Shown here: positions 1 through 64,000 of the stretch, in pieces
Layout: each line of letters begins with the position of its first letter
How positions within the stretch are numbered: position 1 is the stretch's first letter
DNA from: Drouetiella hepatica Uher 2000/2452
GTDB taxonomy: Bacteria; Cyanobacteriota; Cyanobacteriia; Elainellales; Elainellaceae
Assembly (NCBI GenBank): GCA_019359505.1
Contig: JAHHHD010000004.1
Span: forward strand, 1 to 64,000
Direction of reading: 5' to 3'
Length of the DNA stretch: 64,000 bases
Made by a program: the position numbers and the translations under genes
Notes under the pieces: generated by a model
Databases searched by the model: none
Told to the model about the DNA's origin: nothing
Seen by the model: only the letters and a program-made list of their open reading frames with translations

Positions 1-327
1 AACAAGAGGCGAGTGCGTGCGATATTGTTATAGACATCGGGTGTCACCCGCTTGGAAAGTCGTCACCCGCTTCCTCCGAGTCTTGAAATCGAGTGTACTA
101 CTCAATTTCAGCCCCGTACCCCCATAACCCGGCTAGAGAGGACTACTGAGAAATCCTGGTCGTTTTGAAAAGGTTACTTACAGCCGCTCAGCCGGAGCGG
201 AGCGTTATGCTAAGTGTTTGATTTGTGCAATTCTGAAGGCGTGGAAAAGCAAAATCCATAATGAGCTAGCCTTTCCATTTCTTAAAAGCAAGTACAAACG
301 CAAGGCTTGGGTTTAGTCGTTTCCGAG
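1..327. other. Gene-free left edge
   Basis: No convincing coding region is visible here. A short reading frame open from the left edge stops at about base 33 and could be the tail of an upstream gene, but it is too short to judge. The only structure I see is a direct repeat of GTCACCCGCTT at about 43 and 63, and a GC-rich imperfect hairpin around 181-206. Confidence 0.4.
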
Positions 328-585
328 ATGTATCCTGCTAATGCTGAAGCTATCTTAGGACGCTTGCCTGAGCGAATTCGCGTTGCTCTAATTGCTCGTA
401 CGGCTGAAATTGAACATCCCGTTGCAGCAGTAGTTGAGATGGCGATCGCAAGTTTTTTGGGTGTTGTTGGGAGTGCTGTTAGAAACTTTATTGTCGATCT
501 CCCCGACACAGCTATAGAGCTAGCTAATTTATGCAGAAGGCAGGATAGCACAAACTCATCGGGACGAAGTTTCCCATGGCTTTGA
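328..585 (+). CDS. Small hypothetical protein
   Basis: An 85-residue frame starting at ATG 328 (an in-frame TTG at 307 would add seven residues). I do not recognise the family. The sequence starts MYPANAEAILGRLPERIR and has a hydrophobic stretch near residues 35-50 (VVEMAIASFLGVVGSAV), so it could be a small membrane-associated or helical protein. Codon use resembles the neighbours and the frame contains a GCGATCGC site. It stands alone, with no clear ribosome binding site and about 290 bases of repeat-containing spacer downstream. A chance frame is possible. Confidence 0.35.
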   Translation: MYPANAEAILGRLPERIRVALIARTAEIEHPVAAVVEMAIASFLGVVGSAVRNFIVDLPDTAIELANLCRRQDSTNSSGRSFPWL

Positions 586-744
586 GCAACTTTAGAAACT
601 TCGTAGCCATATAGGAGGCACCGGATAATCTAGGCTGTCGCTGATTTTTGTAATGCTCCTGTAATGTTTCTGTTAGCTTTCTTCGTTATTTTAAAGCAGT
701 CAGTCAAGAATTATCTGATGACTATATTCTCTATGACCGCCGAT

Positions 745-836
745 ATAGCGCTACGCGCTTAGATCCAGTGAGTTATTTTTGAGAGCCGCGCTCTGCGCGG
801 CTCTCAAAAATAACTCGTCCCAACTCAATTGCGTAA
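745..836 (+). repeat. Family B palindromic repeat, copy B1
   Basis: A 47-bp perfect hairpin (770-816, 21-bp arms around a CTCTG centre) with family-specific flanks. ATAGCGCTACGCGC and TAGATCCAGTGAGTTA lie on the left, and TAACTCGTCC followed by CAACTCAATTGCGTA lies on the right. The same arrangement recurs at 5803-5872 (inverted), 45817-45910 (inverted) and 63559-63764. The right flank ends just upstream of the DsbD-like gene, so an apparent TTG start at 829 is repeat sequence, not gene. There is no T-tract on either side, so it is not a standard terminator. Confidence 0.85.
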
Positions 837-873
837 TGCCCTATTAACGATTGATACAGTAGCCTGCGCCTCT

Positions 874-2973
874 ATGTTCATACAGCCAATTCTGAGATCG
901 ATCGCTTTTGTTCTTGCGCTCTGTATGACCTTGCTCGGCTCACCCTTGGCAGTATCGGCAAATCCGATTCAGACAGAGCATGTTCAGGTCGCGCTAATCA
1001 GTGAAGTCGAGGGTCTTCAGCCGGGTCAGCCCTTCTGGGTCGGACTCCATTTTCAAATTCGAGAAGGTTGGCATACCTATTGGCAAAATCCAGGAGATTC
1101 TGGGGCAGCGCCAACGATCGATTGGACACTCCCGCCGGGGTTTGAGGCAGGCGGGCTGGTGTTTCCCTACCCCAGTCGGTTGCCTGCGGGGCCATTGATG
1201 AATTTTGGTTATGAGAATGAAGTGACGCTACTGAGCCAAATTACACCGCCAGCCAATCTCGCAGGTTCATCCGCTCAACTGCAAGCCAAAGCAGATTGGC
1301 TGGTCTGTGAAATCGACTGTATTCCAGAGTCGGCAAGCCTTTCGCTCGATTTGCCTGTCGTAACCACGCCTCCTGTAAAAAACGAAGCCGCTCTTTTTGC
1401 CCAGGCACAGCAGTCGATTCCCCGATCGTCTCCTTGGTCTGCATCGGCTCAGATTGGAGATGAGGTGTTGATTTTACAGATCGATGCCCCTGAGCTTCAG
1501 GTGGGGAAACTTGCGCAAGTCTCCTTCTTTCCAACTAAAGACGGGGTAATTACCAACGCAGCTCCTCAAGAAATGCAGCTGAAAAACGGCGCGCTGACTT
1601 TGAGGATTCCGCGAGGCTATCTCAGCGATTTAACCCAGGTGAACGGCGTGCTGGTAGTTGAGGAAGCGTTGGAGAATCAGACGATCGCTCAGTCCTTTAC
1701 CCTGAATGCGCCAGTGAGGGAGCCAGCCTTGCAATCGGCTAGCGCTTTGCCGCTTTGGCAAATCATGCTGCTAGCCCTGCTCGGCGGTGCGACGCTAAAC
1801 CTGATGCCCTGTGTCTTTCCAGTGCTGTCGCTAAAGGCGTTGAGTATCGTGAAAAAAGCCCAGAAAAGCCGTCAGCAAGTGCGGCGGGGAGCGATCGCTT
1901 TCACCAGTGGAGTGCTGCTTAGCTTTCTGGGAGTTGCAGGTGTATTGCTGCTGTTGCGAAGCTTGGGGCAGCAGGTTGGCTGGGGCTTTCAGCTCCAGTC
2001 TCCGGTTTTCGTGACGCTGATGGCATATCTGATGTTTGCCGTGGGCTTAAGCTTGTCGGGGGTGTTTCTGTTTGGGGCATCGCTGATGGGCATAGGTCAG
2101 GGACTTGCCGCTCGTTCTGGCTACGTCGGGGAATTTTTTACGGGGGTGTTTGCTACCGTCGTGGCGACACCCTGTACGGCTCCCTTTATGGCAACGGCGA
2201 TCGGTGTAGCCATCACGCAACCTCTGCCGATCGCTATTCTAATTTTTGAGCTTTTGGGTCTGGGATTAGCCTTGCCCTACATTGCCATTAGCTTTATTCC
2301 GGCTTTACAGCGACGATTGCCCAAACCCGGAGCCTGGATGGAAACCTTTCAACAGGCGCTGGCGTTTCCCCTGTATGCCGCAACCGCATGGCTGGTCTGG
2401 GTTCTGACTCAGCAAAGCGGCACACAGGGGTTAGCAGTTGCCTTGATGGGGCTAATTCTGATTGCTTTCGCCGCTTGGCTTTATCAAAAGACTCGCCTAA
2501 CGCCTCTCAGATGGCAGCGGATAGGCACAGTCCTAGCGCTGGTTGTATTGGGATTTGCGCTGACCCTGGCGCAAGTTCCTCAAACTCTACAAAACGCTTC
2601 ACAGACTCAACGCTCAGATTCAGACCTACTGGCGTGGCAGCCCTATTCAGCCGATCGCTTGGCAGAGCTGCGGCAGGCTGGAACACCTGTGTTTGTCAAT
2701 TTCTCGGCGGCTTGGTGTATCACCTGCTTGGTGAATGAGCAAGTTGCTCTCAATCAGCCTGAAACGGCGGCGGCATTTGAGTCAGAGGGAATCACGCTGC
2801 TGAAAGGAGACTGGACAAACCAGGATCAAGCCATTACTGCAATTCTGGAGTCCTTTGGTCGTAGCGGTGTGCCCCTATATGTCTTGTACCCTGCTGGGGC
2901 AGAAGCCAAGCCGATCGTACTCCCACAAATTTTGTCGCCTGGTGAAATCCGCACCGCGATCGAGCAAATTTAG
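874..2973 (+). CDS. DsbD/ScsB-like protein-disulfide reductase
   Basis: A 699-residue membrane protein that would carry electrons from cytoplasmic thioredoxin to periplasmic thiol proteins. Order of parts: signal peptide (about 1-30, ending ALAVSA-like), a DsbD/ScsB N-terminal periplasmic domain (about 30-280), and a multi-helix DsbD core (about 290-590). The core has the paired membrane cysteines in NLMPCVFPV and VVATPCTAPF. A C-terminal thioredoxin domain carries CITC at about 615-618 (AAWCITCLVNE). The ATG at 874 is preferred over an in-frame TTG at 829 because it begins the signal peptide and because 829 lies within repeat B1. The redoxin lipoprotein gene follows 33 bp downstream, so the two probably form a reductase/client pair. 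The combination of N-domain and thioredoxin domain resembles ScsB more than the short CcdA proteins used for cytochrome assembly. Confidence 0.9.
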   Translation: MFIQPILRSIAFVLALCMTLLGSPLAVSANPIQTEHVQVALISEVEGLQPGQPFWVGLHFQIREGWHTYWQNPGDSGAAPTIDWTLPPGFEAGGLVFPYPSRLPAGPLMNFGYENEVTLLSQITPPANLAGSSAQLQAKADWLVCEIDCIPESASLSLDLPVVTTPPVKNEAALFAQAQQSIPRSSPWSASAQIGDEVLILQIDAPELQVGKLAQVSFFPTKDGVITNAAPQEMQLKNGALTLRIPRGYLSDLTQVNGVLVVEEALENQTIAQSFTLNAPVREPALQSASALPLWQIMLLALLGGATLNLMPCVFPVLSLKALSIVKKAQKSRQQVRRGAIAFTSGVLLSFLGVAGVLLLLRSLGQQVGWGFQLQSPVFVTLMAYLMFAVGLSLSGVFLFGASLMGIGQGLAARSGYVGEFFTGVFATVVATPCTAPFMATAIGVAITQPLPIAILIFELLGLGLALPYIAISFIPALQRRLPKPGAWMETFQQALAFPLYAATAWLVWVLTQQSGTQGLAVALMGLILIAFAAWLYQKTRLTPLRWQRIGTVLALVVLGFALTLAQVPQTLQNASQTQRSDSDLLAWQPYSADRLAELRQAGTPVFVNFSAAWCITCLVNEQVALNQPETAAAFESEGITLLKGDWTNQDQAITAILESFGRSGVPLYVLYPAGAEAKPIVLPQILSPGEIRTAIEQI

Positions 2974-3006
2974 AGTCCACTTATCCCTTGTCCCTAGGAG
3001 AAAATT

Positions 3007-3717
3007 ATGACCTGTCTAAGAGTATCGAGCTTGAGCAAAATTGTCCTGGCTGGACTGGCTGGGCTTACGGTGACGATCGCCGGATGCCAAACGACCTCTA
3101 GCCCAACGACACCCGCTAGCGAAGCCACGGCAGACGCTACCTCGTCGGCATCAGCGATCGCCCAAGCGACTCCCATACGCGTCGGCACAGCCGCCCCCGA
3201 TTTTACAGGCATCGACAGCAACGGCACGAGCCACAAGCTCAGCGATTTCCGAGGCAAAACGGTTGTCTTGGAATGGACGAATCATCAATGCCCCTACACC
3301 GTCAAGCATTATGAAAGCGGCAACATGCAGGCTTTGCAAAAGGAAGCCACGGGTAAGGATGTGGTTTGGCTCTCGATCGTGTCTTCGGCTTCCGGGCTGC
3401 AAGGTTATGTCACGCCTGAGCAGGCTAATGAGCTGACTACTAGCCGTAAGGCTAGCCCAACGGCAGTCATCCTGGATTCAGAGGGCAAAATTGGGAAGCT
3501 GTATACCGCCCGCACAACGCCCCATATGTTTGTGATTGATGCTAACGGAGTTTTGCAGTATATGGGCGCGATCGATGACAAGCCCACCGCCAATCAGGAA
3601 GATATCGCGGGTGCCCAAAACTATGTGCAGAGTGCATTAACTCAGGTTATTGCAGGTCAGCCTGTGGCGACAGCATCCACCCAGCCCTATGGTTGCACGG
3701 TTAAATACGGAAGCTAA
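3007..3717 (+). CDS. Redoxin-family lipoprotein (AhpC/TSA or TlpA-like)
   Basis: A 236-residue exported thioredoxin-fold protein. The first 26 residues form a lipoprotein signal with lipobox VTIAGC. After a Ser/Thr/Ala linker the redoxin domain starts at about residue 58 (RVGTAAPDFTGIDSNG) and runs to about 220. The active site reads NHQCPYTVKHY: one cysteine followed by PY, with no CxxC, so it looks like a peroxiredoxin-type single-cysteine redoxin rather than a classical thioredoxin. A further cysteine sits near the C-terminus (QPYGCTVKYG) and might act as the resolving residue. AGGAG at 2996-3000 is a good ribosome binding site. It is probably co-transcribed with the DsbD-like reductase, which could re-reduce it. 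Confidence 0.85.
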   Translation: MTCLRVSSLSKIVLAGLAGLTVTIAGCQTTSSPTTPASEATADATSSASAIAQATPIRVGTAAPDFTGIDSNGTSHKLSDFRGKTVVLEWTNHQCPYTVKHYESGNMQALQKEATGKDVVWLSIVSSASGLQGYVTPEQANELTTSRKASPTAVILDSEGKIGKLYTARTTPHMFVIDANGVLQYMGAIDDKPTANQEDIAGAQNYVQSALTQVIAGQPVATASTQPYGCTVKYGS

Positions 3718-3818
3718 GGCTTTCTGGTATTGCCAGGAGATTTATCTGAGAGACGCGCACTTCCTCAGATCGATCTCCTGACACTATGTGAAAGCAGTTT
3801 CTCCCCTACAATTCACTG

Positions 3819-4937
3819 ATGAACCTCTATAGAAAGATCAATAGACAGATCAATCGCAGGCATTTGCTTTTGGGCGGAGGCGTGATCGCCCTCTCTTCTC
3901 TCATGGGTCAAGCCTGTCAACCGCAAACTCAGACAGCTGAAGTTGGTGAGTTGCCAGCAATACCCGTTCGTTCATCTTTTCAGGCGACGATGGCAGAGTT
4001 AGTTACGGCATTCCTCCAAAGCCTTGACTCGGAGCAGCAGAGGGAGGCTATGTTTCCTTTTGAGGCTGAGGAACGATTCAATTGGCACTATGTTCCGCGC
4101 CAGCGCCAAGGCATGGCGTTCAAGCAGATGTCTGCTCAACAGCGCCAGACAGTCGATCGTCTGCTGCAATTCAGCTTGAGTGAAGTTGGCTATCGCAAAG
4201 TTCAAAACATCTTGACGCTGGAGACCGTTCTGCGAGAGATGGGGGGTTCGCCCTCTATTCGAGATCCGGAGCTTTATTTTGTCACCGTGTTTGGCAATCC
4301 GGCTCAGGTTCCCTGGGGATGGCGGCTGGAAGGGCATCACTTGTCTTTGAATATTGCTGTGATATCGGAGGCGATCGTGACAGTCACTCCTGCATTTTTG
4401 GGGGCAAATCCGGCAAAAGTCCAAGTTCCGCTCCAGCAAGGATTGCGAGCGTTACCTCAAGAGCAAGATCTGGCGTTTGAACTCCTGCAAAGTCTATCCT
4501 CAGCTCAACGTCAGCAGCTCATTCTCGCTGACCAATCCTTTGGCGATATTCTGACAGGACCCGGTCGCTCTGTAAGCCTGGAGCGATCGGCTGGACTGTT
4601 GCTGAGCGACATGGAAACGGATAGCCGCGATCGGGCAATCCGCCTAATAGAAACCTACGTTCGCAACTTGCGAGATGACCTGGCAACTGTGCAATTGCAG
4701 CAGATTCAGAAGGCTGGAATTGATCAGATCCGCTTTGCCTGGGCTGGGGCACTAGAACCGCAACAAGCTCACTACTATCGGTTCCAGGGACCTACAGTTC
4801 TGATTGAATACGACAATACTCAAAACAATGCCAATCATATTCATACGGTCTGGCATGACCTGAGAAATAACTTTGGCATGGATGTTCTACGGAGTCACTA
4901 TGAGCAGGGTATCCATGCCCATCACCCTATCATTTGA
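3819..4937 (+). CDS. DUF3500 family exported protein
   Basis: A 372-residue protein with a twin-arginine-like and lipoprotein-like leader (NRRHLLLGGG, then GQAC at about 33). The mature part matches my recollection of DUF3500: an N-terminal helical region with FNWHYVPRQRQGMAFKQM, a central EGHHLSLNIAV segment, and a C-terminal HYYRFQGPTVLIEYDNTQNNANHIHTV-type region ending in a His-rich tail (GIHAHHPII). The biochemical role of this family is unknown to me. The histidines and acidic residues near HIHTVWHDL could bind metal, which is inference. It lies 101 bp after the redoxin gene and 33 bp before the phosphatase gene, so it is probably part of the same run of exported proteins. Confidence 0.8.
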   Translation: MNLYRKINRQINRRHLLLGGGVIALSSLMGQACQPQTQTAEVGELPAIPVRSSFQATMAELVTAFLQSLDSEQQREAMFPFEAEERFNWHYVPRQRQGMAFKQMSAQQRQTVDRLLQFSLSEVGYRKVQNILTLETVLREMGGSPSIRDPELYFVTVFGNPAQVPWGWRLEGHHLSLNIAVISEAIVTVTPAFLGANPAKVQVPLQQGLRALPQEQDLAFELLQSLSSAQRQQLILADQSFGDILTGPGRSVSLERSAGLLLSDMETDSRDRAIRLIETYVRNLRDDLATVQLQQIQKAGIDQIRFAWAGALEPQQAHYYRFQGPTVLIEYDNTQNNANHIHTVWHDLRNNFGMDVLRSHYEQGIHAHHPII

Positions 4938-4970
4938 TGCTGCTTATCCCATCTATTCATTCAGACTTTC

Positions 4971-5720
4971 ATGAAAACGCTTCATATAGAGGCTAAATTA
5001 TATGCAAAAAGCGGAAGCTGGCTGCTGGTCGCGGCGTTCACTTTAGTCAGTTGTGGCAGCGCTCCCTCTATCCAGGGCACTGCCATAACGTCTAGCCCGT
5101 CCGTAACGTCAAAGGCTGACAGTGCCTTACCAAACTCTCCCTCAACCCCTGCAAATTCTACGCCAACCAACAGCGTCTCGGTCGAGGTACGAACTGGGAT
5201 AGAGCGATCTGAGGAGGAACTGTGGTCATTACTTCAGCAAGCAGACCAGAGAAGTTTCGTTATGCTGATTCGACATGCAACGGCCCCTGGAACAGGCGAT
5301 CCGCCTAACTTTAGGCTAGGGGACTGCTCCACACAACGCAATCTTTCAGAGGAAGGGAGGCAACAGTCCATTCGCATCGGAGAGGCGTTTCGCAGTCGCA
5401 ATGTTTCGGTGACCAAGGTGCTATCGAGCCAGTGGTGCCGCTGCTTAGAAACTGCTGAACTGATGAACCTGGGCAAGGTTGAACCTTTCCCACCCCTAAA
5501 TTCGTTCTTTGGCGATCGCAGCACTGCCGATGAACAGACAGCACAAGTCCAGAAATTCATGCTAGAAAATCAAGCGGTGCCGGGTGTGGTTGTGATGATT
5601 TCTCATCAGGTTAATATTACGGATCTGAGCGATATTTTTCCGCAGTCTGGGGAAGCTGTTCTGGTAGAGGTTAAAGATAATAACAAAATTGATATCCTGG
5701 GGCGAATTCCTATTTCCTGA
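4971..5720 (+). CDS. Histidine phosphatase family lipoprotein
   Basis: A 249-residue protein with a lipoprotein signal (VAAFTLVSCGS, cysteine at about 28) and a low-complexity Ser/Thr/Pro linker. A histidine-phosphatase (phosphoglycerate-mutase-like) domain starts at about residue 95. The catalytic motif reads MLIRHATAPG, with the nucleophile His in an RHA form of the RHG signature. VVMISHQVN near residue 210 supplies the second active-site His. SSQWCRCLETAELM is the usual helix after the first motif. The substrate cannot be predicted. It is tightly linked (33 bp) to the DUF3500 gene, and both products should sit outside the cytoplasmic membrane. Confidence 0.85.
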   Translation: MKTLHIEAKLYAKSGSWLLVAAFTLVSCGSAPSIQGTAITSSPSVTSKADSALPNSPSTPANSTPTNSVSVEVRTGIERSEEELWSLLQQADQRSFVMLIRHATAPGTGDPPNFRLGDCSTQRNLSEEGRQQSIRIGEAFRSRNVSVTKVLSSQWCRCLETAELMNLGKVEPFPPLNSFFGDRSTADEQTAQVQKFMLENQAVPGVVVMISHQVNITDLSDIFPQSGEAVLVEVKDNNKIDILGRIPIS

Positions 5721-5802
5721 TAGGGGAAAATGCACAAGAAACTGCTCCCAACCAAACTGGCGACAGCCACATCCCACACCAATTTAAACTGGTTATGGGG
5801 CA

Positions 5803-5872
5803 GATATTTTTGAGAGCCGCACTCCGCGCGGCTCTCAAAAATATCTCTTTGGATCTAAGCGCATTGCGCTAG
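5803..5872 (-). repeat. Family B palindromic repeat, copy B2
   Basis: A hairpin at 5803-5847 followed by TTGGATCTAAGCGC and ATTGCGCTA. This is the reverse complement of the left flank of copy B1, so B2 lies in the opposite orientation. Its apex differs from B1 while pairing is largely kept. It sits between the converging phosphatase and glycosyltransferase genes. The far (AACTCAATTGCG) flank is not recognisable. Confidence 0.75.
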
Positions 5873-5889
5873 GCTCGTACCAGTGGATT

Positions 5890-7014
5890 TTATCCACCCA
5901 AGTCTGACGATCGCCAGTTCCGCAGCTTTTGTTTGAGAACTAGAGCAATAAACGGCAAATCATCTATCAAGTAACGCTTCCACAATCGCTTGGGTTCAGT
6001 GAGCAGCCGATACAGCCACTCAATGCCTAGGTCGCTCATCACTTTGGGCGCACGCGGCTTGTTGCCTGCCTCAAAGTCGATCGCCGCACCTACGGCTAGA
6101 AAAATATTGATTTTTGGCAGCAGAGAGCGGTATCGACTAATCCAGATTTCTTGTTTGGGCGCACCTACTCCGACCACAAGCACGTTAGCGGGCGATCGAT
6201 TAATCAGATCAATAATGAATTGACATTCCTGCTGATTCTTCTCGAAGCCAAACGAGGGAGAGTGAGCAGCAACAATGATGTTCCGACCAATGCGATCGTT
6301 AATTCGCCGTTGAGCCTGTTTCGCAATCCCTTCAGCACCCCCTAGTAAGAAGATCTTAGTGGATTCATTATCTTTATGATGTTCGCAAAACATAGGGAAC
6401 AGGTCTGAACCCGAAATTTTTGCCTTAATAGGTTTGCCCAAAAACTTAGAGGCATACATCAAAACCTGGCTATCACAAACTCGGTAATCAGCCTGTTGGT
6501 ATGCTGCCATAAACGCTGGATCATGCTGCAATTTCATTAAATGATCGACATTGGGTGTAAAGACAACGCCCCGACTGAGCTTACTTAAAAACTCTTGCTT
6601 AGACAGATTATCAATCTCAACATTCAGAATTTTTACAGTTTCTCGGACAGACTCTTGGAGTGAGGCGGCTGCCTTTTGCCTAAGAATATTGGCAGACGAG
6701 ATCAGAACAGCCTGACGAAACTCCTGATGGAGCTTGCGGGGATCTTTACGATATAGCCCTGCGTTAGTTCCGCCCCGAACAGGCAGCTGGATTTGTTTGA
6801 CATTGCTGAGAGAAGACGCAAAAGCAACCGTTCGCAACTGCCGATAAAGCTGCTGGGTTTCTCGATGAATGAGCGCCCTTACTTCCTGATTAAGTTCTCC
6901 GGTCTGATATTTTGTCAAGTGATTAGCAGATGAAGCCAGCACCACTCTTCGGAATCGCTTGTAAAGCCTGCCAACTTCCTCTTTACTTACCGTTCTAGAA
7001 GGGACTTCAATCAT
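5890..7014 (-). CDS. WecG/TagA/CpsF glycosyltransferase with N-terminal repeats
   Basis: A 374-residue protein. The C-terminal 240 residues are a WecG/TagA/CpsF (GT26) glycosyltransferase, with FTPNVDHLMKLQ, YRVCDSQVLMYASKF, VGAPKQEIWISRYR, AVGAAIDFEAG and RAPKVMSDLGIEWLYRLLTEP all as expected. The family adds a sugar to a lipid carrier or cell-surface glycan. The N-terminal 120 residues are unusual: three copies of a 17-residue motif of the form LY.FR.VV.ASSAN.L, spaced exactly 39 residues apart. ATG 7014 is chosen; an in-frame ATG at 7056 would add 14 residues and collide with an opposite-strand frame. The gene stands alone. Confidence 0.9.
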   Translation of the reverse strand: MIEVPSRTVSKEEVGRLYKRFRRVVLASSANHLTKYQTGELNQEVRALIHRETQQLYRQLRTVAFASSLSNVKQIQLPVRGGTNAGLYRKDPRKLHQEFRQAVLISSANILRQKAAASLQESVRETVKILNVEIDNLSKQEFLSKLSRGVVFTPNVDHLMKLQHDPAFMAAYQQADYRVCDSQVLMYASKFLGKPIKAKISGSDLFPMFCEHHKDNESTKIFLLGGAEGIAKQAQRRINDRIGRNIIVAAHSPSFGFEKNQQECQFIIDLINRSPANVLVVGVGAPKQEIWISRYRSLLPKINIFLAVGAAIDFEAGNKPRAPKVMSDLGIEWLYRLLTEPKRLWKRYLIDDLPFIALVLKQKLRNWRSSDLGG

Positions 7015-7055
7015 GAAATTGCACTTTTGGGTAGAAGCTGGAAAATCAGGTATCA

Positions 7056-7436
7056 ATGCGGACTACTCTGTATTTTCGACAATGTCCTTCTAGAAAAACA
7101 TCCCGGCATATCCTGAAGAATCAAGATTCAGCTTTACTCAAACTGCGTACTTTTACCAGACATTCCATATTTGGTAGTCCTCAAGGAGTAATGATTTTTT
7201 GTGGTGTGGGCAAAGTTCACACCACAAAAAATCATTACCTGCACACGATCACCCAATATTTTCATCGACATCAACTTCGAAGTAGGGTCGTCAAAGTTCA
7301 GGAAGCTCAGGCGGGAAAAAGGGATGGGTTTGAGCAGCGCTACACCCTAGATTTCACGATCGAGTGGCAAAATAGAAGTGCGATTCCTCGGAGTGACTGG
7401 ATCATTGAAACTCGTTTTGCCGAGACAATAGCTTAG
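7056..7436 (+). CDS. Doubtful ORF spanning a 51-bp perfect palindrome
   Basis: A 126-codon open frame that I do not recognise. Its middle third (7188-7238) is a perfect inverted repeat, which suggests that the frame either absorbed a mobile hairpin or is not a gene. The part after the palindrome, ending in YTLDFTIEWQNRSA and IPRSDWIIETRF, reads more like real protein. There is no clear ribosome binding site. It may be a remnant of a longer gene. Confidence 0.25.
   Translation: MRTTLYFRQCPSRKTSRHILKNQDSALLKLRTFTRHSIFGSPQGVMIFCGVGKVHTTKNHYLHTITQYFHRHQLRSRVVKVQEAQAGKRDGFEQRYTLDFTIEWQNRSAIPRSDWIIETRFAETIA
7188..7238. repeat. 51-bp perfect palindrome
   Basis: Two 21-bp arms (7188-7208 and 7218-7238) are perfectly complementary around a 9-base GGCAAAGTT loop. 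The arms begin GTAATGATTTTTTG. I find no second copy in the window. It differs from families A-D in loop and arm sequence, but like B and D it has a T-run near the base and a GC-rich inner stem. Confidence 0.8.
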
Positions 7437-7557
7437 TGGGTTCAGACGGTTAGGATCACACATGATGAGTCTGCTGAGCTGCTCAAGCGGTGCAGTCTAA
7501 AGCGATTTAGGAAAACATTGCTGAATAGTTTTCTGTAGAGAAGCAGTCCAAAATCAC

Positions 7558-8256
7558 ATGAGGATGATTGTTTTAAGCGAAGACCCTGAATCGATCGCCT
7601 CTAAAATTGCGGCCGTAATGGGAATTTCAGTCTACTCATTGCCAAAAAACTTTAGCCTTGGAGCGATCGCAGCAACGCTTCAACCCCAAACCAATCCGCC
7701 TCAGAACAGCTTTGGCATCTGGTTAAGTGCGCCACCCTCGATCGATCGCTACAGAGCAGTTTACGACGCTTTTCTCAGCAGAAATATCCAGCTTTTGAAC
7801 CGACCTGAGCAATATGCGATCGCTCAGCAATTTAGCAATATCTATAGTAAATTGTCAGACTTAGCGCCAGTAAAATCGGCTCAGTCTTGGGCAGAGGTGC
7901 GCCAAGCTGCCGATTTGCACTATGGTCAGGCTGACCCGAAAGGCAAACCCTTGGGGCGATCGTTTCGGGTCTATCTCTATCGACAAACGATTCTCACCTA
8001 CGCCTACTTCTGGGAGGTAGATGACCCGTTAAAATGGCTGACGGTTGAAGAAGAGGAAGCAATTTTTGATATGGCGCTGAAGGCTGCGGCGCGCCTAGAT
8101 TTGCTGTTTGTAGCGATCGACATTGGGCAGCAGGTCTGCGACAACTGGACGATCGTGGGAGTCTCCGATGCCCAGTTTTGCTTACTCAATCAAACGCCAA
8201 TGATTTCGTTTTGGGGTGAGCTGGAAAAGATTTTTTCAGCCCAAATGAGTGGCTAG
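7558..8256 (+). CDS. ATP-grasp-like hypothetical protein
   Basis: A 232-residue protein. The C-terminal half (RSFRVYLYRQTILTYAYFWE, then ALKAAARLDLLFVAIDIGQ, then DNWTIVGVSDAQF) resembles the catalytic half of small ATP-grasp proteins (DUF4343-type), in which a late Asp and Glu or Asn bind magnesium-ATP. The N-terminal half (IWLSAPPSIDRYRAVYDAFLSRNIQLLNRPEQY) fits the substrate/ATP entry part of the same fold. The role is unknown. It is flanked by an opposite-strand gene only 4 bp downstream (convergent). ATG 7558 is used; the next ATG is two codons later. Confidence 0.65.
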   Translation: MRMIVLSEDPESIASKIAAVMGISVYSLPKNFSLGAIAATLQPQTNPPQNSFGIWLSAPPSIDRYRAVYDAFLSRNIQLLNRPEQYAIAQQFSNIYSKLSDLAPVKSAQSWAEVRQAADLHYGQADPKGKPLGRSFRVYLYRQTILTYAYFWEVDDPLKWLTVEEEEAIFDMALKAAARLDLLFVAIDIGQQVCDNWTIVGVSDAQFCLLNQTPMISFWGELEKIFSAQMSG

Positions 8257-8260
8257 AAAA

Positions 8261-9379
8261 TTAGTTGCTAGAAACAAAGTCGCTGCGCACCCAGCCCGTT
8301 GTACCCGACTCAAACCGAACGCTATACCAGGTCTCTCCATCTTCTCCTCGCTTTTTGTCAACCACCTGAATGCGATCGCCTGCATAGCCTGTAGACTGTA
8401 CTTCTGCCGAGGTACTGGCACCAGTGCGGACGTTAATCAACGCATCGGGTTCGCTAGCCGTCAGAACTGCCGATCGGGCAGAGCCTGAAGTAGAGGACTC
8501 AGCAGAGGCAGAAGGGGAAGCAGAAGCAGTCAAAGAACGATCGAGGTTACCCGATGTTGCAGGATCTTGAGCGCTCGAACTTTGGATGCCAGAACTTGAA
8601 GCATTGGCATCTTGCGAGACAAAATCACTTCTGACCCAGCCTCTCTCTCCAGACTCTAGACGAACGCTGTACCAGGTGTTGCCGTCTTCTCCCTGCATTT
8701 TGTCGAGAATGCTGAGGCGATCGCCTCCATAGCCGATGTGCGCAATCCCGGCAGAGGTGGTGGCACGCTCCCGCACATTGATGGGGGCTTGAGGCTGGCT
8801 TGAGGTGAGGACAGCCTTATCGGTGGATTCCACATCGGCACGGGTGCTACTGTCAGGGCTTTGAGAGTCCTGGCTGGTTATCCGGGCATCTAGCGAGGTG
8901 CGCGAGATGCCCACGGGTTCTACCTCGCCGCCTACCGCTAGGGCAAACCGCTGAGCCTTGCCGTAGGTCGTAAAGCTAGCAACCTGAACCGAGGGTACGC
9001 CAGTTTTATCTCTGATGACGCTGACAGCATCTTTGCAGTACCGATTGCGAATCTGAGCGATATCACTTTTGTCGATATATACGGGGTACCAGCTTTCGCT
9101 AGGGGAAACAGCCTGGTCGCCGCAAGAGCTTTGGGGAAAGGTAAACTCACTAGCGATCGCAGAAGCGCTCGGTGAAGTGCCAAGCGAAGGGGAAGCGCTA
9201 AGTGTAGGAGTAGCGCTAGGAACAGATGAACTGACATCGCGGGGAGCTAAGTCTGCCACGCTGCAAGCAGATAGAGCAAGGGTGCCCAACGACAGAACCC
9301 CCAACAGGGTAGTCCTGACCTTTTCAGCCGAGGAGCGTGGAATACAAACCCTACGGGAAGTCATCTCTTTCGTTTCCAT
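8261..9379 (-). CDS. Exported lipoprotein with two bacterial SH3 domains
   Basis: A 372-residue protein with a lipobox signal (LALSAC, cysteine at about 38) and Ser/Ala/Pro-rich linkers. It has two bacterial SH3 (SH3b) domains, at about 200-260 and 315-372. Both have the core NVR....TS and the ending TWYSVR.ESG..GWVRSDFVS. SH3b domains usually bind peptidoglycan or anchor envelope proteins. The region between signal and first SH3 (about 85-170) has two cysteines (SSCGDQ and NRYCKDAV) that could form a disulfide. ATG 9379 is preferred to an in-frame ATG at 9421; 9364 is also possible. Confidence 0.85.
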   Translation of the reverse strand: METKEMTSRRVCIPRSSAEKVRTTLLGVLSLGTLALSACSVADLAPRDVSSSVPSATPTLSASPSLGTSPSASAIASEFTFPQSSCGDQAVSPSESWYPVYIDKSDIAQIRNRYCKDAVSVIRDKTGVPSVQVASFTTYGKAQRFALAVGGEVEPVGISRTSLDARITSQDSQSPDSSTRADVESTDKAVLTSSQPQAPINVRERATTSAGIAHIGYGGDRLSILDKMQGEDGNTWYSVRLESGERGWVRSDFVSQDANASSSGIQSSSAQDPATSGNLDRSLTASASPSASAESSTSGSARSAVLTASEPDALINVRTGASTSAEVQSTGYAGDRIQVVDKKRGEDGETWYSVRFESGTTGWVRSDFVSSN

Positions 9380-9624
9380 AGCCACCTTCAGGGATGTCAA
9401 ATACAGCAAGCAATATAACACTAAAAATTCAGGATGGACGCTAGAGCTAGATATTTATTTGCAGCAGCCCACAACCTGGCGCTGTCTGTAGCGTATCTGC
9501 GAGAACTGGCAAATTCACAGCATTTTAGCGATTTAGCATAGCGCAGATTTTAATGGGGGCGATCGCTCCACCCTTCCTTAAAGTAAAGATTTTTGAAGAG
9601 TCGCCTGAGAACTTATCCCAAAAC

Positions 9625-9712
9625 GGCGCTGCTGGTTTTATGCATGAGTTTTTTGAAAGGGGCGCTCCGCGCCCCTTTCAAAAAAATTCATACCCGGATT
9701 CAGCCCTGCCCC
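9625..9712 (+). repeat. Family D palindromic repeat, copy D1
   Basis: A hairpin at 9645-9689 with GGGGCGC/GCGCCCC inner arms and a CTCC apex (GCGGAGC on the other strand). It is preceded by CTGGTTTTATG and followed by ATTCATACCCGGATTCAGC. The same flanks occur at 62491-62572 with a different stem. It fills most of the 315-bp gap between the SH3 lipoprotein and PRC-barrel genes. Confidence 0.8.
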
Positions 9713-9736
9713 AAAACTTACTCAAAGACTCTTGAG

Positions 9737-10852
9737 TCAAATCCAAGGCTCATCATCTAGATCATCTGGTTCATGATGCTGAGCTGTCGCATCTTCATTC
9801 CGTAGAATTGGCTCAGTTTTCAGGCTCGGCTCATCATTCATCCAGTCATCATCTAGCCAGTCATCATCCAGTGAGTCATCCGAACTAGCAGCTTGAGACT
9901 CCTCTTGCTTAGATCCAGCCTCAAATCCAGAATTTTCTCGGACGGTTTCAAAAATTTCCTCGGCTTGCACCGTCAAGGTCTGAAAGCTCGCTCCAAGCTG
10001 CTTGCTCAGAGAATGCGATCGCTCTTTCACTTCTTCGGCAAGAGTCTGGCTTGTCGCCTTAGCTCGTTCTGAAAAAGTTCGGGTTTCGGCTTTGGCGCTC
10101 AAGTCGTCCAACTGTTCACCCAACTGCTCACCCAATTGCTCATTGAGAATCTGAGCTTTTTCTTTCGCTTTTTGAGAAAGCATTTGGGCGTTCGCCTTCG
10201 CTTGATCAGCCAGGTTGTAAAGTTTTCCTCTCACTCGCTCTGTGACTTGTTCGGTCAAGGTTTCTGCCCGTTGAGTCAGCGATCGCAACTCCTCAGAGGC
10301 TTCTTGCGTCAGGGAATCTTTGGCTTTGATCAGCTTTTGAGAAATTCCCTCCTGATAGATGGTGAAGCGATCGGTGTCAGATTCTGCCACCAAAACGCGC
10401 TTTTTGCCAAAGCTGGCAATGTCGGCAGGGCGCAATTCATAAACTTCGCCCGTTATACCTGCCCAGCCGCTAGAAATAAACAGATAGGCTTTAATCTTGC
10501 CTGTCTCTAGCTCAAACAGATAATCCGTAATTTTGCCGAGCTGATTGCCCTCGTTGCTCCACACTTCATGCTGAATCAACGACTCAAGCTGCTGTACCTT
10601 TTTGGCCTCGGTTGGTTCAGAGGGTGCGTGAGTCAAGACACCACTGGCTCCAATGGCGGCAATCTGGCTTAGCTTGAAGGCGGATTTTGTGTTGCCCAGA
10701 AATCCAGACTTGCAGATGAAGCCCAACACGCGATGCACAGGAGGATACATCCACAGAGTCTCGACGCGCCCCAGTTCTTCCAACGTCTGGCGATCGAGCA
10801 CGAGCTGATTAATCAAGTCGCTTTGCCGAAAAACTTCTGCCTGAGCCGTCAT
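9737..10852 (-). CDS. PRC-barrel and coiled-coil protein
   Basis: A 371-residue cytoplasmic protein. Residues about 10-75 and 90-165 are two PRC-barrel-like domains (LGRVETLWMYPPVHRVLGF and LGKITDYLFELETGKIKAYL), as in the ribosome-maturation and photosynthetic reaction-centre H-subunit fold. Residues about 180-310 are a long amphipathic helical region rich in Ala/Glu/Lys with repeated GEQL units, like LEA or apolipoprotein-type coiled coils. The last 60 residues are highly acidic (DDSLDDDWLDDDW). Stress or thylakoid-membrane roles are possible but not shown. The gene is monocistronic. Confidence 0.8.
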   Translation of the reverse strand: MTAQAEVFRQSDLINQLVLDRQTLEELGRVETLWMYPPVHRVLGFICKSGFLGNTKSAFKLSQIAAIGASGVLTHAPSEPTEAKKVQQLESLIQHEVWSNEGNQLGKITDYLFELETGKIKAYLFISSGWAGITGEVYELRPADIASFGKKRVLVAESDTDRFTIYQEGISQKLIKAKDSLTQEASEELRSLTQRAETLTEQVTERVRGKLYNLADQAKANAQMLSQKAKEKAQILNEQLGEQLGEQLDDLSAKAETRTFSERAKATSQTLAEEVKERSHSLSKQLGASFQTLTVQAEEIFETVRENSGFEAGSKQEESQAASSDDSLDDDWLDDDWMNDEPSLKTEPILRNEDATAQHHEPDDLDDEPWI

Positions 10853-10897
10853 AATTTTCTAGAGCGCGAGAGCAAGATGAGGATACACATATCCAGC

Positions 10898-10990
10898 ATA
10901 TAGCAACCGCCAAGGGGGTTAGGACGGGAACATTTTGGGTGTGACAGCGCAGCGCCCCGCCAATGTCCTAAGCAAACTGGCGAAAGGCAT
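10898..10990 (+). repeat. Family A palindromic repeat, copy A1 (degenerate)
   Basis: It has the family A flanks: ATAGCAACCGCC and GTTAGGACGGG on the left, and ATGTCCTAAGCAAACTGGCG on the right. The central stem no longer pairs cleanly (GTGTGACAGCGC against GCGCCCCGCC), so this is the most decayed of seven copies. It lies in the 518-bp gap before the FHA-PBP gene. Confidence 0.75.
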
Positions 10991-11039
10991 ATCTTTGAAT
11001 TTTTAGATCTCGGAATTCACGCAGGATTTTGGCAGCTTC

Positions 11040-11180
11040 GCACAATCTCTAAATTTCACGGATCGGTCTTCACGGTAACCTCACAGCCCTTCTCCTGAAT
11101 TAGCCTGACTTCTCTGCATAAGGGAGTGGTAGATGCACCCTGATAGATTTCCCCGGCCAAAAGCTGGGGATTTTTTTTGG
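11040..11180 (+). ncRNA. Candidate small RNA ending in an intrinsic terminator
   Basis: At 11149-11179 there is a terminator-like stem (CCCCGGC/GCTGGGG, AAAA-containing loop) followed by eight T residues on the plus strand. The nearest plus-strand gene upstream ends near 8256 and two minus-strand genes intervene, so the terminator has no obvious mRNA to end. The preceding 80-100 bases could therefore encode a short transcript; GGGAGTGGTAGATGCACCCT lies just upstream. I cannot match it to a known RNA family, and no strong promoter is visible. The 5' end is a guess. Confidence 0.25.
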
Positions 11181-11256
11181 GCGATCGCCTTCCCTCAGCA
11201 GAAACCTGATCCGCAAAAACTTGAGTAGTCTGCCTAGGCTTTCTGCGACTTGTAGG

Positions 11257-11284
11257 ACAGTCGGTACAATACAGTCAGTACAAT
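11257..11284. repeat. Tandem 14-bp repeat upstream of the FHA-PBP gene
   Basis: Two adjacent copies of ACAGTCRGTACAAT (one base differs) about 90 bases upstream of the coding start. Each contains a -10-like TACAAT. It could be a duplicated promoter element or regulator half-sites. Confidence 0.4.
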
Positions 11285-11370
11285 GTTGCGTAGCTGAGTT
11301 TGGAGAACTCTTCGGAAACTTCAGCGGGTCAAACTGTATCTAGTCTTGAGTGACTCTGCACGAGCTGTCC

Positions 11371-13653
11371 ATGACTCCACCTTCTACACCACCTACACCG
11401 CCCAATTCGCCCTCTAACCCGCCAAAGACGTTCTTGCGGGCCATCACGCAAGCCGTTCAAACTATTCAGGCAAAGGTTAACTTTTCCCAGCTTGCCCTTA
11501 AGCCCAACGCCAAAGTGCCGGAACTGTGGGTGCAGGATGCCGACTCTGATAAAGCAGAAATTTACCCGCTGCTGGGTGAGCATTACGTACTAGGGCGCAG
11601 CTCTAAATCCTGCGATATTGTGGTGCGAAATCCGGTGGTGAGCCAGGTGCATCTCTCGATGACGCGCGACAAGCAGCAGCCCCACGATCCGTTTGTGATG
11701 AAGGACGAAAACTCCACCAACGGCATCTACCGAGGTAAACGGCGGCTTGCCAAGGTAACGCTGCACCATGGCGATGTTCTAACGTTAGGGCCTCCTGAAT
11801 TGGCGGCAGCTGTGAAGATTCAGTATCACAATCCGCCTCCAACCTACGTCAAGGCAATCAAGTACGGGCTATATGGCTTCACGGGACTGACGGCGATCGC
11901 TGCTGCATGGGTCGGGTTTGAGTGGCAAAAGTTTGGGGTGACTCCTTTGCCTGCCTCTGTACAGGGTCCAGTTGTGGTTTATGCACGAGATGGCGAAACA
12001 CCCCTCAGACCAATCGAAACACGCGCACATCTGGAAAATAAGCGGCTTTCGGAATTCTCGCCTTTCCTGCCCAAGGCGGTGATTGCCTCAGAAGATTCCC
12101 GCTACTACTGGCATTGGGGCGTTGACCCGATCGGGATTACCCGCGCCCTCGTGACCAACGTTAAGGGCGGCGAAATTCGCGAAGGAGCCAGCACCATCAC
12201 GCAGCAGTTGGCGCGCAGCATTTTCCGAGACTACGTGGGCACCGAAGATTCTGCCAGCCGCAAGATCCGCGAGGCAATGGTGGCTCTGAAGCTGGAAGCT
12301 GCCTACAGCAAAGATTTCCTGATGCTGACCTACCTGAATCGCGTCTATCTGGGCAGCGGCAACTATGGCTTTGAGGATGCAGCGCAATTTTATTTCGGCA
12401 AATCGGCGAAAGACCTGACGCTATCTGATGCGGCAACCCTTGTGGGTATCCTGCCTGCCCCAAACCGATTTAATCCCGTGCGAGATTACCAGTCGGCAGT
12501 GGAGCTACGCGATCGCGTTATCAACCGCATGGCAGCTCAGGGTTCCGTCAGCCTAGAGGAAGCGCAGCGGGCAAGGCGATCGCGGATCGAGATCAATCCA
12601 GCGGCAATTAAGGAGCTAGAAAGCACGATCGCCCCCTATTTTTACGGTCAGGTATTTCAAGATTTGGATACGCTCTTGGGTGAGCAGCTGGCCCAGGAAG
12701 GCAATTTTATTGTGGAAAGCAGCCTAGATCCCCAGATGCAGACTAAGGCGGAGGCGAGTCTACAGGCAGCAGTAGGCACCACAGGGGCATCTGCTGGGTT
12801 CTCACAAGGCGCCCTTGTTACCCTCGACAGCAGTACGGGTGAGGTTTTGGCGCTTGTGGGCGGCATTGATTTTCAGCAGAGCCAGTTCAACCGAGCGACT
12901 CAGGCCATGCGGCAGCCCGGATCGACTTTCAAGGTGTTTGCTTATACGGCAGCGATCGAGCAGGGAATTTCGCCCAGCGCCGCCTTTTCCTGTGCTCCGC
13001 TCGACTGGGGCGGACAGTTCTTTGAGGGCTGTAAATCGGGCGGCGGCAGTCTAGATATGTATAGTGCGTTGGCGCGATCGGAAAATGTTGTTGCCCTGCG
13101 CATTGGGCAAGAGGTGGGGCTAGACCAGGTGGTGCGGACGGCGCAGCGCATGGGGATCTCCTCTAAGCTTAATCCGGTTCCTGGACTCGTGTTGGGGCAG
13201 AGTGAGGTCAATCTACTGGAACTCACAGGAGCTTACAGCGTTCTGGCAAACCAGGGAATTCGCAACCAGCCCCACACGATCAACCGCATTTTAGACAGTA
13301 GCGATTGCACTAACCCCCAAGATTTCAAAACCTGTCGCGTCATTTTTGACTATCAGCAAAATGCCCAGACTAATCTCCCTGCCCTTGATCCCCAGGTCGC
13401 TGACATTATGACTTCGTTGATGCAAGGCGTGGTGCAGTCGGGTACCGGACGCAACGCGGCGCTGGGATTGGGCGAAGCGGGTAAAACTGGCACCAATAAT
13501 GACAATACAGATCTTTGGTTTGTTGGCTATGTACCGGGTCAGGCTTTGGCAACGGGCATTTGGTTTGGCAACGACGACAACACGCCTACTGCCGGAACGA
13601 GTGCAGACGCTGCTCAGCTTTGGGGTAACTATATGCAGCAAGTCGTTCGTTAG
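11371..13653 (+). CDS. FHA domain-class A penicillin-binding protein fusion
   Basis: A 760-residue peptidoglycan synthase. Residues about 50-135 form an FHA phosphothreonine-binding domain (GEHYVLGRSSKSCDIVV, VSQVHLSM, NSTNGIY). A single membrane helix follows at about 165-185. The glycosyltransferase (GT51) domain starts near 205 (EDSRYYWHWGVDPIG, EGASTITQQLARSIF). The transpeptidase domain has STFK (about 515), SEN (ARSENVVALRIG) and KTG (about 703). All catalytic motifs are intact. The FHA domain is cytoplasmic, on the N-terminal side of the membrane helix, so the enzyme could respond to Ser/Thr kinase signalling (inference). ATG 11371 is used; an in-frame GTG at 11350 would add seven residues. 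Confidence 0.9.
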   Translation: MTPPSTPPTPPNSPSNPPKTFLRAITQAVQTIQAKVNFSQLALKPNAKVPELWVQDADSDKAEIYPLLGEHYVLGRSSKSCDIVVRNPVVSQVHLSMTRDKQQPHDPFVMKDENSTNGIYRGKRRLAKVTLHHGDVLTLGPPELAAAVKIQYHNPPPTYVKAIKYGLYGFTGLTAIAAAWVGFEWQKFGVTPLPASVQGPVVVYARDGETPLRPIETRAHLENKRLSEFSPFLPKAVIASEDSRYYWHWGVDPIGITRALVTNVKGGEIREGASTITQQLARSIFRDYVGTEDSASRKIREAMVALKLEAAYSKDFLMLTYLNRVYLGSGNYGFEDAAQFYFGKSAKDLTLSDAATLVGILPAPNRFNPVRDYQSAVELRDRVINRMAAQGSVSLEEAQRARRSRIEINPAAIKELESTIAPYFYGQVFQDLDTLLGEQLAQEGNFIVESSLDPQMQTKAEASLQAAVGTTGASAGFSQGALVTLDSSTGEVLALVGGIDFQQSQFNRATQAMRQPGSTFKVFAYTAAIEQGISPSAAFSCAPLDWGGQFFEGCKSGGGSLDMYSALARSENVVALRIGQEVGLDQVVRTAQRMGISSKLNPVPGLVLGQSEVNLLELTGAYSVLANQGIRNQPHTINRILDSSDCTNPQDFKTCRVIFDYQQNAQTNLPALDPQVADIMTSLMQGVVQSGTGRNAALGLGEAGKTGTNNDNTDLWFVGYVPGQALATGIWFGNDDNTPTAGTSADAAQLWGNYMQQVVR

Positions 13654-13668
13654 CCGATAGGTCGGCTC

Positions 13669-13760
13669 ATAGCTGTCACCAGTTTGCTTAGGACATTTTG
13701 GGTGGGGCGCTGCGCGCCCCACCCAAAATGTCCCCTCCTAACCGCCTTGGCGGTTGCTAT
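13669..13760 (-). repeat. Family A palindromic repeat, copy A2
   Basis: A full-length family A element in reverse orientation, just after the FHA-PBP stop codon: AGCTGTCACCAGTTTGC, TTAGGACATTTTGGG, apex GCGCTGCGCG, CCCAAAATGTCC, then the AACCGCC/GGCGGTT side hairpin and GCTAT end. It has no T-tract, so any terminator role would be indirect. Confidence 0.85.
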
Positions 13761-13827
13761 GGATTGGGAGAATTCCTCTCTAAAATTAGGCAATGGCAAA
13801 AATTAATTAAAAAAAGATGGCGCAATT

Positions 13828-13856
13828 TTGCTGTTACCACATAAATCGGATATGAT
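13828..13856 (+). promoter_or_regulatory. Putative promoter of the RRM protein gene
   Basis: TTGCTG (13828-13833) and TATGAT (13851-13856) are separated by 17 bases, close to the primary sigma consensus. Transcription from here would give a leader of about 95 bases before the GTG start at 13960. Cyanobacterial rbp genes typically have such leaders. Confidence 0.5.
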
Positions 13857-13959
13857 CTCCAGCAAATGCAGTATTCGGTAGAAAAGTTGAAGGTTCTGCA
13901 CTTGCATTCTTTGAACTTCTCCGAACTGTCTCTTGTATTGCTAAGGTTTGGAGAGAGCC

Positions 13960-14259
13960 GTGACTATTTACGTGGGCAACCTGTCTTTTCAGGCTACCGA
14001 GGAGGATTTGCGGGAGGTTTTTGCAGAGTACGGCAAGGTGAGCCGGGTTAGTCTGCCGACCGATCGCGAAACAGGCAGAAAGCGCGGCTTTGCGTTTGTG
14101 GAAATGGAAGAAGACGCTCAAGAAGACAAAGCCATTGCTGAATTGGATGGGGCTGAATGGCTCGGTCGAGAAATTCGCGTTAACAAGGCAAAACCTCGTG
14201 AAGAGGGCGGCAGCCGTGAGGGCGGTCGCAGAAGTGGCGGCTTTGCATCCAGGGAGTAG
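13960..14259 (+). CDS. RRM-type RNA-binding protein (Rbp family)
   Basis: A 99-residue protein with one RNA recognition motif and a short Gly/Arg/Ser tail, the standard architecture of cyanobacterial cold-responsive Rbp proteins. RNP2 is IYVGNL (residues 3-8) and RNP1 is KRGFAFVEM (about 43-51). The tail (GGSREGGRRSGGF) is glycine-rich. The GTG at 13960 is preferred over a TTG at 13948 because MTIYVGNL is the usual N-terminus and GGAGAGAG sits 2-9 bases upstream. The two or three residues between RNP1 and the end of the motif are unusually acidic (EEDAQEDK). Confidence 0.9.
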   Translation: MTIYVGNLSFQATEEDLREVFAEYGKVSRVSLPTDRETGRKRGFAFVEMEEDAQEDKAIAELDGAEWLGREIRVNKAKPREEGGSREGGRRSGGFASRE

Positions 14260-14329
14260 TACGCTAAGGGTGATAAGCCTTTAATGCTGCCCATAACGGT
14301 TTACGGCACTTTGCGCTCGGTTAAGTCTG

Positions 14330-14378
14330 GGTTATTTCAGTAGAAGCCTCGCGGAGTGAGGCTTCTACTGAAATAACC
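14330..14378. repeat. 49-bp perfect hairpin after the RRM gene
   Basis: Two perfect 21-bp arms (14330-14350 and 14358-14378) enclose the 7-base loop GCGGAGT, i.e. a C-GGA-G apex. Arms start GGTTATTTCAG. It lies 70 bp after the RRM stop and 70 bp before the GTPase gene, with no poly-T. Its length and apex resemble family B, but the arm sequence is unrelated. Confidence 0.8.
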
Positions 14379-14448
14379 GTGGTTTATGCAATTGAAAATG
14401 GCTGTAAGAGATGCCCAAGGTTTCGATCGCTAACCTCTGGAGTCGCTG

Positions 14449-15990
14449 ATGTCTAGCTCACGCCTCCTAGCGCTTGTCGCTGGCATTCTTCTAATTTTGG
14501 GGCTGGTAATATGGCTGACAGGCTCTCTATCGCAGCTCTATTTTGGTATCGCCATCACCTCTCCGCTGCTGGCAAATATTCTGGTAGCGCTGATGCTGGC
14601 GCTTCTGATCTGCGCTGTGGCGGCTTTGTTCTATTTCACGCTGCCCCTTTTTCGTGAAGGAACCAGCCGTCAGAGAGCCGATCGCCCGCAGCCTGTCAAG
14701 CTTCCTGAGCAAAAGGCAGAGGTTGCCCGTGAAACCCTTCAGGCGGTGCAGCAGCAGGTGGCTCAGATTCAAGATGAGATTGCACGACAGGCGTTGATCG
14801 ATCGCTCCCGTGAAATTGAGCAAAGTCTATCGTTTCGAGAGCTGCATGTCGTGATTTTTGGCACGGGATCAGCCGGGAAAACTTCGATCGTCAATGCTGT
14901 GATCGGTCGAATGGCGGGTCGAGTCGGCGCGACGCTGGGCACGACAGAGTTGGGGCAGATCTATCGCTTTCAGCTTAAAGGGCTAGATCGAGAAATTCAA
15001 ATCGCTGATACTCCCGGCATCCTAGAAATCGGCATCATTGGTACAGAGCGGGAAAACCTGGCTCGGCAGATGGCAACAGATGCTGATTTGCTGCTGTTCG
15101 TGATCGACAATGATTTGCGCCAGTCAGAATATACGGCTCTGCGGGCTTTAACGGAAATTGGCAAGCGATCGCTCCTCGTCTTCAATAAAACCGATCTATA
15201 TCCCGAAGCTGACCTAGATGTTTTGCTCAATCGGATTCGGCAGCGCGTCCAGACGCTGATTCCACTCGAAGATATTGTGGCGATCGCCGCTAACCCTCAG
15301 CCTGTGCGTTTAGAGAACGGCGAGCTATTTCAGCCTGAGCCAGAAGTTATTCCGCTACTGCGGCGGATGGCGGCAGTGCTGCGATCGGAAGGGGAAGACT
15401 TGATTGCTGATAATATCTTGCTGCAATCGCAGCGGCTGGGCGCAGAAGCCCGCCAGCTGATTGATGTTGAGCGCCAAACTCAAGCTGAGAAAATAGTCGA
15501 TCGCTACCAGTGGATCAGTGCTGGGGTGGTTTCAGTCACACCGTTACCCTTCGTTGATTTGATTGCCACGGCTGCCATCAATGCCCAGATGGTGGTGGAA
15601 TTAGGGCGAGTCTATGGCTGCGAGATTAATCTGGAGCGCGGCAAAGAGCTGGCCATTTCATTGGCAAAAACTCTCGTCAGCCTAGGCGTAGTGCGAGGCG
15701 CGATCGAACTTCTCTCGATTGCTCTTCAAACGAATGTCGGCACTTTTCTCATTGGTCGTGCCATCCAGGGCGTAACGGCAGCCTACCTGACCCGCATTGC
15801 CGGAAAAAGCTTCATTGAGTACTTCCGTCGCGACCAAACCTGGGGAGATGGCGGCATGGCGCAGGTTGTACAGGAGCAGTTTCAGCTCAACCGCCGTGAT
15901 GAGTTTATTAGGGTCTTTGTGCAGGATGCGATCGCTCGGATTGCCTTGCCATCGAAAGAGCCTGACAGGAACTCAAATATTGAGGCTTGA
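14449..15990 (+). CDS. Membrane-anchored GTPase with DUF697 domain
   Basis: A 513-residue protein. Two N-terminal membrane helices (about 5-25 and 38-65) precede a coiled segment and an Era/YcjX-like GTPase domain: P-loop GTGSAGKTSIVNAV (about 141-154), switch II IADTPGI, and NKTD near 247. The C-terminal third is DUF697-like (ISAGVVSVTPLPFVDLIATAAINAQMV), with further hydrophobic helices. Similar proteins are common in cyanobacteria and are thought to act at membranes, possibly in ion homeostasis or division; the function is not established. The gene is single, with a 70-bp spacer from hairpin 14330-14378. Confidence 0.85.
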   Translation: MSSSRLLALVAGILLILGLVIWLTGSLSQLYFGIAITSPLLANILVALMLALLICAVAALFYFTLPLFREGTSRQRADRPQPVKLPEQKAEVARETLQAVQQQVAQIQDEIARQALIDRSREIEQSLSFRELHVVIFGTGSAGKTSIVNAVIGRMAGRVGATLGTTELGQIYRFQLKGLDREIQIADTPGILEIGIIGTERENLARQMATDADLLLFVIDNDLRQSEYTALRALTEIGKRSLLVFNKTDLYPEADLDVLLNRIRQRVQTLIPLEDIVAIAANPQPVRLENGELFQPEPEVIPLLRRMAAVLRSEGEDLIADNILLQSQRLGAEARQLIDVERQTQAEKIVDRYQWISAGVVSVTPLPFVDLIATAAINAQMVVELGRVYGCEINLERGKELAISLAKTLVSLGVVRGAIELLSIALQTNVGTFLIGRAIQGVTAAYLTRIAGKSFIEYFRRDQTWGDGGMAQVVQEQFQLNRRDEFIRVFVQDAIARIALPSKEPDRNSNIEA

Positions 15991-16325
15991 TCGCGGTGCT
16001 ACCTCGCAGTGCTGTCTACGCAGTGCCACCCGCCAAAGCCGATCTTCATTGCCGCTTGATGGCAACCCACAAAGATTTCAAGAATGTCCTCAGGAATTAG
16101 GGATACAAGAGATGTAGATGACTATATCCCCTGGGGAACTAGGAGTAATTGCTGACTTAACCCATGAGCTACATCTACACCACGGTTTCTATCAGCACCC
16201 TTCCTGGGTACTGCGCCTGATAGGACGGCTGCCAGTCGAAAAACTCACGGGGCGAAACTTTAAGCAATTTATTTCGTCCTAAGTTAATTGATCCCGAATG
16301 GTGGGAACAATAGCCGTAAGCAACA
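15991..16325. other. Spacer before the sigma factor gene
   Basis: About 335 bases without a supportable gene. I see an inverted pair (GATGTAG near 16111 and CTACATC near 16169) but no repeat-family member and no clear terminator. The promoter of the sigma factor is presumably here; I cannot place it with confidence. Confidence 0.4.
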
Positions 16326-16367
16326 ATGAACGCCCCCTTGTTACCTGGAGCAATTGAGACAAGCATT

Positions 16368-17624
16368 ATGCCAGCACAACCCTTTTACGCGGATGCCGAC
16401 TACGATGAGTCTTCTAACGTCGTTAACCTCCAGTTTGCCAACGATGCAAATCGAGCAGAGCTGGACGAATCGCAAGTTGATCACGACCTGGCAGACTTAG
16501 AAATAGAATATTCAGGTTCCAGCGTGGCGAAGGCTGCGGGACGGCGTACCACCGATCTCGTGCGTCTATATCTCCAGGAAATTGGTCGAGTCCGGCTCTT
16601 AGGACGCGATGAAGAAGTTTCTGAAGCTCAAAGCGTCCAGCGCTACATGCGCTTAGTCGAGCTGCGTAACACTGCGGCTGAAACCGATGCTCAAATCCAG
16701 CAGTATGTGCGAATTATTGAAACCCACGATCGCCTTGCTTCTCACCTAGGACACCGCCCTTCTCTGGAGCGCTGGGCAACTGATGCAGAAGTTCCAGTGG
16801 CTGAGCTGAAGCCGCTGTTGGCATCGGGCAAGCGTCACTGGGCAGAGCTTGCAGAGCTAACGGTGGCAGAACTAGATCAAGTTCAGTCAGAAGGCGTGAA
16901 GGCAAAAGATCACATGATCAAAGCCAACCTGCGCTTAGTGGTATCGGTTGCCAAGAAGTATCAGAACCGGGGGCTAGAGCTGCTCGATCTGATTCAGGAA
17001 GGTACGTTGGGTCTGGAGAGAGCTGTAGAGAAGTTTGACCCGACTAAAGGCTACCGCTTTAGCACCTATGCCTACTGGTGGATTCGCCAGGGGATTACAA
17101 GGGCGATCGCCACTCAAAGCCGCACCATTCGCCTCCCGGTTCACATCACCGAAAAGCTGAACAAAATCAAGAAGGCGCAGCGCAAAATCTCCCAGGAGAA
17201 AGGTCGGACTGCGACCATGGAAGACCTGGCGCTAGAGCTGGAAATGACCCCGGCGCAGGTGCGAGAAGTCCTACTACGGGTGCCTCGCGCCGTCTCTCTG
17301 GAAACAAAGGTGGGCAAAGAGCGTGACACCGAGCTGGGCGACCTGCTAGAAACTGAAGATGTTTCCCCAGAGGAAGTGCTGATGCGGGAAGCGCTGCATC
17401 GGGACTTGCAGCAGTTGCTGACTGACCTCACCAGCCGTGAACGGGACGTGATCCTAATGCGGTTTGGCATGGGCGATGGACAGCCTTACTCCCTTGCCGA
17501 AATCGGTCGTGCCCTTGACCTGTCACGGGAACGAGTCCGCCAGATTGAAGCTAAGGCTTTGCAAAAGCTGAGACAGCCCAAGCGCCGCAACCGGGTACGG
17601 GATTATCTGGAGTCGCTGAGCTAG
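16368..17624 (+). CDS. sigC: Group 2 sigma factor, SigC-like
   Basis: A 418-residue primary-type (sigma-70) factor. Region 1.2 starts at RRTTDLVRLYLQEIGRV (about 60), and region 2 runs through KANLRLVVSVAKKYQNRG, LDLIQEGTLGL and YRFSTYAYWWIRQGITRAI. Region 3 is at about 255-325, and region 4 is SLAEIGRALDLSRERVRQIEAKAL. The N-terminus MPAQPFYADADYDESSN and the LLGRDEEVSEAQ segment resemble SigC of other cyanobacteria, which is linked to carbon/nitrogen and stationary-phase control. The SigC assignment is from memory, without alignment. ATG 16368 is chosen because it begins this conserved N-terminus; an in-frame ATG at 16326 is possible. A strong terminator follows. Confidence 0.8.
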   Translation: MPAQPFYADADYDESSNVVNLQFANDANRAELDESQVDHDLADLEIEYSGSSVAKAAGRRTTDLVRLYLQEIGRVRLLGRDEEVSEAQSVQRYMRLVELRNTAAETDAQIQQYVRIIETHDRLASHLGHRPSLERWATDAEVPVAELKPLLASGKRHWAELAELTVAELDQVQSEGVKAKDHMIKANLRLVVSVAKKYQNRGLELLDLIQEGTLGLERAVEKFDPTKGYRFSTYAYWWIRQGITRAIATQSRTIRLPVHITEKLNKIKKAQRKISQEKGRTATMEDLALELEMTPAQVREVLLRVPRAVSLETKVGKERDTELGDLLETEDVSPEEVLMREALHRDLQQLLTDLTSRERDVILMRFGMGDGQPYSLAEIGRALDLSRERVRQIEAKALQKLRQPKRRNRVRDYLESLS

Positions 17625-17664
17625 GTTCAAGTTGCTGAATCTCAACCATTCGCTCTAACATCAT

Positions 17665-17711
17665 AAGGACTGAGCCAGGAATCAAGCCTGATGCTCAGTC
17701 CTTTATTTTTT
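17665..17711 (+). terminator. Intrinsic terminator of the sigma factor gene
   Basis: AAGGACTGAG and CTCAGTCCTT form a 10-bp stem around an 18-20 base loop, followed by TATTTTTTG. It is 40 bases after the stop codon. Confidence 0.8.
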
Positions 17712-17739
17712 GACCATCCTGATATGGGGTGCCTCATCA

Positions 17740-18588
17740 ATGACTCACTACGACACGCAATCTAACCGCGAATGGTGGGCACAGCGCTGGGTTGATGTGC
17801 TGGAATCCTTTGGCTGGCGGCGACGGCTCGAACGCGCCCGGAACTATGCTCGTCAAGGCAACGTGTTAGATATCCAGTTTGATGGCTCTCAGGTTTCGGC
17901 GCAGGTTCAGGGAACGGCTCCAGAACCCTATGATGTGTCTCTGTCCCTTGATCCCTTCGATGATGAGCAGTGGCAGTATGTGATTGAGTCAATGTCAGAG
18001 CGAGCCATTTTTTCGGCGAAGCTGCTGTCGGGGGAGATGCCGCAGAATATTGAGGAAGTCTTTACAGCCAACGGGCTGAGTCTGTTTCCTTACACCAAGT
18101 TCGACATTCACAGCCGCTGCTCTTGTCCTGATCCGGCGAATCCTTGCAAGCACATCGGAGCCGTTTATTATCTGCTGGGCGATCGCTTTAGCGAAGATCC
18201 GTTTGTGCTGTTTCAGCTACGCGGTCGCAGTAAAGAGCAAATCATCACAGCGCTGCGTCAGACTCGTAGCACCCAAGGCGAGGTTAGACCCGTTGAGGAA
18301 GCAATTCCAGAATCTTCTCAAATTGATCTGGCAACTTTCTGGCAATACGATGAGCAGCTAGAAGCCTCTCTGGTTGTAGTAGTGCCACCTCCCAGCAGCG
18401 AAACCATTCTAGATGTGTTGGGCGCTATACCTTTTAAGGCAGAGATGGGAGGCAATCAAGGGGCGATCGCTTCTCAGCTTTTATTGGACTATCTCAAAAC
18501 GATCTATAGTCAGGCGAGTCAGCAAGCCGTTCTAGCCGCCATGGCAACAGGTGGACGGAGTGAGAACACAAATTCTAGCCATGACTGA
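17740..18588 (+). CDS. SWIM zinc-finger protein
   Basis: A 282-residue protein with a SWIM zinc finger, CSCPDPANPCKHIGAVYYLLG, at about residues 128-148 (CxC...CxH). The N-terminal 110 residues (WWAQRWVDVLESFGWRRRLERARNYARQG) match the usual SWIM-associated region found beside SNF2-type helicases. No helicase is adjacent here. The family is thought to bind DNA or protein. ATG 17740 is preferred to an in-frame start at 17710, which overlaps the terminator of the previous gene. Confidence 0.85.
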   Translation: MTHYDTQSNREWWAQRWVDVLESFGWRRRLERARNYARQGNVLDIQFDGSQVSAQVQGTAPEPYDVSLSLDPFDDEQWQYVIESMSERAIFSAKLLSGEMPQNIEEVFTANGLSLFPYTKFDIHSRCSCPDPANPCKHIGAVYYLLGDRFSEDPFVLFQLRGRSKEQIITALRQTRSTQGEVRPVEEAIPESSQIDLATFWQYDEQLEASLVVVVPPPSSETILDVLGAIPFKAEMGGNQGAIASQLLLDYLKTIYSQASQQAVLAAMATGGRSENTNSSHD

Positions 18589-18630
18589 ATCGTGTTTTTC
18601 AAGAGGTTCTCGCCATGAACCTCTCGAAAA

Positions 18631-18726
18631 TATAGTAAGCGCAAAGGCGGTTAGGACGGGGACATTTTGGGTGGGACGCAAAGTGCTCCACCCAAAATGT
18701 CCTAAGCAAACTGGCGACAGCGACAG
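18631..18726 (+). repeat. Family A palindromic repeat, copy A3
   Basis: Family A element between the converging SWIM and beta-propeller genes. Left flank TATAGTAAGCGCAAAGGCGG (diverged), then TTAGGACGGGGACATTTTGGG, apex ACGCAAAGTGCT (pairing partly lost), CCCAAAATGTCC, TAAGCAAACTGGCGACAGC. Confidence 0.8.
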
Positions 18727-18743
18727 ATGGCAATCTGAGGGGT

Positions 18744-20438
18744 TTAGGTTACAACGTATTTTGCGACCCAATCATCGTATTGTCCCTGATTAGCGGTGTC
18801 TGCGATCGCCCCCAGGGTTTGCCCCAGCACATAGATAGTGTTACCGGATGCTGCAATGCCATAGGTTTCGTCGGCTGCGGCAGTACCGACCTGCGTGCTG
18901 ACAGCCAAGCTGCCGTCAGTGCCAAATGCGGCAATCCAGGCATCGGAACCACCAGCGCTGGGGTTGCCAAAAATGCCTCCTGTCGTTTCACCCGTCAGGA
19001 AGACATAGCCTGTCTCGCTGGTGGCAATGGCTTGAGATTCATCCAATCCAGCCGTGCCAAACTGCTTCAGCCACTGCTGAGTTCCGGTAGCGCTGTATTT
19101 TGCTACAAATCCGTCTGTACCGCCAGCGCTGGTCTGTCCGGGCAAAGTACCCTCTGTCTCGCCTGTGATGTAGACATTGCCGCTGCCATCTACCGCGATG
19201 CCACGGGCGTATTCTGCCGCTGAGGTGGCGATCGTCTGATCCCAAAGCTTCGTGCCGCTAGCACTATATTTTGCCAAAAACACATCGCCGCCCGTGAGGG
19301 GTCGATTAATGTCGGTAGTCAAAGTGGCGTTGGTAATACCCGCAATGTAGACATTGCCGTCTAGGTCGATCGCTACACCCGTTGCGCTGCTGGAACCAGA
19401 GCCGCTCCATTCTTTCGACCACAGCTCACTACCCGCGTTGTCATATTTGACTACATAAGCATTGGCTGGAGTGAAGCCTGGAATACCTCTGACCAACCCA
19501 GAAGCGTAGACATTGCCGGAGTTGTCTGTTGTAATGCCTGCGATCGCCTCAATTCCACCCAGCTTAATTTGCTTTGACCATGCTTGAGTCCCGTTGCCGC
19601 CATATTTGGAGACATAGCCATCTGGAATTCCAGAGGAGCCAGATGCAACGCCGCCCACGTAGTAATGACCACTGCCATCTGCGGCAATATCTGCGGCTGT
19701 ATCAATACCTGGACTGCCAAACTGCCGCTGCCATTGCAGGGCGCCTTCGGTGGTATACAGCGCCGTAAAACTGTCTCGATCGCCCTGATTTGCCCCGTTC
19801 AAGCTCCCCTCGGTAGAGCCAGAAAGGTAGAGATTATCGCCTACGATCGCCAAGCCATAGCCATAGTCATTCTGGGCGGTACCCAACTGACGAATCCATT
19901 GGCGATCGAACCGGAGGGACGAGGGGGGAATGGGCGTATTTGGATTGCTAGGAGCAGGGCTATTGGGCGTAAGGTTGTTGGGCGTGGGATCGCTAGGGGA
20001 GTTAGCAGAAATTGAGCTAGTAAACGCGATCGATTTATAAACAGTGTCACCCTTGTGAGATGCAATGCGAAAGAAATACTCCCCTGCATCTAGCACAAGC
20101 TGAAGCGGCTTGCTATTTTTATCAAGCGTTCTTTTAGTGATAAAGCTAATATTTTTGCTGAGGTTCTTGCCTTTGAGTTGGCTAAAATCCAATCGCCCGA
20201 TTGCCTTCAGCGCTTCGCTTTTGGCTTCTCTAAGAGTAAACATCTCCAGCCTTACTTTTGCACCTTTACTCAAGTTAGAGATTTGCAGATTGAAGCTACT
20301 GCGATCGCCCAAACTAACGCGATACAAATCGCTGAGATCAGACTTACCGACAAAATCACGTGAGATATTCAGCTCTGAGGTTAAATTCCCCAGATTCTTG
20401 GCTTTGAGTAATGTGCTTCCAGCGCGATCGCGTCCCAT
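18744..20438 (-). CDS. SBBP-repeat beta-propeller protein
   Basis: A 564-residue protein. Residues about 10-145 resemble a pre-peptidase C-terminal (PPC) type beta-sandwich (SDLYRVSLGDRSSFNLQISNL, LDAGEYFFRIAS). After a Pro/Asn/Thr linker come about seven SBBP-type repeats of 50-55 residues. Each has the form W.(K/R)Q.GT....A.GIA.D.SGN.Y..G.T.G...(G/A)......D.F.AKY. These should build a closed beta-propeller. No signal peptide is obvious, but such proteins are often exported without a classical leader in cyanobacteria. ATG 20438 is used; a TTG at 20444 adds two residues. Role unknown; surface or matrix protein is the usual guess. Confidence 0.8.
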   Translation of the reverse strand: MGRDRAGSTLLKAKNLGNLTSELNISRDFVGKSDLSDLYRVSLGDRSSFNLQISNLSKGAKVRLEMFTLREAKSEALKAIGRLDFSQLKGKNLSKNISFITKRTLDKNSKPLQLVLDAGEYFFRIASHKGDTVYKSIAFTSSISANSPSDPTPNNLTPNSPAPSNPNTPIPPSSLRFDRQWIRQLGTAQNDYGYGLAIVGDNLYLSGSTEGSLNGANQGDRDSFTALYTTEGALQWQRQFGSPGIDTAADIAADGSGHYYVGGVASGSSGIPDGYVSKYGGNGTQAWSKQIKLGGIEAIAGITTDNSGNVYASGLVRGIPGFTPANAYVVKYDNAGSELWSKEWSGSGSSSATGVAIDLDGNVYIAGITNATLTTDINRPLTGGDVFLAKYSASGTKLWDQTIATSAAEYARGIAVDGSGNVYITGETEGTLPGQTSAGGTDGFVAKYSATGTQQWLKQFGTAGLDESQAIATSETGYVFLTGETTGGIFGNPSAGGSDAWIAAFGTDGSLAVSTQVGTAAADETYGIAASGNTIYVLGQTLGAIADTANQGQYDDWVAKYVVT

Positions 20439-20607
20439 GCTCAACGATTCCTTGCACTATTAAGATGATTAAACTTAGAGTGCCCAACTCAAGAGAGCGA
20501 TCGCAAGCATTACCTCCTGCCTTTACGCAGAGTTTACAGGTACACATCAAGTTAGGACGCTGAAGATACTCAAAAAACATCATTGCAAAACAAGGAGTAG
20601 ATCTAGA

Positions 20608-21363
20608 CTAGCTCTCTGCCATGCGCGTAGTTCGGAAGGTAACGTTGACCCCTTCGTTAAGCTGTTCCAAGACCAGAAGAGGCGTTGGCTTTGCTTTTTG
20701 ATCCCAGTGAATTGAGGCGATGCGCCCCTGAATCGTGGGTTGCCAGTGATCGTCCGTTTCCTGACTCATAAACTTGTGCATACAGTCAATAATTTGACCG
20801 ATGGTTAATGAGGTTGGCTGTGTAGGTAGCTTCATTAGCTTGATTTGAATGCGGAATAAAACCCGTCGATTGCCTTTGGGTAAACCAGAAGGGTCGTACT
20901 CTACATCAAAAACTTCATCAACCTGACGCCCACTGCTGGCAATGCCGACCAGCCCTTGCTCAGCTTGCGATGGGCGGAGAGCGATCGATATCTTTTCCTT
21001 CACTCGAATCTTGATTTGATTCAAGATGATGAAGTGAAACTGCTCTTCTTCCATCCGCATTCTTAAGTAATCCAAATTAAATTCACGCGAATGAATTAGA
21101 TCTGGATTTTTTTCCATCTTGCCAATCGTATTCAGCGCCAGCTTCAGCTTTTTTTGCAGCTCTCGATTTTTAAATTCTTCAAAGCGTGTCTGCTTTTTGA
21201 GCTGAGTAATTTTCACTTTTGTAAACACTGCCAAACCCACCAGGAGAATAACCAGAACTCCTGATGAAATCATTCCTATTTGCTGAGGTGCAGAGATGTC
21301 TGGTTTAGCAGGTTTTGAAGTTTGGGCCAACCAGGATTCGACAAAAACGATCGGGGTTGACAT
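20608..21363 (-). CDS. Hypothetical membrane-anchored protein
   Basis: A 251-residue protein I do not recognise. Residues about 30-52 (IGMISSGVLVILLVGLAVFTKV) form a single membrane helix, followed by a basic coiled-coil (about 55-105). A soluble domain (about 110-250) ends in EGVNVTFRTTRMAES. The segment FDVEYDPSGLPKGNRRVLFRIQIKLMKLP looks like a conserved beta-rich core. ATG 21363 is used; the frame extends five codons upstream. The neighbouring gene on the same strand is about 170 bp away. Confidence 0.65.
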   Translation of the reverse strand: MSTPIVFVESWLAQTSKPAKPDISAPQQIGMISSGVLVILLVGLAVFTKVKITQLKKQTRFEEFKNRELQKKLKLALNTIGKMEKNPDLIHSREFNLDYLRMRMEEEQFHFIILNQIKIRVKEKISIALRPSQAEQGLVGIASSGRQVDEVFDVEYDPSGLPKGNRRVLFRIQIKLMKLPTQPTSLTIGQIIDCMHKFMSQETDDHWQPTIQGRIASIHWDQKAKPTPLLVLEQLNEGVNVTFRTTRMAES

Positions 21364-21559
21364 AGCATTTTGCCGCAAGAGTTGAAGGGTTAAAGTATAG
21401 GGTTTGAGTTACGTAGTTTTAGAATGCCCTGCGACTCATAAATTGCATCATGAAGATTGATGAATATTTGACTGCTTGGCAGTCTCCACGTTAAACCATT
21501 ACGAGGCAATCCGTTTGAGATCAGGAGGAGTGGAGCAACTCATATCTCGCACAGAGTGT

Positions 21560-21576
21560 GGGGCGCGGAGCGCCCC
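21560..21576. repeat. Isolated GNA-apex hairpin
   Basis: A perfect 17-bp inverted repeat, GGGGCGC-GGA-GCGCCCC, without family A, B or D flanks. It may be the remnant core of a decayed repeat in the 295-bp gap between two minus-strand genes. I see nothing else in that gap. Confidence 0.5.
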
Positions 21577-21658
21577 TGAAACCCGTTGGGAAAGCGCCAA
21601 AAGAGAGAGGTGCATGTAGGTCAAGAGATGGGAATTTGCCCTGTGGAGGCGATCGCGC

Positions 21659-23299
21659 CTAAATTTTCCATCGAGCTTGATGAGGGGACGCATCAATATA
21701 GCAAAGGTAAGGCGTTTGGGTATATCGTCCTAAGCTGCCTGTCCATACAGAATCTAAAGCTAGATAGATTTGGCTGCCCGTCAATCCCTCGCAGTAGAAC
21801 TCGATCGCATCTCCAAGACTGTGCCGCTTCCGAGGACAGTACCATCGGGTGATGCGCAGTGGGCAACCCAGGCGATCGCTAGCCTGCTCAGCCAGTTCAG
21901 CAATCCGAACGATCGCATCAACGGTTTCCTGATGCTCAGGCAAGTAAGCTCCGCCCTGGGTTGCCTCTGCCCAGGTGAAACTGCCGTTGGGCAAGATGAG
22001 CGCATGAATTTGAAGATTGTCGGGTGTCCAGCGATCTGGACGCGCCAGGGACGCTATGGGTTCGGGGATAGGTGGGGCATCGGCACCACGCTGGGGATGC
22101 TCTAGGCGAATCAAATCATCCAGCAACGTCTGAATTGCCCGATCGCGTCCTTCTAAATCGCGCCAAAGCTGCACAAGACGAATCAACGCCTCTCGCTGGC
22201 GATCGCTTTGCTCGTAGGTTGTCGGGATGTGCTTCACGAAGTCTAAGAGCGCCCGATCGAGCTGAGTCGCTGCGTTCAATAGAGCATTGCGATCGGGATT
22301 GCTGGCGGTCAGCACCCGTGCGTCTACCCCCAGAGTTTTGAGTGCCTCCCCTCGCGAATCCAGGTCTTGCCAGAGGCGAAAGGTTTCGGTCATGGCATTG
22401 CGCTGGTCGCCTTTGCCTTGATATTGCTGAGGCAAACGCTGGACAAAGGCAATCAGCGCCGGATCAATAATGCTGATATCAGTTTCAGGAGAAGTGCTCT
22501 GCTGTAGAGAGACAATTGCGGCTTCTCGACTCTCTAACCGTCGCCAAAGCTGAGCCATTCGTAATAGCGCCTCTCTCTGGTGCGGATAGCCCGCATAAAA
22601 AGGAGGAAGCTGCTGAATAAACTGAATCAGCGCCCGATCAAGCGTGACTTCATCCAGGCTAGCAAGGTTAAGGGCTGTTTCGTTAATGCGTAAGAGAGAG
22701 GCGATCGCGCCCTCAAGCGTATTCAGCTTCCGCCAGATTCGCACGGCTTCCAGAAGAGCCTGACGTTGATAAGACAGCCCCATGTAATAGCGGGAAATAG
22801 GTTCTGCAAGCTCAACTAAGGCAGCATCAAGGAAGGATTGTTTGGGTGGCAGCGCATCTGAGCTGCCGATCGCCCAGTCCTGCAACGTATTCGCTTTGTA
22901 GGTTTGCAGAAGCGTTTGCAGATCGGCAGATTCTAGCCGGGTTGCCATCAGATCAGTTATGGGAGGACTGTAGCCGTTGGCGATCGCCTGAAGAAAGCGA
23001 TCGGTGTAGTGACCTGCGTCAGCATCCCAGATATCGGCTCCTTTCCAGCCCTGTGCCGTGAGGCGATCGGTGATACTGCGAATGGTATTGGCTGCAAACT
23101 GGACTTGTGCCGCAAAGCTATTGACCTGTTCCAAAGCAATGCGGTTAGCAGGAGAGATTCCCAAGCCCATTTCGCCGTCGCTGAGGGCAGGACGATGGTG
23201 AACTTGATAGAGCGCTGCCAAGAGCGGCTTGTGAATGCCTGTGCGGGTTGCCTCACTCGAATAATAATAGTGACGCTGATCGGCGCTGAGTCCTGCCAT
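21659..23299 (-). CDS. Four-repeat protein with degenerate M15-like C-terminus
   Basis: A 546-residue protein. Residues about 1-130 are an N-terminal domain of unknown type (MAGLSADQRHYYYSSEATRTGIHKPLLAALYQVH, then GISPANRIALEQVNSF). Residues about 165-430 contain four repeats of about 75 residues: LD.ALI.F...LP..Y....QREALLR...LWR.LE.RE.AI.TL. The last 120 residues resemble the M15A peptidase fold seen in cyanobacterial repeat proteins (ITRWYCPRKRHSLGDAIEFY and YLCYIDASPHQARW). The usual metal ligands are altered: HSLGDAIE has Glu where Asp is common, and the second His is Tyr in CYID. It may therefore be a binding rather than catalytic domain. No signal peptide is visible. Confidence 0.7.
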   Translation of the reverse strand: MAGLSADQRHYYYSSEATRTGIHKPLLAALYQVHHRPALSDGEMGLGISPANRIALEQVNSFAAQVQFAANTIRSITDRLTAQGWKGADIWDADAGHYTDRFLQAIANGYSPPITDLMATRLESADLQTLLQTYKANTLQDWAIGSSDALPPKQSFLDAALVELAEPISRYYMGLSYQRQALLEAVRIWRKLNTLEGAIASLLRINETALNLASLDEVTLDRALIQFIQQLPPFYAGYPHQREALLRMAQLWRRLESREAAIVSLQQSTSPETDISIIDPALIAFVQRLPQQYQGKGDQRNAMTETFRLWQDLDSRGEALKTLGVDARVLTASNPDRNALLNAATQLDRALLDFVKHIPTTYEQSDRQREALIRLVQLWRDLEGRDRAIQTLLDDLIRLEHPQRGADAPPIPEPIASLARPDRWTPDNLQIHALILPNGSFTWAEATQGGAYLPEHQETVDAIVRIAELAEQASDRLGCPLRITRWYCPRKRHSLGDAIEFYCEGLTGSQIYLALDSVWTGSLGRYTQTPYLCYIDASPHQARWKI

Positions 23300-23411
23300 A
23301 GCTAACCTTGTGTTTAACTGTCCTGAATCTTTTACCCTGATAAATGGTAGATGGAATTTGCCGATTCAGTACGAATGCTTTTAAGGTTGTGGCGTTAAAT
23401 GACAGGTTCAG

Positions 23412-24524
23412 TCACTGACTCAACGCTTCCAGCATGACTCGCTCTACACCCTCAACGGCTTGGCTGAGGGGAAAGCGATCGCTCACATAATCTCGGCAGC
23501 GCTGCCCTAAGCTAGGGTCTTGAGCCTGCCAGTCTAAGACATACCGCAGCTTTGCCGCTAGATCCTCTGCGTCGCCGGGACAAAACAGCCCTTGCGCAAA
23601 CTCGCCTGACAGCACTTCTGGAATGCCGCCCACTCGACTAGCCACCACAGGCACCCCACAGGCCATCGCCTCTAGCAGCGATCGCCCAAAGGGTTCAGCC
23701 CAAAGGCTGGGTAAAACCACCAGATGGCTGGATCGATAGACCTCGGCGGGATCGGCAACATGACCTAGAAATTCAACGTTTGCCGTGATATTGAGCTGAT
23801 GAGTAAGCTGATGCAAAAAATCCTGGTAGTGAGCATTTTGGATCAAAGGCTTTCCGGCAATGAGCAGACGCAAATGCAATTTCTCTGAATTTGCCTCTGA
23901 CTTGAGGAGGGCGATCGCTTTCAATAAAGTTTCTAGACCTTTGACCTTGTCTAATCGCCCCACGTAAGCAATCACTTTACTATCTGCTAGCTTACTTGCT
24001 TGAGGCTGAAACTTTCCTAAATCAATTCCATTATAAACTAGCTTAATTTTGTCATTGGCAAAGCCCGCGGCTATCCAATCTGTTCGAGTACAGCGTGAAA
24101 TTGCAATTAATCGTTTTGCGCCATGCAGTCCTAGCCTAGATTGAATTCCCAACGTTGAAGGGGGAGGTAGTCGTAAATGACAGACTAAGGGAATGCGTTT
24201 GAGAGAAGCTAATCCATAGCCAAAAAAACTTTCCTGATATTGATTGCTATAAACCAAGCTCTCAGGCTCAGCTTTGATAGATTGACCCACTTCGCGCAAG
24301 CCTGTAAAAAATTGAGCAGGATTTTGTAATGTCAATTTATATCCATCGACAAAATCTATATGGGTACAAAAGCTTTGATATTGCTCCAACAAATCACCGG
24401 GTTTCGTGTAGAGCAAACTAACTTTGTGCCCTCTCTGATGTAGCCCTTTACAGATATCAATTAAGCTTAATTCTTGCCCCCCGCGACGAGAAGATGGCTC
24501 ATTTTCTAAAACGATGACATGCAT
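23412..24524 (-). CDS. Glycosyltransferase family 4 protein
   Basis: A 370-residue GT-B glycosyltransferase of family GT4, with the N-terminal GGQELSLIDICKGLHQRGHKV and the C-terminal nucleotide-sugar site LPSLWAEPFGRSLLEAMACGVPVVAS...GGIPEVL (E..G....E...C signature). It probably adds a hexose to a lipid-linked or extracellular polysaccharide. It sits 23 bp downstream of the GT2 gene on the same strand, so the two probably act in one glycan pathway. ATG 24524 is chosen over a GTG two codons upstream. Confidence 0.9.
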   Translation of the reverse strand: MHVIVLENEPSSRRGGQELSLIDICKGLHQRGHKVSLLYTKPGDLLEQYQSFCTHIDFVDGYKLTLQNPAQFFTGLREVGQSIKAEPESLVYSNQYQESFFGYGLASLKRIPLVCHLRLPPPSTLGIQSRLGLHGAKRLIAISRCTRTDWIAAGFANDKIKLVYNGIDLGKFQPQASKLADSKVIAYVGRLDKVKGLETLLKAIALLKSEANSEKLHLRLLIAGKPLIQNAHYQDFLHQLTHQLNITANVEFLGHVADPAEVYRSSHLVVLPSLWAEPFGRSLLEAMACGVPVVASRVGGIPEVLSGEFAQGLFCPGDAEDLAAKLRYVLDWQAQDPSLGQRCRDYVSDRFPLSQAVEGVERVMLEALSQ

Positions 24525-24547
24525 GATCACCCCTGAAAGCTATGAAA

Positions 24548-25522
24548 TTAAAGACCTGATTTTTTACGAATGCTTTTTTGCCAAAAGTAAGCTTGCCAGA
24601 GGTGAAAAGGGCTAAGCAGACTTCCTAAAAATAGCTCCATTTCACAGGCAGCCGCTAAATCAGTTTGTAACTGCGATCGATATTTCAAATAATGCAACAC
24701 GCTTTTTCGAAAATCGTTAGCGATGTATAGCATGACCATCAGCGATCTTTTCCAGGGCTGAATCTTGAGCATCCGAGTCACATACCGACTCAACCCTATG
24801 CTGCGAAAAAGAGGGAGTAAATAAGATCTTTCTAATCGCCAAGCCGGAATTTTATGGGTGATTTTCATAGCGGGGTTGTACCAAATTTCCCAGGGCGATC
24901 GATGAATATAACCCAGAGCTTCGATATCTTCACCACAATGATTGCCATCCGATCGCTTAAAGCCTAGTTTCATCAAAATACCTGCTTCAGGCACATAGTC
25001 CAACCAGACTTGTTTGCGAACGACTAACCCTGCTGTAGGCGGCAAAAGCCCCTGTGAGCGGATGTAGCAAGTGGGTTGCTCACCCCGTTCTGTAATCGCT
25101 AAAAACGGCAAAATTCGCCGTAGATTTTCAGAGGGATTGACTTCAAATTCTCCTCGAATTTGACTGCCATATGCTCCAGCTTGAACATGAACTTGGGCGA
25201 AATCGTAGGCCGCACTCAGCCAAGTTTCATCTGGTAGATTGTCATCATCTAAAAGCCCAACTAAATCACTTTGAGCCGATCGAATTGCAGTATGTCGGGC
25301 GTATCCTGCACCTTGGCAAGGCTCTTTGAGATGGCGAATGGCTACTGGAAAATGAGCTTGAAAAGACTGAACAACTTCAGGGGTGCGATCGCTGCTATTG
25401 TTATCCACAATTAGGATTTCCCATTGCAGATTAGCCGGATTTGATTGCGATCGCAATCGCTCCAAAAGCTCAGGCAGGCGATGCTCTCCGTTGTAGGTGG
25501 GAATGGCTACGGTAAAGTCCAC
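24548..25522 (-). CDS. Glycosyltransferase family 2 protein
   Basis: A 324-residue GT-A glycosyltransferase. FTVAIPTYNGEHRLPELLERL and ILIVDNNSSDRTPEVV form the nucleotide-binding half, and DLVGLLDDDNLPDETWL supplies the DxD metal site. The C-terminal 100 residues have a basic, partly hydrophobic helix (RSLMVMLYIANDFRKSVLHYLKYRSQL), possibly peripheral to the membrane. The start is GTG at 25522. It is the first gene of a two-gene operon with the GT4 enzyme, divergent from apcA. Confidence 0.9.
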   Translation of the reverse strand: MDFTVAIPTYNGEHRLPELLERLRSQSNPANLQWEILIVDNNSSDRTPEVVQSFQAHFPVAIRHLKEPCQGAGYARHTAIRSAQSDLVGLLDDDNLPDETWLSAAYDFAQVHVQAGAYGSQIRGEFEVNPSENLRRILPFLAITERGEQPTCYIRSQGLLPPTAGLVVRKQVWLDYVPEAGILMKLGFKRSDGNHCGEDIEALGYIHRSPWEIWYNPAMKITHKIPAWRLERSYLLPLFRSIGLSRYVTRMLKIQPWKRSLMVMLYIANDFRKSVLHYLKYRSQLQTDLAAACEMELFLGSLLSPFHLWQAYFWQKSIRKKSGL

Positions 25523-25764
25523 TGGCTGCTCTTCAACATTTCCTGTACAGTCCGTTAAGCAAAAGACCTAGCTCCAGTGTGCCCAAGTCAAAACGGCAAT
25601 CCAACAACAGTTGAGAATGAGAAGCGCATCAAATCTTCAAATCTCTCAGAAAATCACTAACTTTTTTGGAAATTCGATGTTGCGATTTTGCCGAAAGTAT
25701 GCTGCTTCTAGCAGGCTCTCATCTCCACCGATTGTTTGAATGAGATGTCTGAATGAGGAAAATT

Positions 25765-25782
25765 ATTACAAAATGTTACGGA
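25765..25782 (+). promoter_or_regulatory. HLR1-like RpaB site upstream of apcA
   Basis: ATTACAAA-AT-GTTACGGA matches the two-half-site layout of the HLR1 motif (two TTACAWW-type boxes, 10-bp period) bound by the response regulator RpaB. The second box has G in place of A. It lies about 180 bp upstream of the apcA start codon, within a 439-bp leader/promoter region that has no other gene. RpaB control of phycobilisome genes is known in cyanobacteria; this site is a prediction. Confidence 0.45.
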
Positions 25783-25961
25783 TGCCTTAAGAGTGTGAAC
25801 GCAATGCTCGAAAATTATCAGGCAGAGATAGCTAAATTTAAAGTTATCTGGCTAACGTGGCTTTACGGTTGAGGGCTTAGCCGTTCAGCGGCTCAGGCTA
25901 CCCAGCGGTAAGTGCTGTTTAAACACACTGGTTACATCTTGCTTTTCGGAGGAATCCATCA

Positions 25962-26447
25962 ATGAGTATTGTCACGAAGTCAATCGTGAATGCAGATGCT
26001 GAGGCTCGCTATCTTAGCCCCGGCGAACTAGATCGGATCAAAGGCTTTGTTACCTCTGGCGAACGCCGTCTGCGGATCGCTCAAGTCCTTACAGAATCTC
26101 GTGAGCGTATTGTGAAGCAAGCTGGCGATCAGCTGTTCCAAAAGCGCCCTGATGTGGTTTCTCCCGGCGGCAACGCTTACGGCGAAGAAATGACCGCAAC
26201 CTGCCTGCGCGACATGGATTACTACCTGCGTCTGATCACCTACGGAGTGGTTTCTGGCGACGTTACCCCGATCGAAGAAATCGGCATCGTGGGCGTGCGT
26301 GAAATGTACAAGTCTTTGGGAACCCCCATCGAAGCGGTTGCTGAAGGCGTTCGTGCCATGAAGAACGTGGCTTCTTCCCTGCTGTCTGGTGAAGATGCTT
26401 CTGAAGCAGGTGCTTACTTCGACTACGTTATCGGTGCTATGCAATAG
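25962..26447 (+). CDS. apcA: Allophycocyanin alpha subunit
   Basis: A 161-residue phycobiliprotein of the phycobilisome core. It starts [24 protein letters not shown] and carries the chromophore-binding cysteine in [18 protein letters not shown] (about 81). ApcA pairs with ApcB, binds phycocyanobilin and passes energy to the photosystems. A strong ribosome binding site (CGGAGG, 25947-25952) precedes the ATG. The long 439-bp upstream region is typical of highly expressed apc operons. apcE, often the first gene of this operon, is not present upstream here. Confidence 0.98.
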
Positions 26448-26541
26448 GAGCGCTAAGCCGCCGCTGGGTTAGCTCAGCTCAAGACTTGGAACTTTTCGAT
26501 CGCCCGATAGACATCAACGCATTTTTTAAGGAAGCAAAATC

Positions 26542-27027
26542 ATGCAAGACGCAATTACTGCTGTAATCAACTCTGCCGACGTTCAGGGCAAGTACCTGGA
26601 TATGTCTGCTCTAGAGAAGCTGAAGGGCTATTTTTCGAGCGGCGAACTGCGCGTTCGTGCAGCGACCACCATCAGCGCCAACTCTGCGGCGATCGTCAAA
26701 GAAGCTGTGGCAAAGTCCCTGCTGTACTCTGATATCACCCGTCCCGGTGGCAACATGTACACCACCCGTCGCTATGCAGCCTGCATCCGCGACCTCGACT
26801 ACTACCTGCGCTACTCTACCTATGCCATGTTGGCAGGCGACCCTTCCATTCTTGATGAGCGCGTGCTCAACGGCTTGAAAGAAACCTACAACTCCTTGGG
26901 CGTTCCGGTTGCAGCAACAGTGCAAGCAATCCAAGCCATCAAAGAAGTGACCGCCAGCTTGGTGGGCGCTGATGCAGGGAAGGAAATGGGCGTTTACCTC
27001 GACTACATCTGCTCTGGCTTGAGCTAA
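26542..27027 (+). CDS. apcB: Allophycocyanin beta subunit
   Basis: A 161-residue beta subunit: [21 protein letters not shown], chromophore cysteine in [19 protein letters not shown] (about 81), and [18 protein letters not shown] near the C-terminus. The residue after RPGG is the conserved Asn (GGNMYTTRR) that is gamma-N-methylated in this family. It is 94 bp downstream of apcA and AAGGAAG precedes the ATG at a good distance. Confidence 0.98.
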
Positions 27028-27251
27028 GAGTTTGAGTTGAGAGTTTGAACGTGAGCGCTTCAGTCTCGTAGCTTTTTTAGGTCTGGGCAGTTTGGTGTGA
27101 GTGCTAGGGGGTCAACGGCAGCTAATGGCTCGCTGTGACGGTCTAGGATTGACATCAGACTCCCAGACTTGCAGTAAGTACCTAAAATTTTCTAGGTTCA
27201 GTCTCTAGATTTAATCAAAATTTTCCAGTTTAAACGGGAGCGTTAAAGCCC

Positions 27252-27455
27252 ATGCGGATGTTCAAAATTACGGCCTGTGTTCCTAGCCAAACCCGGATTC
27301 GTACCCAGCGGGAACTGCAAAATACCTACTTCACCAAGCTAGTTCCCTACGACAACTGGTTTAAGGAGCAGCAGCGCATCATGAAGATGGGTGGCAAAAT
27401 CGTTAAAGTTGAGTTGGCAACGGGCAAACCAGGCGCGAACACGGGCTTGTTGTAG
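27252..27455 (+). CDS. apcC: Phycobilisome core linker Lc7.8
   Basis: A 67-residue basic linker of the phycobilisome core that caps the allophycocyanin trimer. The sequence MRMFKITACVPSQTRIRTQ, then YFTKLVPYDNW and GGKIVKVELATGK, is diagnostic. It is 224 bp downstream of apcB. This longer gap probably holds processing or attenuation signals that lower its level relative to apcAB, but I see no clear terminator hairpin there. Confidence 0.97.
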   Translation: MRMFKITACVPSQTRIRTQRELQNTYFTKLVPYDNWFKEQQRIMKMGGKIVKVELATGKPGANTGLL

Positions 27456-27551
27456 AGTCTGGGCTTTATCCAGAAAACTTTACTCTGGGGAACCTTGCTC
27501 GATCGCCTAAAAACTTCAGATTTTGGATTCTACATCCATCATGCTGTTGAT

Positions 27552-27608
27552 GCGGCAGATATTTTTTGAGAACCGCTCTCTCTGTGGCTCTTAAAAGGTA
27601 TCTGCCGC
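27552..27608. repeat. Diverged family B-like hairpin
   Basis: An imperfect inverted repeat: GCGGCAGATA/TATCTGCCGC at the base, TTTTTTGAGA and TCTTAAAA inside. The TATTTTTTGAGA segment resembles family B, but the arms have several mismatches and the flanks are not conserved. It lies between apcC and ftsW and could serve as a weak terminator for the apc operon. Confidence 0.5.
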
Positions 27609-27630
27609 GTTTGAGTTTTAATCAAGGTTA

Positions 27631-27730
27631 TACCGATTTAAACGAATTTGTGGGCACATCGAACCTCAGAAGGGGTTTGGCATTGCCAAGCCCATACCGG
27701 GATCTGTCGTGGTTCCAATTCAAATTGGTA
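27631..27730 (+). mobile_element. Family C MITE-like element, copy C1
   Basis: Exactly 100 bp with imperfect terminal inverted repeats (TACCGATTTAAAC left; TACCAATTTGAAT as the complement of the right end) and a central hairpin GGGTTTGGCA/TGCCAAGCCC. It differs from the copy at 63591-63690 at only three positions. The left flank is TTA and the right flank TGA, so a duplication is not clean here. No coding capacity. It lies between apcC and ftsW. Confidence 0.85.
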
Positions 27731-27776
27731 TGAGAAAAAATTGAGTGTTGAGAAAAAATTGGGCTGACTTGCGTTA

Positions 27777-29000
27777 ATGTATTTGAGCTTTCGATCGCTC
27801 AACTCCACCTCAAGCTATCTAGCCGTGAAACTCCGCCATTTTCTCCCCTTCTTTGACACCTCAACCCAAGATTGGTCAGCAGAAGCTCGGTTCTTACGCT
27901 GGCTAACATTTCTCTGGATTTTTGTTGGGCTGGTAGTGATGTTTTCTGCGTCTTACCCGATCGCCGACAAAGATTGGGGCGATGGTCTGTACTACTTCAA
28001 GGTGCAGATTGTCTGGATCTGTATTGGGCTAGTCGGGTTCAATATTCTGGTGCATTCACCCCTAAAGTACATCTTGGGCTTTGCAGACTGGGGCGTTTTG
28101 CTGATGCTGGGGCTAATTTTGCTGACGCTGCTCCCTGGCTTGGGCACCTCGGTGAATGGGGCGACGCGCTGGCTGGTGATTGGCCCTGTTGGCATTCAGC
28201 CCTCCGAGCTGATTAAACCGTTTCTGGTGCTGCAATCGGCTCGAATCTTTGGGCAATGGGATCGGCTGAGTTGGGCAACGCGGCTCACCTGGCTAGGAAT
28301 TTTTGTCGTGACGCTTGCCGGAATTCTGCTGCAACCCAATCTCAGCACCGCCTCGCTGTGTGGCATGATGCTCTGGCTGATTGCCCTAGCATCGGGTCTG
28401 CCTTTTTCCTATTTGGGGAGCGCTGCGGGGGCGGGTTTACTGGCGGCGATCGTTAGCGTTAGCCTCAAGTCTTATCAGCGGCGGCGACTGATTTCCTTCT
28501 TGAATCCTTGGGCAGATCCCAGGCAAGATGGCTATCAGTTGATTCAGAGTTTGCTGGCGATCGGGTCTGGCGGATTTCTAGGCACAGGCTTTGGTCTGTC
28601 GCGGCAAAAGCTGTTCTATCTGCCGATTCAGTATACGGACTTTATTTTTGCAGTGTTTGCTGAAGAATTTGGTTTCGTCGGATGTTTGCTGCTGATGCTG
28701 ATGCTGGTGATATATGGCACATTGGCGCTGCGGGTGGCGGTTAAAGCTAACAACAAAGTCCATCAACTCGTGGCGATCGGCGTGATGGTTTTGATGGTGG
28801 GGCAAGCTTTGCTAAACATTGGCGTAGCGACTGGGGCTTTGCCGACAACGGGGCTACCGTTCCCGCTGTTTAGCTATGGGGGTAGCTCTATGATTGCTAG
28901 TCTGCTAGCAGCAGGGCTACTGATTCGGGTTGCCCGTGAGAGCGGAGCAGAGGTTGTATCTTTGAATCGGTATACGATGACTGAGAGAACGGGTGTCTAG
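27777..29000 (+). CDS. ftsW: Cell division lipid II polymerase FtsW/RodA family
   Basis: A 407-residue SEDS-family membrane protein with about ten helices, which polymerises lipid II at the septum. Recognisable segments include FSASYPIADKDWGDGLYYFKVQ, NGATRWLVIGPVGIQPSELIKP (the conserved SE region), LNPWADPRQDGYQLIQSLLAIGSGG, DFIFAVFAEEFGF and the C-terminal TTGLPFPLFSYGGSSMI. The substrate-binding Asp and Glu in these motifs are intact. FtsW rather than RodA is favoured by the cyanobacterial sequence, but this cannot be proved. It starts 46 bp after element C1. Confidence 0.88.
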   Translation: MYLSFRSLNSTSSYLAVKLRHFLPFFDTSTQDWSAEARFLRWLTFLWIFVGLVVMFSASYPIADKDWGDGLYYFKVQIVWICIGLVGFNILVHSPLKYILGFADWGVLLMLGLILLTLLPGLGTSVNGATRWLVIGPVGIQPSELIKPFLVLQSARIFGQWDRLSWATRLTWLGIFVVTLAGILLQPNLSTASLCGMMLWLIALASGLPFSYLGSAAGAGLLAAIVSVSLKSYQRRRLISFLNPWADPRQDGYQLIQSLLAIGSGGFLGTGFGLSRQKLFYLPIQYTDFIFAVFAEEFGFVGCLLLMLMLVIYGTLALRVAVKANNKVHQLVAIGVMVLMVGQALLNIGVATGALPTTGLPFPLFSYGGSSMIASLLAAGLLIRVARESGAEVVSLNRYTMTERTGV

Positions 29001-29113
29001 CCGCAAAGTTTAAGAAAGCTGCTTATTCGTTCGGCAGCGCTGTCGTGTGGTAGTAATCTTTTAGAGAAGCAGATGCGCTTCTACAACCTGTATTCTTGAA
29101 CCTGAGCGCTTTT

Positions 29114-29602
29114 ATGTTTCATAAGATTTTGGTAGCGATCGATCAATCTCCCCTAGGAGAAATCATCTTTGGCAAGGCGCTGGGTATTGCCAAAGCATTA
29201 GAGGCAGAACTGATGATTTTGCATGTTCTGTCGGCTGATGAAGCAGGCAGTCCCCAAATGCCAGTCTCGGCAACAGGTTTGAGATCTAGCCTGACGATGG
29301 AGGCGGCTGTGTTTGATGTTTATCAAAAGCAGTGGCAGGAGTACGAAGAGCAGGGGCTAGGTTTTTTGCGATCGCATGTTCAGATTGCTACTGATGCCGG
29401 GGTCAAAACTGAGTTTACGCAGACACCGGGCTATCCGGGTCGTGTGATTTGCGAACTGGCTCAAAATTGGCAGGCTGACCTGATTGTAGTGGGGCGAAGA
29501 GGAACTTCTAGCCTCAACGAGCTTTTTCTAGGCAGCGTCAGTAACTATGTGCTACACCATGCGCCCTGCGAAATTCTGACAGTCCATGCGCCGAAAGCTT
29601 AG
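29114..29602 (+). CDS. Universal stress protein (UspA family)
   Basis: A 162-residue Usp: MFHKILVAIDQSPLGEIIF at the N-terminus, then a nucleotide-binding signature GRRGTSSLNELFLGSVSNYVLHHAPCEILTVH (G2xG9xG(S/T)-type) at the C-terminus, which predicts ATP binding. A cyanobacterial insert of about 15 residues (VSATGLRSSLTMEAAVF) lies between. The start at 29114 is chosen because MFHKILVAID is the usual N-terminus; a TTG at 29096 is less likely. Confidence 0.9.
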   Translation: MFHKILVAIDQSPLGEIIFGKALGIAKALEAELMILHVLSADEAGSPQMPVSATGLRSSLTMEAAVFDVYQKQWQEYEEQGLGFLRSHVQIATDAGVKTEFTQTPGYPGRVICELAQNWQADLIVVGRRGTSSLNELFLGSVSNYVLHHAPCEILTVHAPKA

Positions 29603-29631
29603 CCTGTTGATCTTAAAACCTTAGCACTCCC

Positions 29632-30435
29632 ATGGGCTTAGCCATTGCCATTACACAAGTTGATGCCTTCACAGATGCACCGTTTGCAGGAAATCCGGCG
29701 GCAGTTTGCCTGTTGCGAGAACCCATGAGCGATCGCTGGATGCAGAGCATAGCGCAAGAAATGAATCTGTCGGAAACAGCATTTCTGCTGAAACAGGAGG
29801 ATGGATATAACCTGCGCTGGTTTACGCCTGCTGTTGAGATCGATCTGTGTGGTCATGCGACGTTGGCTAGTGCCCATGTGCTGTGGTCAGAGGGTCACTT
29901 ACCGCCTGAAATAAAGGCACGGTTCCATACCCGCAGCGGTTTGCTAGTTGCAAAACAGCAGGGGGAATGGATTCAGCTTGATTTTCCAGTAAATCTCTCC
30001 CAGCAAATTGATATCCCGCCACAGCTCACTGAAGCCCTTGCAGGTGCGGCAATTGACGAGGTTTGGCAAAGCTCGTTAGGGTATCTTGTTGCTTTAGATT
30101 CAGAAAAGTCGGTTCGCGAACTCTCTCCCCATTTTGGGGTAATGGCAAACCTGCCTGTGCATGGGGTAATCGTCACAAGTTTGGCAGATGAGGCAAGTCA
30201 CTTTGACTTTGTATCTCGCTTCTTTGCACCTCAGATGGGGATTAACGAAGATCCGGTAACGGGTTCTGCCCACTGCTGTTTGGCTCCCTTCTGGCGCGAT
30301 CGCCTCCACAAATCGGAGTTTTTGGCTTATCAAGCTTCTGCTAGAGGCGGCGTGATCAAAGTGCAATATGAAGGCGATCGTGTTTACTTAGGTGGACAAG
30401 CCGTGACGGTTTTACGTGGAGAACTACTGGCTTAG
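29632..30435 (+). CDS. PhzF-family isomerase
   Basis: A 267-residue protein of the PhzF/diaminopimelate-epimerase-like fold. Motifs: QVDAFTDAPFAGNPAAVCLL, MQSIAQEMNLSETAFLL (the catalytic Glu), RWFTPAVEIDLCGHATLASAHVLW, and RFFAPQMGINEDPVTGSAHCCL. All usual active-site residues are present. The substrate is unknown; most PhzF relatives are unassigned isomerases. It starts 29 bp after uspA, so they may be co-transcribed. A family A element follows 5 bp after the stop. Confidence 0.9.
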   Translation: MGLAIAITQVDAFTDAPFAGNPAAVCLLREPMSDRWMQSIAQEMNLSETAFLLKQEDGYNLRWFTPAVEIDLCGHATLASAHVLWSEGHLPPEIKARFHTRSGLLVAKQQGEWIQLDFPVNLSQQIDIPPQLTEALAGAAIDEVWQSSLGYLVALDSEKSVRELSPHFGVMANLPVHGVIVTSLADEASHFDFVSRFFAPQMGINEDPVTGSAHCCLAPFWRDRLHKSEFLAYQASARGGVIKVQYEGDRVYLGGQAVTVLRGELLA

Positions 30436-30440
30436 GTGTT

Positions 30441-30534
30441 ATGGCAACCGCCAAGGCGGTTAGGACGGGGATATTTAGGGAAGGGCGCGAAGCGCCCTTC
30501 CCTAAATGTCTTAAGCAAGTTGACGGCAGCTTAT
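30441..30534 (+). repeat. Family A palindromic repeat, copy A4
   Basis: Conserved flanks (ATGGCAACCGCCAAGG and TTAAGCAAGTTGACGGCAGC) around a stem with its own sequence, TATTTAGGGAAGGGCGC pairing with GCGCCCTTCCCTAAAT. The apex is GCGAAGC (30487-30493). It separates phzF from the converging dioxygenase gene. Confidence 0.85.
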
Positions 30535-30549
30535 AAGATTTGTTTAAAG

Positions 30550-31344
30550 TCAAAGGGCTTCGCCCAATACAAGACCCCGATGTAAGAGCCGATCGCCAAC
30601 AACTTTGGCATGATCAGCACGATGCATCGTACAGCGGTTGTCCCAGATCACAATGTCGTCTTGCTGCCACTGATGACGGTAAAGCCTGTAGTGACGAATT
30701 GAATGTTTGTAGAGCAACCGAATTATTCGATGAGCCGCTTCAGGCATTACTCCTGAGATAGCCTGACACCGTTCTGGTGTAGATAAAAATAGCGCCAGAC
30801 GACCTGAAATAGGATGCCGCCTAAACAAAGAATGCCAGCTTTGTTTTTCCTGATCTTCACCTAATGTGAGACCAGACACGACATGGAGAACTTTTGCATC
30901 TGCAAACCTCTCTTTGAGCGATCGGGGCAATGTGTCGTAGGCACGATATTGATCTGAGAATAGCGTTTCACCCCCAGCCGAAGGTACTGTCAAAGCCCGC
31001 AGAGCCGTGAATGCAGGCGGCTGAGAAACGTAGCTCGTGTCTGTATGAAAAACGCTTCTGGGTGGGTGAACTCGTCCAATGTTGCTGACAACATTGAGAG
31101 AGGGCTGGTGTAAGACAGGTGTCTCACCCACTGTAAAAGTTAGCTGCCCTAACCGATCGAGAAAGGTAACAAAGTCTGCATCACTGACCAACTGCCTCCG
31201 AAAGACAACAAATCCATGGTTGGCAAGGGCGTTCTTCAAAGAGTTGATATCTTTATCGTTCACGTCAGTGATGCTAATCCCGTATGCTTCCCTACCAAAA
31301 GGTAAAAGCGGGCGAAAAGCAATGTTTTCTCTATTCATAACCAT
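30550..31344 (-). CDS. TauD/TfdA-type Fe(II)/2-oxoglutarate dioxygenase
   Basis: A 264-residue non-heme iron oxygenase. The facial triad is visible: HTD in SVFHTDTSYVSQPPAF (about 98-100) and the distal His in WDNRCTMHRADH (about 242). The 2-oxoglutarate-binding Arg is probably in DRLLHRGLV. FRRQLVSDADFVTFLDRLGQL and PSAGGETLFSDQYRAYDTLP are typical of the TauD/TfdA family. It is the second gene after the atypical HAD gene (16-bp gap), and that pair is divergent from mysABCD. A role in MAA tailoring is therefore worth considering, but MysH, the known palythine-forming oxygenase, belongs to a different (phytanoyl-CoA dioxygenase) family. The substrate is unknown. Confidence 0.88.
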   Translation of the reverse strand: MVMNRENIAFRPLLPFGREAYGISITDVNDKDINSLKNALANHGFVVFRRQLVSDADFVTFLDRLGQLTFTVGETPVLHQPSLNVVSNIGRVHPPRSVFHTDTSYVSQPPAFTALRALTVPSAGGETLFSDQYRAYDTLPRSLKERFADAKVLHVVSGLTLGEDQEKQSWHSLFRRHPISGRLALFLSTPERCQAISGVMPEAAHRIIRLLYKHSIRHYRLYRHQWQQDDIVIWDNRCTMHRADHAKVVGDRLLHRGLVLGEAL

Positions 31345-31360
31345 GTCTACCCTATGCAGC

Positions 31361-32029
31361 TTACTCGCTTAAAATCAACTGCTGCAACTCATCAAAATTC
31401 AAGCGGTTTACCAAGAGCTGAGCCTTCACGAAATCGTGATGAGCCGTATTCTCGCCGGGAAACGCGACGCAAGCTAAGCCTGCCGATGTCGCCGCTTCAA
31501 CCCCATCCACGTTATCTTCGATCGCAACACAGCTATCTGATTTCTCACCCAGTTTTTCTAGCGCAAAGACATAGGCGCTTTTGTCTGGTTTCGGGTGTTC
31601 GATGCTGGAGGCATTGACGATTACATCAAAATCGGTGGCTTGAATATTGGGACGCAGTGCTTCGATTAATAGTGCAATGTTCTCTTGAGACGTTGTTGTC
31701 ACCAAGGCCAGCTTCAAACCTTTGCTTTTAGCGCTTTGGATGGTTTCGACCACGCCTGAGCGCGGCGACACCTGAGATTCCGTTAAGTTTTTTTGAAAAA
31801 TCTCTGACTTTGATCTATGAATTGCCGCAGCATCAACGGTCTGTCCAGTGGAACTCGCGTAGGCAGCAATCCGCTTCTGCCCTCCGCTTTGCTCTAGCAT
31901 TTTCAGATACTCTTCTTGATTCCAGTACCAATTGAGTCCGTTAGCTTCAAAAGCCTGATTAAAAGCCTGTCTTTGAAGTTCGGAAGTGTCTGCGATCGTG
32001 CCAATAGAGCCAAAGAGAATAGCTGACAT
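31361..32029 (-). CDS. HAD-superfamily protein lacking the motif I aspartates
   Basis: A 222-residue protein with the fold of subfamily IA (CbbY/beta-phosphoglucomutase-like) HAD phosphatases: a cap with QRQAFNQAFEANGLNWYW, motif II LALVTTTSQ, motif III Lys in EHPKPDKSAY, and motif IV in VAIEDNVDGVEAA. Motif I, normally DxDGT, reads FGSIGTIAD (residues 6-14). Both the nucleophile Asp and the acid/base Asp are replaced, by Gly and Ile. It is unlikely to be a standard phosphatase. It is co-directional with the dioxygenase (16-bp gap) and divergent from mysA. Confidence 0.85.
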   Translation of the reverse strand: MSAILFGSIGTIADTSELQRQAFNQAFEANGLNWYWNQEEYLKMLEQSGGQKRIAAYASSTGQTVDAAAIHRSKSEIFQKNLTESQVSPRSGVVETIQSAKSKGLKLALVTTTSQENIALLIEALRPNIQATDFDVIVNASSIEHPKPDKSAYVFALEKLGEKSDSCVAIEDNVDGVEAATSAGLACVAFPGENTAHHDFVKAQLLVNRLNFDELQQLILSE

Positions 32030-32383
32030 ATGTTTTCTCTGTAATCCGTCTTGCCCAGACTTGAGCGCCTAGACGCTGCCGACAAGAGCACAGCTTAAAA
32101 GCTCTGCCTTTGAAAGAGCAGCAGCCTTAATTATTATATTCAAGCGCAATCTATCTTAATAAATTTTCAAAAAATACCTCTAAAGACATACTTGCTCATC
32201 ATCAAAGCAAGAATACTATCTGTAGGGGCTGGCGCAAATTAGAACCGTCTAGAACAAGCGTCGCCACCATAGAAACCCGCTCCCACATCAATCTTGCGCT
32301 CACGTTGATATTGCGTTTGATTACCGTGATAATGATGAGAAAGATTGTTAAGTTATATGTAGTCGAGCTATCAGGAAAACTTC
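32030..32383. promoter_or_regulatory. Divergent promoter region of the MAA locus
   Basis: A 354-bp spacer between the HAD gene (leftward) and mysA (rightward). It is AT-rich in its left half (TTAATTATTATATTC, AAATTTTCAAAAAATACC), and TTGATA and TAATGA lie near 32313-32340, 19 bp apart. Regulatory sites for UV- or light-induced expression would be expected here; I cannot identify a specific operator. Confidence 0.4.
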
Positions 32384-33628
32384 ATGGGTAACATCCAGGC
32401 AACTTTCAGAGCTACGGAAAAAGCTTTTCATGTCGAGGGATACGAGAAGATTGACTTCAGCTTGCTTTATGTGGATGGAGCCTTTGCACTTGAGAATTCT
32501 GAGATTGCAGAGAGCTATCGTCAGTTTGGGCGCTGTCTCATGGTGATAGATGAGGCAGTCTATGGCTTGTACGGTGAGCAGATCCGGACTTATTTCAGGC
32601 ATTATGAAATTGACTTAACGGTTTTCCCAGTCACGATTAAGGAAACTGATAAGACATTGCGGACTTTTGAGCGGATTGTGGACGCATTCGCAGATTTTGG
32701 GCTAGTCCGTAAAGAGCCTGTTTTAGTCGTTGGTGGCGGTTTAACTACCGATGTAACGGGCTTTGCTTGTGCTACTTATCGCCGTCGCACGAATTACATC
32801 CGAGTGCCCACAACGCTGATTGGGCTAATTGATGCGAGTGTTGCCATCAAAGTGGCTGTTAACCACGGCAAGCTAAAGAATCGACTGGGTGCTTATCATG
32901 CTTCTCAAAAGGTGATTCTCGACTTCTCCTTTTTAAAGACGCTACCCGTGGATCAGGTACGCAACGGCATGGCAGAGTTGATTAAAATTGCGGTCGTTGC
33001 TAACAGCAGCATCTTTGAGCTGTTAGAAAACCACGGTGAAGAACTTTTGCACACCCGATTTGGCTACTTGAATGGGACGCCTGAGCTGCGAGAGGTGGCG
33101 CACAGGGTCACGTACGATGCCATCAACACCATGCTGGGATTAGAAGTGCCCAACCTACATGAACTGGATCTCGATCGCGTAATTGCCTATGGTCATACCT
33201 GGAGTCCGACTTTAGAGCTAACGCCTGAGATTCCTATGTTCCACGGTCATGGAGTCAACATTGACATGGCGTTCTCGGCAACTATTGCTCAGCAGCGGGG
33301 CTACATTTCGGTCAGCGATCGCGATCGCATTATCGGACTGATGAGCCGTATCGGTCTGGCGATCGATAGTCCTTATCTCACTCCTGAGCTGCTGTGGAAA
33401 GCGACAGAATCGATCAGCCGGACGCGGGATGGGTTGCTGCGGGCAGCCGTTCCTCATCCTATTGGTAGCTGCTTCTTTATCAATGATTTGACAAGGACTG
33501 AATTGGATGAGATTTTGGCGATTCACAAAGAGATATGTCGCGGCTATCCTCGCGGGGGAGAGGGAGAAGATATGTATATGTCATTGGAGGCAGCGAGCCA
33601 TCCTATTTCAGTAGGGATAGACGCATGA
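32384..33628 (+). CDS. mysA: Demethyl-4-deoxygadusol synthase, MAA pathway
   Basis: A 414-residue sugar-phosphate cyclase of the dehydroquinate-synthase superfamily. In the MAA pathway it converts sedoheptulose 7-phosphate to demethyl-4-deoxygadusol (DDG). The NAD site is [22 protein letters not shown] (about 114-135). [34 protein letters not shown] is the active-site core. [20 protein letters not shown] and [10 protein letters not shown] hold metal-binding Glu and His residues. The HTWSP and LTTDVTGF variants distinguish DDGS/EVS enzymes from AroB. It is the first gene of mysABCD, and its stop codon overlaps the mysB start (ATGA). Confidence 0.95.
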
Positions 33629-34452
33629 CTTCCAAATCGTTGACATCGCCCAGACCTGTGACACCGCTAGGGATTCTGGTGGCAAAGCTTGAACATCTCA
33701 GCCAGCAGATAGAAGCCCTAGACAGCGTTGATGCAAATCTGAAGTCTGAACTACGACAAGCCTCTGCCTTAGCCAGCGGGCTAGATCCTTACCTGAGTCA
33801 TTGCACAACGCCAGAATCTTCTGCTCTCGCCTCTCTTGTCAAACGTACCCAGGCAGAAGATTGGAGCCAGCGGTTTTCTGACAGTGAAACCGTACAGCAG
33901 CTGGAGCAAGAAATGCTGTCAGGGCATGTAGAAGGTCAAACTTTGAAATTCTTTGTGCATCTAACTCAGGCTAAGCGGGTGCTAGAGATTGGGATGTTTA
34001 CCGGATACTCTGCCCTAGCGATGGCTGAAGCTCTGCCCGATGATGGCAAAGTAGTTGCCTGTGAAGTCGATGCCTATGTGGCAAAGTTTGCTCAGCAGTG
34101 TTTTGATCAGTCACCCGATGGTCACAAAATTTTGGTCAAAGTAGCACCCGCACTGTTGACGCTGAAACAATTAGCTGCCGCTAATGAAACGTTCGATTTA
34201 GTCTTTATCGATGCTGACAAAGCAGGATATGTAGACTACTTGAATCTGCTGCTAGACACTGGTCTACTGTCACCCAATGGTCTGATCTGTGTAGACAATA
34301 CGCTGATGCAGGGACAGCCCTACTTGTCGAGTGAGTCTACAGCCAATGGAGTCGCGATCGCCTCCTTCAATCAAACTGTTGTGGACGACCCTCGAATAGA
34401 GCAGGTGTTGCTGCCGTTGAGAGATGGTCTCACCTTAATTCGCCGAGTGTAA
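33625..34452 (+). CDS. mysB: O-methyltransferase, MAA pathway
   Basis: A 275-residue SAM-dependent O-methyltransferase (class I, catechol OMT-like) that methylates DDG to 4-deoxygadusol. SAM-binding motif I is [20 protein letters not shown], followed by [14 protein letters not shown] and [20 protein letters not shown] (metal-binding Asp). The start is ATG 33625, overlapping the mysA stop in ATGA, which suggests translational coupling. An upstream in-frame start at 33535 lies inside mysA and is rejected. Confidence 0.95.
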
Positions 34453-34538
34453 ACGATGCTCCTACATCCATGTTCTCAGATTAGGGTGTAGGAGTATCGC
34501 TTTTTTAGAGCTTTTTTAATATCTCAATTGTTCTCACT

Positions 34539-35882
34539 ATGGTCTTTAACAAGGCAGACAACAGGGGACTGCAAGCTCCGGCAAACGCAGTGAAAACGGT
34601 GGCAACCCTAGCCCTACTGCTGTTAGTGTTGCCTCTAAATCTCGCTTTGACCGCGATCGCTTTGCTCAGGGCACTCGTGGTGAGACCCTCTCGTAAGACG
34701 GTGGCGAATCCTAAAACAATTTTGGTCAGCGGTGGCAAGATGACGAAGGCGTTGCAGCTAGCCCGATCGTTTCATCAGGCAGGTCATCGGGTCATCCTAA
34801 TCGAATCGCATAAATATTGGCTAACGGGGCATCGTTTTTCTTGGGCAGTCGATCGCTTTTATACCGTACCTAATCCGCAGGCAAAGGACTATGCTGATGC
34901 GCTTCTGGCGATCGTGCAGAATGAGGGAGTAGATGTTTATATTCCGGTCTGTAGTCCAGTTGCCAGTCGTTATGATGCTGAAGCGAAGCAGACACTCTCA
35001 GCCTATTGTGAAGTCATGCATTTTGATCCGGAAACGGTTCAAAAACTAGATGACAAATATGAATTCTCTGTCATTGCAGCGTCACTAGGTCTCACTGTCC
35101 CTGATTCCTATCGCATTACCCAACCGCAGCAGGTAACGGACTTTGATTTTTCCAAGCAAGAGCGAAAATACATTCTCAAGAGCATTCCCTACGACTCTGT
35201 GCGACGACTAGACCTGACTCGGCTCCCCTGTGAAACACCTCTGAAAACAGCAGCATTTGTCAAGGATTTGCCCATCTCCGATCGCAATCCTTGGATCATG
35301 CAAGCGTTTATTCCGGGGCAAGAATACTGCACCCATAGCACCGTGCGCAATGGAGAATTGCAGATGCATTGTTGCTGTAAGTCATCAGCTTTTCAGATCA
35401 ATTATGAAAGGGTGGACAAGCCAGAAATCGAAGCGTGGGTTAGACAGTTTGTTGGCGGTTTAAATCTCACGGGGCAAGTTTCTTTTGATTTCATTCAGGC
35501 AGAGGATGGATCTGTTTATGCGATCGAATGTAATCCACGCACCCATTCAGCCATCACGATGTTTTATAACCATGCCGATGTGGCAAGGGCGTATTTAGAA
35601 AATGGCTTTCCCGTTATTCAACCCCTGAAGTCCAGTCGCCCAACTTATTGGATTTACCACGAAATCTGGCGATTGGTAACACAGCCGACCCAGATAAGGC
35701 AGCGCTTACAAATTATTTTTAGCGGCAAAGATGCCATTTTTGATTGGTCTGATCCACTCCCATTTTTAATGGTTCATCACGTGCAAATCCCCTGGCTATT
35801 GATCAAAAATTTGCGGCAGCTCAAAGGCTGGATTCGGATTGATTTTAATATTGGTAAGCTTGTCGAAATGGCAGGAGATTAA
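34539..35882 (+). CDS. mysC: ATP-grasp mycosporine-glycine synthase
   Basis: A 447-residue ATP-grasp ligase that joins glycine to 4-deoxygadusol to give mycosporine-glycine. Residues about 20-50 (TVATLALLLLVLPLNLALTAIALLRALVV) form an N-terminal hydrophobic helix, typical of MysC. The ATP-grasp core includes ILVSGGKMTKALQLARSFHQAG, YKYWLTGHRFSWAVDRFY-like sequence, YILKSIPYD, and the magnesium-binding FDFIQAEDGSVYAIECNPRTHSAI. It lies 86 bp after mysB and 2 bp before mysD. Confidence 0.93.
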   Translation: MVFNKADNRGLQAPANAVKTVATLALLLLVLPLNLALTAIALLRALVVRPSRKTVANPKTILVSGGKMTKALQLARSFHQAGHRVILIESHKYWLTGHRFSWAVDRFYTVPNPQAKDYADALLAIVQNEGVDVYIPVCSPVASRYDAEAKQTLSAYCEVMHFDPETVQKLDDKYEFSVIAASLGLTVPDSYRITQPQQVTDFDFSKQERKYILKSIPYDSVRRLDLTRLPCETPLKTAAFVKDLPISDRNPWIMQAFIPGQEYCTHSTVRNGELQMHCCCKSSAFQINYERVDKPEIEAWVRQFVGGLNLTGQVSFDFIQAEDGSVYAIECNPRTHSAITMFYNHADVARAYLENGFPVIQPLKSSRPTYWIYHEIWRLVTQPTQIRQRLQIIFSGKDAIFDWSDPLPFLMVHHVQIPWLLIKNLRQLKGWIRIDFNIGKLVEMAGD

Positions 35883-35884
35883 TT

Positions 35885-36907
35885 ATGGCACTGCGGGTTT
35901 TGCACTTGGTGGGGTCTGCGGTGAGCGAGTTTTACTGTGATCTATCGCGCCTTTATGCTCAAGATTGTTTGGAGTCGATCGCTAATCCGGCGTATGAATT
36001 TCATATTGCCTACATTACTCCCGATCGCCAATGGCGGTTTCCTGCTGATCTGAGTCATGAAGCGATCGCTACAGCTATTCCCCTACCCTTGGCTGAGGCT
36101 GTTCAAGTTTTGACCGCGCTCAAGATTGACGTGATGTTGCCCCAGATGTTTTGCATCCCCGGCATGACCTACTATCGAGCTTTATTTGATCTACTCAACA
36201 TTCCCTATCTTGGAAATACACCCGATGTCATGGCGTTGACCGCTAACAAAGCGAAAGCCAAAGCAGTTGTGGCAGCTGCAGGGGTGAGAGTACCTCAAGG
36301 AGAACTGCTTCGTCCTGGAATCTATCCTCAAATTATCCCTCCAGCAGTCATCAAACCTGTAGATGCAGACAATTCTCTAGGAGTGGCCTTGGTCAGAAAT
36401 GCCTCAGACTACGACACTGCCTTAAAGACAGCTTTTGCTTACGCAGATGAGGTGCTGGTAGAGAGATTTATTGAACTTGGTAGAGAAGTGAGATGCGGCA
36501 TTATCGTTCGGGATGGTCAGCTTGTTTGTCTGCCTTTGGAAGAGTACAGCTTGGACAAAGATCACAAGCCTATTCGGAACTACGACGATAAGATCAACCA
36601 GGACAAAAACGGTGACCTAAATCTGGTGGCTAAGGACAGTACCAAAGCTTGGATCGTTGCTCCAGACGACCCGATCACAGAACGGGTTGCGGATGCCGCT
36701 AAAAAATGTCACGGGGCTTTGGGCTGTCGGCATTACAGCCTGTTTGATTTCCGCATCGATCCAAGCGGGCAACCTTGGTTTCTGGAGGCAGGACTATACT
36801 GTTCTTTTGCTCAGAAAAGCGTGATTTCTATGATGGCAAAAGCATCTGGAATGGCTTTAGAGGAGCTTTTCCAGATAGTTTTAAATAATGCGCTTTACTT
36901 TAAATAA
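35885..36907 (+). CDS. mysD: D-Ala-D-Ala ligase-like MAA amino acid ligase
   Basis: A 340-residue ATP-grasp enzyme related to D-alanine-D-alanine ligase that adds a second amino acid, usually Ser or Thr, to mycosporine-glycine, giving shinorine or porphyra-334. Features: FCIPGMTYYRALFDLLNIPYLGNTPDVMALTANK, ATP-binding VIKPVDADNSLGVALV, EVLVERFIELGREVRCGI, and FDFRIDPSGQPWFLEAGLYCSF. The gene follows mysC by 2 bp. The amino acid preference cannot be read from the sequence by eye. Confidence 0.94.
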   Translation: MALRVLHLVGSAVSEFYCDLSRLYAQDCLESIANPAYEFHIAYITPDRQWRFPADLSHEAIATAIPLPLAEAVQVLTALKIDVMLPQMFCIPGMTYYRALFDLLNIPYLGNTPDVMALTANKAKAKAVVAAAGVRVPQGELLRPGIYPQIIPPAVIKPVDADNSLGVALVRNASDYDTALKTAFAYADEVLVERFIELGREVRCGIIVRDGQLVCLPLEEYSLDKDHKPIRNYDDKINQDKNGDLNLVAKDSTKAWIVAPDDPITERVADAAKKCHGALGCRHYSLFDFRIDPSGQPWFLEAGLYCSFAQKSVISMMAKASGMALEELFQIVLNNALYFK

Positions 36908-36957
36908 CGCAATTTAATCATGCGTCTCAACAGAAAAAAGGAAGACTCAGAGAATCC

Positions 36958-37302
36958 GTGAAAATTATCGCTCTTTTATTAACAATTTTCCTGCTCACAA
37001 TGCCGATCGCTCCTGCTGCCTCTGATCCGATCGGCGGCGTTTCAGGACTGGCTACAGGTGCAAAAGTCTTTGAAATTCACTGTGCAGGATGCCACGCTCA
37101 GGGGGGCAACATCGTGCGGCGAGGCAAAAATTTGAAGCTGAAGGCGCTCCAGAAAAATCAGGTGGACTCCCTAGAAGCGATCGCCACTCTGGTCACTCAG
37201 GGCAAAAACAATATGTCGGCATATCGCGATCGCCTCACCTCAGAGCAAATTCAGTCGGTCGCAGAGTATGTGCTAAACCAAGCACAGATAGGCTGGCGCT
37301 AG
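36958..37302 (+). CDS. petJ: Cytochrome c6-family protein
   Basis: A 114-residue exported class I cytochrome c. Signal peptide about 1-22; heme-binding CAGCH at about 42-46 (FEIHCAGCHAQGG); axial Met in KNNMSAYRDRLTSEQI; C-terminal VAEYVLNQAQIGW. This is the cytochrome c6 fold, which donates electrons to photosystem I. The variant spacing and GGNIVRRGKN loop suggest it could be a c6B/c6C-type paralogue rather than the main plastocyanin substitute. The start is GTG 36958. It is only 50 bp downstream of mysD on the same strand, so it may be read through from the MAA operon. Confidence 0.9.
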   Translation: MKIIALLLTIFLLTMPIAPAASDPIGGVSGLATGAKVFEIHCAGCHAQGGNIVRRGKNLKLKALQKNQVDSLEAIATLVTQGKNNMSAYRDRLTSEQIQSVAEYVLNQAQIGWR

Positions 37303-37334
37303 GCTAAACTATCGGCGGAAACTATTGGCGGAAA

Positions 37335-39506
37335 CTATCGGCGGAGCTGTTGTCGCCAGGTCTGAATGTCTTTCTGGGCAGCTCCGTATGCCCCCGTGCC
37401 TGGAGGAATACTTTCGGCAATGGCGATGGCGCTCGTGAGGCTAAACGGCGCCTGACTTTCAGCATTCTGGAGAATTTGGAAACTCCATTGTTCAATCATG
37501 CGATCGGCTTCGGATCTTTGCGGACTGTTGGCAGGAATTTGATCCGCAATTTGGATGGCAGATAGCAGCATGGGGGGCGTGCTGACGCGAGCGGCGCTAT
37601 AGGCTTGCTGCATTCGATCTAATCCTTCAGACTGACTGCTCCAGGTGCGGATATCAGCCTGAGCGTCATCATAGAGCGATCGCCCTTCCCGAATTTGCCC
37701 TGCCGTGGCAATCGCTGCCGAGAGATCGCCTTGGGCAGCAAGCTGACGGGCGCGCTCCAGATAGGGGCGGTCTTCAACTTGTTCGCTGCGCTGCGTCCAG
37801 TCTTGAATATTGGCTTCAGCCTCTCTCGACAAAGCCCGCCCGTCACCAATTTGGGAAGCTGTATCGATCGCAGCTCGAAGATTGCCCTGATTGGCAAATT
37901 GACGGGCGCGATCGAGCAGCGGCTGATCCTGCGCTTGCTGAATTCGATTCGTCCAATCGCGAATGAGCTGATCTGCCTGGTCATAGAGCGCGCGTCCGGC
38001 TCCGATACGGCTGGCTTCGTTGATGGCGCGCTGAAGCGAGGGCAAATCGCCAATGCTGGCAAACTGTTCGGCTCGATTCAGATAAGGGCGGTCTTCAATC
38101 GTTTGGATCGTTGCTGTCCAGCCGTCGATCGCGTCTTGGGCTTCCTTGCCGCGCGGATTGCTGGCAGGAACTTGCTGTGCTTCGGCAATGGCGGCAGATA
38201 AATCCCCAATGCTGCCGGGTTGGGCAAGCTGGCGGGCACGCTCTAGGTAGGCAATGTCCTGAATTTCTAATTGCCAGTTGGTAACGAGCTGCTGAGCCTT
38301 GCTGTAGAGAGGGCGATCGTTCTTTAGCTTCCGAGCCTGCTGGATGGCGGCTTGCAGATCATCTGATGTACCGCCCCAGCCCTGTGCCCTGGCTTGTGCC
38401 AAAGTATTGAAGTCCTGGATTTCGGCTTTGAGGTTGGCGCGCTCAGGAATTTGCTGAACAATGTTGGTCGCTCCTTTATAGTCGCGGCGATCGAGCGCTG
38501 CGTCTGCCAAATCCAGCATTTTCTGCCCCAGTTGAGAAGTGACGCTGGTTGCTTCTGAATACAGATGGCTGGTGGGCTTAATTTCCTCAACCAATTTCAT
38601 CGCCGCCAGCAGATTTTCCACGCCGCCCTGTTCAGCCAGCCCTTTGGCTTTATCCAGCTTGCCACCATCGACGCGCGTATCGGTAATCAAAGCACTGAGC
38701 TGCTTATATTTCGTAGTTTCCCAATATTTATTGCCCACGGATAACAGCCGAGTTGCCGTCAGAAAAGCTTGTTTCAGATCGTTCTGCCGCAGGTCTTCCT
38801 CAGCTTCTTGATAAATTGTTTCTGCCTTTGCCCAGAGAGTTTTCCAATCTTCGATCTGCTGAGTGACCAATCCATAGGCAGCGGTCTGAGCAGGAATTCT
38901 CCGAACGGTGCTAATCGCTTTTTCTAGTTCGCCATTCTGAAACGAGCCTTCCGCCAGCTTCAGAATCTCTTGTGACCAATCTTCGACGTTGCGATCGATT
39001 TCTGAGCGCAACGGATGATCCGAGGGCATATCGTTGACTAAATCGATCGCCTTGAGCAGAGACTCTACCGTGTGTTTACCTGCTAGCATCTGAGCGCAGT
39101 AGAGCCGCATAGACGCAGAGGCAGTCGGCAGAAAAATAGCTGGACAGTTGGGGCTATCTGGTAGGCTAAACAGGGTCAGAGCGGAGAAAATGCCTAACCC
39201 GCTAAAGGTGATCACGGATAGCGCACCCCAAAACTGCCAGTTTCGGGGCACCCACTGCGGCAGCGATAGGCTTTTGTCTTGCCCTGTAGGCGGGGATGGC
39301 AAACGCACAGGCTGCACGGCAACCCCGCCAGAGGAGGGTGAATGCTTGGCAGGGCGCGGATCTGTGAGACTAGGGGACTGAGCGGCTGGCATGTCCTGGG
39401 GCAAAGGAAATTTCAGCGGCGGGATTGATGAGTTTACTGGCTTCTGGGGAATTTTGCCCGACCTCTTTGGCGATCGTCGGTCTGGCTTTCCGTGTTTTCC
39501 GGTCAT
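37335..39506 (-). CDS. Repeat-rich membrane-anchored protein
   Basis: A 723-residue protein. A proline-rich basic N-terminus (about 1-85) is followed by one membrane helix (about 90-115, FWGALSVITFSGLGIFSAL) and a long helical region to the C-terminus. The region about 390-650 has near-regular repeats of about 65 residues of the form RPYL.RARQLA..GDLSAAI..A.QI..GR.LYD.A...I..W. This looks like a solenoid outside the membrane. Comparable cyanobacterial proteins are sometimes annotated as chromosome-segregation ATPases, but I see no P-loop. The function is unknown; a role in cell division or envelope organisation is a guess. Confidence 0.8.
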   Translation of the reverse strand: MTGKHGKPDRRSPKRSGKIPQKPVNSSIPPLKFPLPQDMPAAQSPSLTDPRPAKHSPSSGGVAVQPVRLPSPPTGQDKSLSLPQWVPRNWQFWGALSVITFSGLGIFSALTLFSLPDSPNCPAIFLPTASASMRLYCAQMLAGKHTVESLLKAIDLVNDMPSDHPLRSEIDRNVEDWSQEILKLAEGSFQNGELEKAISTVRRIPAQTAAYGLVTQQIEDWKTLWAKAETIYQEAEEDLRQNDLKQAFLTATRLLSVGNKYWETTKYKQLSALITDTRVDGGKLDKAKGLAEQGGVENLLAAMKLVEEIKPTSHLYSEATSVTSQLGQKMLDLADAALDRRDYKGATNIVQQIPERANLKAEIQDFNTLAQARAQGWGGTSDDLQAAIQQARKLKNDRPLYSKAQQLVTNWQLEIQDIAYLERARQLAQPGSIGDLSAAIAEAQQVPASNPRGKEAQDAIDGWTATIQTIEDRPYLNRAEQFASIGDLPSLQRAINEASRIGAGRALYDQADQLIRDWTNRIQQAQDQPLLDRARQFANQGNLRAAIDTASQIGDGRALSREAEANIQDWTQRSEQVEDRPYLERARQLAAQGDLSAAIATAGQIREGRSLYDDAQADIRTWSSQSEGLDRMQQAYSAARVSTPPMLLSAIQIADQIPANSPQRSEADRMIEQWSFQILQNAESQAPFSLTSAIAIAESIPPGTGAYGAAQKDIQTWRQQLRR

Positions 39507-39613
39507 ATCTTAAACCACTCCACAATGCAGCAACATTGGCTGCACCCCACACATCCTATCAAGTCTGGCTTAAAGCATATCAAGTCTGGCTCAAACCACC
39601 CCTTTATTCTTCT

Positions 39614-41515
39614 TCAACTTTTTTGCAGTTCCGCCAACTCTGCACCCAGCCAGCCTCTAAAGTTCTGCTGCTGGGCGATCGAGGGTTGCTCGATCGGAAC
39701 GATCTGATAGGCAGTCGGGCGAGGAAGGCTCAGGATGACGGAGCAGGTGCGCAGCTCGTCCTGGTGAAACAGGGTAACGCTGAGAATATCGCCCGGAGCA
39801 TAGTCCTTGAGGCGATCGCCCAGCTGGTCGGCTTTGACACGCCACCCATCGATCGCCAATAGCTCGTCTTCAGGATCAATGCCGCTTTGAGCTGCCGGAG
39901 AGCCGCTTTCCACAAACTTAATGACCTCTTTGCCATTCTCAGATTTTGCCACCAGCCCCAGGTAAGGCGGCAAGTGATCGAGGCTTTCGGGCTGCACCTG
40001 AAGTCCAAAAGGTTCCAGATATTCGTCAAAGGGCAGGTCGGCAGTAGTGTGGAGATAGCGGCTGAAGAACTCCGACAGATCAGTCTCGGCGACAGCGGCG
40101 ATCGTCTCCTCAAGCTGTTCTGGCATAAAGCCGATTTCAAGCTGACTGCCGCTATTATCCAAGCCAGAGTTATCCAAGCCAGAGTTATCTGAGCCAGATT
40201 GCCCAAACTGCCGCCATAGGCTGCGTAGCACATCATCCAGCGATCGTCCGTTGCCATGTTTGGCTCGAATCAGCAGATCTAGCAGCAGCGATACCATCTC
40301 TCCCTTGAGGTAATAGGAGATTTGACTGTTGTTGCTGTTGGCATCGCGGCGGTAGAGCTTGATCCAGGCATCAAAGCTGGATTCGCTTAGGGACTGCACC
40401 CGCCGTCCTGGAGTCGAGAGAAACTGCGAAATTTCTTTGCCCAGCAGCTTTAGGAAGGCTTTGACATCGTAGAGGCCTGCCCGTAAAGGAATTGTCAGAT
40501 CGTAGTAGCTGGTCGTGCCCTCGCTAAACCAGAGAGAAGGCGTGTAATTTTCGGCTTCATAGTCAAAAATCTCCAGCCCTTTAGGTCGAATCCGCTTGAT
40601 GTTCCACAGATGGAAAAACTCATGCGCCACGAGCTGCATAAAAGTGTTGTAGCGATCGTCTGTGCGAAAGCCCAGCCGCGAGTAGAGGAGCGTGCAGGAA
40701 TTCCTATGTTCTAAGCCGCCAAAACCCTGGCTTGCCAAATGCAGCAAAAATACATAGCGATCGTAGGGTAAGCCCCCAAAAATCTCAGCTTCGGCGGCTA
40801 TCACCTTCTGGGTGTCGGCAATCAGGCGATCGATCTTGAGGTTGCTGTGTCCCCAAATGGCAAACTGATGCGGCTTGCCCATTGCCTCAAATTCGTAGAG
40901 CTGATGGGTGCCAATCTCAAACGGGCTGTCTACGAGCGTATCAAAATCGGCTGCAAGGAAGGTATTCTCCTGAGCGGTCACAGGCGGCAGCGTCGTAGTT
41001 ATGCGCCATTCGGGAGGAGGGGCGATCGCCACTTGAATGGGCTGCTGTTCAAATCCAGGAATGAATAAAAACAGAGCTGCGCCATTGAAAAAGCCGTGAG
41101 TTGCGTCTAAGTGATTGGTGCGCACGGTCAGCTCATTGGCAAAAATGCGATAGCGGATTTCTATCTCGCTGGCTCCGTCTGCCTCGATCTGCCAGTGATT
41201 TTTGCTGCACTTATGCCAAGTGAGCTTGCTTTCTGCGGGGTCAATATCCTGACTGACAGTACCGTGACTGGCAGTACCGCGACTGGCAGTACCGTGGCTA
41301 GCCGTGAAATCTTGCAAGTGTCGTGCATACTCTCGTACCAGATAGGAACCGGGTGTCCAGACGGGCATTTTCAAGTCCAGCAGGTTGTACGACCAACCCT
41401 TCACCTGTAGAGTCACCTCAAACAGATGCGACTCTGGCTGAGGCATTGCCACCTGATATTGCATCTGCACGGTGCGAGGCAGAGCCGCAGGACGAGTTTG
41501 AGTTGCTTCTGTCAT
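39614..41515 (-). CDS. M61 family aminopeptidase with PDZ domain
   Basis: A 633-residue M61 glycyl-aminopeptidase-type metallopeptidase. Residues 1-190 form the N-terminal beta domain (YQVAMPQPESHLFEV, LKMPVWTPGSYLVREYARHL). The catalytic zinc site is HEFFHLWNIKRIRP, with the third ligand Glu downstream (WFSEGTTSYYD). A PDZ domain follows at about 520-620 (VESGSPAAQSGIDPEDELLAIDG). Two 15-bp tandem repeat tracts add low-complexity loops (GTASH-type near residue 60 and NSGLD-type near 445). No signal peptide is visible. ATG 41515 is preferred to an in-frame start at 41581, which would overlap the Crp-type gene. Confidence 0.9.
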   Translation of the reverse strand: MTEATQTRPAALPRTVQMQYQVAMPQPESHLFEVTLQVKGWSYNLLDLKMPVWTPGSYLVREYARHLQDFTASHGTASRGTASHGTVSQDIDPAESKLTWHKCSKNHWQIEADGASEIEIRYRIFANELTVRTNHLDATHGFFNGAALFLFIPGFEQQPIQVAIAPPPEWRITTTLPPVTAQENTFLAADFDTLVDSPFEIGTHQLYEFEAMGKPHQFAIWGHSNLKIDRLIADTQKVIAAEAEIFGGLPYDRYVFLLHLASQGFGGLEHRNSCTLLYSRLGFRTDDRYNTFMQLVAHEFFHLWNIKRIRPKGLEIFDYEAENYTPSLWFSEGTTSYYDLTIPLRAGLYDVKAFLKLLGKEISQFLSTPGRRVQSLSESSFDAWIKLYRRDANSNNSQISYYLKGEMVSLLLDLLIRAKHGNGRSLDDVLRSLWRQFGQSGSDNSGLDNSGLDNSGSQLEIGFMPEQLEETIAAVAETDLSEFFSRYLHTTADLPFDEYLEPFGLQVQPESLDHLPPYLGLVAKSENGKEVIKFVESGSPAAQSGIDPEDELLAIDGWRVKADQLGDRLKDYAPGDILSVTLFHQDELRTCSVILSLPRPTAYQIVPIEQPSIAQQQNFRGWLGAELAELQKS

Positions 41516-41552
41516 GAATACGGTAGTTTGATACGAAGAATTAGGGCATTCC

Positions 41553-42239
41553 CTATTGCATTTTCCCTGCCAGATGAGCAAGCTGCCGCATATTGACTAG
41601 GTAAATCGCTTGACTGCTGGGAGATACCCTGATCCAGCCTTTACTATGCAACTTTTCCATGATTTTGGCGGTTTCGTCTAGCGTAATGTCGCTGACATCT
41701 GCCAAGTCTCTAAAGGGGATGTTGTAAATTTCGGTGCCATGTTCACTAGGAAGCCCATAGCTTTCGCCCAGAGAGACGAGCGTGTTGGCAAGCTTGATGG
41801 CAGGCGGCTGGTGGCGCAACTGAAAGCGAAAATTGGTTTGGCGAAGTCGCCGCACCATGAGTTGTAGCATTCGATGATGCAGCTGAGAGTCTCTGAATAG
41901 CGTCTGGATAAACCTCTGCGCCGAAATGCTGAGGAGCTTGACGGAAGAAAGGGCAACCACATCAGTCGATCGCGGAGACTCATCCAGAATTGCCATTTCT
42001 CCAAAAAAATCGCCGCGTCCCAAAATCGCCAGCGTCGAGAAATCTTCCCCAGCATGGCGACGAACCTTAACCCAGCCCGACTCTACGAAATAGACCGCAT
42101 TTCCCCATGCGTCTTCCATGAGAATGGCTCTGTCTGCTGGATACTCATGCTCAACCGTGATGGAGAGCAACCACTCAACAGTTTCAGGACTCGCAGCATT
42201 GAAGAGCGGAAACAGTTCGCTAAAAACAGCAGTCTGCAT
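41553..42239 (-). CDS. Crp/Fnr-type transcriptional regulator
   Basis: A 228-residue protein with an N-terminal cyclic-nucleotide-binding-like domain (about 20-125; LGRGDFFGEMAILDESPRSTDVVAL is close to the cAMP-binding cassette FGE....RSA, with T in place of A) and a C-terminal winged helix (IPFRDLADVSDITLDETAKIMEKLHSKGWI). Ligand and targets are unknown. It is 37 bp upstream of the M61 peptidase gene on the same strand. The 450 bp upstream contain no other gene. Confidence 0.88.
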   Translation of the reverse strand: MQTAVFSELFPLFNAASPETVEWLLSITVEHEYPADRAILMEDAWGNAVYFVESGWVKVRRHAGEDFSTLAILGRGDFFGEMAILDESPRSTDVVALSSVKLLSISAQRFIQTLFRDSQLHHRMLQLMVRRLRQTNFRFQLRHQPPAIKLANTLVSLGESYGLPSEHGTEIYNIPFRDLADVSDITLDETAKIMEKLHSKGWIRVSPSSQAIYLVNMRQLAHLAGKMQ

Positions 42240-42691
42240 GAAAGTACTTTAGATGGAAACTAAGAAAACTATTCCTGTAAGCCTTTACCTGTATCCCTAT
42301 CTCCCCACAACCTGTGTCAGCAAACCTTGCCATTCACTAGCTCCGGTGACACCTTATCGGGCTTGGGAAATCTTGGGAAATCTGATGGCGAGATGGGAAG
42401 GACAGCGATCGCCTTCAGATCAAAATTTGAGAAGCTCAACCTTTGCATCTAGCCTATGCTACCCAAAAGTTTAAGAATGTCTTCATTTCTAAGCAGGGTT
42501 TTCAAGGAAGATCAGGTTGTCTGATCCTACAGATGAAGTCGAACTCCTCCAGAATATCACGCCAGATATAATGCCATGATCAACTCCAGACACTTGTCTA
42601 AATCTAATGAAGCCGATCGCCAAACATTCTTCCCTCACGATCTTCGGGGTATGATCGCACAGAAGGACGTAGGCAGGGCATTCGGGTATTG
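42240..42691. other. Gene-free spacer between Crp-type and ABC exporter genes
   Basis: About 450 bases with no supportable gene and no member of the repeat families. It holds the divergent promoters of the Crp-type regulator and the ABC-2 permease; I cannot locate them. Confidence 0.4.
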
Positions 42692-43465
42692 ATGAAGTAT
42701 TGGCAGGAAGCGCTTGCCGTGGCGCAACGAATTTTGTTGGAATTGTGCCGTAGACAGCGATCGCTATTTCTCTGGATCATGTTTCCTGTGTTTGTGCTGC
42801 TGCTCAATGGCTATATTCTCGCCGATCAGCCCCAGGCAACGCTTAAAGGAGCTTTTGAAGCAGCCGCGCCAATGACCTTGGTGGGAGCGGCTCTGTTTTT
42901 TAGCTGCTTGGGCGGCACGATCGCTACCGTGGTTTCCGAGCGGGAGCAGAAGACCTTGAAGCGGCTGTTTCTGACCCCCCTCAGCGGTCTGTCCTACTTT
43001 TGCGGAATTTTGATGGCTCATAGCTGCATTGGTATTGGACAAGCGCTATTGGTTTATGCAAGCGCTGCGTTTCTAGAAGCACGTTTCAATGGCTCCTTGT
43101 GGTTAGGCGGTTTCATTATCCTGCTCAGCATTGTTGCCTATGTGGGATTGGGGTTTACCCTCGGCACCCAAGTTGCCCGTCGGATTGAAGACGTTAATGC
43201 TTTGGTTGCGGCATTTGGGGTGCCCCTGCTGATGCTGGGCGGCGCATTTGTGCCTCTGAGCTTTTTGCCCACGCCACTACGACAGATCGCCAAATATAAC
43301 CCGGTTTATCACATGAATGAAGCGCTGACTGGAGTTTCAGCCGCAGGAGATGGCGTGGAAGCGATCGCTCCTCACCTCTATTTCTTGATCGGCTTTGCCC
43401 TGCTAATGGTGATCAGCAGCGGACTGGCCTACCGTCAGATGCTCACCCTCGAAAGGAGGCTATGA
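42692..43465 (+). CDS. ABC-2 type exporter permease
   Basis: A 257-residue membrane protein with about six helices of the ABC-2 (NodJ/DrrB-like) type. It starts MKYWQEALAVAQRILLELCRRQRSL and has the conserved region SEREQKTLKRLFLTPLSGLSYFCGIL and PLLMLGGAFVPLSFLPTPLRQIAKYNPVYHM. The ATPase gene begins at the base after its stop codon. A TTG one codon upstream (42689) is an alternative start. Substrate unknown (drug, lipid or polysaccharide). Confidence 0.88.
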   Translation: MKYWQEALAVAQRILLELCRRQRSLFLWIMFPVFVLLLNGYILADQPQATLKGAFEAAAPMTLVGAALFFSCLGGTIATVVSEREQKTLKRLFLTPLSGLSYFCGILMAHSCIGIGQALLVYASAAFLEARFNGSLWLGGFIILLSIVAYVGLGFTLGTQVARRIEDVNALVAAFGVPLLMLGGAFVPLSFLPTPLRQIAKYNPVYHMNEALTGVSAAGDGVEAIAPHLYFLIGFALLMVISSGLAYRQMLTLERRL

Positions 43466-44368
43466 GTGCTGCAGATTGAGAGGCTAAACAAAGGCTACGG
43501 CGATCGCTCTGTGCTCCAAGATCTGAGTCTGGCGATCGCACCTGGAGAAATCTATGGACTGCTGGGACCCAATGGCGCGGGCAAGACCACCACGATCAAC
43601 ATTATTTGCAATCTGCTAAAAGCCGATCGCGGTCTAGTAAAAATTGATGGTCAGCCCATTTCTGGAGCCACCCAAAAGCTGATCGGCATTGCTCCCCAGG
43701 AGAACTTGCTCTATCGCAGCCTCACCTGCGCCGAAAACCTCAACTTTTTTGCCCGAATTTACGGTCTGTCGCGGCAGACTCGCCTGAAGCAGGTGCGCTA
43801 CTGTCTGGAAGCCGTGAATTTGAGCGATCGCGCCCATAGCCCTGTAGAAACCCTGAGTGGCGGTATGCAGCGGCGGTTGAGCATGGCGATCGCTCTGGTA
43901 CATCAGCCCCGATTGGTGATTTTAGATGAACCTACGACTGGGCTAGACATTGAGGCGCGGTACGAAATTTGGGAGCTGATTCGCCAGCTTCGGCATCAGG
44001 GGACTACAGTGCTGTTGACGACCCATCTGCTCGAAGAAGCCGAGCGCCTCTGTCAGCGGATTGGTATTCTGAAGGGCGGCAAGCTGTTGGCTGAGGGCAC
44101 TTTGCCTGAACTCCAGCGGCATATCCCGGCGATCGAAATTGCGATCGTGAAAACGCCTGAAGAAGAGCAGGCGATCGATCGGGCCTTGACCCACGGCTTT
44201 ACGCCCCGGCGATACGGCAGCGATCTGGCTTTCTGGCTGCCTCAAGCCATGGAGCTATCCCAAATCTTGCAGTGTTTTCAAGGCATTCCTCTAGATTCGG
44301 TTTGTCGGCAACCTGTGCGATTAGAGCATATTTATATAGAGGTCACGCAGTTCGGGTCAGATCTATAG
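43466..44368 (+). CDS. ABC exporter ATP-binding protein
   Basis: A 300-residue ATPase subunit. Walker A GLLGPNGAGKTTTINII, Q-loop IGIAPQENLLY, signature LSGGMQRRLSMA, and Walker B LVILDEPTTGLD are all intact. The C-terminal 80 residues form an extra domain as in DrrA-type subunits. The start is GTG 43466, directly abutting the permease stop, which suggests translational coupling. A family A repeat begins within the last codons. Confidence 0.92.
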   Translation: MLQIERLNKGYGDRSVLQDLSLAIAPGEIYGLLGPNGAGKTTTINIICNLLKADRGLVKIDGQPISGATQKLIGIAPQENLLYRSLTCAENLNFFARIYGLSRQTRLKQVRYCLEAVNLSDRAHSPVETLSGGMQRRLSMAIALVHQPRLVILDEPTTGLDIEARYEIWELIRQLRHQGTTVLLTTHLLEEAERLCQRIGILKGGKLLAEGTLPELQRHIPAIEIAIVKTPEEEQAIDRALTHGFTPRRYGSDLAFWLPQAMELSQILQCFQGIPLDSVCRQPVRLEHIYIEVTQFGSDL

Positions 44369-44450
44369 CTGTCGCCAGTTTGCTTAGGACATGGCGGGGC
44401 GCTTCGCGCCCCGCCATGTGCCCGTCCTAACCGCCTTGGCGGTTGCTACA
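44364..44450 (-). repeat. Family A palindromic repeat, copy A5
   Basis: Reverse-oriented family A element starting inside the last codons of the ABC ATPase gene. Flanks are TATAGCTGTCGCCAGTTTGC and ACCGCCTTGGCGGTTGC. The stem is the shortest of the set (ACATGGCGGGGCGC against GCGCCCCGCCATGT) and the apex is GCTTCGC (44401-44407). Confidence 0.85.
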
Positions 44451-44600
44451 GACATTAAAAAATAGGGCTGAAAGATTAAGAATTCTTGATTCTTAACGCT
44501 TTCCCTCTCAGCCTTCTGGCTTTTTCCCTTTCTTTTCGTCCCCCAAACTCGATAAAATACGACCAATAGCCGAATTACTGCAATAGTCATTCCCATAATT

Positions 44601-45086
44601 ATGAGTGTAATTAGTCAGGTCATTCTCAATGCCGATGAAGAACTGCGCTATCCTAGCAGCGGCGAATTGAAGAACATTCAAGAGTTTTTGCAAACGGGTG
44701 AGCAGCGGGTACGGATCGCCGCCACGCTGGCTGAAAATGAGAAAAAGATTGTTCAAGAAGCGAGCAAGAGTCTCTGGCGCAAACGTCCTGACTTCATTGC
44801 TCCGGGGGGCAATGCCTATGGCGACAAGCAGCGCGCTCTGTGTCTGCGGGATTACGGCTGGTATCTACGTCTAGTCACCTACGGCGTACTGGCAGGCGAT
44901 AAAGGACCGATTGAGAAGATTGGGCTGATCGGCGTCAGAGAAATGTATAACTCTTTGGGTGTGCCTGTCCCTGGCATGGTGGAGTCTATTCGCTGCCTGA
45001 AGGCGGCTTCTTTGGCGCTGTTGAGCGATGCTGATGCTTCGGAGGCTTCTCCCTACTTCGACTACATGATTCAGTCGATGTCGTAG
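44601..45086 (+). CDS. apcD: Allophycocyanin alpha-B subunit (terminal emitter)
   Basis: A 161-residue phycobiliprotein, the alpha-B subunit that acts as terminal energy emitter of the phycobilisome core, towards photosystem [24 protein letters not shown], chromophore cysteine in [17 protein letters not shown] (about 81), and the Trp/Tyr substitutions near the chromophore (YGWYLR instead of MDYYLR) separate it from ApcA. It is alone, as is usual for apcD, and 18 kb from apcABC. Confidence 0.96.
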
Positions 45087-45189
45087 GCGATCGCCCAACT
45101 TCCCTAAACCTGAAATTTAAGGGCTGGAGGCTGAAGACTGGAGGCTAGGCATTGCGCTTTGAGCGTGTCTGGTTTGTAGACCTCGGTTT

Positions 45190-45816
45190 CTAGCCCTTGC
45201 CTGTAGGCAGAACAGATTTGACACGAAACCTGGCAAAGTATTCTTCATTTTGGCGGCTGGCGATCGAATCCTGTGCCCGTTCAAAGACAGCAGGTTCAAA
45301 GTTGGGGGTAAACTGCCGCAAAATTTCATCAGGGGTTGTGCCATGGGGCGGACCGCCGGGACGATCATGTGCCCAAAATAAGGCAATTAGCTCACCTTGA
45401 GGCTTCAAAATCGATCGCACTAGATTAACGTAGGCTTCTCGCTGAGCGGGATCGATCGCACAAAAGCAGGTGTGTTCCAAGACGTAATCAAAGCGATCGG
45501 CAAATTCTGGGTACAACCCAAAAATATCGCGCTGAAGAAACTGAGCTGACAATCCGCGAGTCTGAGCCACCTCCGCAGCACGGGCAACGGCAGAGGGTGC
45601 AAAGTCAAATCCCGTCACCTCAAAGCCTCGCTCGGCAAACAGCAGAGCGTCCTGTCCTTTGCCCGATCCCAGAACGGCGATCGATCCAGGCGGCGGCGCA
45701 TCAGCGGCATTTAGCAATCGGATAAAAGGCGGTGCGGCTTGTCCTAAGTCCCAGCGATCGGTGCCCTCCTGATAGCGACCTTCCCAAAATTCGGGTGTAC
45801 GTGTTTGATAGGACAT
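45190..45816 (-). CDS. TPMT-like class I methyltransferase
   Basis: A 208-residue SAM methyltransferase of the thiopurine/thiol methyltransferase-like type (FWEGRYQEGTDRWDLGQAAPPF at the N-terminus, SAM motif IAVLGSGKGQDALLFAERGFEVTGFDFA). FDYVLEHTCFCAIDPAQREAY is the typical post-motif segment. Homologues methylate small thiols, selenium or tellurium compounds, or are unassigned. The ATG at 45816 lies immediately next to repeat B3, so the promoter must be inside or beyond the repeat. Confidence 0.88.
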   Translation of the reverse strand: MSYQTRTPEFWEGRYQEGTDRWDLGQAAPPFIRLLNAADAPPPGSIAVLGSGKGQDALLFAERGFEVTGFDFAPSAVARAAEVAQTRGLSAQFLQRDIFGLYPEFADRFDYVLEHTCFCAIDPAQREAYVNLVRSILKPQGELIALFWAHDRPGGPPHGTTPDEILRQFTPNFEPAVFERAQDSIASRQNEEYFARFRVKSVLPTGKG

Positions 45817-45910
45817 TACGTAATTAATTTAGGACGAGTTATTTTTTGAGAGCTGCGCGGAGCACGGCTCTCAAAAAATAACTCATTGGATCTAAGTGCG
45901 TAGCGCTATG
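45817..45910 (-). repeat. Family B palindromic repeat, copy B3
   Basis: Full-length family B element in reverse orientation: TACGTAATTAATTTAGGACGAGTT on the left (matching the AACTCAATTGCGTA flank of B1), hairpin 45836-45884 with apex GCGCGGAGCA, then ATTGGATCTAAGTGCG and TAGCGCTA on the right. Two stem positions no longer pair perfectly. It covers the leader of the methyltransferase gene. Confidence 0.85.
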
Positions 45911-46057
45911 CATTTCCAAAATCGCCTCATAATACCCGCTATCCACTTTCTGCCCCGACAGTAAGCCTCTGATTGATAGTACGCTCTAGGAATTAAGCAC
46001 TGCTATAGTTTTACGGTGCTACAGCCAGGATAGCTAAGAATAACACCACGGGCAGCC

Positions 46058-47830
46058 ATGCCAAAGAACCTTCTGCACCGCCAATCTACCTTAGGTCTGA
46101 TTCTCAGTTTAGGCATAGGATTGTCGGTTTTGGTAACTTCCTTTGTTAGCAGATGGGAGGCATCTAATCGGCAGCTTCGCTTTCAACGGCAAATTGAAAA
46201 CTTGGCGACCGCCCTTCAGCGCAGCCTCAACCGATATACGGACTTGCTGGCATTCTTGAGCGATTACTATAAGGTGGAGCAATCTCCCGTCGATCGCCAA
46301 GCTTTTGCCAGTTTTGTGGAACGATCGCTTCAAACTTATTCTGGCATTCAGGCTTTGGAATGGGCACCTGTAGTGCCGCAAGCCAATCGTCTGTCCTACG
46401 AACAAACCGTACAGTCAGAAGGCTATCCCCGCTTCAATATCACTGAATTAGGGGGAGACGGCAGTTTGGTGAGGGCTGTTCAGCGTCCCTACTATGTTCC
46501 TGTCACCTATGTGGAGCCGTTCGTAGGCAATGAGTCTGCGTTAGGATATGACCTTTACTCTAATGTGACTCGCGCTGCCGCGATCGCGCAGTCCAGAGAC
46601 ACGGGCAGCATAACCGCTACTGGACGAATTCGGCTAGTTCAGGAAAAACGTAATCAGTTTGGTTTTCTGGTATTTCAGCCAATTTATCAAGCTCAAAATG
46701 ATCAGGCACCTGCCCTGCGTCGCCAGCAGTTCACAGGGGTATTGCTGGGTGTGTTTCGCATATCTGATGTTGTGGAAGAATCTCTGCAGGACTTGCAGTA
46801 CGAGATTGACTTTACGGTATACGATCGGAGCGCCAACCCCGCAGAACAGTTTTTAGGACGATATGATGCGGCTCGCAAGCAGGTCGTTGCCAGCCAGAAT
46901 CAGTCAGGTCAGAAGCAATCAAGCCAGAATCAGTCATCAGTTAACGGAATACAGCCTTTCTGCCCTTCTGCTGAGAGCTGCACACAGACTTTAACCGTAG
47001 GACAGCGGCAGTGGTCGATCGTCTTTTCGCCCTCCGTTGGCTATACCGGAACGCAATATGGAGCGATCGCGACGCTGATGACCGGATTGCTACTGACCAG
47101 CGGTTTAGTGCTGTTTTTGCATCAGTTGAATCGTGAATTAGAACAAACTCAAAGTTTGAGCAACTTACGGTTTCGCTTTTTCTCGATGGCATCCCACGAA
47201 CTGCGAACGCCCCTCAGCACTATCCTGCTCTCCAGCGAATCGCTGCAGATCAACCACAATCAGCTCACAGAGGCACAGAAGCAAACCAACATTCAGCGAA
47301 TTCATCTGACAGCAAAGCGGATGAGCCAGCAGATTGCAGATTTATTGATGTTGACGCGGGCAGAGGTGGGGAAATTGGAATTTCACCCAGAGTTACTGGA
47401 TCTAGAATGCTTCTGCCAGCAGGTTATGGAAGAGACGCAGCTAGGCATCAGCCAACCCATTCAGTTTACGAATGCAGGACAGCCAATCAAAGCCTTTCTA
47501 GATAAGAATTTGCTGCGATCGCTCCTCACCAATCTGCTCTCGAATGCGGCAAAATATTCATCTCCCGATGCCCCCATCCAACTTAGGTTAAGCGCCGATC
47601 TAGATAGGGCAATCATTCAGATTAGCGATCGCGGCATTGGCATTCCCGCCGCAGATCAACCCCGCATTTGTGACCCCTTTTATCGAGGCAGCAATGTAGG
47701 AGATGCAACTGGAACAGGATTGGGATTGGCAGTAGTAAAAACCTGCGTTGAACTGCATCGAGGGATATGGGCGATCGAGAGTCAGATCAATGAGGGAACC
47801 ACCATAACAGTACGGCTACCCCTAGAGTAG
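46058..47830 (+). CDS. CHASE-domain sensor histidine kinase
   Basis: A 590-residue membrane histidine kinase. Helix 1 (about 12-30) and helix 2 (about 335-355) flank a periplasmic CHASE domain (about 70-230, with FVERSLQTYSGIQALEWAP, GYPRFNITELGGDG and ALGYDLYSNVTRAAAIAQSRD). This is followed by HisKA with the phospho-His in SMASHELRTPLSTIL (about 377). HATPase motifs are NLLSNAAKYSSPDAPI, IQISDRGIGIPAADQPRICDPFYRG and GTGLGLAVVKT. The ligand is unknown. The Gln/Ser-rich stretch near 275-295 is low complexity. No response regulator is adjacent on the same strand; an OmpR-type regulator lies about 3 kb away beyond an ABC importer. Confidence 0.92.
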   Translation: MPKNLLHRQSTLGLILSLGIGLSVLVTSFVSRWEASNRQLRFQRQIENLATALQRSLNRYTDLLAFLSDYYKVEQSPVDRQAFASFVERSLQTYSGIQALEWAPVVPQANRLSYEQTVQSEGYPRFNITELGGDGSLVRAVQRPYYVPVTYVEPFVGNESALGYDLYSNVTRAAAIAQSRDTGSITATGRIRLVQEKRNQFGFLVFQPIYQAQNDQAPALRRQQFTGVLLGVFRISDVVEESLQDLQYEIDFTVYDRSANPAEQFLGRYDAARKQVVASQNQSGQKQSSQNQSSVNGIQPFCPSAESCTQTLTVGQRQWSIVFSPSVGYTGTQYGAIATLMTGLLLTSGLVLFLHQLNRELEQTQSLSNLRFRFFSMASHELRTPLSTILLSSESLQINHNQLTEAQKQTNIQRIHLTAKRMSQQIADLLMLTRAEVGKLEFHPELLDLECFCQQVMEETQLGISQPIQFTNAGQPIKAFLDKNLLRSLLTNLLSNAAKYSSPDAPIQLRLSADLDRAIIQISDRGIGIPAADQPRICDPFYRGSNVGDATGTGLGLAVVKTCVELHRGIWAIESQINEGTTITVRLPLE

Positions 47831-47843
47831 AACCCTCTGCCGA

Positions 47844-48647
47844 CTATTTGCCACTCCAGTGAATGAACCGTTTTTCTACTAGCAGAAACAGCATATTAAG
47901 GAAATATCCTAGAATGCCTGTGATCAGAATTGAGGCGTACATATCTTTAACGTTGAGAACCTGCTGAGCATCAATAATCCGTTTCCCCAGCCCTTGCTCA
48001 GTGCCAATGAACATCTCGGCAACAATCACAATCACGAGTGAAATACTGATACCGCTCCGTAACCCAATAAAGGTTTGCGGTAGGCTTTCCAACAGCAATA
48101 CATCTTTAAACACTCGCCAACGATTCGCGCCCATCACCTTTGCCGCGAGGATACGCGACTGCTTGGCGTTAATTACGCCATAGGCGCTGTTGAACACAAT
48201 CAATAGGAACGCGCTAAAGGCAGCAATGACGACTTTAGAAAAATCGCTCACGCCAAAAAAGAGAATGAACATGGGAATCAGCGCGCTTGCAGGCGTGGAA
48301 CGGAAGAAGTCAATTAAAAACTCGAAGCTGCGATAGAGCTTTTCAGAACTACCCAACGCCACACCTATTGGCACGCCTACAGCCGCCGCCATGAAGAAGG
48401 CGCTAAAGGTTCGCAGCACGGTGGCAATAAAGTCAGGCAGCATTGTACCCGTCAGCATTCCGGTGATCAGGGTGCCGAGGGTGGCGATCGGCGTAGGCAG
48501 CAGTACGGGGTTAACAAACCCGGAGATCGCAATTAGCCACCAAACTCCGAACAGCGCCAGTACACCAATTAGCGGCAATAGCTGATCGGCACGAGCAAGA
48601 GAGAATTTTTGAATGCGATTAGATGAACGAACGCTTGAAGCAGTCAT
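47844..48647 (-). CDS. ABC importer permease, SsuC/NrtB/TauC-like
   Basis: A 267-residue inner-membrane permease of the nitrate/sulfonate/taurine family. It has six predicted helices and the EAA-type loop (NAKQSRILAAKVMGANRWRVFKDVLLLESLPQTFIGLR). Its start overlaps the ATPase stop by 4 bp (ATGA). It is the last gene of the importer operon, and its stop is 13 bp from the stop of the converging kinase gene. Confidence 0.9.
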   Translation of the reverse strand: MTASSVRSSNRIQKFSLARADQLLPLIGVLALFGVWWLIAISGFVNPVLLPTPIATLGTLITGMLTGTMLPDFIATVLRTFSAFFMAAAVGVPIGVALGSSEKLYRSFEFLIDFFRSTPASALIPMFILFFGVSDFSKVVIAAFSAFLLIVFNSAYGVINAKQSRILAAKVMGANRWRVFKDVLLLESLPQTFIGLRSGISISLVIVIVAEMFIGTEQGLGKRIIDAQQVLNVKDMYASILITGILGYFLNMLFLLVEKRFIHWSGK

Positions 48648-49438
48648 TTCCGCATCTCCTGACGAAAGATTTCTAAACAGTGACGGCTAGTTTCAATAAA
48701 TTCGGGAGAGGTGAGAGTATCGGGAGTGCGAGGACGGGGAACTTGGAAGGGGACGGCTTCTACCAGATGCGTAGGACGCTTGCTGAGCAGCAGAACCGTA
48801 TCTGCCAGGAACACCGCTTCTTCCAAGTTGTGAACGACCATGAGCATGGGGATGCCCGTTGCCATGAAGATTTCCTGGAGCTTGTCACGGACAAATAGGG
48901 TCGTTTCAAAATCTAGCGCCGAGAAGGGTTCATCCAGAAACAGCACTTCTGGATCAGCAACTAGCGCCCGCAGAATCGACACCAACTGCTGCTGTCCCCC
49001 AGAGAAACTGTAGGGATAGCGTTTCAGATCAAGACGAATATTGAAGGTGCTGATTAAGCGCTCGACGCGATCGCGACATTCTGGCTCTGGCATTCCTTTA
49101 ACCCGGAGCGGATACGCAATATTGTCATAGGCACTCATCCAGGGAAACATGGAATCCCGGTAGTTTTGAAACACATAGCCAATCTTGGCGCGGCGAATCG
49201 GCTTGCCATGAATCCGAATCTCACCGCGATCGATGGGAATCAATCCACTGATCATGTTAATTAGCGTAGACTTACCGCATCCATTAGGGCCAAAAACGGA
49301 TACCAACTGGTTATTGGGTAAATCGAGGTTGAAGTCCTCGTACAGCGGTTGCCCTGCAAACGACTTGCACAAGCCCTGCACAGAAATGAAATGTTCGGGT
49401 GGGGCAATGGTGGGCGTGAGTACGGCATCTCTCGTCAT
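48644..49438 (-). CDS. ABC importer ATPase, SsuB/NrtD/TauB-like
   Basis: A 264-residue ATPase. Walker A FGPNGCGKSTLINMI, signature FSGGQQQLVS, Walker B VLFLDEPFSALD, and H-loop VVHNLEEAV are intact. ATG 49438 is preferred to an in-frame ATG at 49498, which would abut the binding-protein stop; the latter cannot be excluded. Confidence 0.9.
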   Translation of the reverse strand: MTRDAVLTPTIAPPEHFISVQGLCKSFAGQPLYEDFNLDLPNNQLVSVFGPNGCGKSTLINMISGLIPIDRGEIRIHGKPIRRAKIGYVFQNYRDSMFPWMSAYDNIAYPLRVKGMPEPECRDRVERLISTFNIRLDLKRYPYSFSGGQQQLVSILRALVADPEVLFLDEPFSALDFETTLFVRDKLQEIFMATGIPMLMVVHNLEEAVFLADTVLLLSKRPTHLVEAVPFQVPRPRTPDTLTSPEFIETSRHCLEIFRQEMRK

Positions 49439-49498
49439 AATAAGTTTTCCCAGAATAAGGGTCTTCAGCGTGTCTCCAGATGAATCGAACGTGAACAA

Positions 49499-50524
49499 TT
49501 AAGCAGGTTTGTACATCAGGCTGGCAACATCAACCTGCTTCGAGAACACCTTTTTATCGGTCATAAAATCAAAGAATTTCTGAAAATAGCTGACGTCTTC
49601 TGGCTTGAATTCGTCATACAGGGTATAGGCAACAAGGGGCACTTTCTGCACTAGCTCCCCTTCGATCGCGGTATAACCCACAAGATATTGCCGCACCTCA
49701 TCGGGTTTATCGCGAATCTCTTGCACAGCGCGGCGGTATGCCTCTATATAGGTTTTGGTGGTAGAGGGATATTGTTCAATAAACTTGCTGCTGAGGACTG
49801 CTGCCCCGCCAAACCAGGGCGCTTTTGCATTCCCTAAAATGTATTTGGAGACTACCCCATATTCCAAAACGCGGGTGATTCCTTTCATATCACCAACGGT
49901 ACCTGTGGGTTCCAAAGTGTAAGCCGCATCAATTTGTCCAGACTCGATCGCCGCCACATGCTGCCGAATCTCAAGCTGCTGCACTTGAGGATCTGAAACC
50001 CCTGCTTTGACCAAAACTTCCTGGGCGATCGCCAGATTTTGTGCCCCTGGCCCAGATGCCAGTTTCTTACCTTTCAGATCAGCGATCGAGCGAATCGGGC
50101 TGTCTTTCGCCACGATCACCTGCTCCAGCTTGTATTCTGCACTGCTGGGATTGGCTGCAATAATCTTGAACAACCCCGGTGACGCAATTTCTGATAACCC
50201 TAGGGCACCGCTAGCGACCCCATTCCCCGTGCCCTGGAGCCGTCCTGCAATCAGAGACTCAGCCACCTGGTTAGCCGAGGCAAATTTCACCACCTCCACA
50301 TCTAGCCCCGCCTCTTTGAAATATCCCTTCTTTTCAGCAATAAATAAAGGTAACCCAGCTGCAACGGGCCAAAATCCAATCGAAATTTTACCGGGATTCT
50401 CTGAGTTTGTTGCACCTGCGATCGTAGCGGGTGATTGAGCTTGAGGTTGCGTACAGCCGTGAGCTGCGATCGCTACTGCTGCACCTGCACTCACTTGAAG
50501 AAAATGTCGTCTGTGGATCTTCAT
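49499..50524 (-). CDS. ABC importer substrate-binding protein (SsuA/NMT1-like)
   Basis: A 341-residue exported binding protein. The leader has a twin-arginine-like RRHFLQVSAG and a lipobox-like AAHGC. The mature part is of the SsuA/THI5 type: ISIGFWPVAAGLPLFIAEKKGYFKEAGLDVEVVKF, DLKGKKLASGPGAQNLA, and IDAAYTLEPTG. Candidate ligands are sulfonates, nitrate-like or thiamine-precursor-like molecules; the sequence does not decide. ATG 50524 is chosen over a start ten codons upstream because of the signal peptide. Confidence 0.9.
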   Translation of the reverse strand: MKIHRRHFLQVSAGAAVAIAAHGCTQPQAQSPATIAGATNSENPGKISIGFWPVAAGLPLFIAEKKGYFKEAGLDVEVVKFASANQVAESLIAGRLQGTGNGVASGALGLSEIASPGLFKIIAANPSSAEYKLEQVIVAKDSPIRSIADLKGKKLASGPGAQNLAIAQEVLVKAGVSDPQVQQLEIRQHVAAIESGQIDAAYTLEPTGTVGDMKGITRVLEYGVVSKYILGNAKAPWFGGAAVLSSKFIEQYPSTTKTYIEAYRRAVQEIRDKPDEVRQYLVGYTAIEGELVQKVPLVAYTLYDEFKPEDVSYFQKFFDFMTDKKVFSKQVDVASLMYKPA

Positions 50525-50804
50525 GGGCTTCACCTTTACAGTGGATAAAATCAAGGTTAGAATTGCATCAAAAGATACAAAAAGCGATTCATAAATTTGT
50601 ATCCCTCTCCCTTCTCCGATGCGAAATCACCTCTCGAAAGTTAAGCATCAGCGTATAGATCTAACCTGTATATTTCAGGGATGCTTTCGTGGAGAAATCG
50701 TGGAGAATGTCAGGGTTTCTTGAAGAATTCAAAGCTCATTCAGAGCGAATACTGATATTCATCGCCCTGAGTGCATCTTGTATTTAAAAACGCAAGTGCT
50801 TCGC

Positions 50805-51482
50805 TTAATCTAGGCTTTTTAGGCGATATCCCACGCCATGCACCGTTTCAATCAGATCTCTTGGCGCGCCTGCGGTTTTGAGCTTTGCTCGTAAGTTCTT
50901 AATATAAGTTTTGATAGTGTCTTCTTCTGGACACTCTTGCCATGTCCAAACGCTTTCAATCATGGCCGCTCGACTCAAGACGCGCTTGCCATATCGGAGC
51001 AGCGTTTCTAACAGCGCAAACTCTTTAGCCGTGAGGCGGATCGGCGATCGCCCATACATGACTTCATAGCTCCCCGGATCAAGCGACAGATCGCCCCATC
51101 GTAAAACGGGAGAGGTGCCAGATTGCCCACGACGCAGCAAAGCCCGAATTTGCGCCAGCAGTTCCTGCAAATTCAGCGGCTTCACCATATAGGCATCTGC
51201 ACCTGCATCTAGCCCTATTACCTTATCGAGGCTTGTATCACGGGCAGTGAGCATGAGAACAGGGGAAGAGCAACCGCGATCGCGCAACCGCTCACAAAGG
51301 CGAATGCCATCTAGCTTCGGCAGGGTCACGTCCATCAAGATCAAGTCATAGGCAAATGCCTGTGTCTTTTCCCATGCAGATTCACCGTCTCTGGCGCAAT
51401 CCACAATGTATCGCTGTAGGCTAAGTGCTTCAGTCAGAGATTCTGCCAATTGGCTATCGTCTTCCACTAACAGAATCCGCAT
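50805..51482 (-). CDS. OmpR-type response regulator
   Basis: A 225-residue two-component regulator. The receiver domain (1-115) has the phospho-acceptor Asp in DLILMDVTLPKLDG (about 51) and the Lys in YMVKPLNLQELL. The OmpR/PhoB winged helix (130-225) includes TAKEFALLETLL and IKTYIKNLRAKL. Its upstream and downstream spacers are 170-280 bp, so it is probably monocistronic. Its partner kinase is unknown; the CHASE kinase on the other side of the importer operon is a candidate. Confidence 0.92.
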   Translation of the reverse strand: MRILLVEDDSQLAESLTEALSLQRYIVDCARDGESAWEKTQAFAYDLILMDVTLPKLDGIRLCERLRDRGCSSPVLMLTARDTSLDKVIGLDAGADAYMVKPLNLQELLAQIRALLRRGQSGTSPVLRWGDLSLDPGSYEVMYGRSPIRLTAKEFALLETLLRYGKRVLSRAAMIESVWTWQECPEEDTIKTYIKNLRAKLKTAGAPRDLIETVHGVGYRLKSLD

Positions 51483-51655
51483 CGTCTAGCCTGTTGCATT
51501 AAGATCAAAGGCGCTGAGTTTAAAGGCACATTTTCTGACTTTACATTGGGAAATATATCCTGGAAAATCCAGAAGTTTAGCAATGTCAAAGTACAAACCT
51601 TGCAAATCTATCCTTCTACAAAAAGTACCGTGAAATTGTGACCCACCCTACATAT

Positions 51656-52366
51656 TTAGACATAGCGACCCCCACCATCTAAATGCAAAACTTCACCCGT
51701 GATAAAGCCAGAAGTCATTAAAAATAGAATGGACTGAGCAGCCTCACTCGCTGTGCCAATACGCTGGGTCGGCAATGTTGCAGCTTGAGCTTTGACTACA
51801 CCTTCATACTGGTCTGCAAAGGCGGCTTGGAGCAAAGGCGTATCGATATAGCCAGGGGCGATCGCATTCACCCGTATCGGTGCCAGTTCTAACGCCAACG
51901 ATCGAGTCATGGCTTCAATTCCACCTACAGCCGCCGCGACGATCGACATTCCAGCAATGGGACGAGAGGAAAATAGCCCTGACATCAATGTGATTGAACC
52001 GCCTGACATTTTGGGAGCCGCATGACGCACAGCATAAACTGCACCCCAAATCCGTTCATCAATTGGTCGTGCCAACTGTTCCAGTGGAGTTCCTACGACT
52101 GTCCCCGACGCTAGACTCGCACCCAATACAACGAGATGATCGACGTGATCAAAAGCTTCCATCAACTGCTGCACACTAGATTCTTGAGCAATATCCACGA
52201 TTGCTATTGTGACATTACCGAGTTCTTTGGCAGCTTGCTCTAGCTTAATCAGATTGCGCCCCGTAATTGTGACGATCGCACCCTGCTTTTTTGCCCATTG
52301 TGCAGTCTCAAAACCGATCCCAGAACTACCGCCAATAATCACTACGTTTTGGTTTTCTAATTGCAT
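51656..52366 (-). CDS. SDR family oxidoreductase
   Basis: A 236-residue short-chain dehydrogenase. NAD(P) motif NVVIIGGSSGIGFETAQWAKKQG. The region that usually holds the SxnYxxxK triad reads SGLFSSRPIAGMSIVAAAVGGIEAMTRSLALELAPIRVN, where the Tyr and Lys appear absent (SIVAAAVGGI instead of YxASK), as in some atypical SDRs. The C-terminus (FITGEVLHLDGGGRYV) is standard. It is divergent from the LysR gene 103 bp away and is its likely target. Confidence 0.85.
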   Translation of the reverse strand: MQLENQNVVIIGGSSGIGFETAQWAKKQGAIVTITGRNLIKLEQAAKELGNVTIAIVDIAQESSVQQLMEAFDHVDHLVVLGASLASGTVVGTPLEQLARPIDERIWGAVYAVRHAAPKMSGGSITLMSGLFSSRPIAGMSIVAAAVGGIEAMTRSLALELAPIRVNAIAPGYIDTPLLQAAFADQYEGVVKAQAATLPTQRIGTASEAAQSILFLMTSGFITGEVLHLDGGGRYV

Positions 52367-52469
52367 TGTGCATAACCTTTACTGCTTACATCTTGAAGAT
52401 AAAAGCAGATTATTATATTGTCTAATTGATTATTACTATGAGCATTATCACTATGATGAATGACGAGCA

Positions 52470-53390
52470 GTGAATTACGAACAGCTTGACCTCAACTTGC
52501 TTAGGGTCTTTGATGCCGTAATGACAGAACTGAATGTCACGCGGGCAGCCGATCGTCTCCATATGACGCAACCTGCGGTTAGCAATGCACTCAAACGGTT
52601 ACGCCATTTACTAGAGGACGAGCTATTCATCAAAGTGCCGATGGGGGTTCGTGCCACACCCAAAGCAATCCGGATTTGGCAGCCTTTGCGAGAAGCGTTA
52701 ATTCAAATTCGGCAAACTTTAGACCCTGCTGAATTTGACCCAGCGACGGCAGCCACCTCATTCAGCATTGCCATGAACGACTTTACGGCAAACTTAATTC
52801 TGCCAAAGCTAGTCATAGTGCTGGAAGAAACAGCTCCCAGAGTCGATTTGCGAACTATTCCAACAACCTATATTGATGCGCCCATGCTGCTGGAACAGGC
52901 AGAAATTGACCTGGCGATCGGGGTGTTTCCCAATCCTGGCTCCCGATTGCGATCGTACTCGCTCCTTACCTCGCCTTTCGTGTGTATCATGCGTCAGCAT
53001 CACCCGCTCGCAGCAAAAAAGCTGACCCTAGAGCGGTACGTCCAAGCCGCGCATTTGTTGGTTACTCTCTCTGGAGAATCCACAGGACCGATCGATCGCC
53101 TACTGCAAGACCTAGGATTGCAGCGGCGGATTGCATTGACCGTCAACCAGTTTGCCGTTGCGCCTGGAATCATTGCCCAATCAAATTTGATTGCCGTATT
53201 GCCCGATCGCATTGTGCAATTAAGTGGAGTAGCAAAGCAGTTGCATATTGTGCCTTTGCCGATCGAATTGGCACCCACTACCCTCAAGATGATGTGGCAT
53301 GAACGCAATCATCTTGAGGGTAGACAGCAGTGGCTAAGGTCACGCCTCATTGAAATTTGTGAGCAGATTCACTCACTGAACAGTCAGTAG
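52470..53390 (+). CDS. LysR-family transcriptional regulator
   Basis: A 306-residue LysR protein. The N-terminal HTH is LNLLRVFDAVMTELNVTRAADRLHMTQPAVSNALKRLR, and the effector domain follows from about 90 to 300. It resembles the NodD/LeuO-like clade (LDLNLLRVF) rather than CmpR or NdhR. The start is GTG 52470. It is divergent from the SDR gene. A perfect 16-bp inverted repeat lies near its 3' end (53278-53323), inside the coding sequence. Confidence 0.9.
   Translation: MNYEQLDLNLLRVFDAVMTELNVTRAADRLHMTQPAVSNALKRLRHLLEDELFIKVPMGVRATPKAIRIWQPLREALIQIRQTLDPAEFDPATAATSFSIAMNDFTANLILPKLVIVLEETAPRVDLRTIPTTYIDAPMLLEQAEIDLAIGVFPNPGSRLRSYSLLTSPFVCIMRQHHPLAAKKLTLERYVQAAHLLVTLSGESTGPIDRLLQDLGLQRRIALTVNQFAVAPGIIAQSNLIAVLPDRIVQLSGVAKQLHIVPLPIELAPTTLKMMWHERNHLEGRQQWLRSRLIEICEQIHSLNSQ
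53278..53323. repeat. 16-bp perfect inverted repeat inside the LysR gene
   Basis: CTACCCTCAAGATGAT and its exact complement ATCATCTTGAGGGTAG are separated by 14 bases. The arms are coding, and the encoded segment (TTLKMMWHERNHLEGRQQWLR) is normal for the family. No other copy is in the window. Confidence 0.75.
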
Positions 53391-53736
53391 TGTAAATATG
53401 CTCTTTCTAGCGAGCTGCTTTAAGCAGCTTCTTTAACGCTCATTTTCTGAGTGGAGGCGATCGCCTATCAGGGGATGCTGGCATTTTGATAGAAGATACG
53501 AGCCTCCGTGTGATCGATCGTCGAGACTTTGTGTAGGCAAACTTCATAGGGACTTCTGCGATCGCCCAGAAGTTTGCAGAAAAATCCAACATTCGCGATT
53601 CTTATCGTCCAGATGACCCACAATTTTATACAGTGGACTGATAGGAGTTTCTGTGAATCTAATATTTTAATGCCCTACTCCGCGATCGCTCCTCCCTTCC
53701 CCCCCTCCAATCTCATCTCTCAGGAGCCTAGCGACC
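53391..53736. other. Spacer between LysR and sbtA-like gene
   Basis: About 346 bases with no gene. GCTGCTTTAAGCAGC (about 53415-53429) followed by TTCTTTAA may be a LysR terminator. The rest is probably the sbtA promoter region; I cannot assign a CmpR or NdhR (CcmR) site by eye. Confidence 0.4.
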
Positions 53737-54708
53737 ATGGACATTAGCCTGGTTCTCTCTAATGTCCTGACCCCGCCCATCCTGTTTTTCTTTCTAGGGA
53801 TGCTGGCGGTATTTGCCAAGTCTGATTTAGAAATTCCTCAGCCGATTCCTAAACTGTTCTCCCTGTATCTGCTGTTTGCGATCGGCTTCAAAGGAGGCGT
53901 TGAGCTGGTCAAAAGCGGAGTCAGTCTAGAAGTGCTGCTGACGCTCTCAGCCGCCGTCCTCATGTCTGTTGTGGTGCCCATCTACACGTTTTTCATTCTG
54001 AGACGGAAGCTCGATCCTTACAATGCGGCGGCGATCGCGGCAACCTATGGCTCGATCAGCGCTGTCACCTTCATCACGGCTAGCTCATTTCTCCAGGAGA
54101 TTGGGTTGCAGTATGACGGCTACATGGTTGCTGCCCTGGCGCTGATGGAATCGCCTGCCATTATTATTGGCTTAATTCTGGTCAAAATATATGCCGCGAA
54201 GACTAATGATCAGGAGTTTTCTTGGTCGGAGGTGATTCGAGAAGCCTGCCTCAACAGCTCAGTCTTCCTGTTGATCGGTAGCCTGGTGATTGGTGCGTTG
54301 ACGGGTGAGCATGGCTGGAAATTTCTGTCGCCCTTCACCCAAGACATATTTTACGGCGTTCTGACGCTTTTCCTGCTAGACATGGGGCTAGTAGCCGCCC
54401 GCAGAATCAAAGATTTGCAGAAGGCGGGAGCTTTTCTCATTTCCTTTGGCGTTCTGGTTCCCATCTTAAATGCAGCGATCGGGATCGCCATTGCCAAGTT
54501 GATTGGGCTGTCAGAAGGCGATGCGCTGCTATTCTGCGTCCTCTGCGCCAGCGCTTCCTACATTGCAGTCCCGGCGGCAATGCGCCTCACCGTGCCAGAG
54601 GCAAACCCAAGTCTCTACATTTCAACTGCGCTTGCCGTCACCTTTCCCTTCAACATCATTGTTGGTATTCCGCTCTACTTCTACGTTATTCGCCTGTTCT
54701 GGCCTTGA
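53737..54708 (+). CDS. sbtA: SbtA-like sodium-dependent bicarbonate transporter
   Basis: A 323-residue membrane protein with about ten helices, of the SbtA (DUF897/COG3329) family, which imports bicarbonate with sodium. Diagnostic segments: PPILFFFLGMLAVFAKSDLEIP, FAIGFKGGVELVKSG, AATYGSISAVTFITASSFL, and CASASYIAVPAAMRL. The family member from Synechocystis is about 370 residues; this one is shorter, mainly in the central cytoplasmic loop. The bicarbonate substrate is inferred from the neighbouring sbtB-like gene and CO2 hydration gene. An ATG at 53737 follows AGGAGCC. Confidence 0.9.
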   Translation: MDISLVLSNVLTPPILFFFLGMLAVFAKSDLEIPQPIPKLFSLYLLFAIGFKGGVELVKSGVSLEVLLTLSAAVLMSVVVPIYTFFILRRKLDPYNAAAIAATYGSISAVTFITASSFLQEIGLQYDGYMVAALALMESPAIIIGLILVKIYAAKTNDQEFSWSEVIREACLNSSVFLLIGSLVIGALTGEHGWKFLSPFTQDIFYGVLTLFLLDMGLVAARRIKDLQKAGAFLISFGVLVPILNAAIGIAIAKLIGLSEGDALLFCVLCASASYIAVPAAMRLTVPEANPSLYISTALAVTFPFNIIVGIPLYFYVIRLFWP

Positions 54709-54733
54709 TATTCTTTCATCTCCCACTCTTCCT

Positions 54734-55048
54734 ATGACTCCCGTTACCCGCATGGAAATCATTGCCAGCTCTGCCGAACTGGCAAAAATTCTGGCTAGCC
54801 TCGATCAAGTAGGTGTGCCTAGCTACACTGTAGTTCGCAACGTTGTAGGTAAAGGTCAGCAGGGTCAGGTTACAGATGACTTGGTGATGAGTATGCTTGA
54901 TAACGTCTACGTCATTGCCTTCTTTCCGCCTGATCTCACGCAGCGCGTGACCGAAGTTGTTCGCCCCATTCTCAACAAGTTTGGCGGCATTTGCTACCTC
55001 TCAGATGCCACAGAGATTCGATCGACGCTGCGGGTTGCGTCCACATAG
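54734..55048 (+). CDS. sbtB: SbtB-like PII-family regulator
   Basis: A 104-residue PII-like protein that would bind adenine nucleotides and the SbtA transporter. Segments: VTRMEIIASSAELAKILASLDQVG, the T-loop region VVGKGQQGQVTDDLVMSMLDNVYVIAFF, and PILNKFGGICYLSDATEIRS. The two-cysteine C-terminal R-loop of Synechocystis SbtB is absent; only one Cys (ICYLSD) is present. The ATG at 54734 is 25 bp after sbtA. Confidence 0.85.
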   Translation: MTPVTRMEIIASSAELAKILASLDQVGVPSYTVVRNVVGKGQQGQVTDDLVMSMLDNVYVIAFFPPDLTQRVTEVVRPILNKFGGICYLSDATEIRSTLRVAST

Positions 55049-55051
55049 CTG

Positions 55052-55101
55052 TTTTTCCTTGACTCAACTTTTTCCTTGACTCAACTTTTTCCTTGACTCA
55101 G
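55052..55101 (+). repeat. Triple 17-bp tandem repeat before chpX
   Basis: Three contiguous units of TTTTTCCTTGACTCAAC (55052-55068, 55069-55085, 55086-55101, the last ending CAG). Each contains TTGAC, the core of a -35 box. The array begins just after the sbtB stop codon and ends 81 bp before the CO2 hydration gene. Confidence 0.8.
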
Positions 55102-55182
55102 CTCAGTCAGAAAGGAACACTAGATAAAAGAACACTACCGCTAGAGATCTCTATCGGGAAATCGCTTCCTCGCCCTCCTGCA

Positions 55183-56313
55183 ATGACTCAAACCCTCGCC
55201 CTGCCTTCCTCCAATCATCCGCTTGCCGATATCCTCTACCATCTGGAAGCAGGAGGCGCTCTGCTGCCCGACTCTCCCGAAAATGTGTTGGAGGTAGTGG
55301 GCGTACTCAAAAGCTATGGTCACGTGTTGGATGCCTATCAGCGCAACCTCAACTACATCGCCGAGCATCAGTTTTTGGTGATGTTTCCCTTCTTCAAGTA
55401 TTTCAACGGTGAAGTGACGCTGCCTAAGCTGCTGAAACACTGGTGGCACGATCGCATCAACTATGAATTTGCCGAATACTGCATGAAGTCAATGTTTTGG
55501 CATGGGGCAGAGGGGCTGGATACTTACCTGGATAGTGAAGCCTTCGACCAACATGTCAGAGCGGCAATTCGGGCAAAAATCCAGGGTGACTTTCTGGTGC
55601 AAGGACTCGATCGCCTGTTTCCAGACTTCTTGCCAGAGCAGGTGAGAATGATGTGCTACTACAGTGCCTTGGGTCAGTTTTGGGATGTGATGAGCCGGAT
55701 GTTTTTGAGTTTGTCCGATCGCTACGATCGCGGTGAAATTCAGACCATTGCTCAGGTCGTGCAGCATATTCAGGATGCGCTGGTGGCGGCTGCCGCTAAC
55801 CCAATTACCTATGCGGTAGAAATTAAGGGCAAGGTGTATGACATTATTCCGGCATCGGTGGGGCTAACCTTTCTGAAGGACACGGCGATACCCTACGTTG
55901 AGGCTGTATTTTTTCGATCGTTCCCTTTCTTTGGCACGGTGTCTTACAACGCCCAGGCAGGGCAAATTTCTCATAATCAGGCAGATTTTAACTATGGCGC
56001 GCTGTTTGCCGATCCGCTGCCGATCGGCGGTTCCGGCATTCCACCCACGCTGCTGATGCAGGACATGCTGCATTACATTCCCAACTACCTGCGCGAGGTC
56101 TATATGCAGGGGCTGCGAGGCGATGACGATCTGCGGGTAAAAATTTGCCTCAGCTTCCAAAAATCCATGTTTTGCGTCACCACAGCGGCTATTTTTGGCT
56201 TAATGCCCTACCCCCGCACCACAACTGATCCAGAACAGCAGCAGGCTAATCGCGCCTATCTGGAAGGCTGGATGGATCGGTTTGTGGGTTCTCGCTTGCT
56301 AAATGTTCAGTAA
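55183..56313 (+). CDS. chpX: CO2 hydration protein (ChpX/ChpY, CupA/CupB family)
   Basis: A 376-residue subunit of NDH-1MS/NDH-1MS' complexes that hydrate CO2 to bicarbonate. Recognised from HWWHDRINYEFAEYCMKSMFWHGAEGLDTYLDS, FDQHVRAAIRAKI, FDVMSRMFLSLSDRYDRGE-like sequence, and PYVEAVFFRSFPFFGTVSYNAQ. Without ndhD or ndhF genes next to it, it is more likely ChpX (CupB, constitutive low-affinity system) than ChpY, but this is inference. ATG 55183 is used; a TTG at 55093 lies within the tandem repeat. It is linked to sbtA-sbtB. Confidence 0.88.
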   Translation: MTQTLALPSSNHPLADILYHLEAGGALLPDSPENVLEVVGVLKSYGHVLDAYQRNLNYIAEHQFLVMFPFFKYFNGEVTLPKLLKHWWHDRINYEFAEYCMKSMFWHGAEGLDTYLDSEAFDQHVRAAIRAKIQGDFLVQGLDRLFPDFLPEQVRMMCYYSALGQFWDVMSRMFLSLSDRYDRGEIQTIAQVVQHIQDALVAAAANPITYAVEIKGKVYDIIPASVGLTFLKDTAIPYVEAVFFRSFPFFGTVSYNAQAGQISHNQADFNYGALFADPLPIGGSGIPPTLLMQDMLHYIPNYLREVYMQGLRGDDDLRVKICLSFQKSMFCVTTAAIFGLMPYPRTTTDPEQQQANRAYLEGWMDRFVGSRLLNVQ

Positions 56314-56347
56314 GCCTTTAGACAGTGACGCTACTGTTTCGCAACGG

Positions 56348-56950
56348 CTATTCCGTTTTTTCCAGAGACCGATCCGGTTCAGTAAGGATGCGGCGAATCT
56401 CATTGCGACAGTTTTCTACCGCCTGTCGAACTCGCCGGATTAGGGCATCATCTCGTTGAGCCTCATCTTGTTGAGCCGATCGCAGTCCACCCCAGACGGT
56501 CTGCGTCAGTAGATCTAGCTCATCTTGCAGAAAGCGGATTTCAGCTGGGCTAGTGTCTGCAACTGCAAACTGTGTCCAGAAGGCATTGATTTCCTCGGCA
56601 TGAGTATCTAGCTCCGTCTGTCCAGCTTCGGTCAGATGATAGACGCGCTTGGTTGCCTCCTGAACGGTGCGCACCAGCCCCCTATCTTCGAGGTATTGCA
56701 GGGTTGGGTAAACGGTGCCAGGGCTAGGTGCATACTGACCGGACGATCGCTCCTCCAATGTCTTGATAATCTCGTAGCCGTGCTTGGGGCGATCGCGTAG
56801 CGCATCCAGGATGACGTAACGAGCTTCGCCCCGTCGAATGCCGCCTTTGCCTTTAAACCGCCCTTCTCCGCCAAATTGCCCTTTCCCGCTGTGCCTTGAA
56901 ATCAGAAATGTAGAGAGAAAGGGGCTAGCATCGCAAAATATTTTTTCCAA
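56348..56950 (-). CDS. PadR-family transcriptional regulator
   Basis: A 200-residue regulator. PadR winged helix at about 38-115: GEARYVILDALRDRPKHGYEIIKTLEERSSGQYAPSPGTVYPTLQYLEDRGLV. A C-terminal helical domain follows (about 130-200). The frame has no ATG upstream of the PadR domain; TTG at 56950 is preceded by GGGAGG ten bases upstream, so a TTG start is likely. Gly/Lys-rich residues 20-38 (GKGQFGGEGRFKGKGGIRRG) form a basic tail. It is divergent from dcd. Confidence 0.85.
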   Translation of the reverse strand: MEKIFCDASPFLSTFLISRHSGKGQFGGEGRFKGKGGIRRGEARYVILDALRDRPKHGYEIIKTLEERSSGQYAPSPGTVYPTLQYLEDRGLVRTVQEATKRVYHLTEAGQTELDTHAEEINAFWTQFAVADTSPAEIRFLQDELDLLTQTVWGGLRSAQQDEAQRDDALIRRVRQAVENCRNEIRRILTEPDRSLEKTE

Positions 56951-57004
56951 TCTCCGCCAGCCTCCCTATAATTCCTTTGATATTGACCCCAAGGAAATGA
57001 GCAA

Positions 57005-57604
57005 ATGCTGAAAAACGATCGCTGGATTCACGAACAGGCGCTACAGGGAATGATTTCGCCCTTTGAGCCAAAGCTGATTCGCACGGTGGCGGCGGAAGGT
57101 AACGGGCTAGGACGCAAGGTTTTAAGTTTTGGCATGTCTTCCTACGGCTACGACCTTCGCCTCTCGCCAGAGGAGTTTCTGGTATTCCGCCATATTCCTG
57201 GCACCGTGGTCAACCCCAAGCGATTTAACGCCAAAAATCTGGAATCTGTGCCGCTGCATTCGGACGAAGATGGCGACTATTTCATCATCCCAGCCCATTC
57301 TTACGGGCTAGGCGTTGCCCTAGAGCATCTAGAGATTCCACCCAATATTACGGTTATTTGTATCGGCAAAAGTTCCTATGCGCGGGTCGGGCTAATTGCC
57401 AATCTCACGCCCGTCGAAGCTTCCTGGCGCGGACATCTGACCCTAGAGTTCAGCAATTCCTCCAGCGCCGACTGCCGCATTTACGCCAACGAAGGCATTG
57501 TGCAGCTTCTCTTTCTGGAGGGCGAACCCTGCGAAACCACTTACGCCGATCGCTCTGGCAAATATCAAGACCAGCCGCAGAAAGTGACCCTAGCAAAGGT
57601 TTAG
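57005..57604 (+). CDS. dcd: dCTP deaminase
   Basis: A 199-residue dCTP deaminase that makes dUTP for thymidylate synthesis. Motifs: GKSSYARVGLIANLTPVEASWRGHLTLEFSN (the substrate and magnesium site with the catalytic Glu in TLEFSN) and ANEGIVQLLFLEGEPCETTYADRSGKYQDQ. Length and sequence match the monofunctional trimeric form. ATG 57005 is clear. It is divergent from the PadR gene (54-bp gap). Confidence 0.95.
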   Translation: MLKNDRWIHEQALQGMISPFEPKLIRTVAAEGNGLGRKVLSFGMSSYGYDLRLSPEEFLVFRHIPGTVVNPKRFNAKNLESVPLHSDEDGDYFIIPAHSYGLGVALEHLEIPPNITVICIGKSSYARVGLIANLTPVEASWRGHLTLEFSNSSSADCRIYANEGIVQLLFLEGEPCETTYADRSGKYQDQPQKVTLAKV

Positions 57605-57698
57605 CGCTGACTGTTCTTGCTCACCGGATGCAGTAGCTTTTGCATACCAGCCGACCACATTGCTACATTCCGGTGCAGCACGACTATTAGGCTGTGTC

Positions 57699-58049
57699 TC
57701 AGAAAGGAAGATATAGGATCTGACCTTTCAATTCACCCTCTAAACTACAGTCAACAATGAGTAAGATATCTTCTATCACTTGCCCAATTCGTATATCAGT
57801 ACTAACCTCAATCACACCAGGCATTGATAGACCTTGCACTACTCGATCGTAGGCAAAGCGGGTAATAGTAGAGACATCATGAGTCAACAAGATCCTGTTT
57901 TCTTCGGCTGCCCATGCCAAGATCGCTGGATCATCTTTCCCCGATAAACCAACATCTTGAACTCGGATAATATCGATGCTGGGTCTACGTCGCAATAGTC
58001 CCCTAACGACAGTGTTATCAAAGTTTTCGTCAGCAAGCAGCCTCAACAT
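57699..58049 (-). CDS. DUF5615 PIN-like toxin
   Basis: A 116-residue PIN-like protein: LLADENFDNTVVRGLL at the N-terminus, VQDVGLSGKDDPAILAWAAEENRILLTHDVSTITRFA in the middle. The acidic residues (D7, E8, D42, D79-type) would form a ribonuclease-like metal site. It is the downstream gene of a pair with the DUF433 antitoxin; its start overlaps the antitoxin stop by 7 bp (58043-58049), the usual layout for this toxin-antitoxin type. Confidence 0.88.
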   Translation of the reverse strand: MLRLLADENFDNTVVRGLLRRRPSIDIIRVQDVGLSGKDDPAILAWAAEENRILLTHDVSTITRFAYDRVVQGLSMPGVIEVSTDIRIGQVIEDILLIVDCSLEGELKGQILYLPF

Positions 58050-58381
58050 GCCTCCTGTTCAGCTTTACGAGCAAGTAATCTATCACGCAACCCTTGCGGA
58101 TCGCACCTTGCCTCATTTATTCTGCGAACTTCTTGAGCTTCTAGCTGCCGCTGCTGCAAATACATTTCCACCTCTTGCTGGTGTTTGAGATAGAAGGCGA
58201 TCGTTGCATACACATCAGCTAGCTGAAGTGATGGATAGCGATAGCCAATTTCTTCAGCCGTTGCGCCCTGCTTAAAGACAGCAATCAAAGTATCAAGGGT
58301 TATGCGAGTTTTACCAACTCTAACTACGCCATCAGCATCGGTTTCGAGTGGTGCGGATTCAGCCACGATTGCTAAAGGCAT
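58043..58381 (-). CDS. DUF433 antitoxin
   Basis: A 112-residue antitoxin of the DUF433 (VapB-like winged-helix) family: VGKTRITLDTLIAVFKQGATAEEIGYRYPSLQLADVYATIAFYLKH. The C-terminal half is charged and helical (QQRQLEAQEVRRINEARC), probably wrapping the toxin. It is the first gene of the pair. Its stop overlaps the toxin start. Confidence 0.88.
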   Translation of the reverse strand: MPLAIVAESAPLETDADGVVRVGKTRITLDTLIAVFKQGATAEEIGYRYPSLQLADVYATIAFYLKHQQEVEMYLQQRQLEAQEVRRINEARCDPQGLRDRLLARKAEQEAC

Positions 58382-58436
58382 GAGTAATACCTAGATAGTT
58401 TATCCCTACAGTAACAAGCATTCAGAAACCGTCCAC

Positions 58437-58528
58437 ATATAGCAACCACCAAAGCGGTTAGGACGGGGACGTTTTTGGCGGGGCGCGCCCCGCCAAAAAC
58501 GTCCTAAGCAAACTGGCGACAGCTATAG
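58437..58528 (+). repeat. Family A palindromic repeat, copy A6
   Basis: Flanks ATATAGCAACCACCAAAGCGG and TAAGCAAACTGGCGACAGCTAT are conserved. The stem is ACGTTTTTGGCGGGGCGC paired with GCGCCCCGCCAAAAACGT and has no loop base at the centre. It separates the toxin-antitoxin genes from the FAD oxidoreductase gene. Confidence 0.85.
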
Positions 58529-58551
58529 CTAAATGAGTCAGCTCAACTATT

Positions 58552-60000
58552 CTACAAGCTCAGGCTTTTACAGGAGGCGAACTGCTGGGCGATCGCTTGC
58601 AGCACCTCAGCATGGGTAAACCCCGGCAGTGAAAGTTGGGCGATCGCCTGTATTTTGATGTTCTGCTGGATTGCTAGGGCGATCGTGCCAATGCCTTCGC
58701 TAGCATGAGTCCCGATCCAGTGCGCGCCCAAAATTTCGCCGTTGCGACGCACAATCAGCTTGCAGAAGCCAGTAGTTTCTCCCTGGATTTGGGCTTTGGG
58801 CAGCGTCTTGGTGAACTGCTTTAGGAGCCTTACATCTGCGCCGTAATGTCGTCGAGCCTGAATCTCGGTGAGTCCGACTCTCGCTAGCTCTGGGGCAGTG
58901 TTCAGGACAAAGGGCACTTGCTCATAGCGAACGGTAGATTTTTTGAGAAAAAGCGATCGAAAAGATCGCGGCGATCGAGCATTTTTGAGGGCAACTGTCG
59001 CTTCATGTCGTGCTATTGCCAGATCTGCATAGCCCCCCAGCGCTGCGCCGCAAGCATAAATGTCAGGATTGCGGGTTTGCAGTTTGTGATTGACGATAAT
59101 GCCGTGGGGTTGCCACTCCACGCCCACAGAGTCCAGATTGAGAGAGGCAAGATCAATCTGCGGCGGAGTGGCTAGCAGTAGAGCATCAGCTTTTACTGTG
59201 TGATGAAGTTCGCGATCGCTCCACTCCAAACCAACTTGGATCTCAGAAGAACGATCGGAGAGGTGAATTTGTCGGACGATCGCCTGAGTAAAAATATCCA
59301 CGCCCTCTGCTTCTAGTTGGGCTTGAATTAGGTTTGCTGCCTCTCGGTCTTCAGAGGGCAGTAGAGGATGCGGACTAATGAGCGCGACCCGTGTTCCTAA
59401 TCGATTGAAGGCTTGAGCCAGTTCAATCCCTCTGGGGTCACTCCCGACAATTGCCAAGCGATCGGGCAAAGTCTGCCAAGGTTGCTGCCACAGGGTTTCG
59501 AGCGTCAGATAGGGCACCGTTTCAAGTCCGGCAAGGTCTGGAATGCTGCAGGGGGCTTCAGGGGCAAGGAGGAAGGATCGCGATCGCAGCAATCGCCCCT
59601 TGACGCTGAATCCCCAGCGCGGACGGCGCAAAAATTCGCCTTGTCCTACGATGACATCGACTCCAGATGCCGCTAGTAAAGCTAAATTGCCTTCGGTTGA
59701 CTGATCTTCTAGGCTGTCGGCGGCTCCTTTTGCCCAGGCTAATGTCTCCTGCCATTGCAGAGGCAAACATCCCGATTCTTCCCATTTCGGATTGCAGCCT
59801 AGACCCCAGTGGGGCGATCGGCGGATCTGGTGGCTGAGCTGGGCTGCGTGTAGAAAAGTGGAATGGTATAGGGCGCTCAGATAATTGGGGGTTTCAGGCT
59901 CTACTAAGGCTACTCTTGCGGTCTGCGCAGCTTGGGCTGCGGCATAACGACCTATAGCGCTGCCGCCCACAATCACCAGGTCGTAATCATATGAGGTCAT
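58552..60000 (-). CDS. FAD-dependent pyridine nucleotide-disulfide-type oxidoreductase without active-site disulfide
   Basis: A 482-residue flavoprotein of the dihydrolipoamide/mercuric reductase fold. FAD-binding DLVIVGGSAIGRYAAAQAAQ; NAD-binding LAIVGSDPRGIELAQAFNRLG; second FAD segment NPDIYACGAALGGYADL; interface domain with AHWIGTHASEGIGTIALAIQ. The redox disulfide normally at GGTCxxxGCxPSK is absent: the region reads NYLSALYHSTFLHAAQL, with no CxxxxC. It therefore cannot act as a standard disulfide reductase, yet the rest is conserved. ATG 60000 is used; a TTG two codons upstream is an alternative. It is divergent from the mtnP gene. Confidence 0.85.
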   Translation of the reverse strand: MTSYDYDLVIVGGSAIGRYAAAQAAQTARVALVEPETPNYLSALYHSTFLHAAQLSHQIRRSPHWGLGCNPKWEESGCLPLQWQETLAWAKGAADSLEDQSTEGNLALLAASGVDVIVGQGEFLRRPRWGFSVKGRLLRSRSFLLAPEAPCSIPDLAGLETVPYLTLETLWQQPWQTLPDRLAIVGSDPRGIELAQAFNRLGTRVALISPHPLLPSEDREAANLIQAQLEAEGVDIFTQAIVRQIHLSDRSSEIQVGLEWSDRELHHTVKADALLLATPPQIDLASLNLDSVGVEWQPHGIIVNHKLQTRNPDIYACGAALGGYADLAIARHEATVALKNARSPRSFRSLFLKKSTVRYEQVPFVLNTAPELARVGLTEIQARRHYGADVRLLKQFTKTLPKAQIQGETTGFCKLIVRRNGEILGAHWIGTHASEGIGTIALAIQQNIKIQAIAQLSLPGFTHAEVLQAIAQQFASCKSLSL

Positions 60001-60156
60001 AATCAACCAGGATCGGTCTGCACCTGCATTCTAGGAGACAATCATGCCGCTAGGGCGATCGCTCCTTCTCCTTCAGGAACTTCTCTCGACTCTTATCCGT
60101 CTTTCCCTCCTCACTTCCCGGTAAAATAGCTTGTCAATGCAGCATAGGGCGTGAGT

Positions 60157-61029
60157 ATGGAACAAGTCAAAATTGGGATTATCGGCGGTAGCGGTCTTTA
60201 CAAGATGGATGCGTTGAAGGAGGTCGAAGAGGTACAAATTGATACTCCCTTTGGCAGTCCCTCGGATGCACTGATCTTAGGTACGCTAGAGGGGAACCGC
60301 GTAGCTTTTTTAGCAAGGCATGGGCGCAATCATACGCTGATGCCGTCTGAGTTACCGTTTCGGGCAAACATCTACGCTATGAAAAGCTTGGGTGTGGAGT
60401 ATCTGATTTCTGCTTCGGCAGTTGGCTCCCTCAAAGCAGAGGTGAAGCCGTTAGATATGGTGGTACCGGATCAGTTTATCGATCGCACCAAAAACCGCAT
60501 CTCGACTTTCTTTGGCGAAGGCATTGTGGGACATATTGCGTTTGGTGAACCGATTTGTCCGGCTCTGGCGAAAGTGCTGACAGAGGCGATCGCCTCGCTT
60601 GATTTGCCTGACGTTACTTTGCATCAGGGCGGCACCTATGTCTGTATGGAAGGCCCTGCCTTCTCGACCCAAGCCGAGTCGCATCTGTATCGAAGCTGGG
60701 GAGCCACCATTATTGGCATGACCAACCTCCCAGAAGCCAAACTAGCCCGCGAAGCCGAAATGGCTTATGCGACGTTGGCTATGGCGACCGATTACGACTG
60801 CTGGCATCCCGATCATGACAGCGTCACGGTGGAAATGGTGATTGGCAACCTGATGAAAAATGCGGTCAATGCCCAGCGCATCATTCAAGAAACCGTGCGT
60901 CGTCTCAGCCAAGATCCGCCTGCCTCAGAGGCTCATTCAGCGCTTAAATATGCCATTATTACCCCGCTGGATAAGGCTCCGATCGCTGCTAAAGAACGGC
61001 TAGGTCTGCTGCTGAAAAAGTATTTGTAA
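60157..61029 (+). CDS. mtnP: S-methyl-5'-thioadenosine phosphorylase
   Basis: A 290-residue PNP/MTAP family enzyme that splits methylthioadenosine into adenine and methylthioribose 1-phosphate in methionine salvage. [105 protein letters not shown] all fit. ATG 60157 is used; GTG 60151 would add two residues. It is monocistronic. Confidence 0.94.
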
Positions 61030-61195
61030 AGGCTCTGAATCTATCCAATCCCTGAATCTATCCCATCTCTGCATCTGTCCGATAAACCTCTTGTAAATTA
61101 GGTTGGGTAGGGGCACAGCCTCTACCTAACCTAATCCCAAAGCTCTAACCTCAGTAGATCGCAAACCAATGCTCACGTTAGAAATATTCATGTCT

Positions 61196-61291
61196 GATTC
61201 CCCTAAATCCCCGCGCTATCGCGCCGCTGCGCTAGAAAAAAGGGGGACTTTGAGTTCTGAAGCCCTCTTTGTTAAGGGGGTTGGGGGGATC
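61196..61291 (+). repeat. Cyanobacterial MITE-like repeat
   Basis: About 96 bp with imperfect terminal inverted repeats (TGATTCCCCTAAATCCCC left; TGATCCCCCCAACCCCC on the complement of the right end). The inner part has GGGGGACTTTGAGTTCTGAAGCCC. From memory, similar GC-run elements are scattered through cyanobacterial genomes. No coding capacity. It lies in the 334-bp gap between mtnP and the next gene. Confidence 0.6.
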
Positions 61292-61363
61292 AAGTGTGAA
61301 CTTTGCAATCTACTGAACCTGCAAGAGATCTAATATCTACAAAATATCTACAGAGTATCTACG

Positions 61364-62452
61364 ATGCAACCCTCCCTGTTTACGTTGTTGACATCCACAA
61401 GCCTAGTGCTGGCTCCTCTCGTGATGCCTCAAGCTCTTTTGGCGCAGTCCTCACCGCTAAATTCACCTCATCTTTCACCTTCTCTACTGGCTCAGCGCAT
61501 TTCAGACTTTAGTCCGGCTTCCAATAGTGTGAATGTGTCACCTAGCACCTCTATTTCTGGGCAATTTGACACAACAACAGGCATCGGTATTGACCTCAGC
61601 ACCGTTAAGGTATTTGTGAATGGGCGAGATGTGACTAGCCAAAGCACTATTACAAGCAAGTTTTTCACCTATCTCTCTCCTCAGCCTTTGCCGCCCGGTC
61701 AGGTGCAGGTACGGGTTGAGTTTAGAAATGTTAACGGTACGCCTCGATCGGCTAGCTGGGCGTTTACTGTGCAGCAAACCCAACCCGCCGGACAAATTTC
61801 TGCGGTGACGCAGGATAGCGGCGGTGCTGTATTGACCACCGGACAAACTTTAACCATGACTATGAACGGCACAGCGGGCTTGCAGGGAGCTTTTCTGCTG
61901 GTGCAGGACAGCCGCACAGTCCGCGAAATTCCGGCACGGGAAACCGCTTCTGGGGTGTATACGGCAAGCCTAGTAGTGCAGCGAGGCGATCGCCTTACTG
62001 AAGGCGCTGTAGTCGGTCGGTTGCGTCGTCAGGGTCAAAATGTCGGCGTTTTTGCGGCGGCTTCTCAGGCAGTTGCCTTCAACACGGGTAGCACTGAAGG
62101 CGGTAATTCGGGCGGCAGCACGACACCACCAGCCGCAACGCTACAGCCCCGCTTTACTAGCCATCAGGAGGGCGATCGGGTGGGCAGCAGTGGCTTTACG
62201 CTCGTAGGACAGACCCGTCCCAACGCCACTGTTGATGTCAAGATTGTGGCAGGTGCGTCCATTTTGGGAGTCAGTATTGGCGGACAAACTCTCGTAGATG
62301 ATCCGGTCACTGCTGACGCTAACGGGCGATTTCAAGTCCAGGTACCTTCTATTCCAGTATCTGTTCCTGGGCTGCGCTATAGGATTCAGGCAACGGCTCG
62401 TGAAGGCAATCAAACTAGCCCCACGACGCAGATTACGCTAAGACAGCAATAG
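61364..62452 (+). CDS. Exported Ig-like-domain protein
   Basis: A 362-residue protein with a signal peptide (about 1-27, ending ALLAQ) and a Ser/Pro-rich stretch. Two or three beta-sandwich (Ig-like or Big-like) domains follow: about 45-140 (SGQFDTTTGIGIDLSTVKVFVNGRDVTS), about 145-235, and about 260-362 (QPRFTSHQEGDRVGSSGFTLVGQTRPNATVDVKI). A Gly/Ser/Thr linker precedes the last one. Similar cyanobacterial proteins are unassigned surface or periplasmic proteins. No catalytic motif is visible. ATG 61364 is used. Confidence 0.75.
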   Translation: MQPSLFTLLTSTSLVLAPLVMPQALLAQSSPLNSPHLSPSLLAQRISDFSPASNSVNVSPSTSISGQFDTTTGIGIDLSTVKVFVNGRDVTSQSTITSKFFTYLSPQPLPPGQVQVRVEFRNVNGTPRSASWAFTVQQTQPAGQISAVTQDSGGAVLTTGQTLTMTMNGTAGLQGAFLLVQDSRTVREIPARETASGVYTASLVVQRGDRLTEGAVVGRLRRQGQNVGVFAAASQAVAFNTGSTEGGNSGGSTTPPAATLQPRFTSHQEGDRVGSSGFTLVGQTRPNATVDVKIVAGASILGVSIGGQTLVDDPVTADANGRFQVQVPSIPVSVPGLRYRIQATAREGNQTSPTTQITLRQQ

Positions 62453-62490
62453 TGCTTCTTGCCTGCAGGGTTCGTGATGCAAACCTTGCA

Positions 62491-62572
62491 GGCTATCTGG
62501 TTTTATGGATGAATTTTTTGAAGGCGCGGAGTGACCCCTTCAAGAAATTCATAGCCAGATTCAGCACTGCTG
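62491..62572 (+). repeat. Family D palindromic repeat, copy D2
   Basis: Same flanks as D1: CTGGTTTTATGGATGAATTTTTTG on the left and AAATTCATAGCCAGATTCAGC on the right. The stem is degraded (AAGGCGCGGAGTGACCCCTT). It lies between two exported-protein genes, so a frame extending the DUF1400 gene back to 62452 is repeat sequence. Confidence 0.75.
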
Positions 62573-62613
62573 CCAAGACTATTGATCTAAGGGAAAATAA
62601 TCTCAGGGAAAAC

Positions 62614-63189
62614 ATGAATTTACAGAGATGGCGATCGAATCAGTCTCGTTTGCTCAAGGGCTTCAGCCTGCTGGTCGTAGGGTTAGGGCTACTGGTGCCG
62701 AGCGCCACTTCTCCTGCCTTTGCCGCTGAAAAAGTTGTGTTGAAGTATCAAATTTTCCGGCGATCGGTTGCTGTAGCTGATCTGACTCAGTTTGCTGAAA
62801 CAGGTGAAACTTCTCGTCCTTTGCGCACCTATCTGCGGATGTCGGGGCAAGATCCCGAAAAAATTCGGGAAACCTTAACTAAACCCGTTGCGGTGAATCT
62901 GGTGACACTCGACCGGGTACTAAATAGCTTTGTGGGAGATCTTGCCCTGGGTCAGCTGAGCCAATATATTTACACCTCTTCTCGCCAAGACGACGACAAG
63001 GCAATCCGAGCCGCTCTGGTGCTGTCGGCTAACGGAGACAATGAGATTAGCATTTTGGAAGTTCTGCAAAACTATCCCACCCAAGAAGTGATCCTGGATG
63101 GAGATAAAATTATTGACGCTTACGAAGAGCTACAGGGGTTAAGCAGTACCTTAGACCGCCTCCTAGAAGGGATTCGCCTGTTCAACTGA
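62614..63189 (+). CDS. DUF1400 exported protein
   Basis: A 191-residue exported protein with a signal peptide (about 1-37, ending PAFAAEK). The mature part is a DUF1400-type domain (VVLKYQIFRRSVAVADLTQFAETGETSRPLRTYL, then LDRVLNSFVGDLAL). In many cyanobacteria this domain is the N-terminal part of an alpha/beta hydrolase; here it stands alone. The start at 62614 is chosen because it gives the signal peptide and avoids repeat D2. Confidence 0.8.
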   Translation: MNLQRWRSNQSRLLKGFSLLVVGLGLLVPSATSPAFAAEKVVLKYQIFRRSVAVADLTQFAETGETSRPLRTYLRMSGQDPEKIRETLTKPVAVNLVTLDRVLNSFVGDLALGQLSQYIYTSSRQDDDKAIRAALVLSANGDNEISILEVLQNYPTQEVILDGDKIIDAYEELQGLSSTLDRLLEGIRLFN

Positions 63190-63219
63190 TTTTCACGCCC
63201 TCTTTTACTGGTCTAGCTT

Positions 63220-63417
63220 CTAGTACGCTAGGGTTTCTAGAGTCTCTCGCAAATAGCTGCTGACCAACTGCTCTAAGCTGGAGTTTTGCAGCTGAGCCTG
63301 GGTAAACACCCGCTCAGCGTGCCATCGTTGAAACCCAGAACTTGAGGCGATCGCCCGTTTCAAGCTATCCCAAGTGAGATCTTCAGAAAATTGACTCGGT
63401 GGAGGAGAGGGAACCAT
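63220..63417 (-). CDS. Conserved small cyanobacterial protein
   Basis: A 65-residue protein: DLTWDSLKRAIASSSGFQRWHAERVFTQ, then a C-terminus SSYLRETLETLAY. I recall small cyanobacterial proteins of this type with FQRW and RETLETLAY, but know no function. ATG 63417 is used. It converges on the DUF1400 gene, with 30 bp between the stops. Confidence 0.7.
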   Translation of the reverse strand: MVPSPPPSQFSEDLTWDSLKRAIASSSGFQRWHAERVFTQAQLQNSSLEQLVSSYLRETLETLAY

Positions 63418-63558
63418 AGGATATCGACCTCAAGGAAGGAGTAGAGAAAGCTGCGGCTAGAGCTAGCCTTCTAATAGAATAACGTAGCCTCTCTGGTAAA
63501 GTGTGTCAGCTAACACATCTAGCCCGTTTTGCTTCAAGCTTCACTTTGGAGGCTTATG

Positions 63559-63764
63559 TATAGCGCTACGCGCTTAGCTCCAATGAGTTATACCGATTTA
63601 AACGAATTTGTGGGCACATCGAACCTCAGAAGGGGCTTGGCATTGCCAAGCCCGTACCGGGATCTGTCGCGGTTCCAATTCAAATTGGTATTATTTTTTG
63701 AGAGCCGCGCGGAGCGCGGCTCTCAAAAAATAATTCTTCCTAACTCAATTGCGTAGGGCTATAG
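63559..63764 (+). repeat. Family B palindromic repeat, copy B4, split by element C2
   Basis: Left flank ATAGCGCTACGCGC, TTAGCTCCAATGAGTTA (63574-63590); hairpin 63691-63733 with arms matching TTATTTTTTGAGAGCC and apex GCGGAGC (63709-63715); right flank TTCTTCCTAACTCAATTGCGTA. The 100-bp family C element interrupts it at TTA. Family A copy A7 follows directly. Confidence 0.9.
63591..63690 (+). mobile_element. Family C MITE-like element, copy C2, inserted in B4
   Basis: A 100-bp element, 97% identical to C1 at 27631-27730. It has the same terminal inverted repeats and a perfect 10-bp central hairpin (GGGCTTGGCA/TGCCAAGCCC). It is flanked by TTA on both sides (63588-63590 and 63691-63693), consistent with a 3-bp target duplication, and it splits family B copy B4. 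No coding capacity; a trans-acting transposase would be needed. Confidence 0.9.
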
Positions 63765-63854
63765 CAACCGCCAAGGCGGTTAGGACGGGGACATTGGGGG
63801 TGGGGCGCGAAGCGCCCCACCCCCAATGTCCTCAGCAAGCTGGCGACAGCTATA
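63761..63854 (+). repeat. Family A palindromic repeat, copy A7
   Basis: Complete element directly adjoining B4: ATAGCAACCGCCAAGGCGG, TTAGGACGGGGACAT, stem TGGGGGTGGGGCGC against GCGCCCCACCCCCA, apex GCGAAGC (63807-63813), ATGTCCTCAGCAAGCTGG, CGACAGCTATA. Ends CTATAGC...GCTATA are inverted copies of each other. Confidence 0.9.
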
Positions 63855-63859
63855 CCCAT

Positions 63860-64000
63860 TCAAGACCCAAACAGTTCAGGTTGGCTACCCGACAGAGCCG
63901 CCGAAATCTGACGGCAGTAGTCGTTAAAAAGGAGCGATCGCCGAAACTCCTCGGTGCGGGGTTGGGGAGCCTCGATCGCCACCTCAGCCACCACCCGCCC
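63860..64000 (-). CDS. C-terminal fragment of an unidentified protein
   Basis: The last 46 codons of a minus-strand gene that continues beyond the right edge; it reads EAPQPRTEEFRRSLLFNDY, CRQISAALSGSQPELFGS and then a stop at 63860-63862. Codon use and two GCGATCGC sites fit a real gene. The family is not recognisable from this fragment. Confidence 0.6.
   Translation of the reverse strand, partial: GRVVAEVAIEAPQPRTEEFRRSLLFNDYCRQISAALSGSQPELFGS

Follow-up and report, generated by a model that had tools for sequence, protein, structure and literature searches.

A nested insertion of small transposons in Drouetiella hepatica and an IS630-like element with a three-base target duplication

We have analysed a window of 64,000 nucleotides (positions 1 to 64,000 of contig JAHHHD010000004.1) from the cyanobacterium Drouetiella hepatica Uher 2000/2452, and found that the repeat array at 63559-63854 is a real, well preserved nested insertion of MITEs (non-autonomous transposons) of a known kind. 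The explanation that we favour, with a probability of roughly 0.88, is that the element C is a MITE that an IS630-like insertion sequence sharing its ends moves in trans, that its copy C2 landed in an already existing B repeat (B4), and that the A and B repeats are separate MITE-like sequences that duplicate TA. The insertion of small transposons in each other can be read clearly from the array but is an ordinary event, and the one thing out of the ordinary is the TNA scar, three bases long, of the IS630-like helper. In what follows the study genome is G000 (6.42 Mb, 87 contigs), and its contigs are cited as C5, C48, C52 and so on, before the colon in coordinates.

Two convergent genes enclose the array: an ORF that ends at 63189 and, on the opposite strand, an ABC-type ATPase gene that ends near 63860. 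All elements of the array lie on the forward strand. The left part of B4 (TATAGCGCTACGC...GAGTTA) occupies 63559-63590, and its first two bases (TA, 63559-63560) are probably B4's own target duplication, judging from a locus on contig C52 described below. C2, a 100-bp non-autonomous element (TACCGATTT...AAATTGGTA), follows at 63591-63690 between two copies of TTA (63588-63590 and 63691-63693), the 3-bp duplication being found family-wide, and the right part of B4, with the hairpin core GAGAGCCGCGC and the end GCGTAGGGCTATA, extends over 63694-63763. The A element A7 (63760-63854) abuts B4 and has TATA (63760-63763) in common with its end, a junction that is also found elsewhere. This layout agrees with the first-pass annotation, which had placed C2 inside a B copy at TTA, with TTA on both sides, and A7 directly after the B copy. 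It had also held that the joined B halves reconstitute an uninterrupted B, and in fact, when C2 and one TTA are removed, B4 is full-length and colinear with the B family (an intact copy for comparison is B1, 744-843, forward strand), being 93.9% identical to a consensus of 15 other near-full B copies that themselves range from 88.7 to 99.0%. Given the many A, B and C copies and the fragmentation of the assembly, recombination between repeats or misassembly, and not insertion of C2 into B4, could have produced the array, but this is highly improbable: apart from exactly one duplicated TTA, the two parts of B4 run colinearly across the junction, other C copies have the 3-bp duplication as well (see below), and the contig is 296 kb long, with the array in its middle.

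The insertion of C2 as a mobile element is in line with the features of its family, of which about 38 copies or pieces are present in G000, 35 of them with both ends. C is 100 bp long and all the copies examined appear to be intergenic, because the longest ORF across any of them has 117 codons. Its ends are TACC[G/A]ATTT...AAATTGGTA, with terminal inverted repeats of 9 bp (TACCGATTT / AAATTGGTA) that have one mismatch, and the pattern TNATACCRATTT occurs 105 times in the genome vs 3 times for the reversed control pattern, far more than chance would give. Exact 3-bp identity between both flanks was found in 20 of the 35 complete copies, with the duplication consensus TNA, while re-pairing the flanks in 20,000 random trials gave a mean of 5.9 and a maximum of 15; none of the 35 showed 4-bp identity. 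The 15 complete copies in which the exact duplication is absent have perhaps undergone mutation, later insertion or rearrangement. One of the copies without a visible duplication is C1 (27631-27730, forward strand), which is 97% identical to C2, just as the first-pass annotation had stated; because its flanks differ (TTA on the left and TGA on the right), we rejected it as a second clean insertion. Two further observations concern the structure of C. The hairpin GGGGCTTGGCATTGCCAAGCCC, at about positions 41-67 of its core, stands alone in many cyanobacterial genomes, including some without a matched full C-like element, and at C54:122021 (L020) a C copy has its own right end repeated directly after it (TTCCAATTCAAATTG...), perhaps by tandem duplication or a one-ended event.

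A precise empty site was found for the C copy at C48:3741 in the genome G003, of the same genus, where CATGA-TGA-GAAATG carries one TGA in place of the two of TGA-C-TGA, and the flanks (1 kb each) are 92% and 90% identical between the two genomes. The 35 copies with shared ends, the 3-bp duplication and this precise empty site identify C as a MITE, that is, a short, non-coding, multi-copy element with terminal inverted repeats. The loci in the window are less exact in this respect. The first-pass annotation had proposed a comparison with close relatives for an empty site with intact B4, and a metagenome-assembled relative (L144) does lack the whole array at the C2 locus, but the surrounding intergenic DNA differs too; at the C1 locus, G003 lacks both C1 and a neighbouring piece of the repeat D. 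The gaps in G003 and L144 are wider than a single element and so document absence of the repeats at both loci, not an exact empty site. Moreover, neither C nor a match to the helper transposase was detected in G003, although it has 39 matches to A/B-type repeats, and the only C-like elements in G001 (same genus) and G012 (same family) are diverged, about 71-87% identical. The absence of C from G003 and the divergence of these elements in G001 and G012 fit a recent, lineage-specific spread of C.

The first-pass annotation had also suggested that an autonomous transposon ending in TACCRATTT should be searched for, and we were able to find an insertion sequence with TACCAATTT ends. In G000, left ends with the ORF start MSRPFNIEISESEAELKK and the element start TACCAATTTAATGTGAGG are present on contigs C8, C48 and C81, and right ends, where the reading frame finishes in ...SYNFILEALFYAASH followed by a stop, on contigs C66 and C7; several contigs end inside this element, which has no complete copy in this assembly because it breaks at contig ends. 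A plasmid search revealed that the two ends belong to one insertion sequence of ~1.1 kb on Nostoc and Chroococcidiopsis plasmids, annotated there as IS630 family with two frames. Its seven complete plasmid copies (L113-L119) have the ends TACCAATT... / AAATTGGTA, and all seven are flanked by identical trinucleotides of the form TNA (TTA, TGA, TTA, TTA, TAA, TAA and TTA). The first frame contains HTH domains, and the second (orfB) scores 117-119 bits with NCBIfam NF033545 (transpos_IS630; cut-off 100) and matches Pfam DDE_3. We call this helper IS630-like because it has an IS630-type transposase but a TNA duplication, not the 2-bp TA duplication of that family. In L114-L118 the two frames meet or overlap at a run of A (TTTAAAAAAAACTC, around locus position 1580), which suggests a site of programmed translational frameshifting.

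As C and the insertion sequence are alike only over about 9-12 terminal bases, the match between them lies in the end signature and the duplication and not in longer homology. This short resemblance could also mean that a different transposase, for example of the IS5/IS1031 type, moves C, its likeness at the ends to the IS630-like element being a coincidence; G000 does contain DDE_Tnp_1 genes, and the IS1031 group duplicates TNA. We consider this unlikely, since the IS630-like elements combine the same ends with the same TNA duplication in 7/7 copies, and since a 92-bp MITE (L083; C25:277450-277547, TAA duplication) resembles the insertion sequence over longer stretches, being like both its ends with the middle missing. 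L083 is likely a direct deletion derivative of the IS630-like element. Furthermore, we looked at one DDE_Tnp_1 gene close to a TACC end, at C81, and rejected it as helper, as no matching right end was found. Mobilisation by the IS630-like element would then proceed as follows: its transposase, acting on TACC[A/G]ATTT ends, would cut out C in trans, the excised copy would be pasted into a TNA trinucleotide that becomes duplicated, and in the window a copy came down on a TTA within the pre-existing B repeat, splitting it.

C is not the only small element with such ends in this genome. We have found seven further TACC-ended MITEs of 43 to 137 bp in G000, all seven with exact TNA duplications, the longest of which (137 bp) holds an A element. 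Four of them make up the repeat D (97 bp; L082, L084, L085 and L086, at C5:420741, C37:91672, C43:14147 and C54:126170, respectively), which has a B-like hairpin core: the palindromic core GAGAGCCGCGC...GCGCGGCTCTC is common to D, with TACC-type ends and TNA, and to B, with TATAGC-type ends and TA, as if cores could have been exchanged between MITE types.

Both A and B have TATAGC ends and are more numerous than C, with hundreds of first-look candidates and a mean pairwise identity within either family of about 81%. That they duplicate TA on insertion can be read from one clear case each. At C52:50964-51160 the terminal TA of a C is occupied by a B, and without this B and one TA the TCA...TCA duplication of that C is whole again, which makes B the later arrival here and TA the sequence that it duplicated; a duplication of 4 bp (TATA) was rejected for B, as it would not restore the TCA duplication. 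At C5:99919-100055 an A interrupts a 43-bp TACC-ended MITE, of TNA type, with TA duplicated. We take A and B to be separate MITE-like repeats that insert at TA, and their TATA ends could serve as targets for each other. There are about ten B-A junctions with a TATA-like sequence common to both elements (the window, C6, C25, C35, C40 twice, C57 and C80, and in the reverse orientation C22 and C5), and it is likely that the TATA end of either repeat is a good TA target, hence the recurrent B-A tandem. Either order of insertion of A7 and B4 should have left an additional TA; none is present at their junction, so that the order is not readable in the window.

A and B also form much more stable folds than shuffled sequences do (z about -10), and one terminator-like site lies in the B core. 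Together with the position of the array between convergent genes, this could indicate that A, B and C are selected intergenic hairpins, acting as terminators or RNA stabilisers, whose mobility is secondary. We find this very unlikely: terminator-like sites are at shuffle level (1 found vs 1.1 expected), the folding of C is only moderate (z -3.4 and -1.7), C2 breaks B and yet is a clean insertion with a duplication, and relatives lack the array at this locus. A hairpin role would not conflict with mobility but come on top of it. Rfam matches over A and B were discarded as hairpin artefacts, being mostly to eukaryotic microRNA models far below gathering scores.

Returning to the insertion of C2, that it followed B4 in the window is a solid reading of the sequence. 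The first-pass annotation had gone further, concluding from the 97% identity of C1 and C2 that C moved recently and after B. The local order stands, and C is indeed fairly young (median divergence from its own consensus, 3%), but this identity does not work as a clock for the families, as order is set by nesting, and nesting runs both ways. Besides the B and A insertions into TACC-ended elements on contigs C52 and C5, C lies inside A at C5:339297 (TGA duplication) and at C54:112317 (TTC, or GAA, duplication), and this nesting in both directions means that the C set and the A/B set were active over overlapping times. Insertion order is thus local, and C2 after B4 does not date the families. The 3% median of C, set against the pairwise identity of about 81% within A or B, fits a younger burst of C, although this is a rough clock only, given that hairpin cores evolve irregularly. 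We also observed a modest clustering of C near other repeats, with 10 of 38 having an A, B or D no more than 10 bp away vs about 2.4 expected from the A/B/D share of non-coding DNA on contig C27, for which the non-coding estimate is rough. True nesting of C was seen in 3 of 38, about as random intergenic insertion would give.

Elhai et al. reportedly described, in 2008, very small mobile repeats in cyanobacterial genomes that insert into one another, and the repeats in the window resemble these small dispersed repeats by description. Among systems of known type, RUP of Streptococcus pneumoniae is a MITE of about 100 bp whose ends resemble those of an IS630-family element (IS630-Spn1), and it is clustered and inserted into other small repeats such as BOX and SPRITE (PMC3049150). 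C shares with RUP its size, IS630-family-type ends, clustering and insertion in other small repeats, but differs in sequence and host. C itself duplicates 3 bp, mostly TNA. The same article names the cyanobacterial MITE Nezha, with ISNpu3-like elements proposed as its movers (PMC3049150); C is likewise a cyanobacterial MITE with a proposed IS helper, a likeness of description. In those IS630 members that have been studied, the cyanobacterial ISY100 among them, it is the dinucleotide TA that is duplicated, a stated hallmark (PMC2170065); our helper belongs with them by its transposase family whereas both it and C depart from them in their 3-bp TNA duplication. A 3-bp duplication is found in Fot elements of the pogo group, eukaryotic relatives within IS630-Tc1-mariner (PMC7386202), although these duplicate only TAA while the helper is bacterial and the middle base of its duplication varies. 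A bacterial IS630 with TNA duplication was not found in the literature searched, ISfinder being outside that search, and it may already be known; a text search of the literature for the end sequence gave no relevant paper.

It is possible, at somewhat less than even odds, that a cyanobacterial IS630-like lineage cuts its target with a 3-bp (TNA) instead of a 2-bp (TA) stagger and drives several MITE families (C, D and others) whose likeness is limited to roughly the outermost ten bases, with TA-type MITEs present in the genome as well. In any case, we have described one genome with two sets of MITEs that leave different scars, TNA and TA, and insert into each other both ways. These two types of scar make local insertion orders readable and the helper of each set distinguishable. 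Finally, should an IS630-like helper that duplicates 3 bp be confirmed, the textbook TA hallmark of the family would need qualifying for bacteria.
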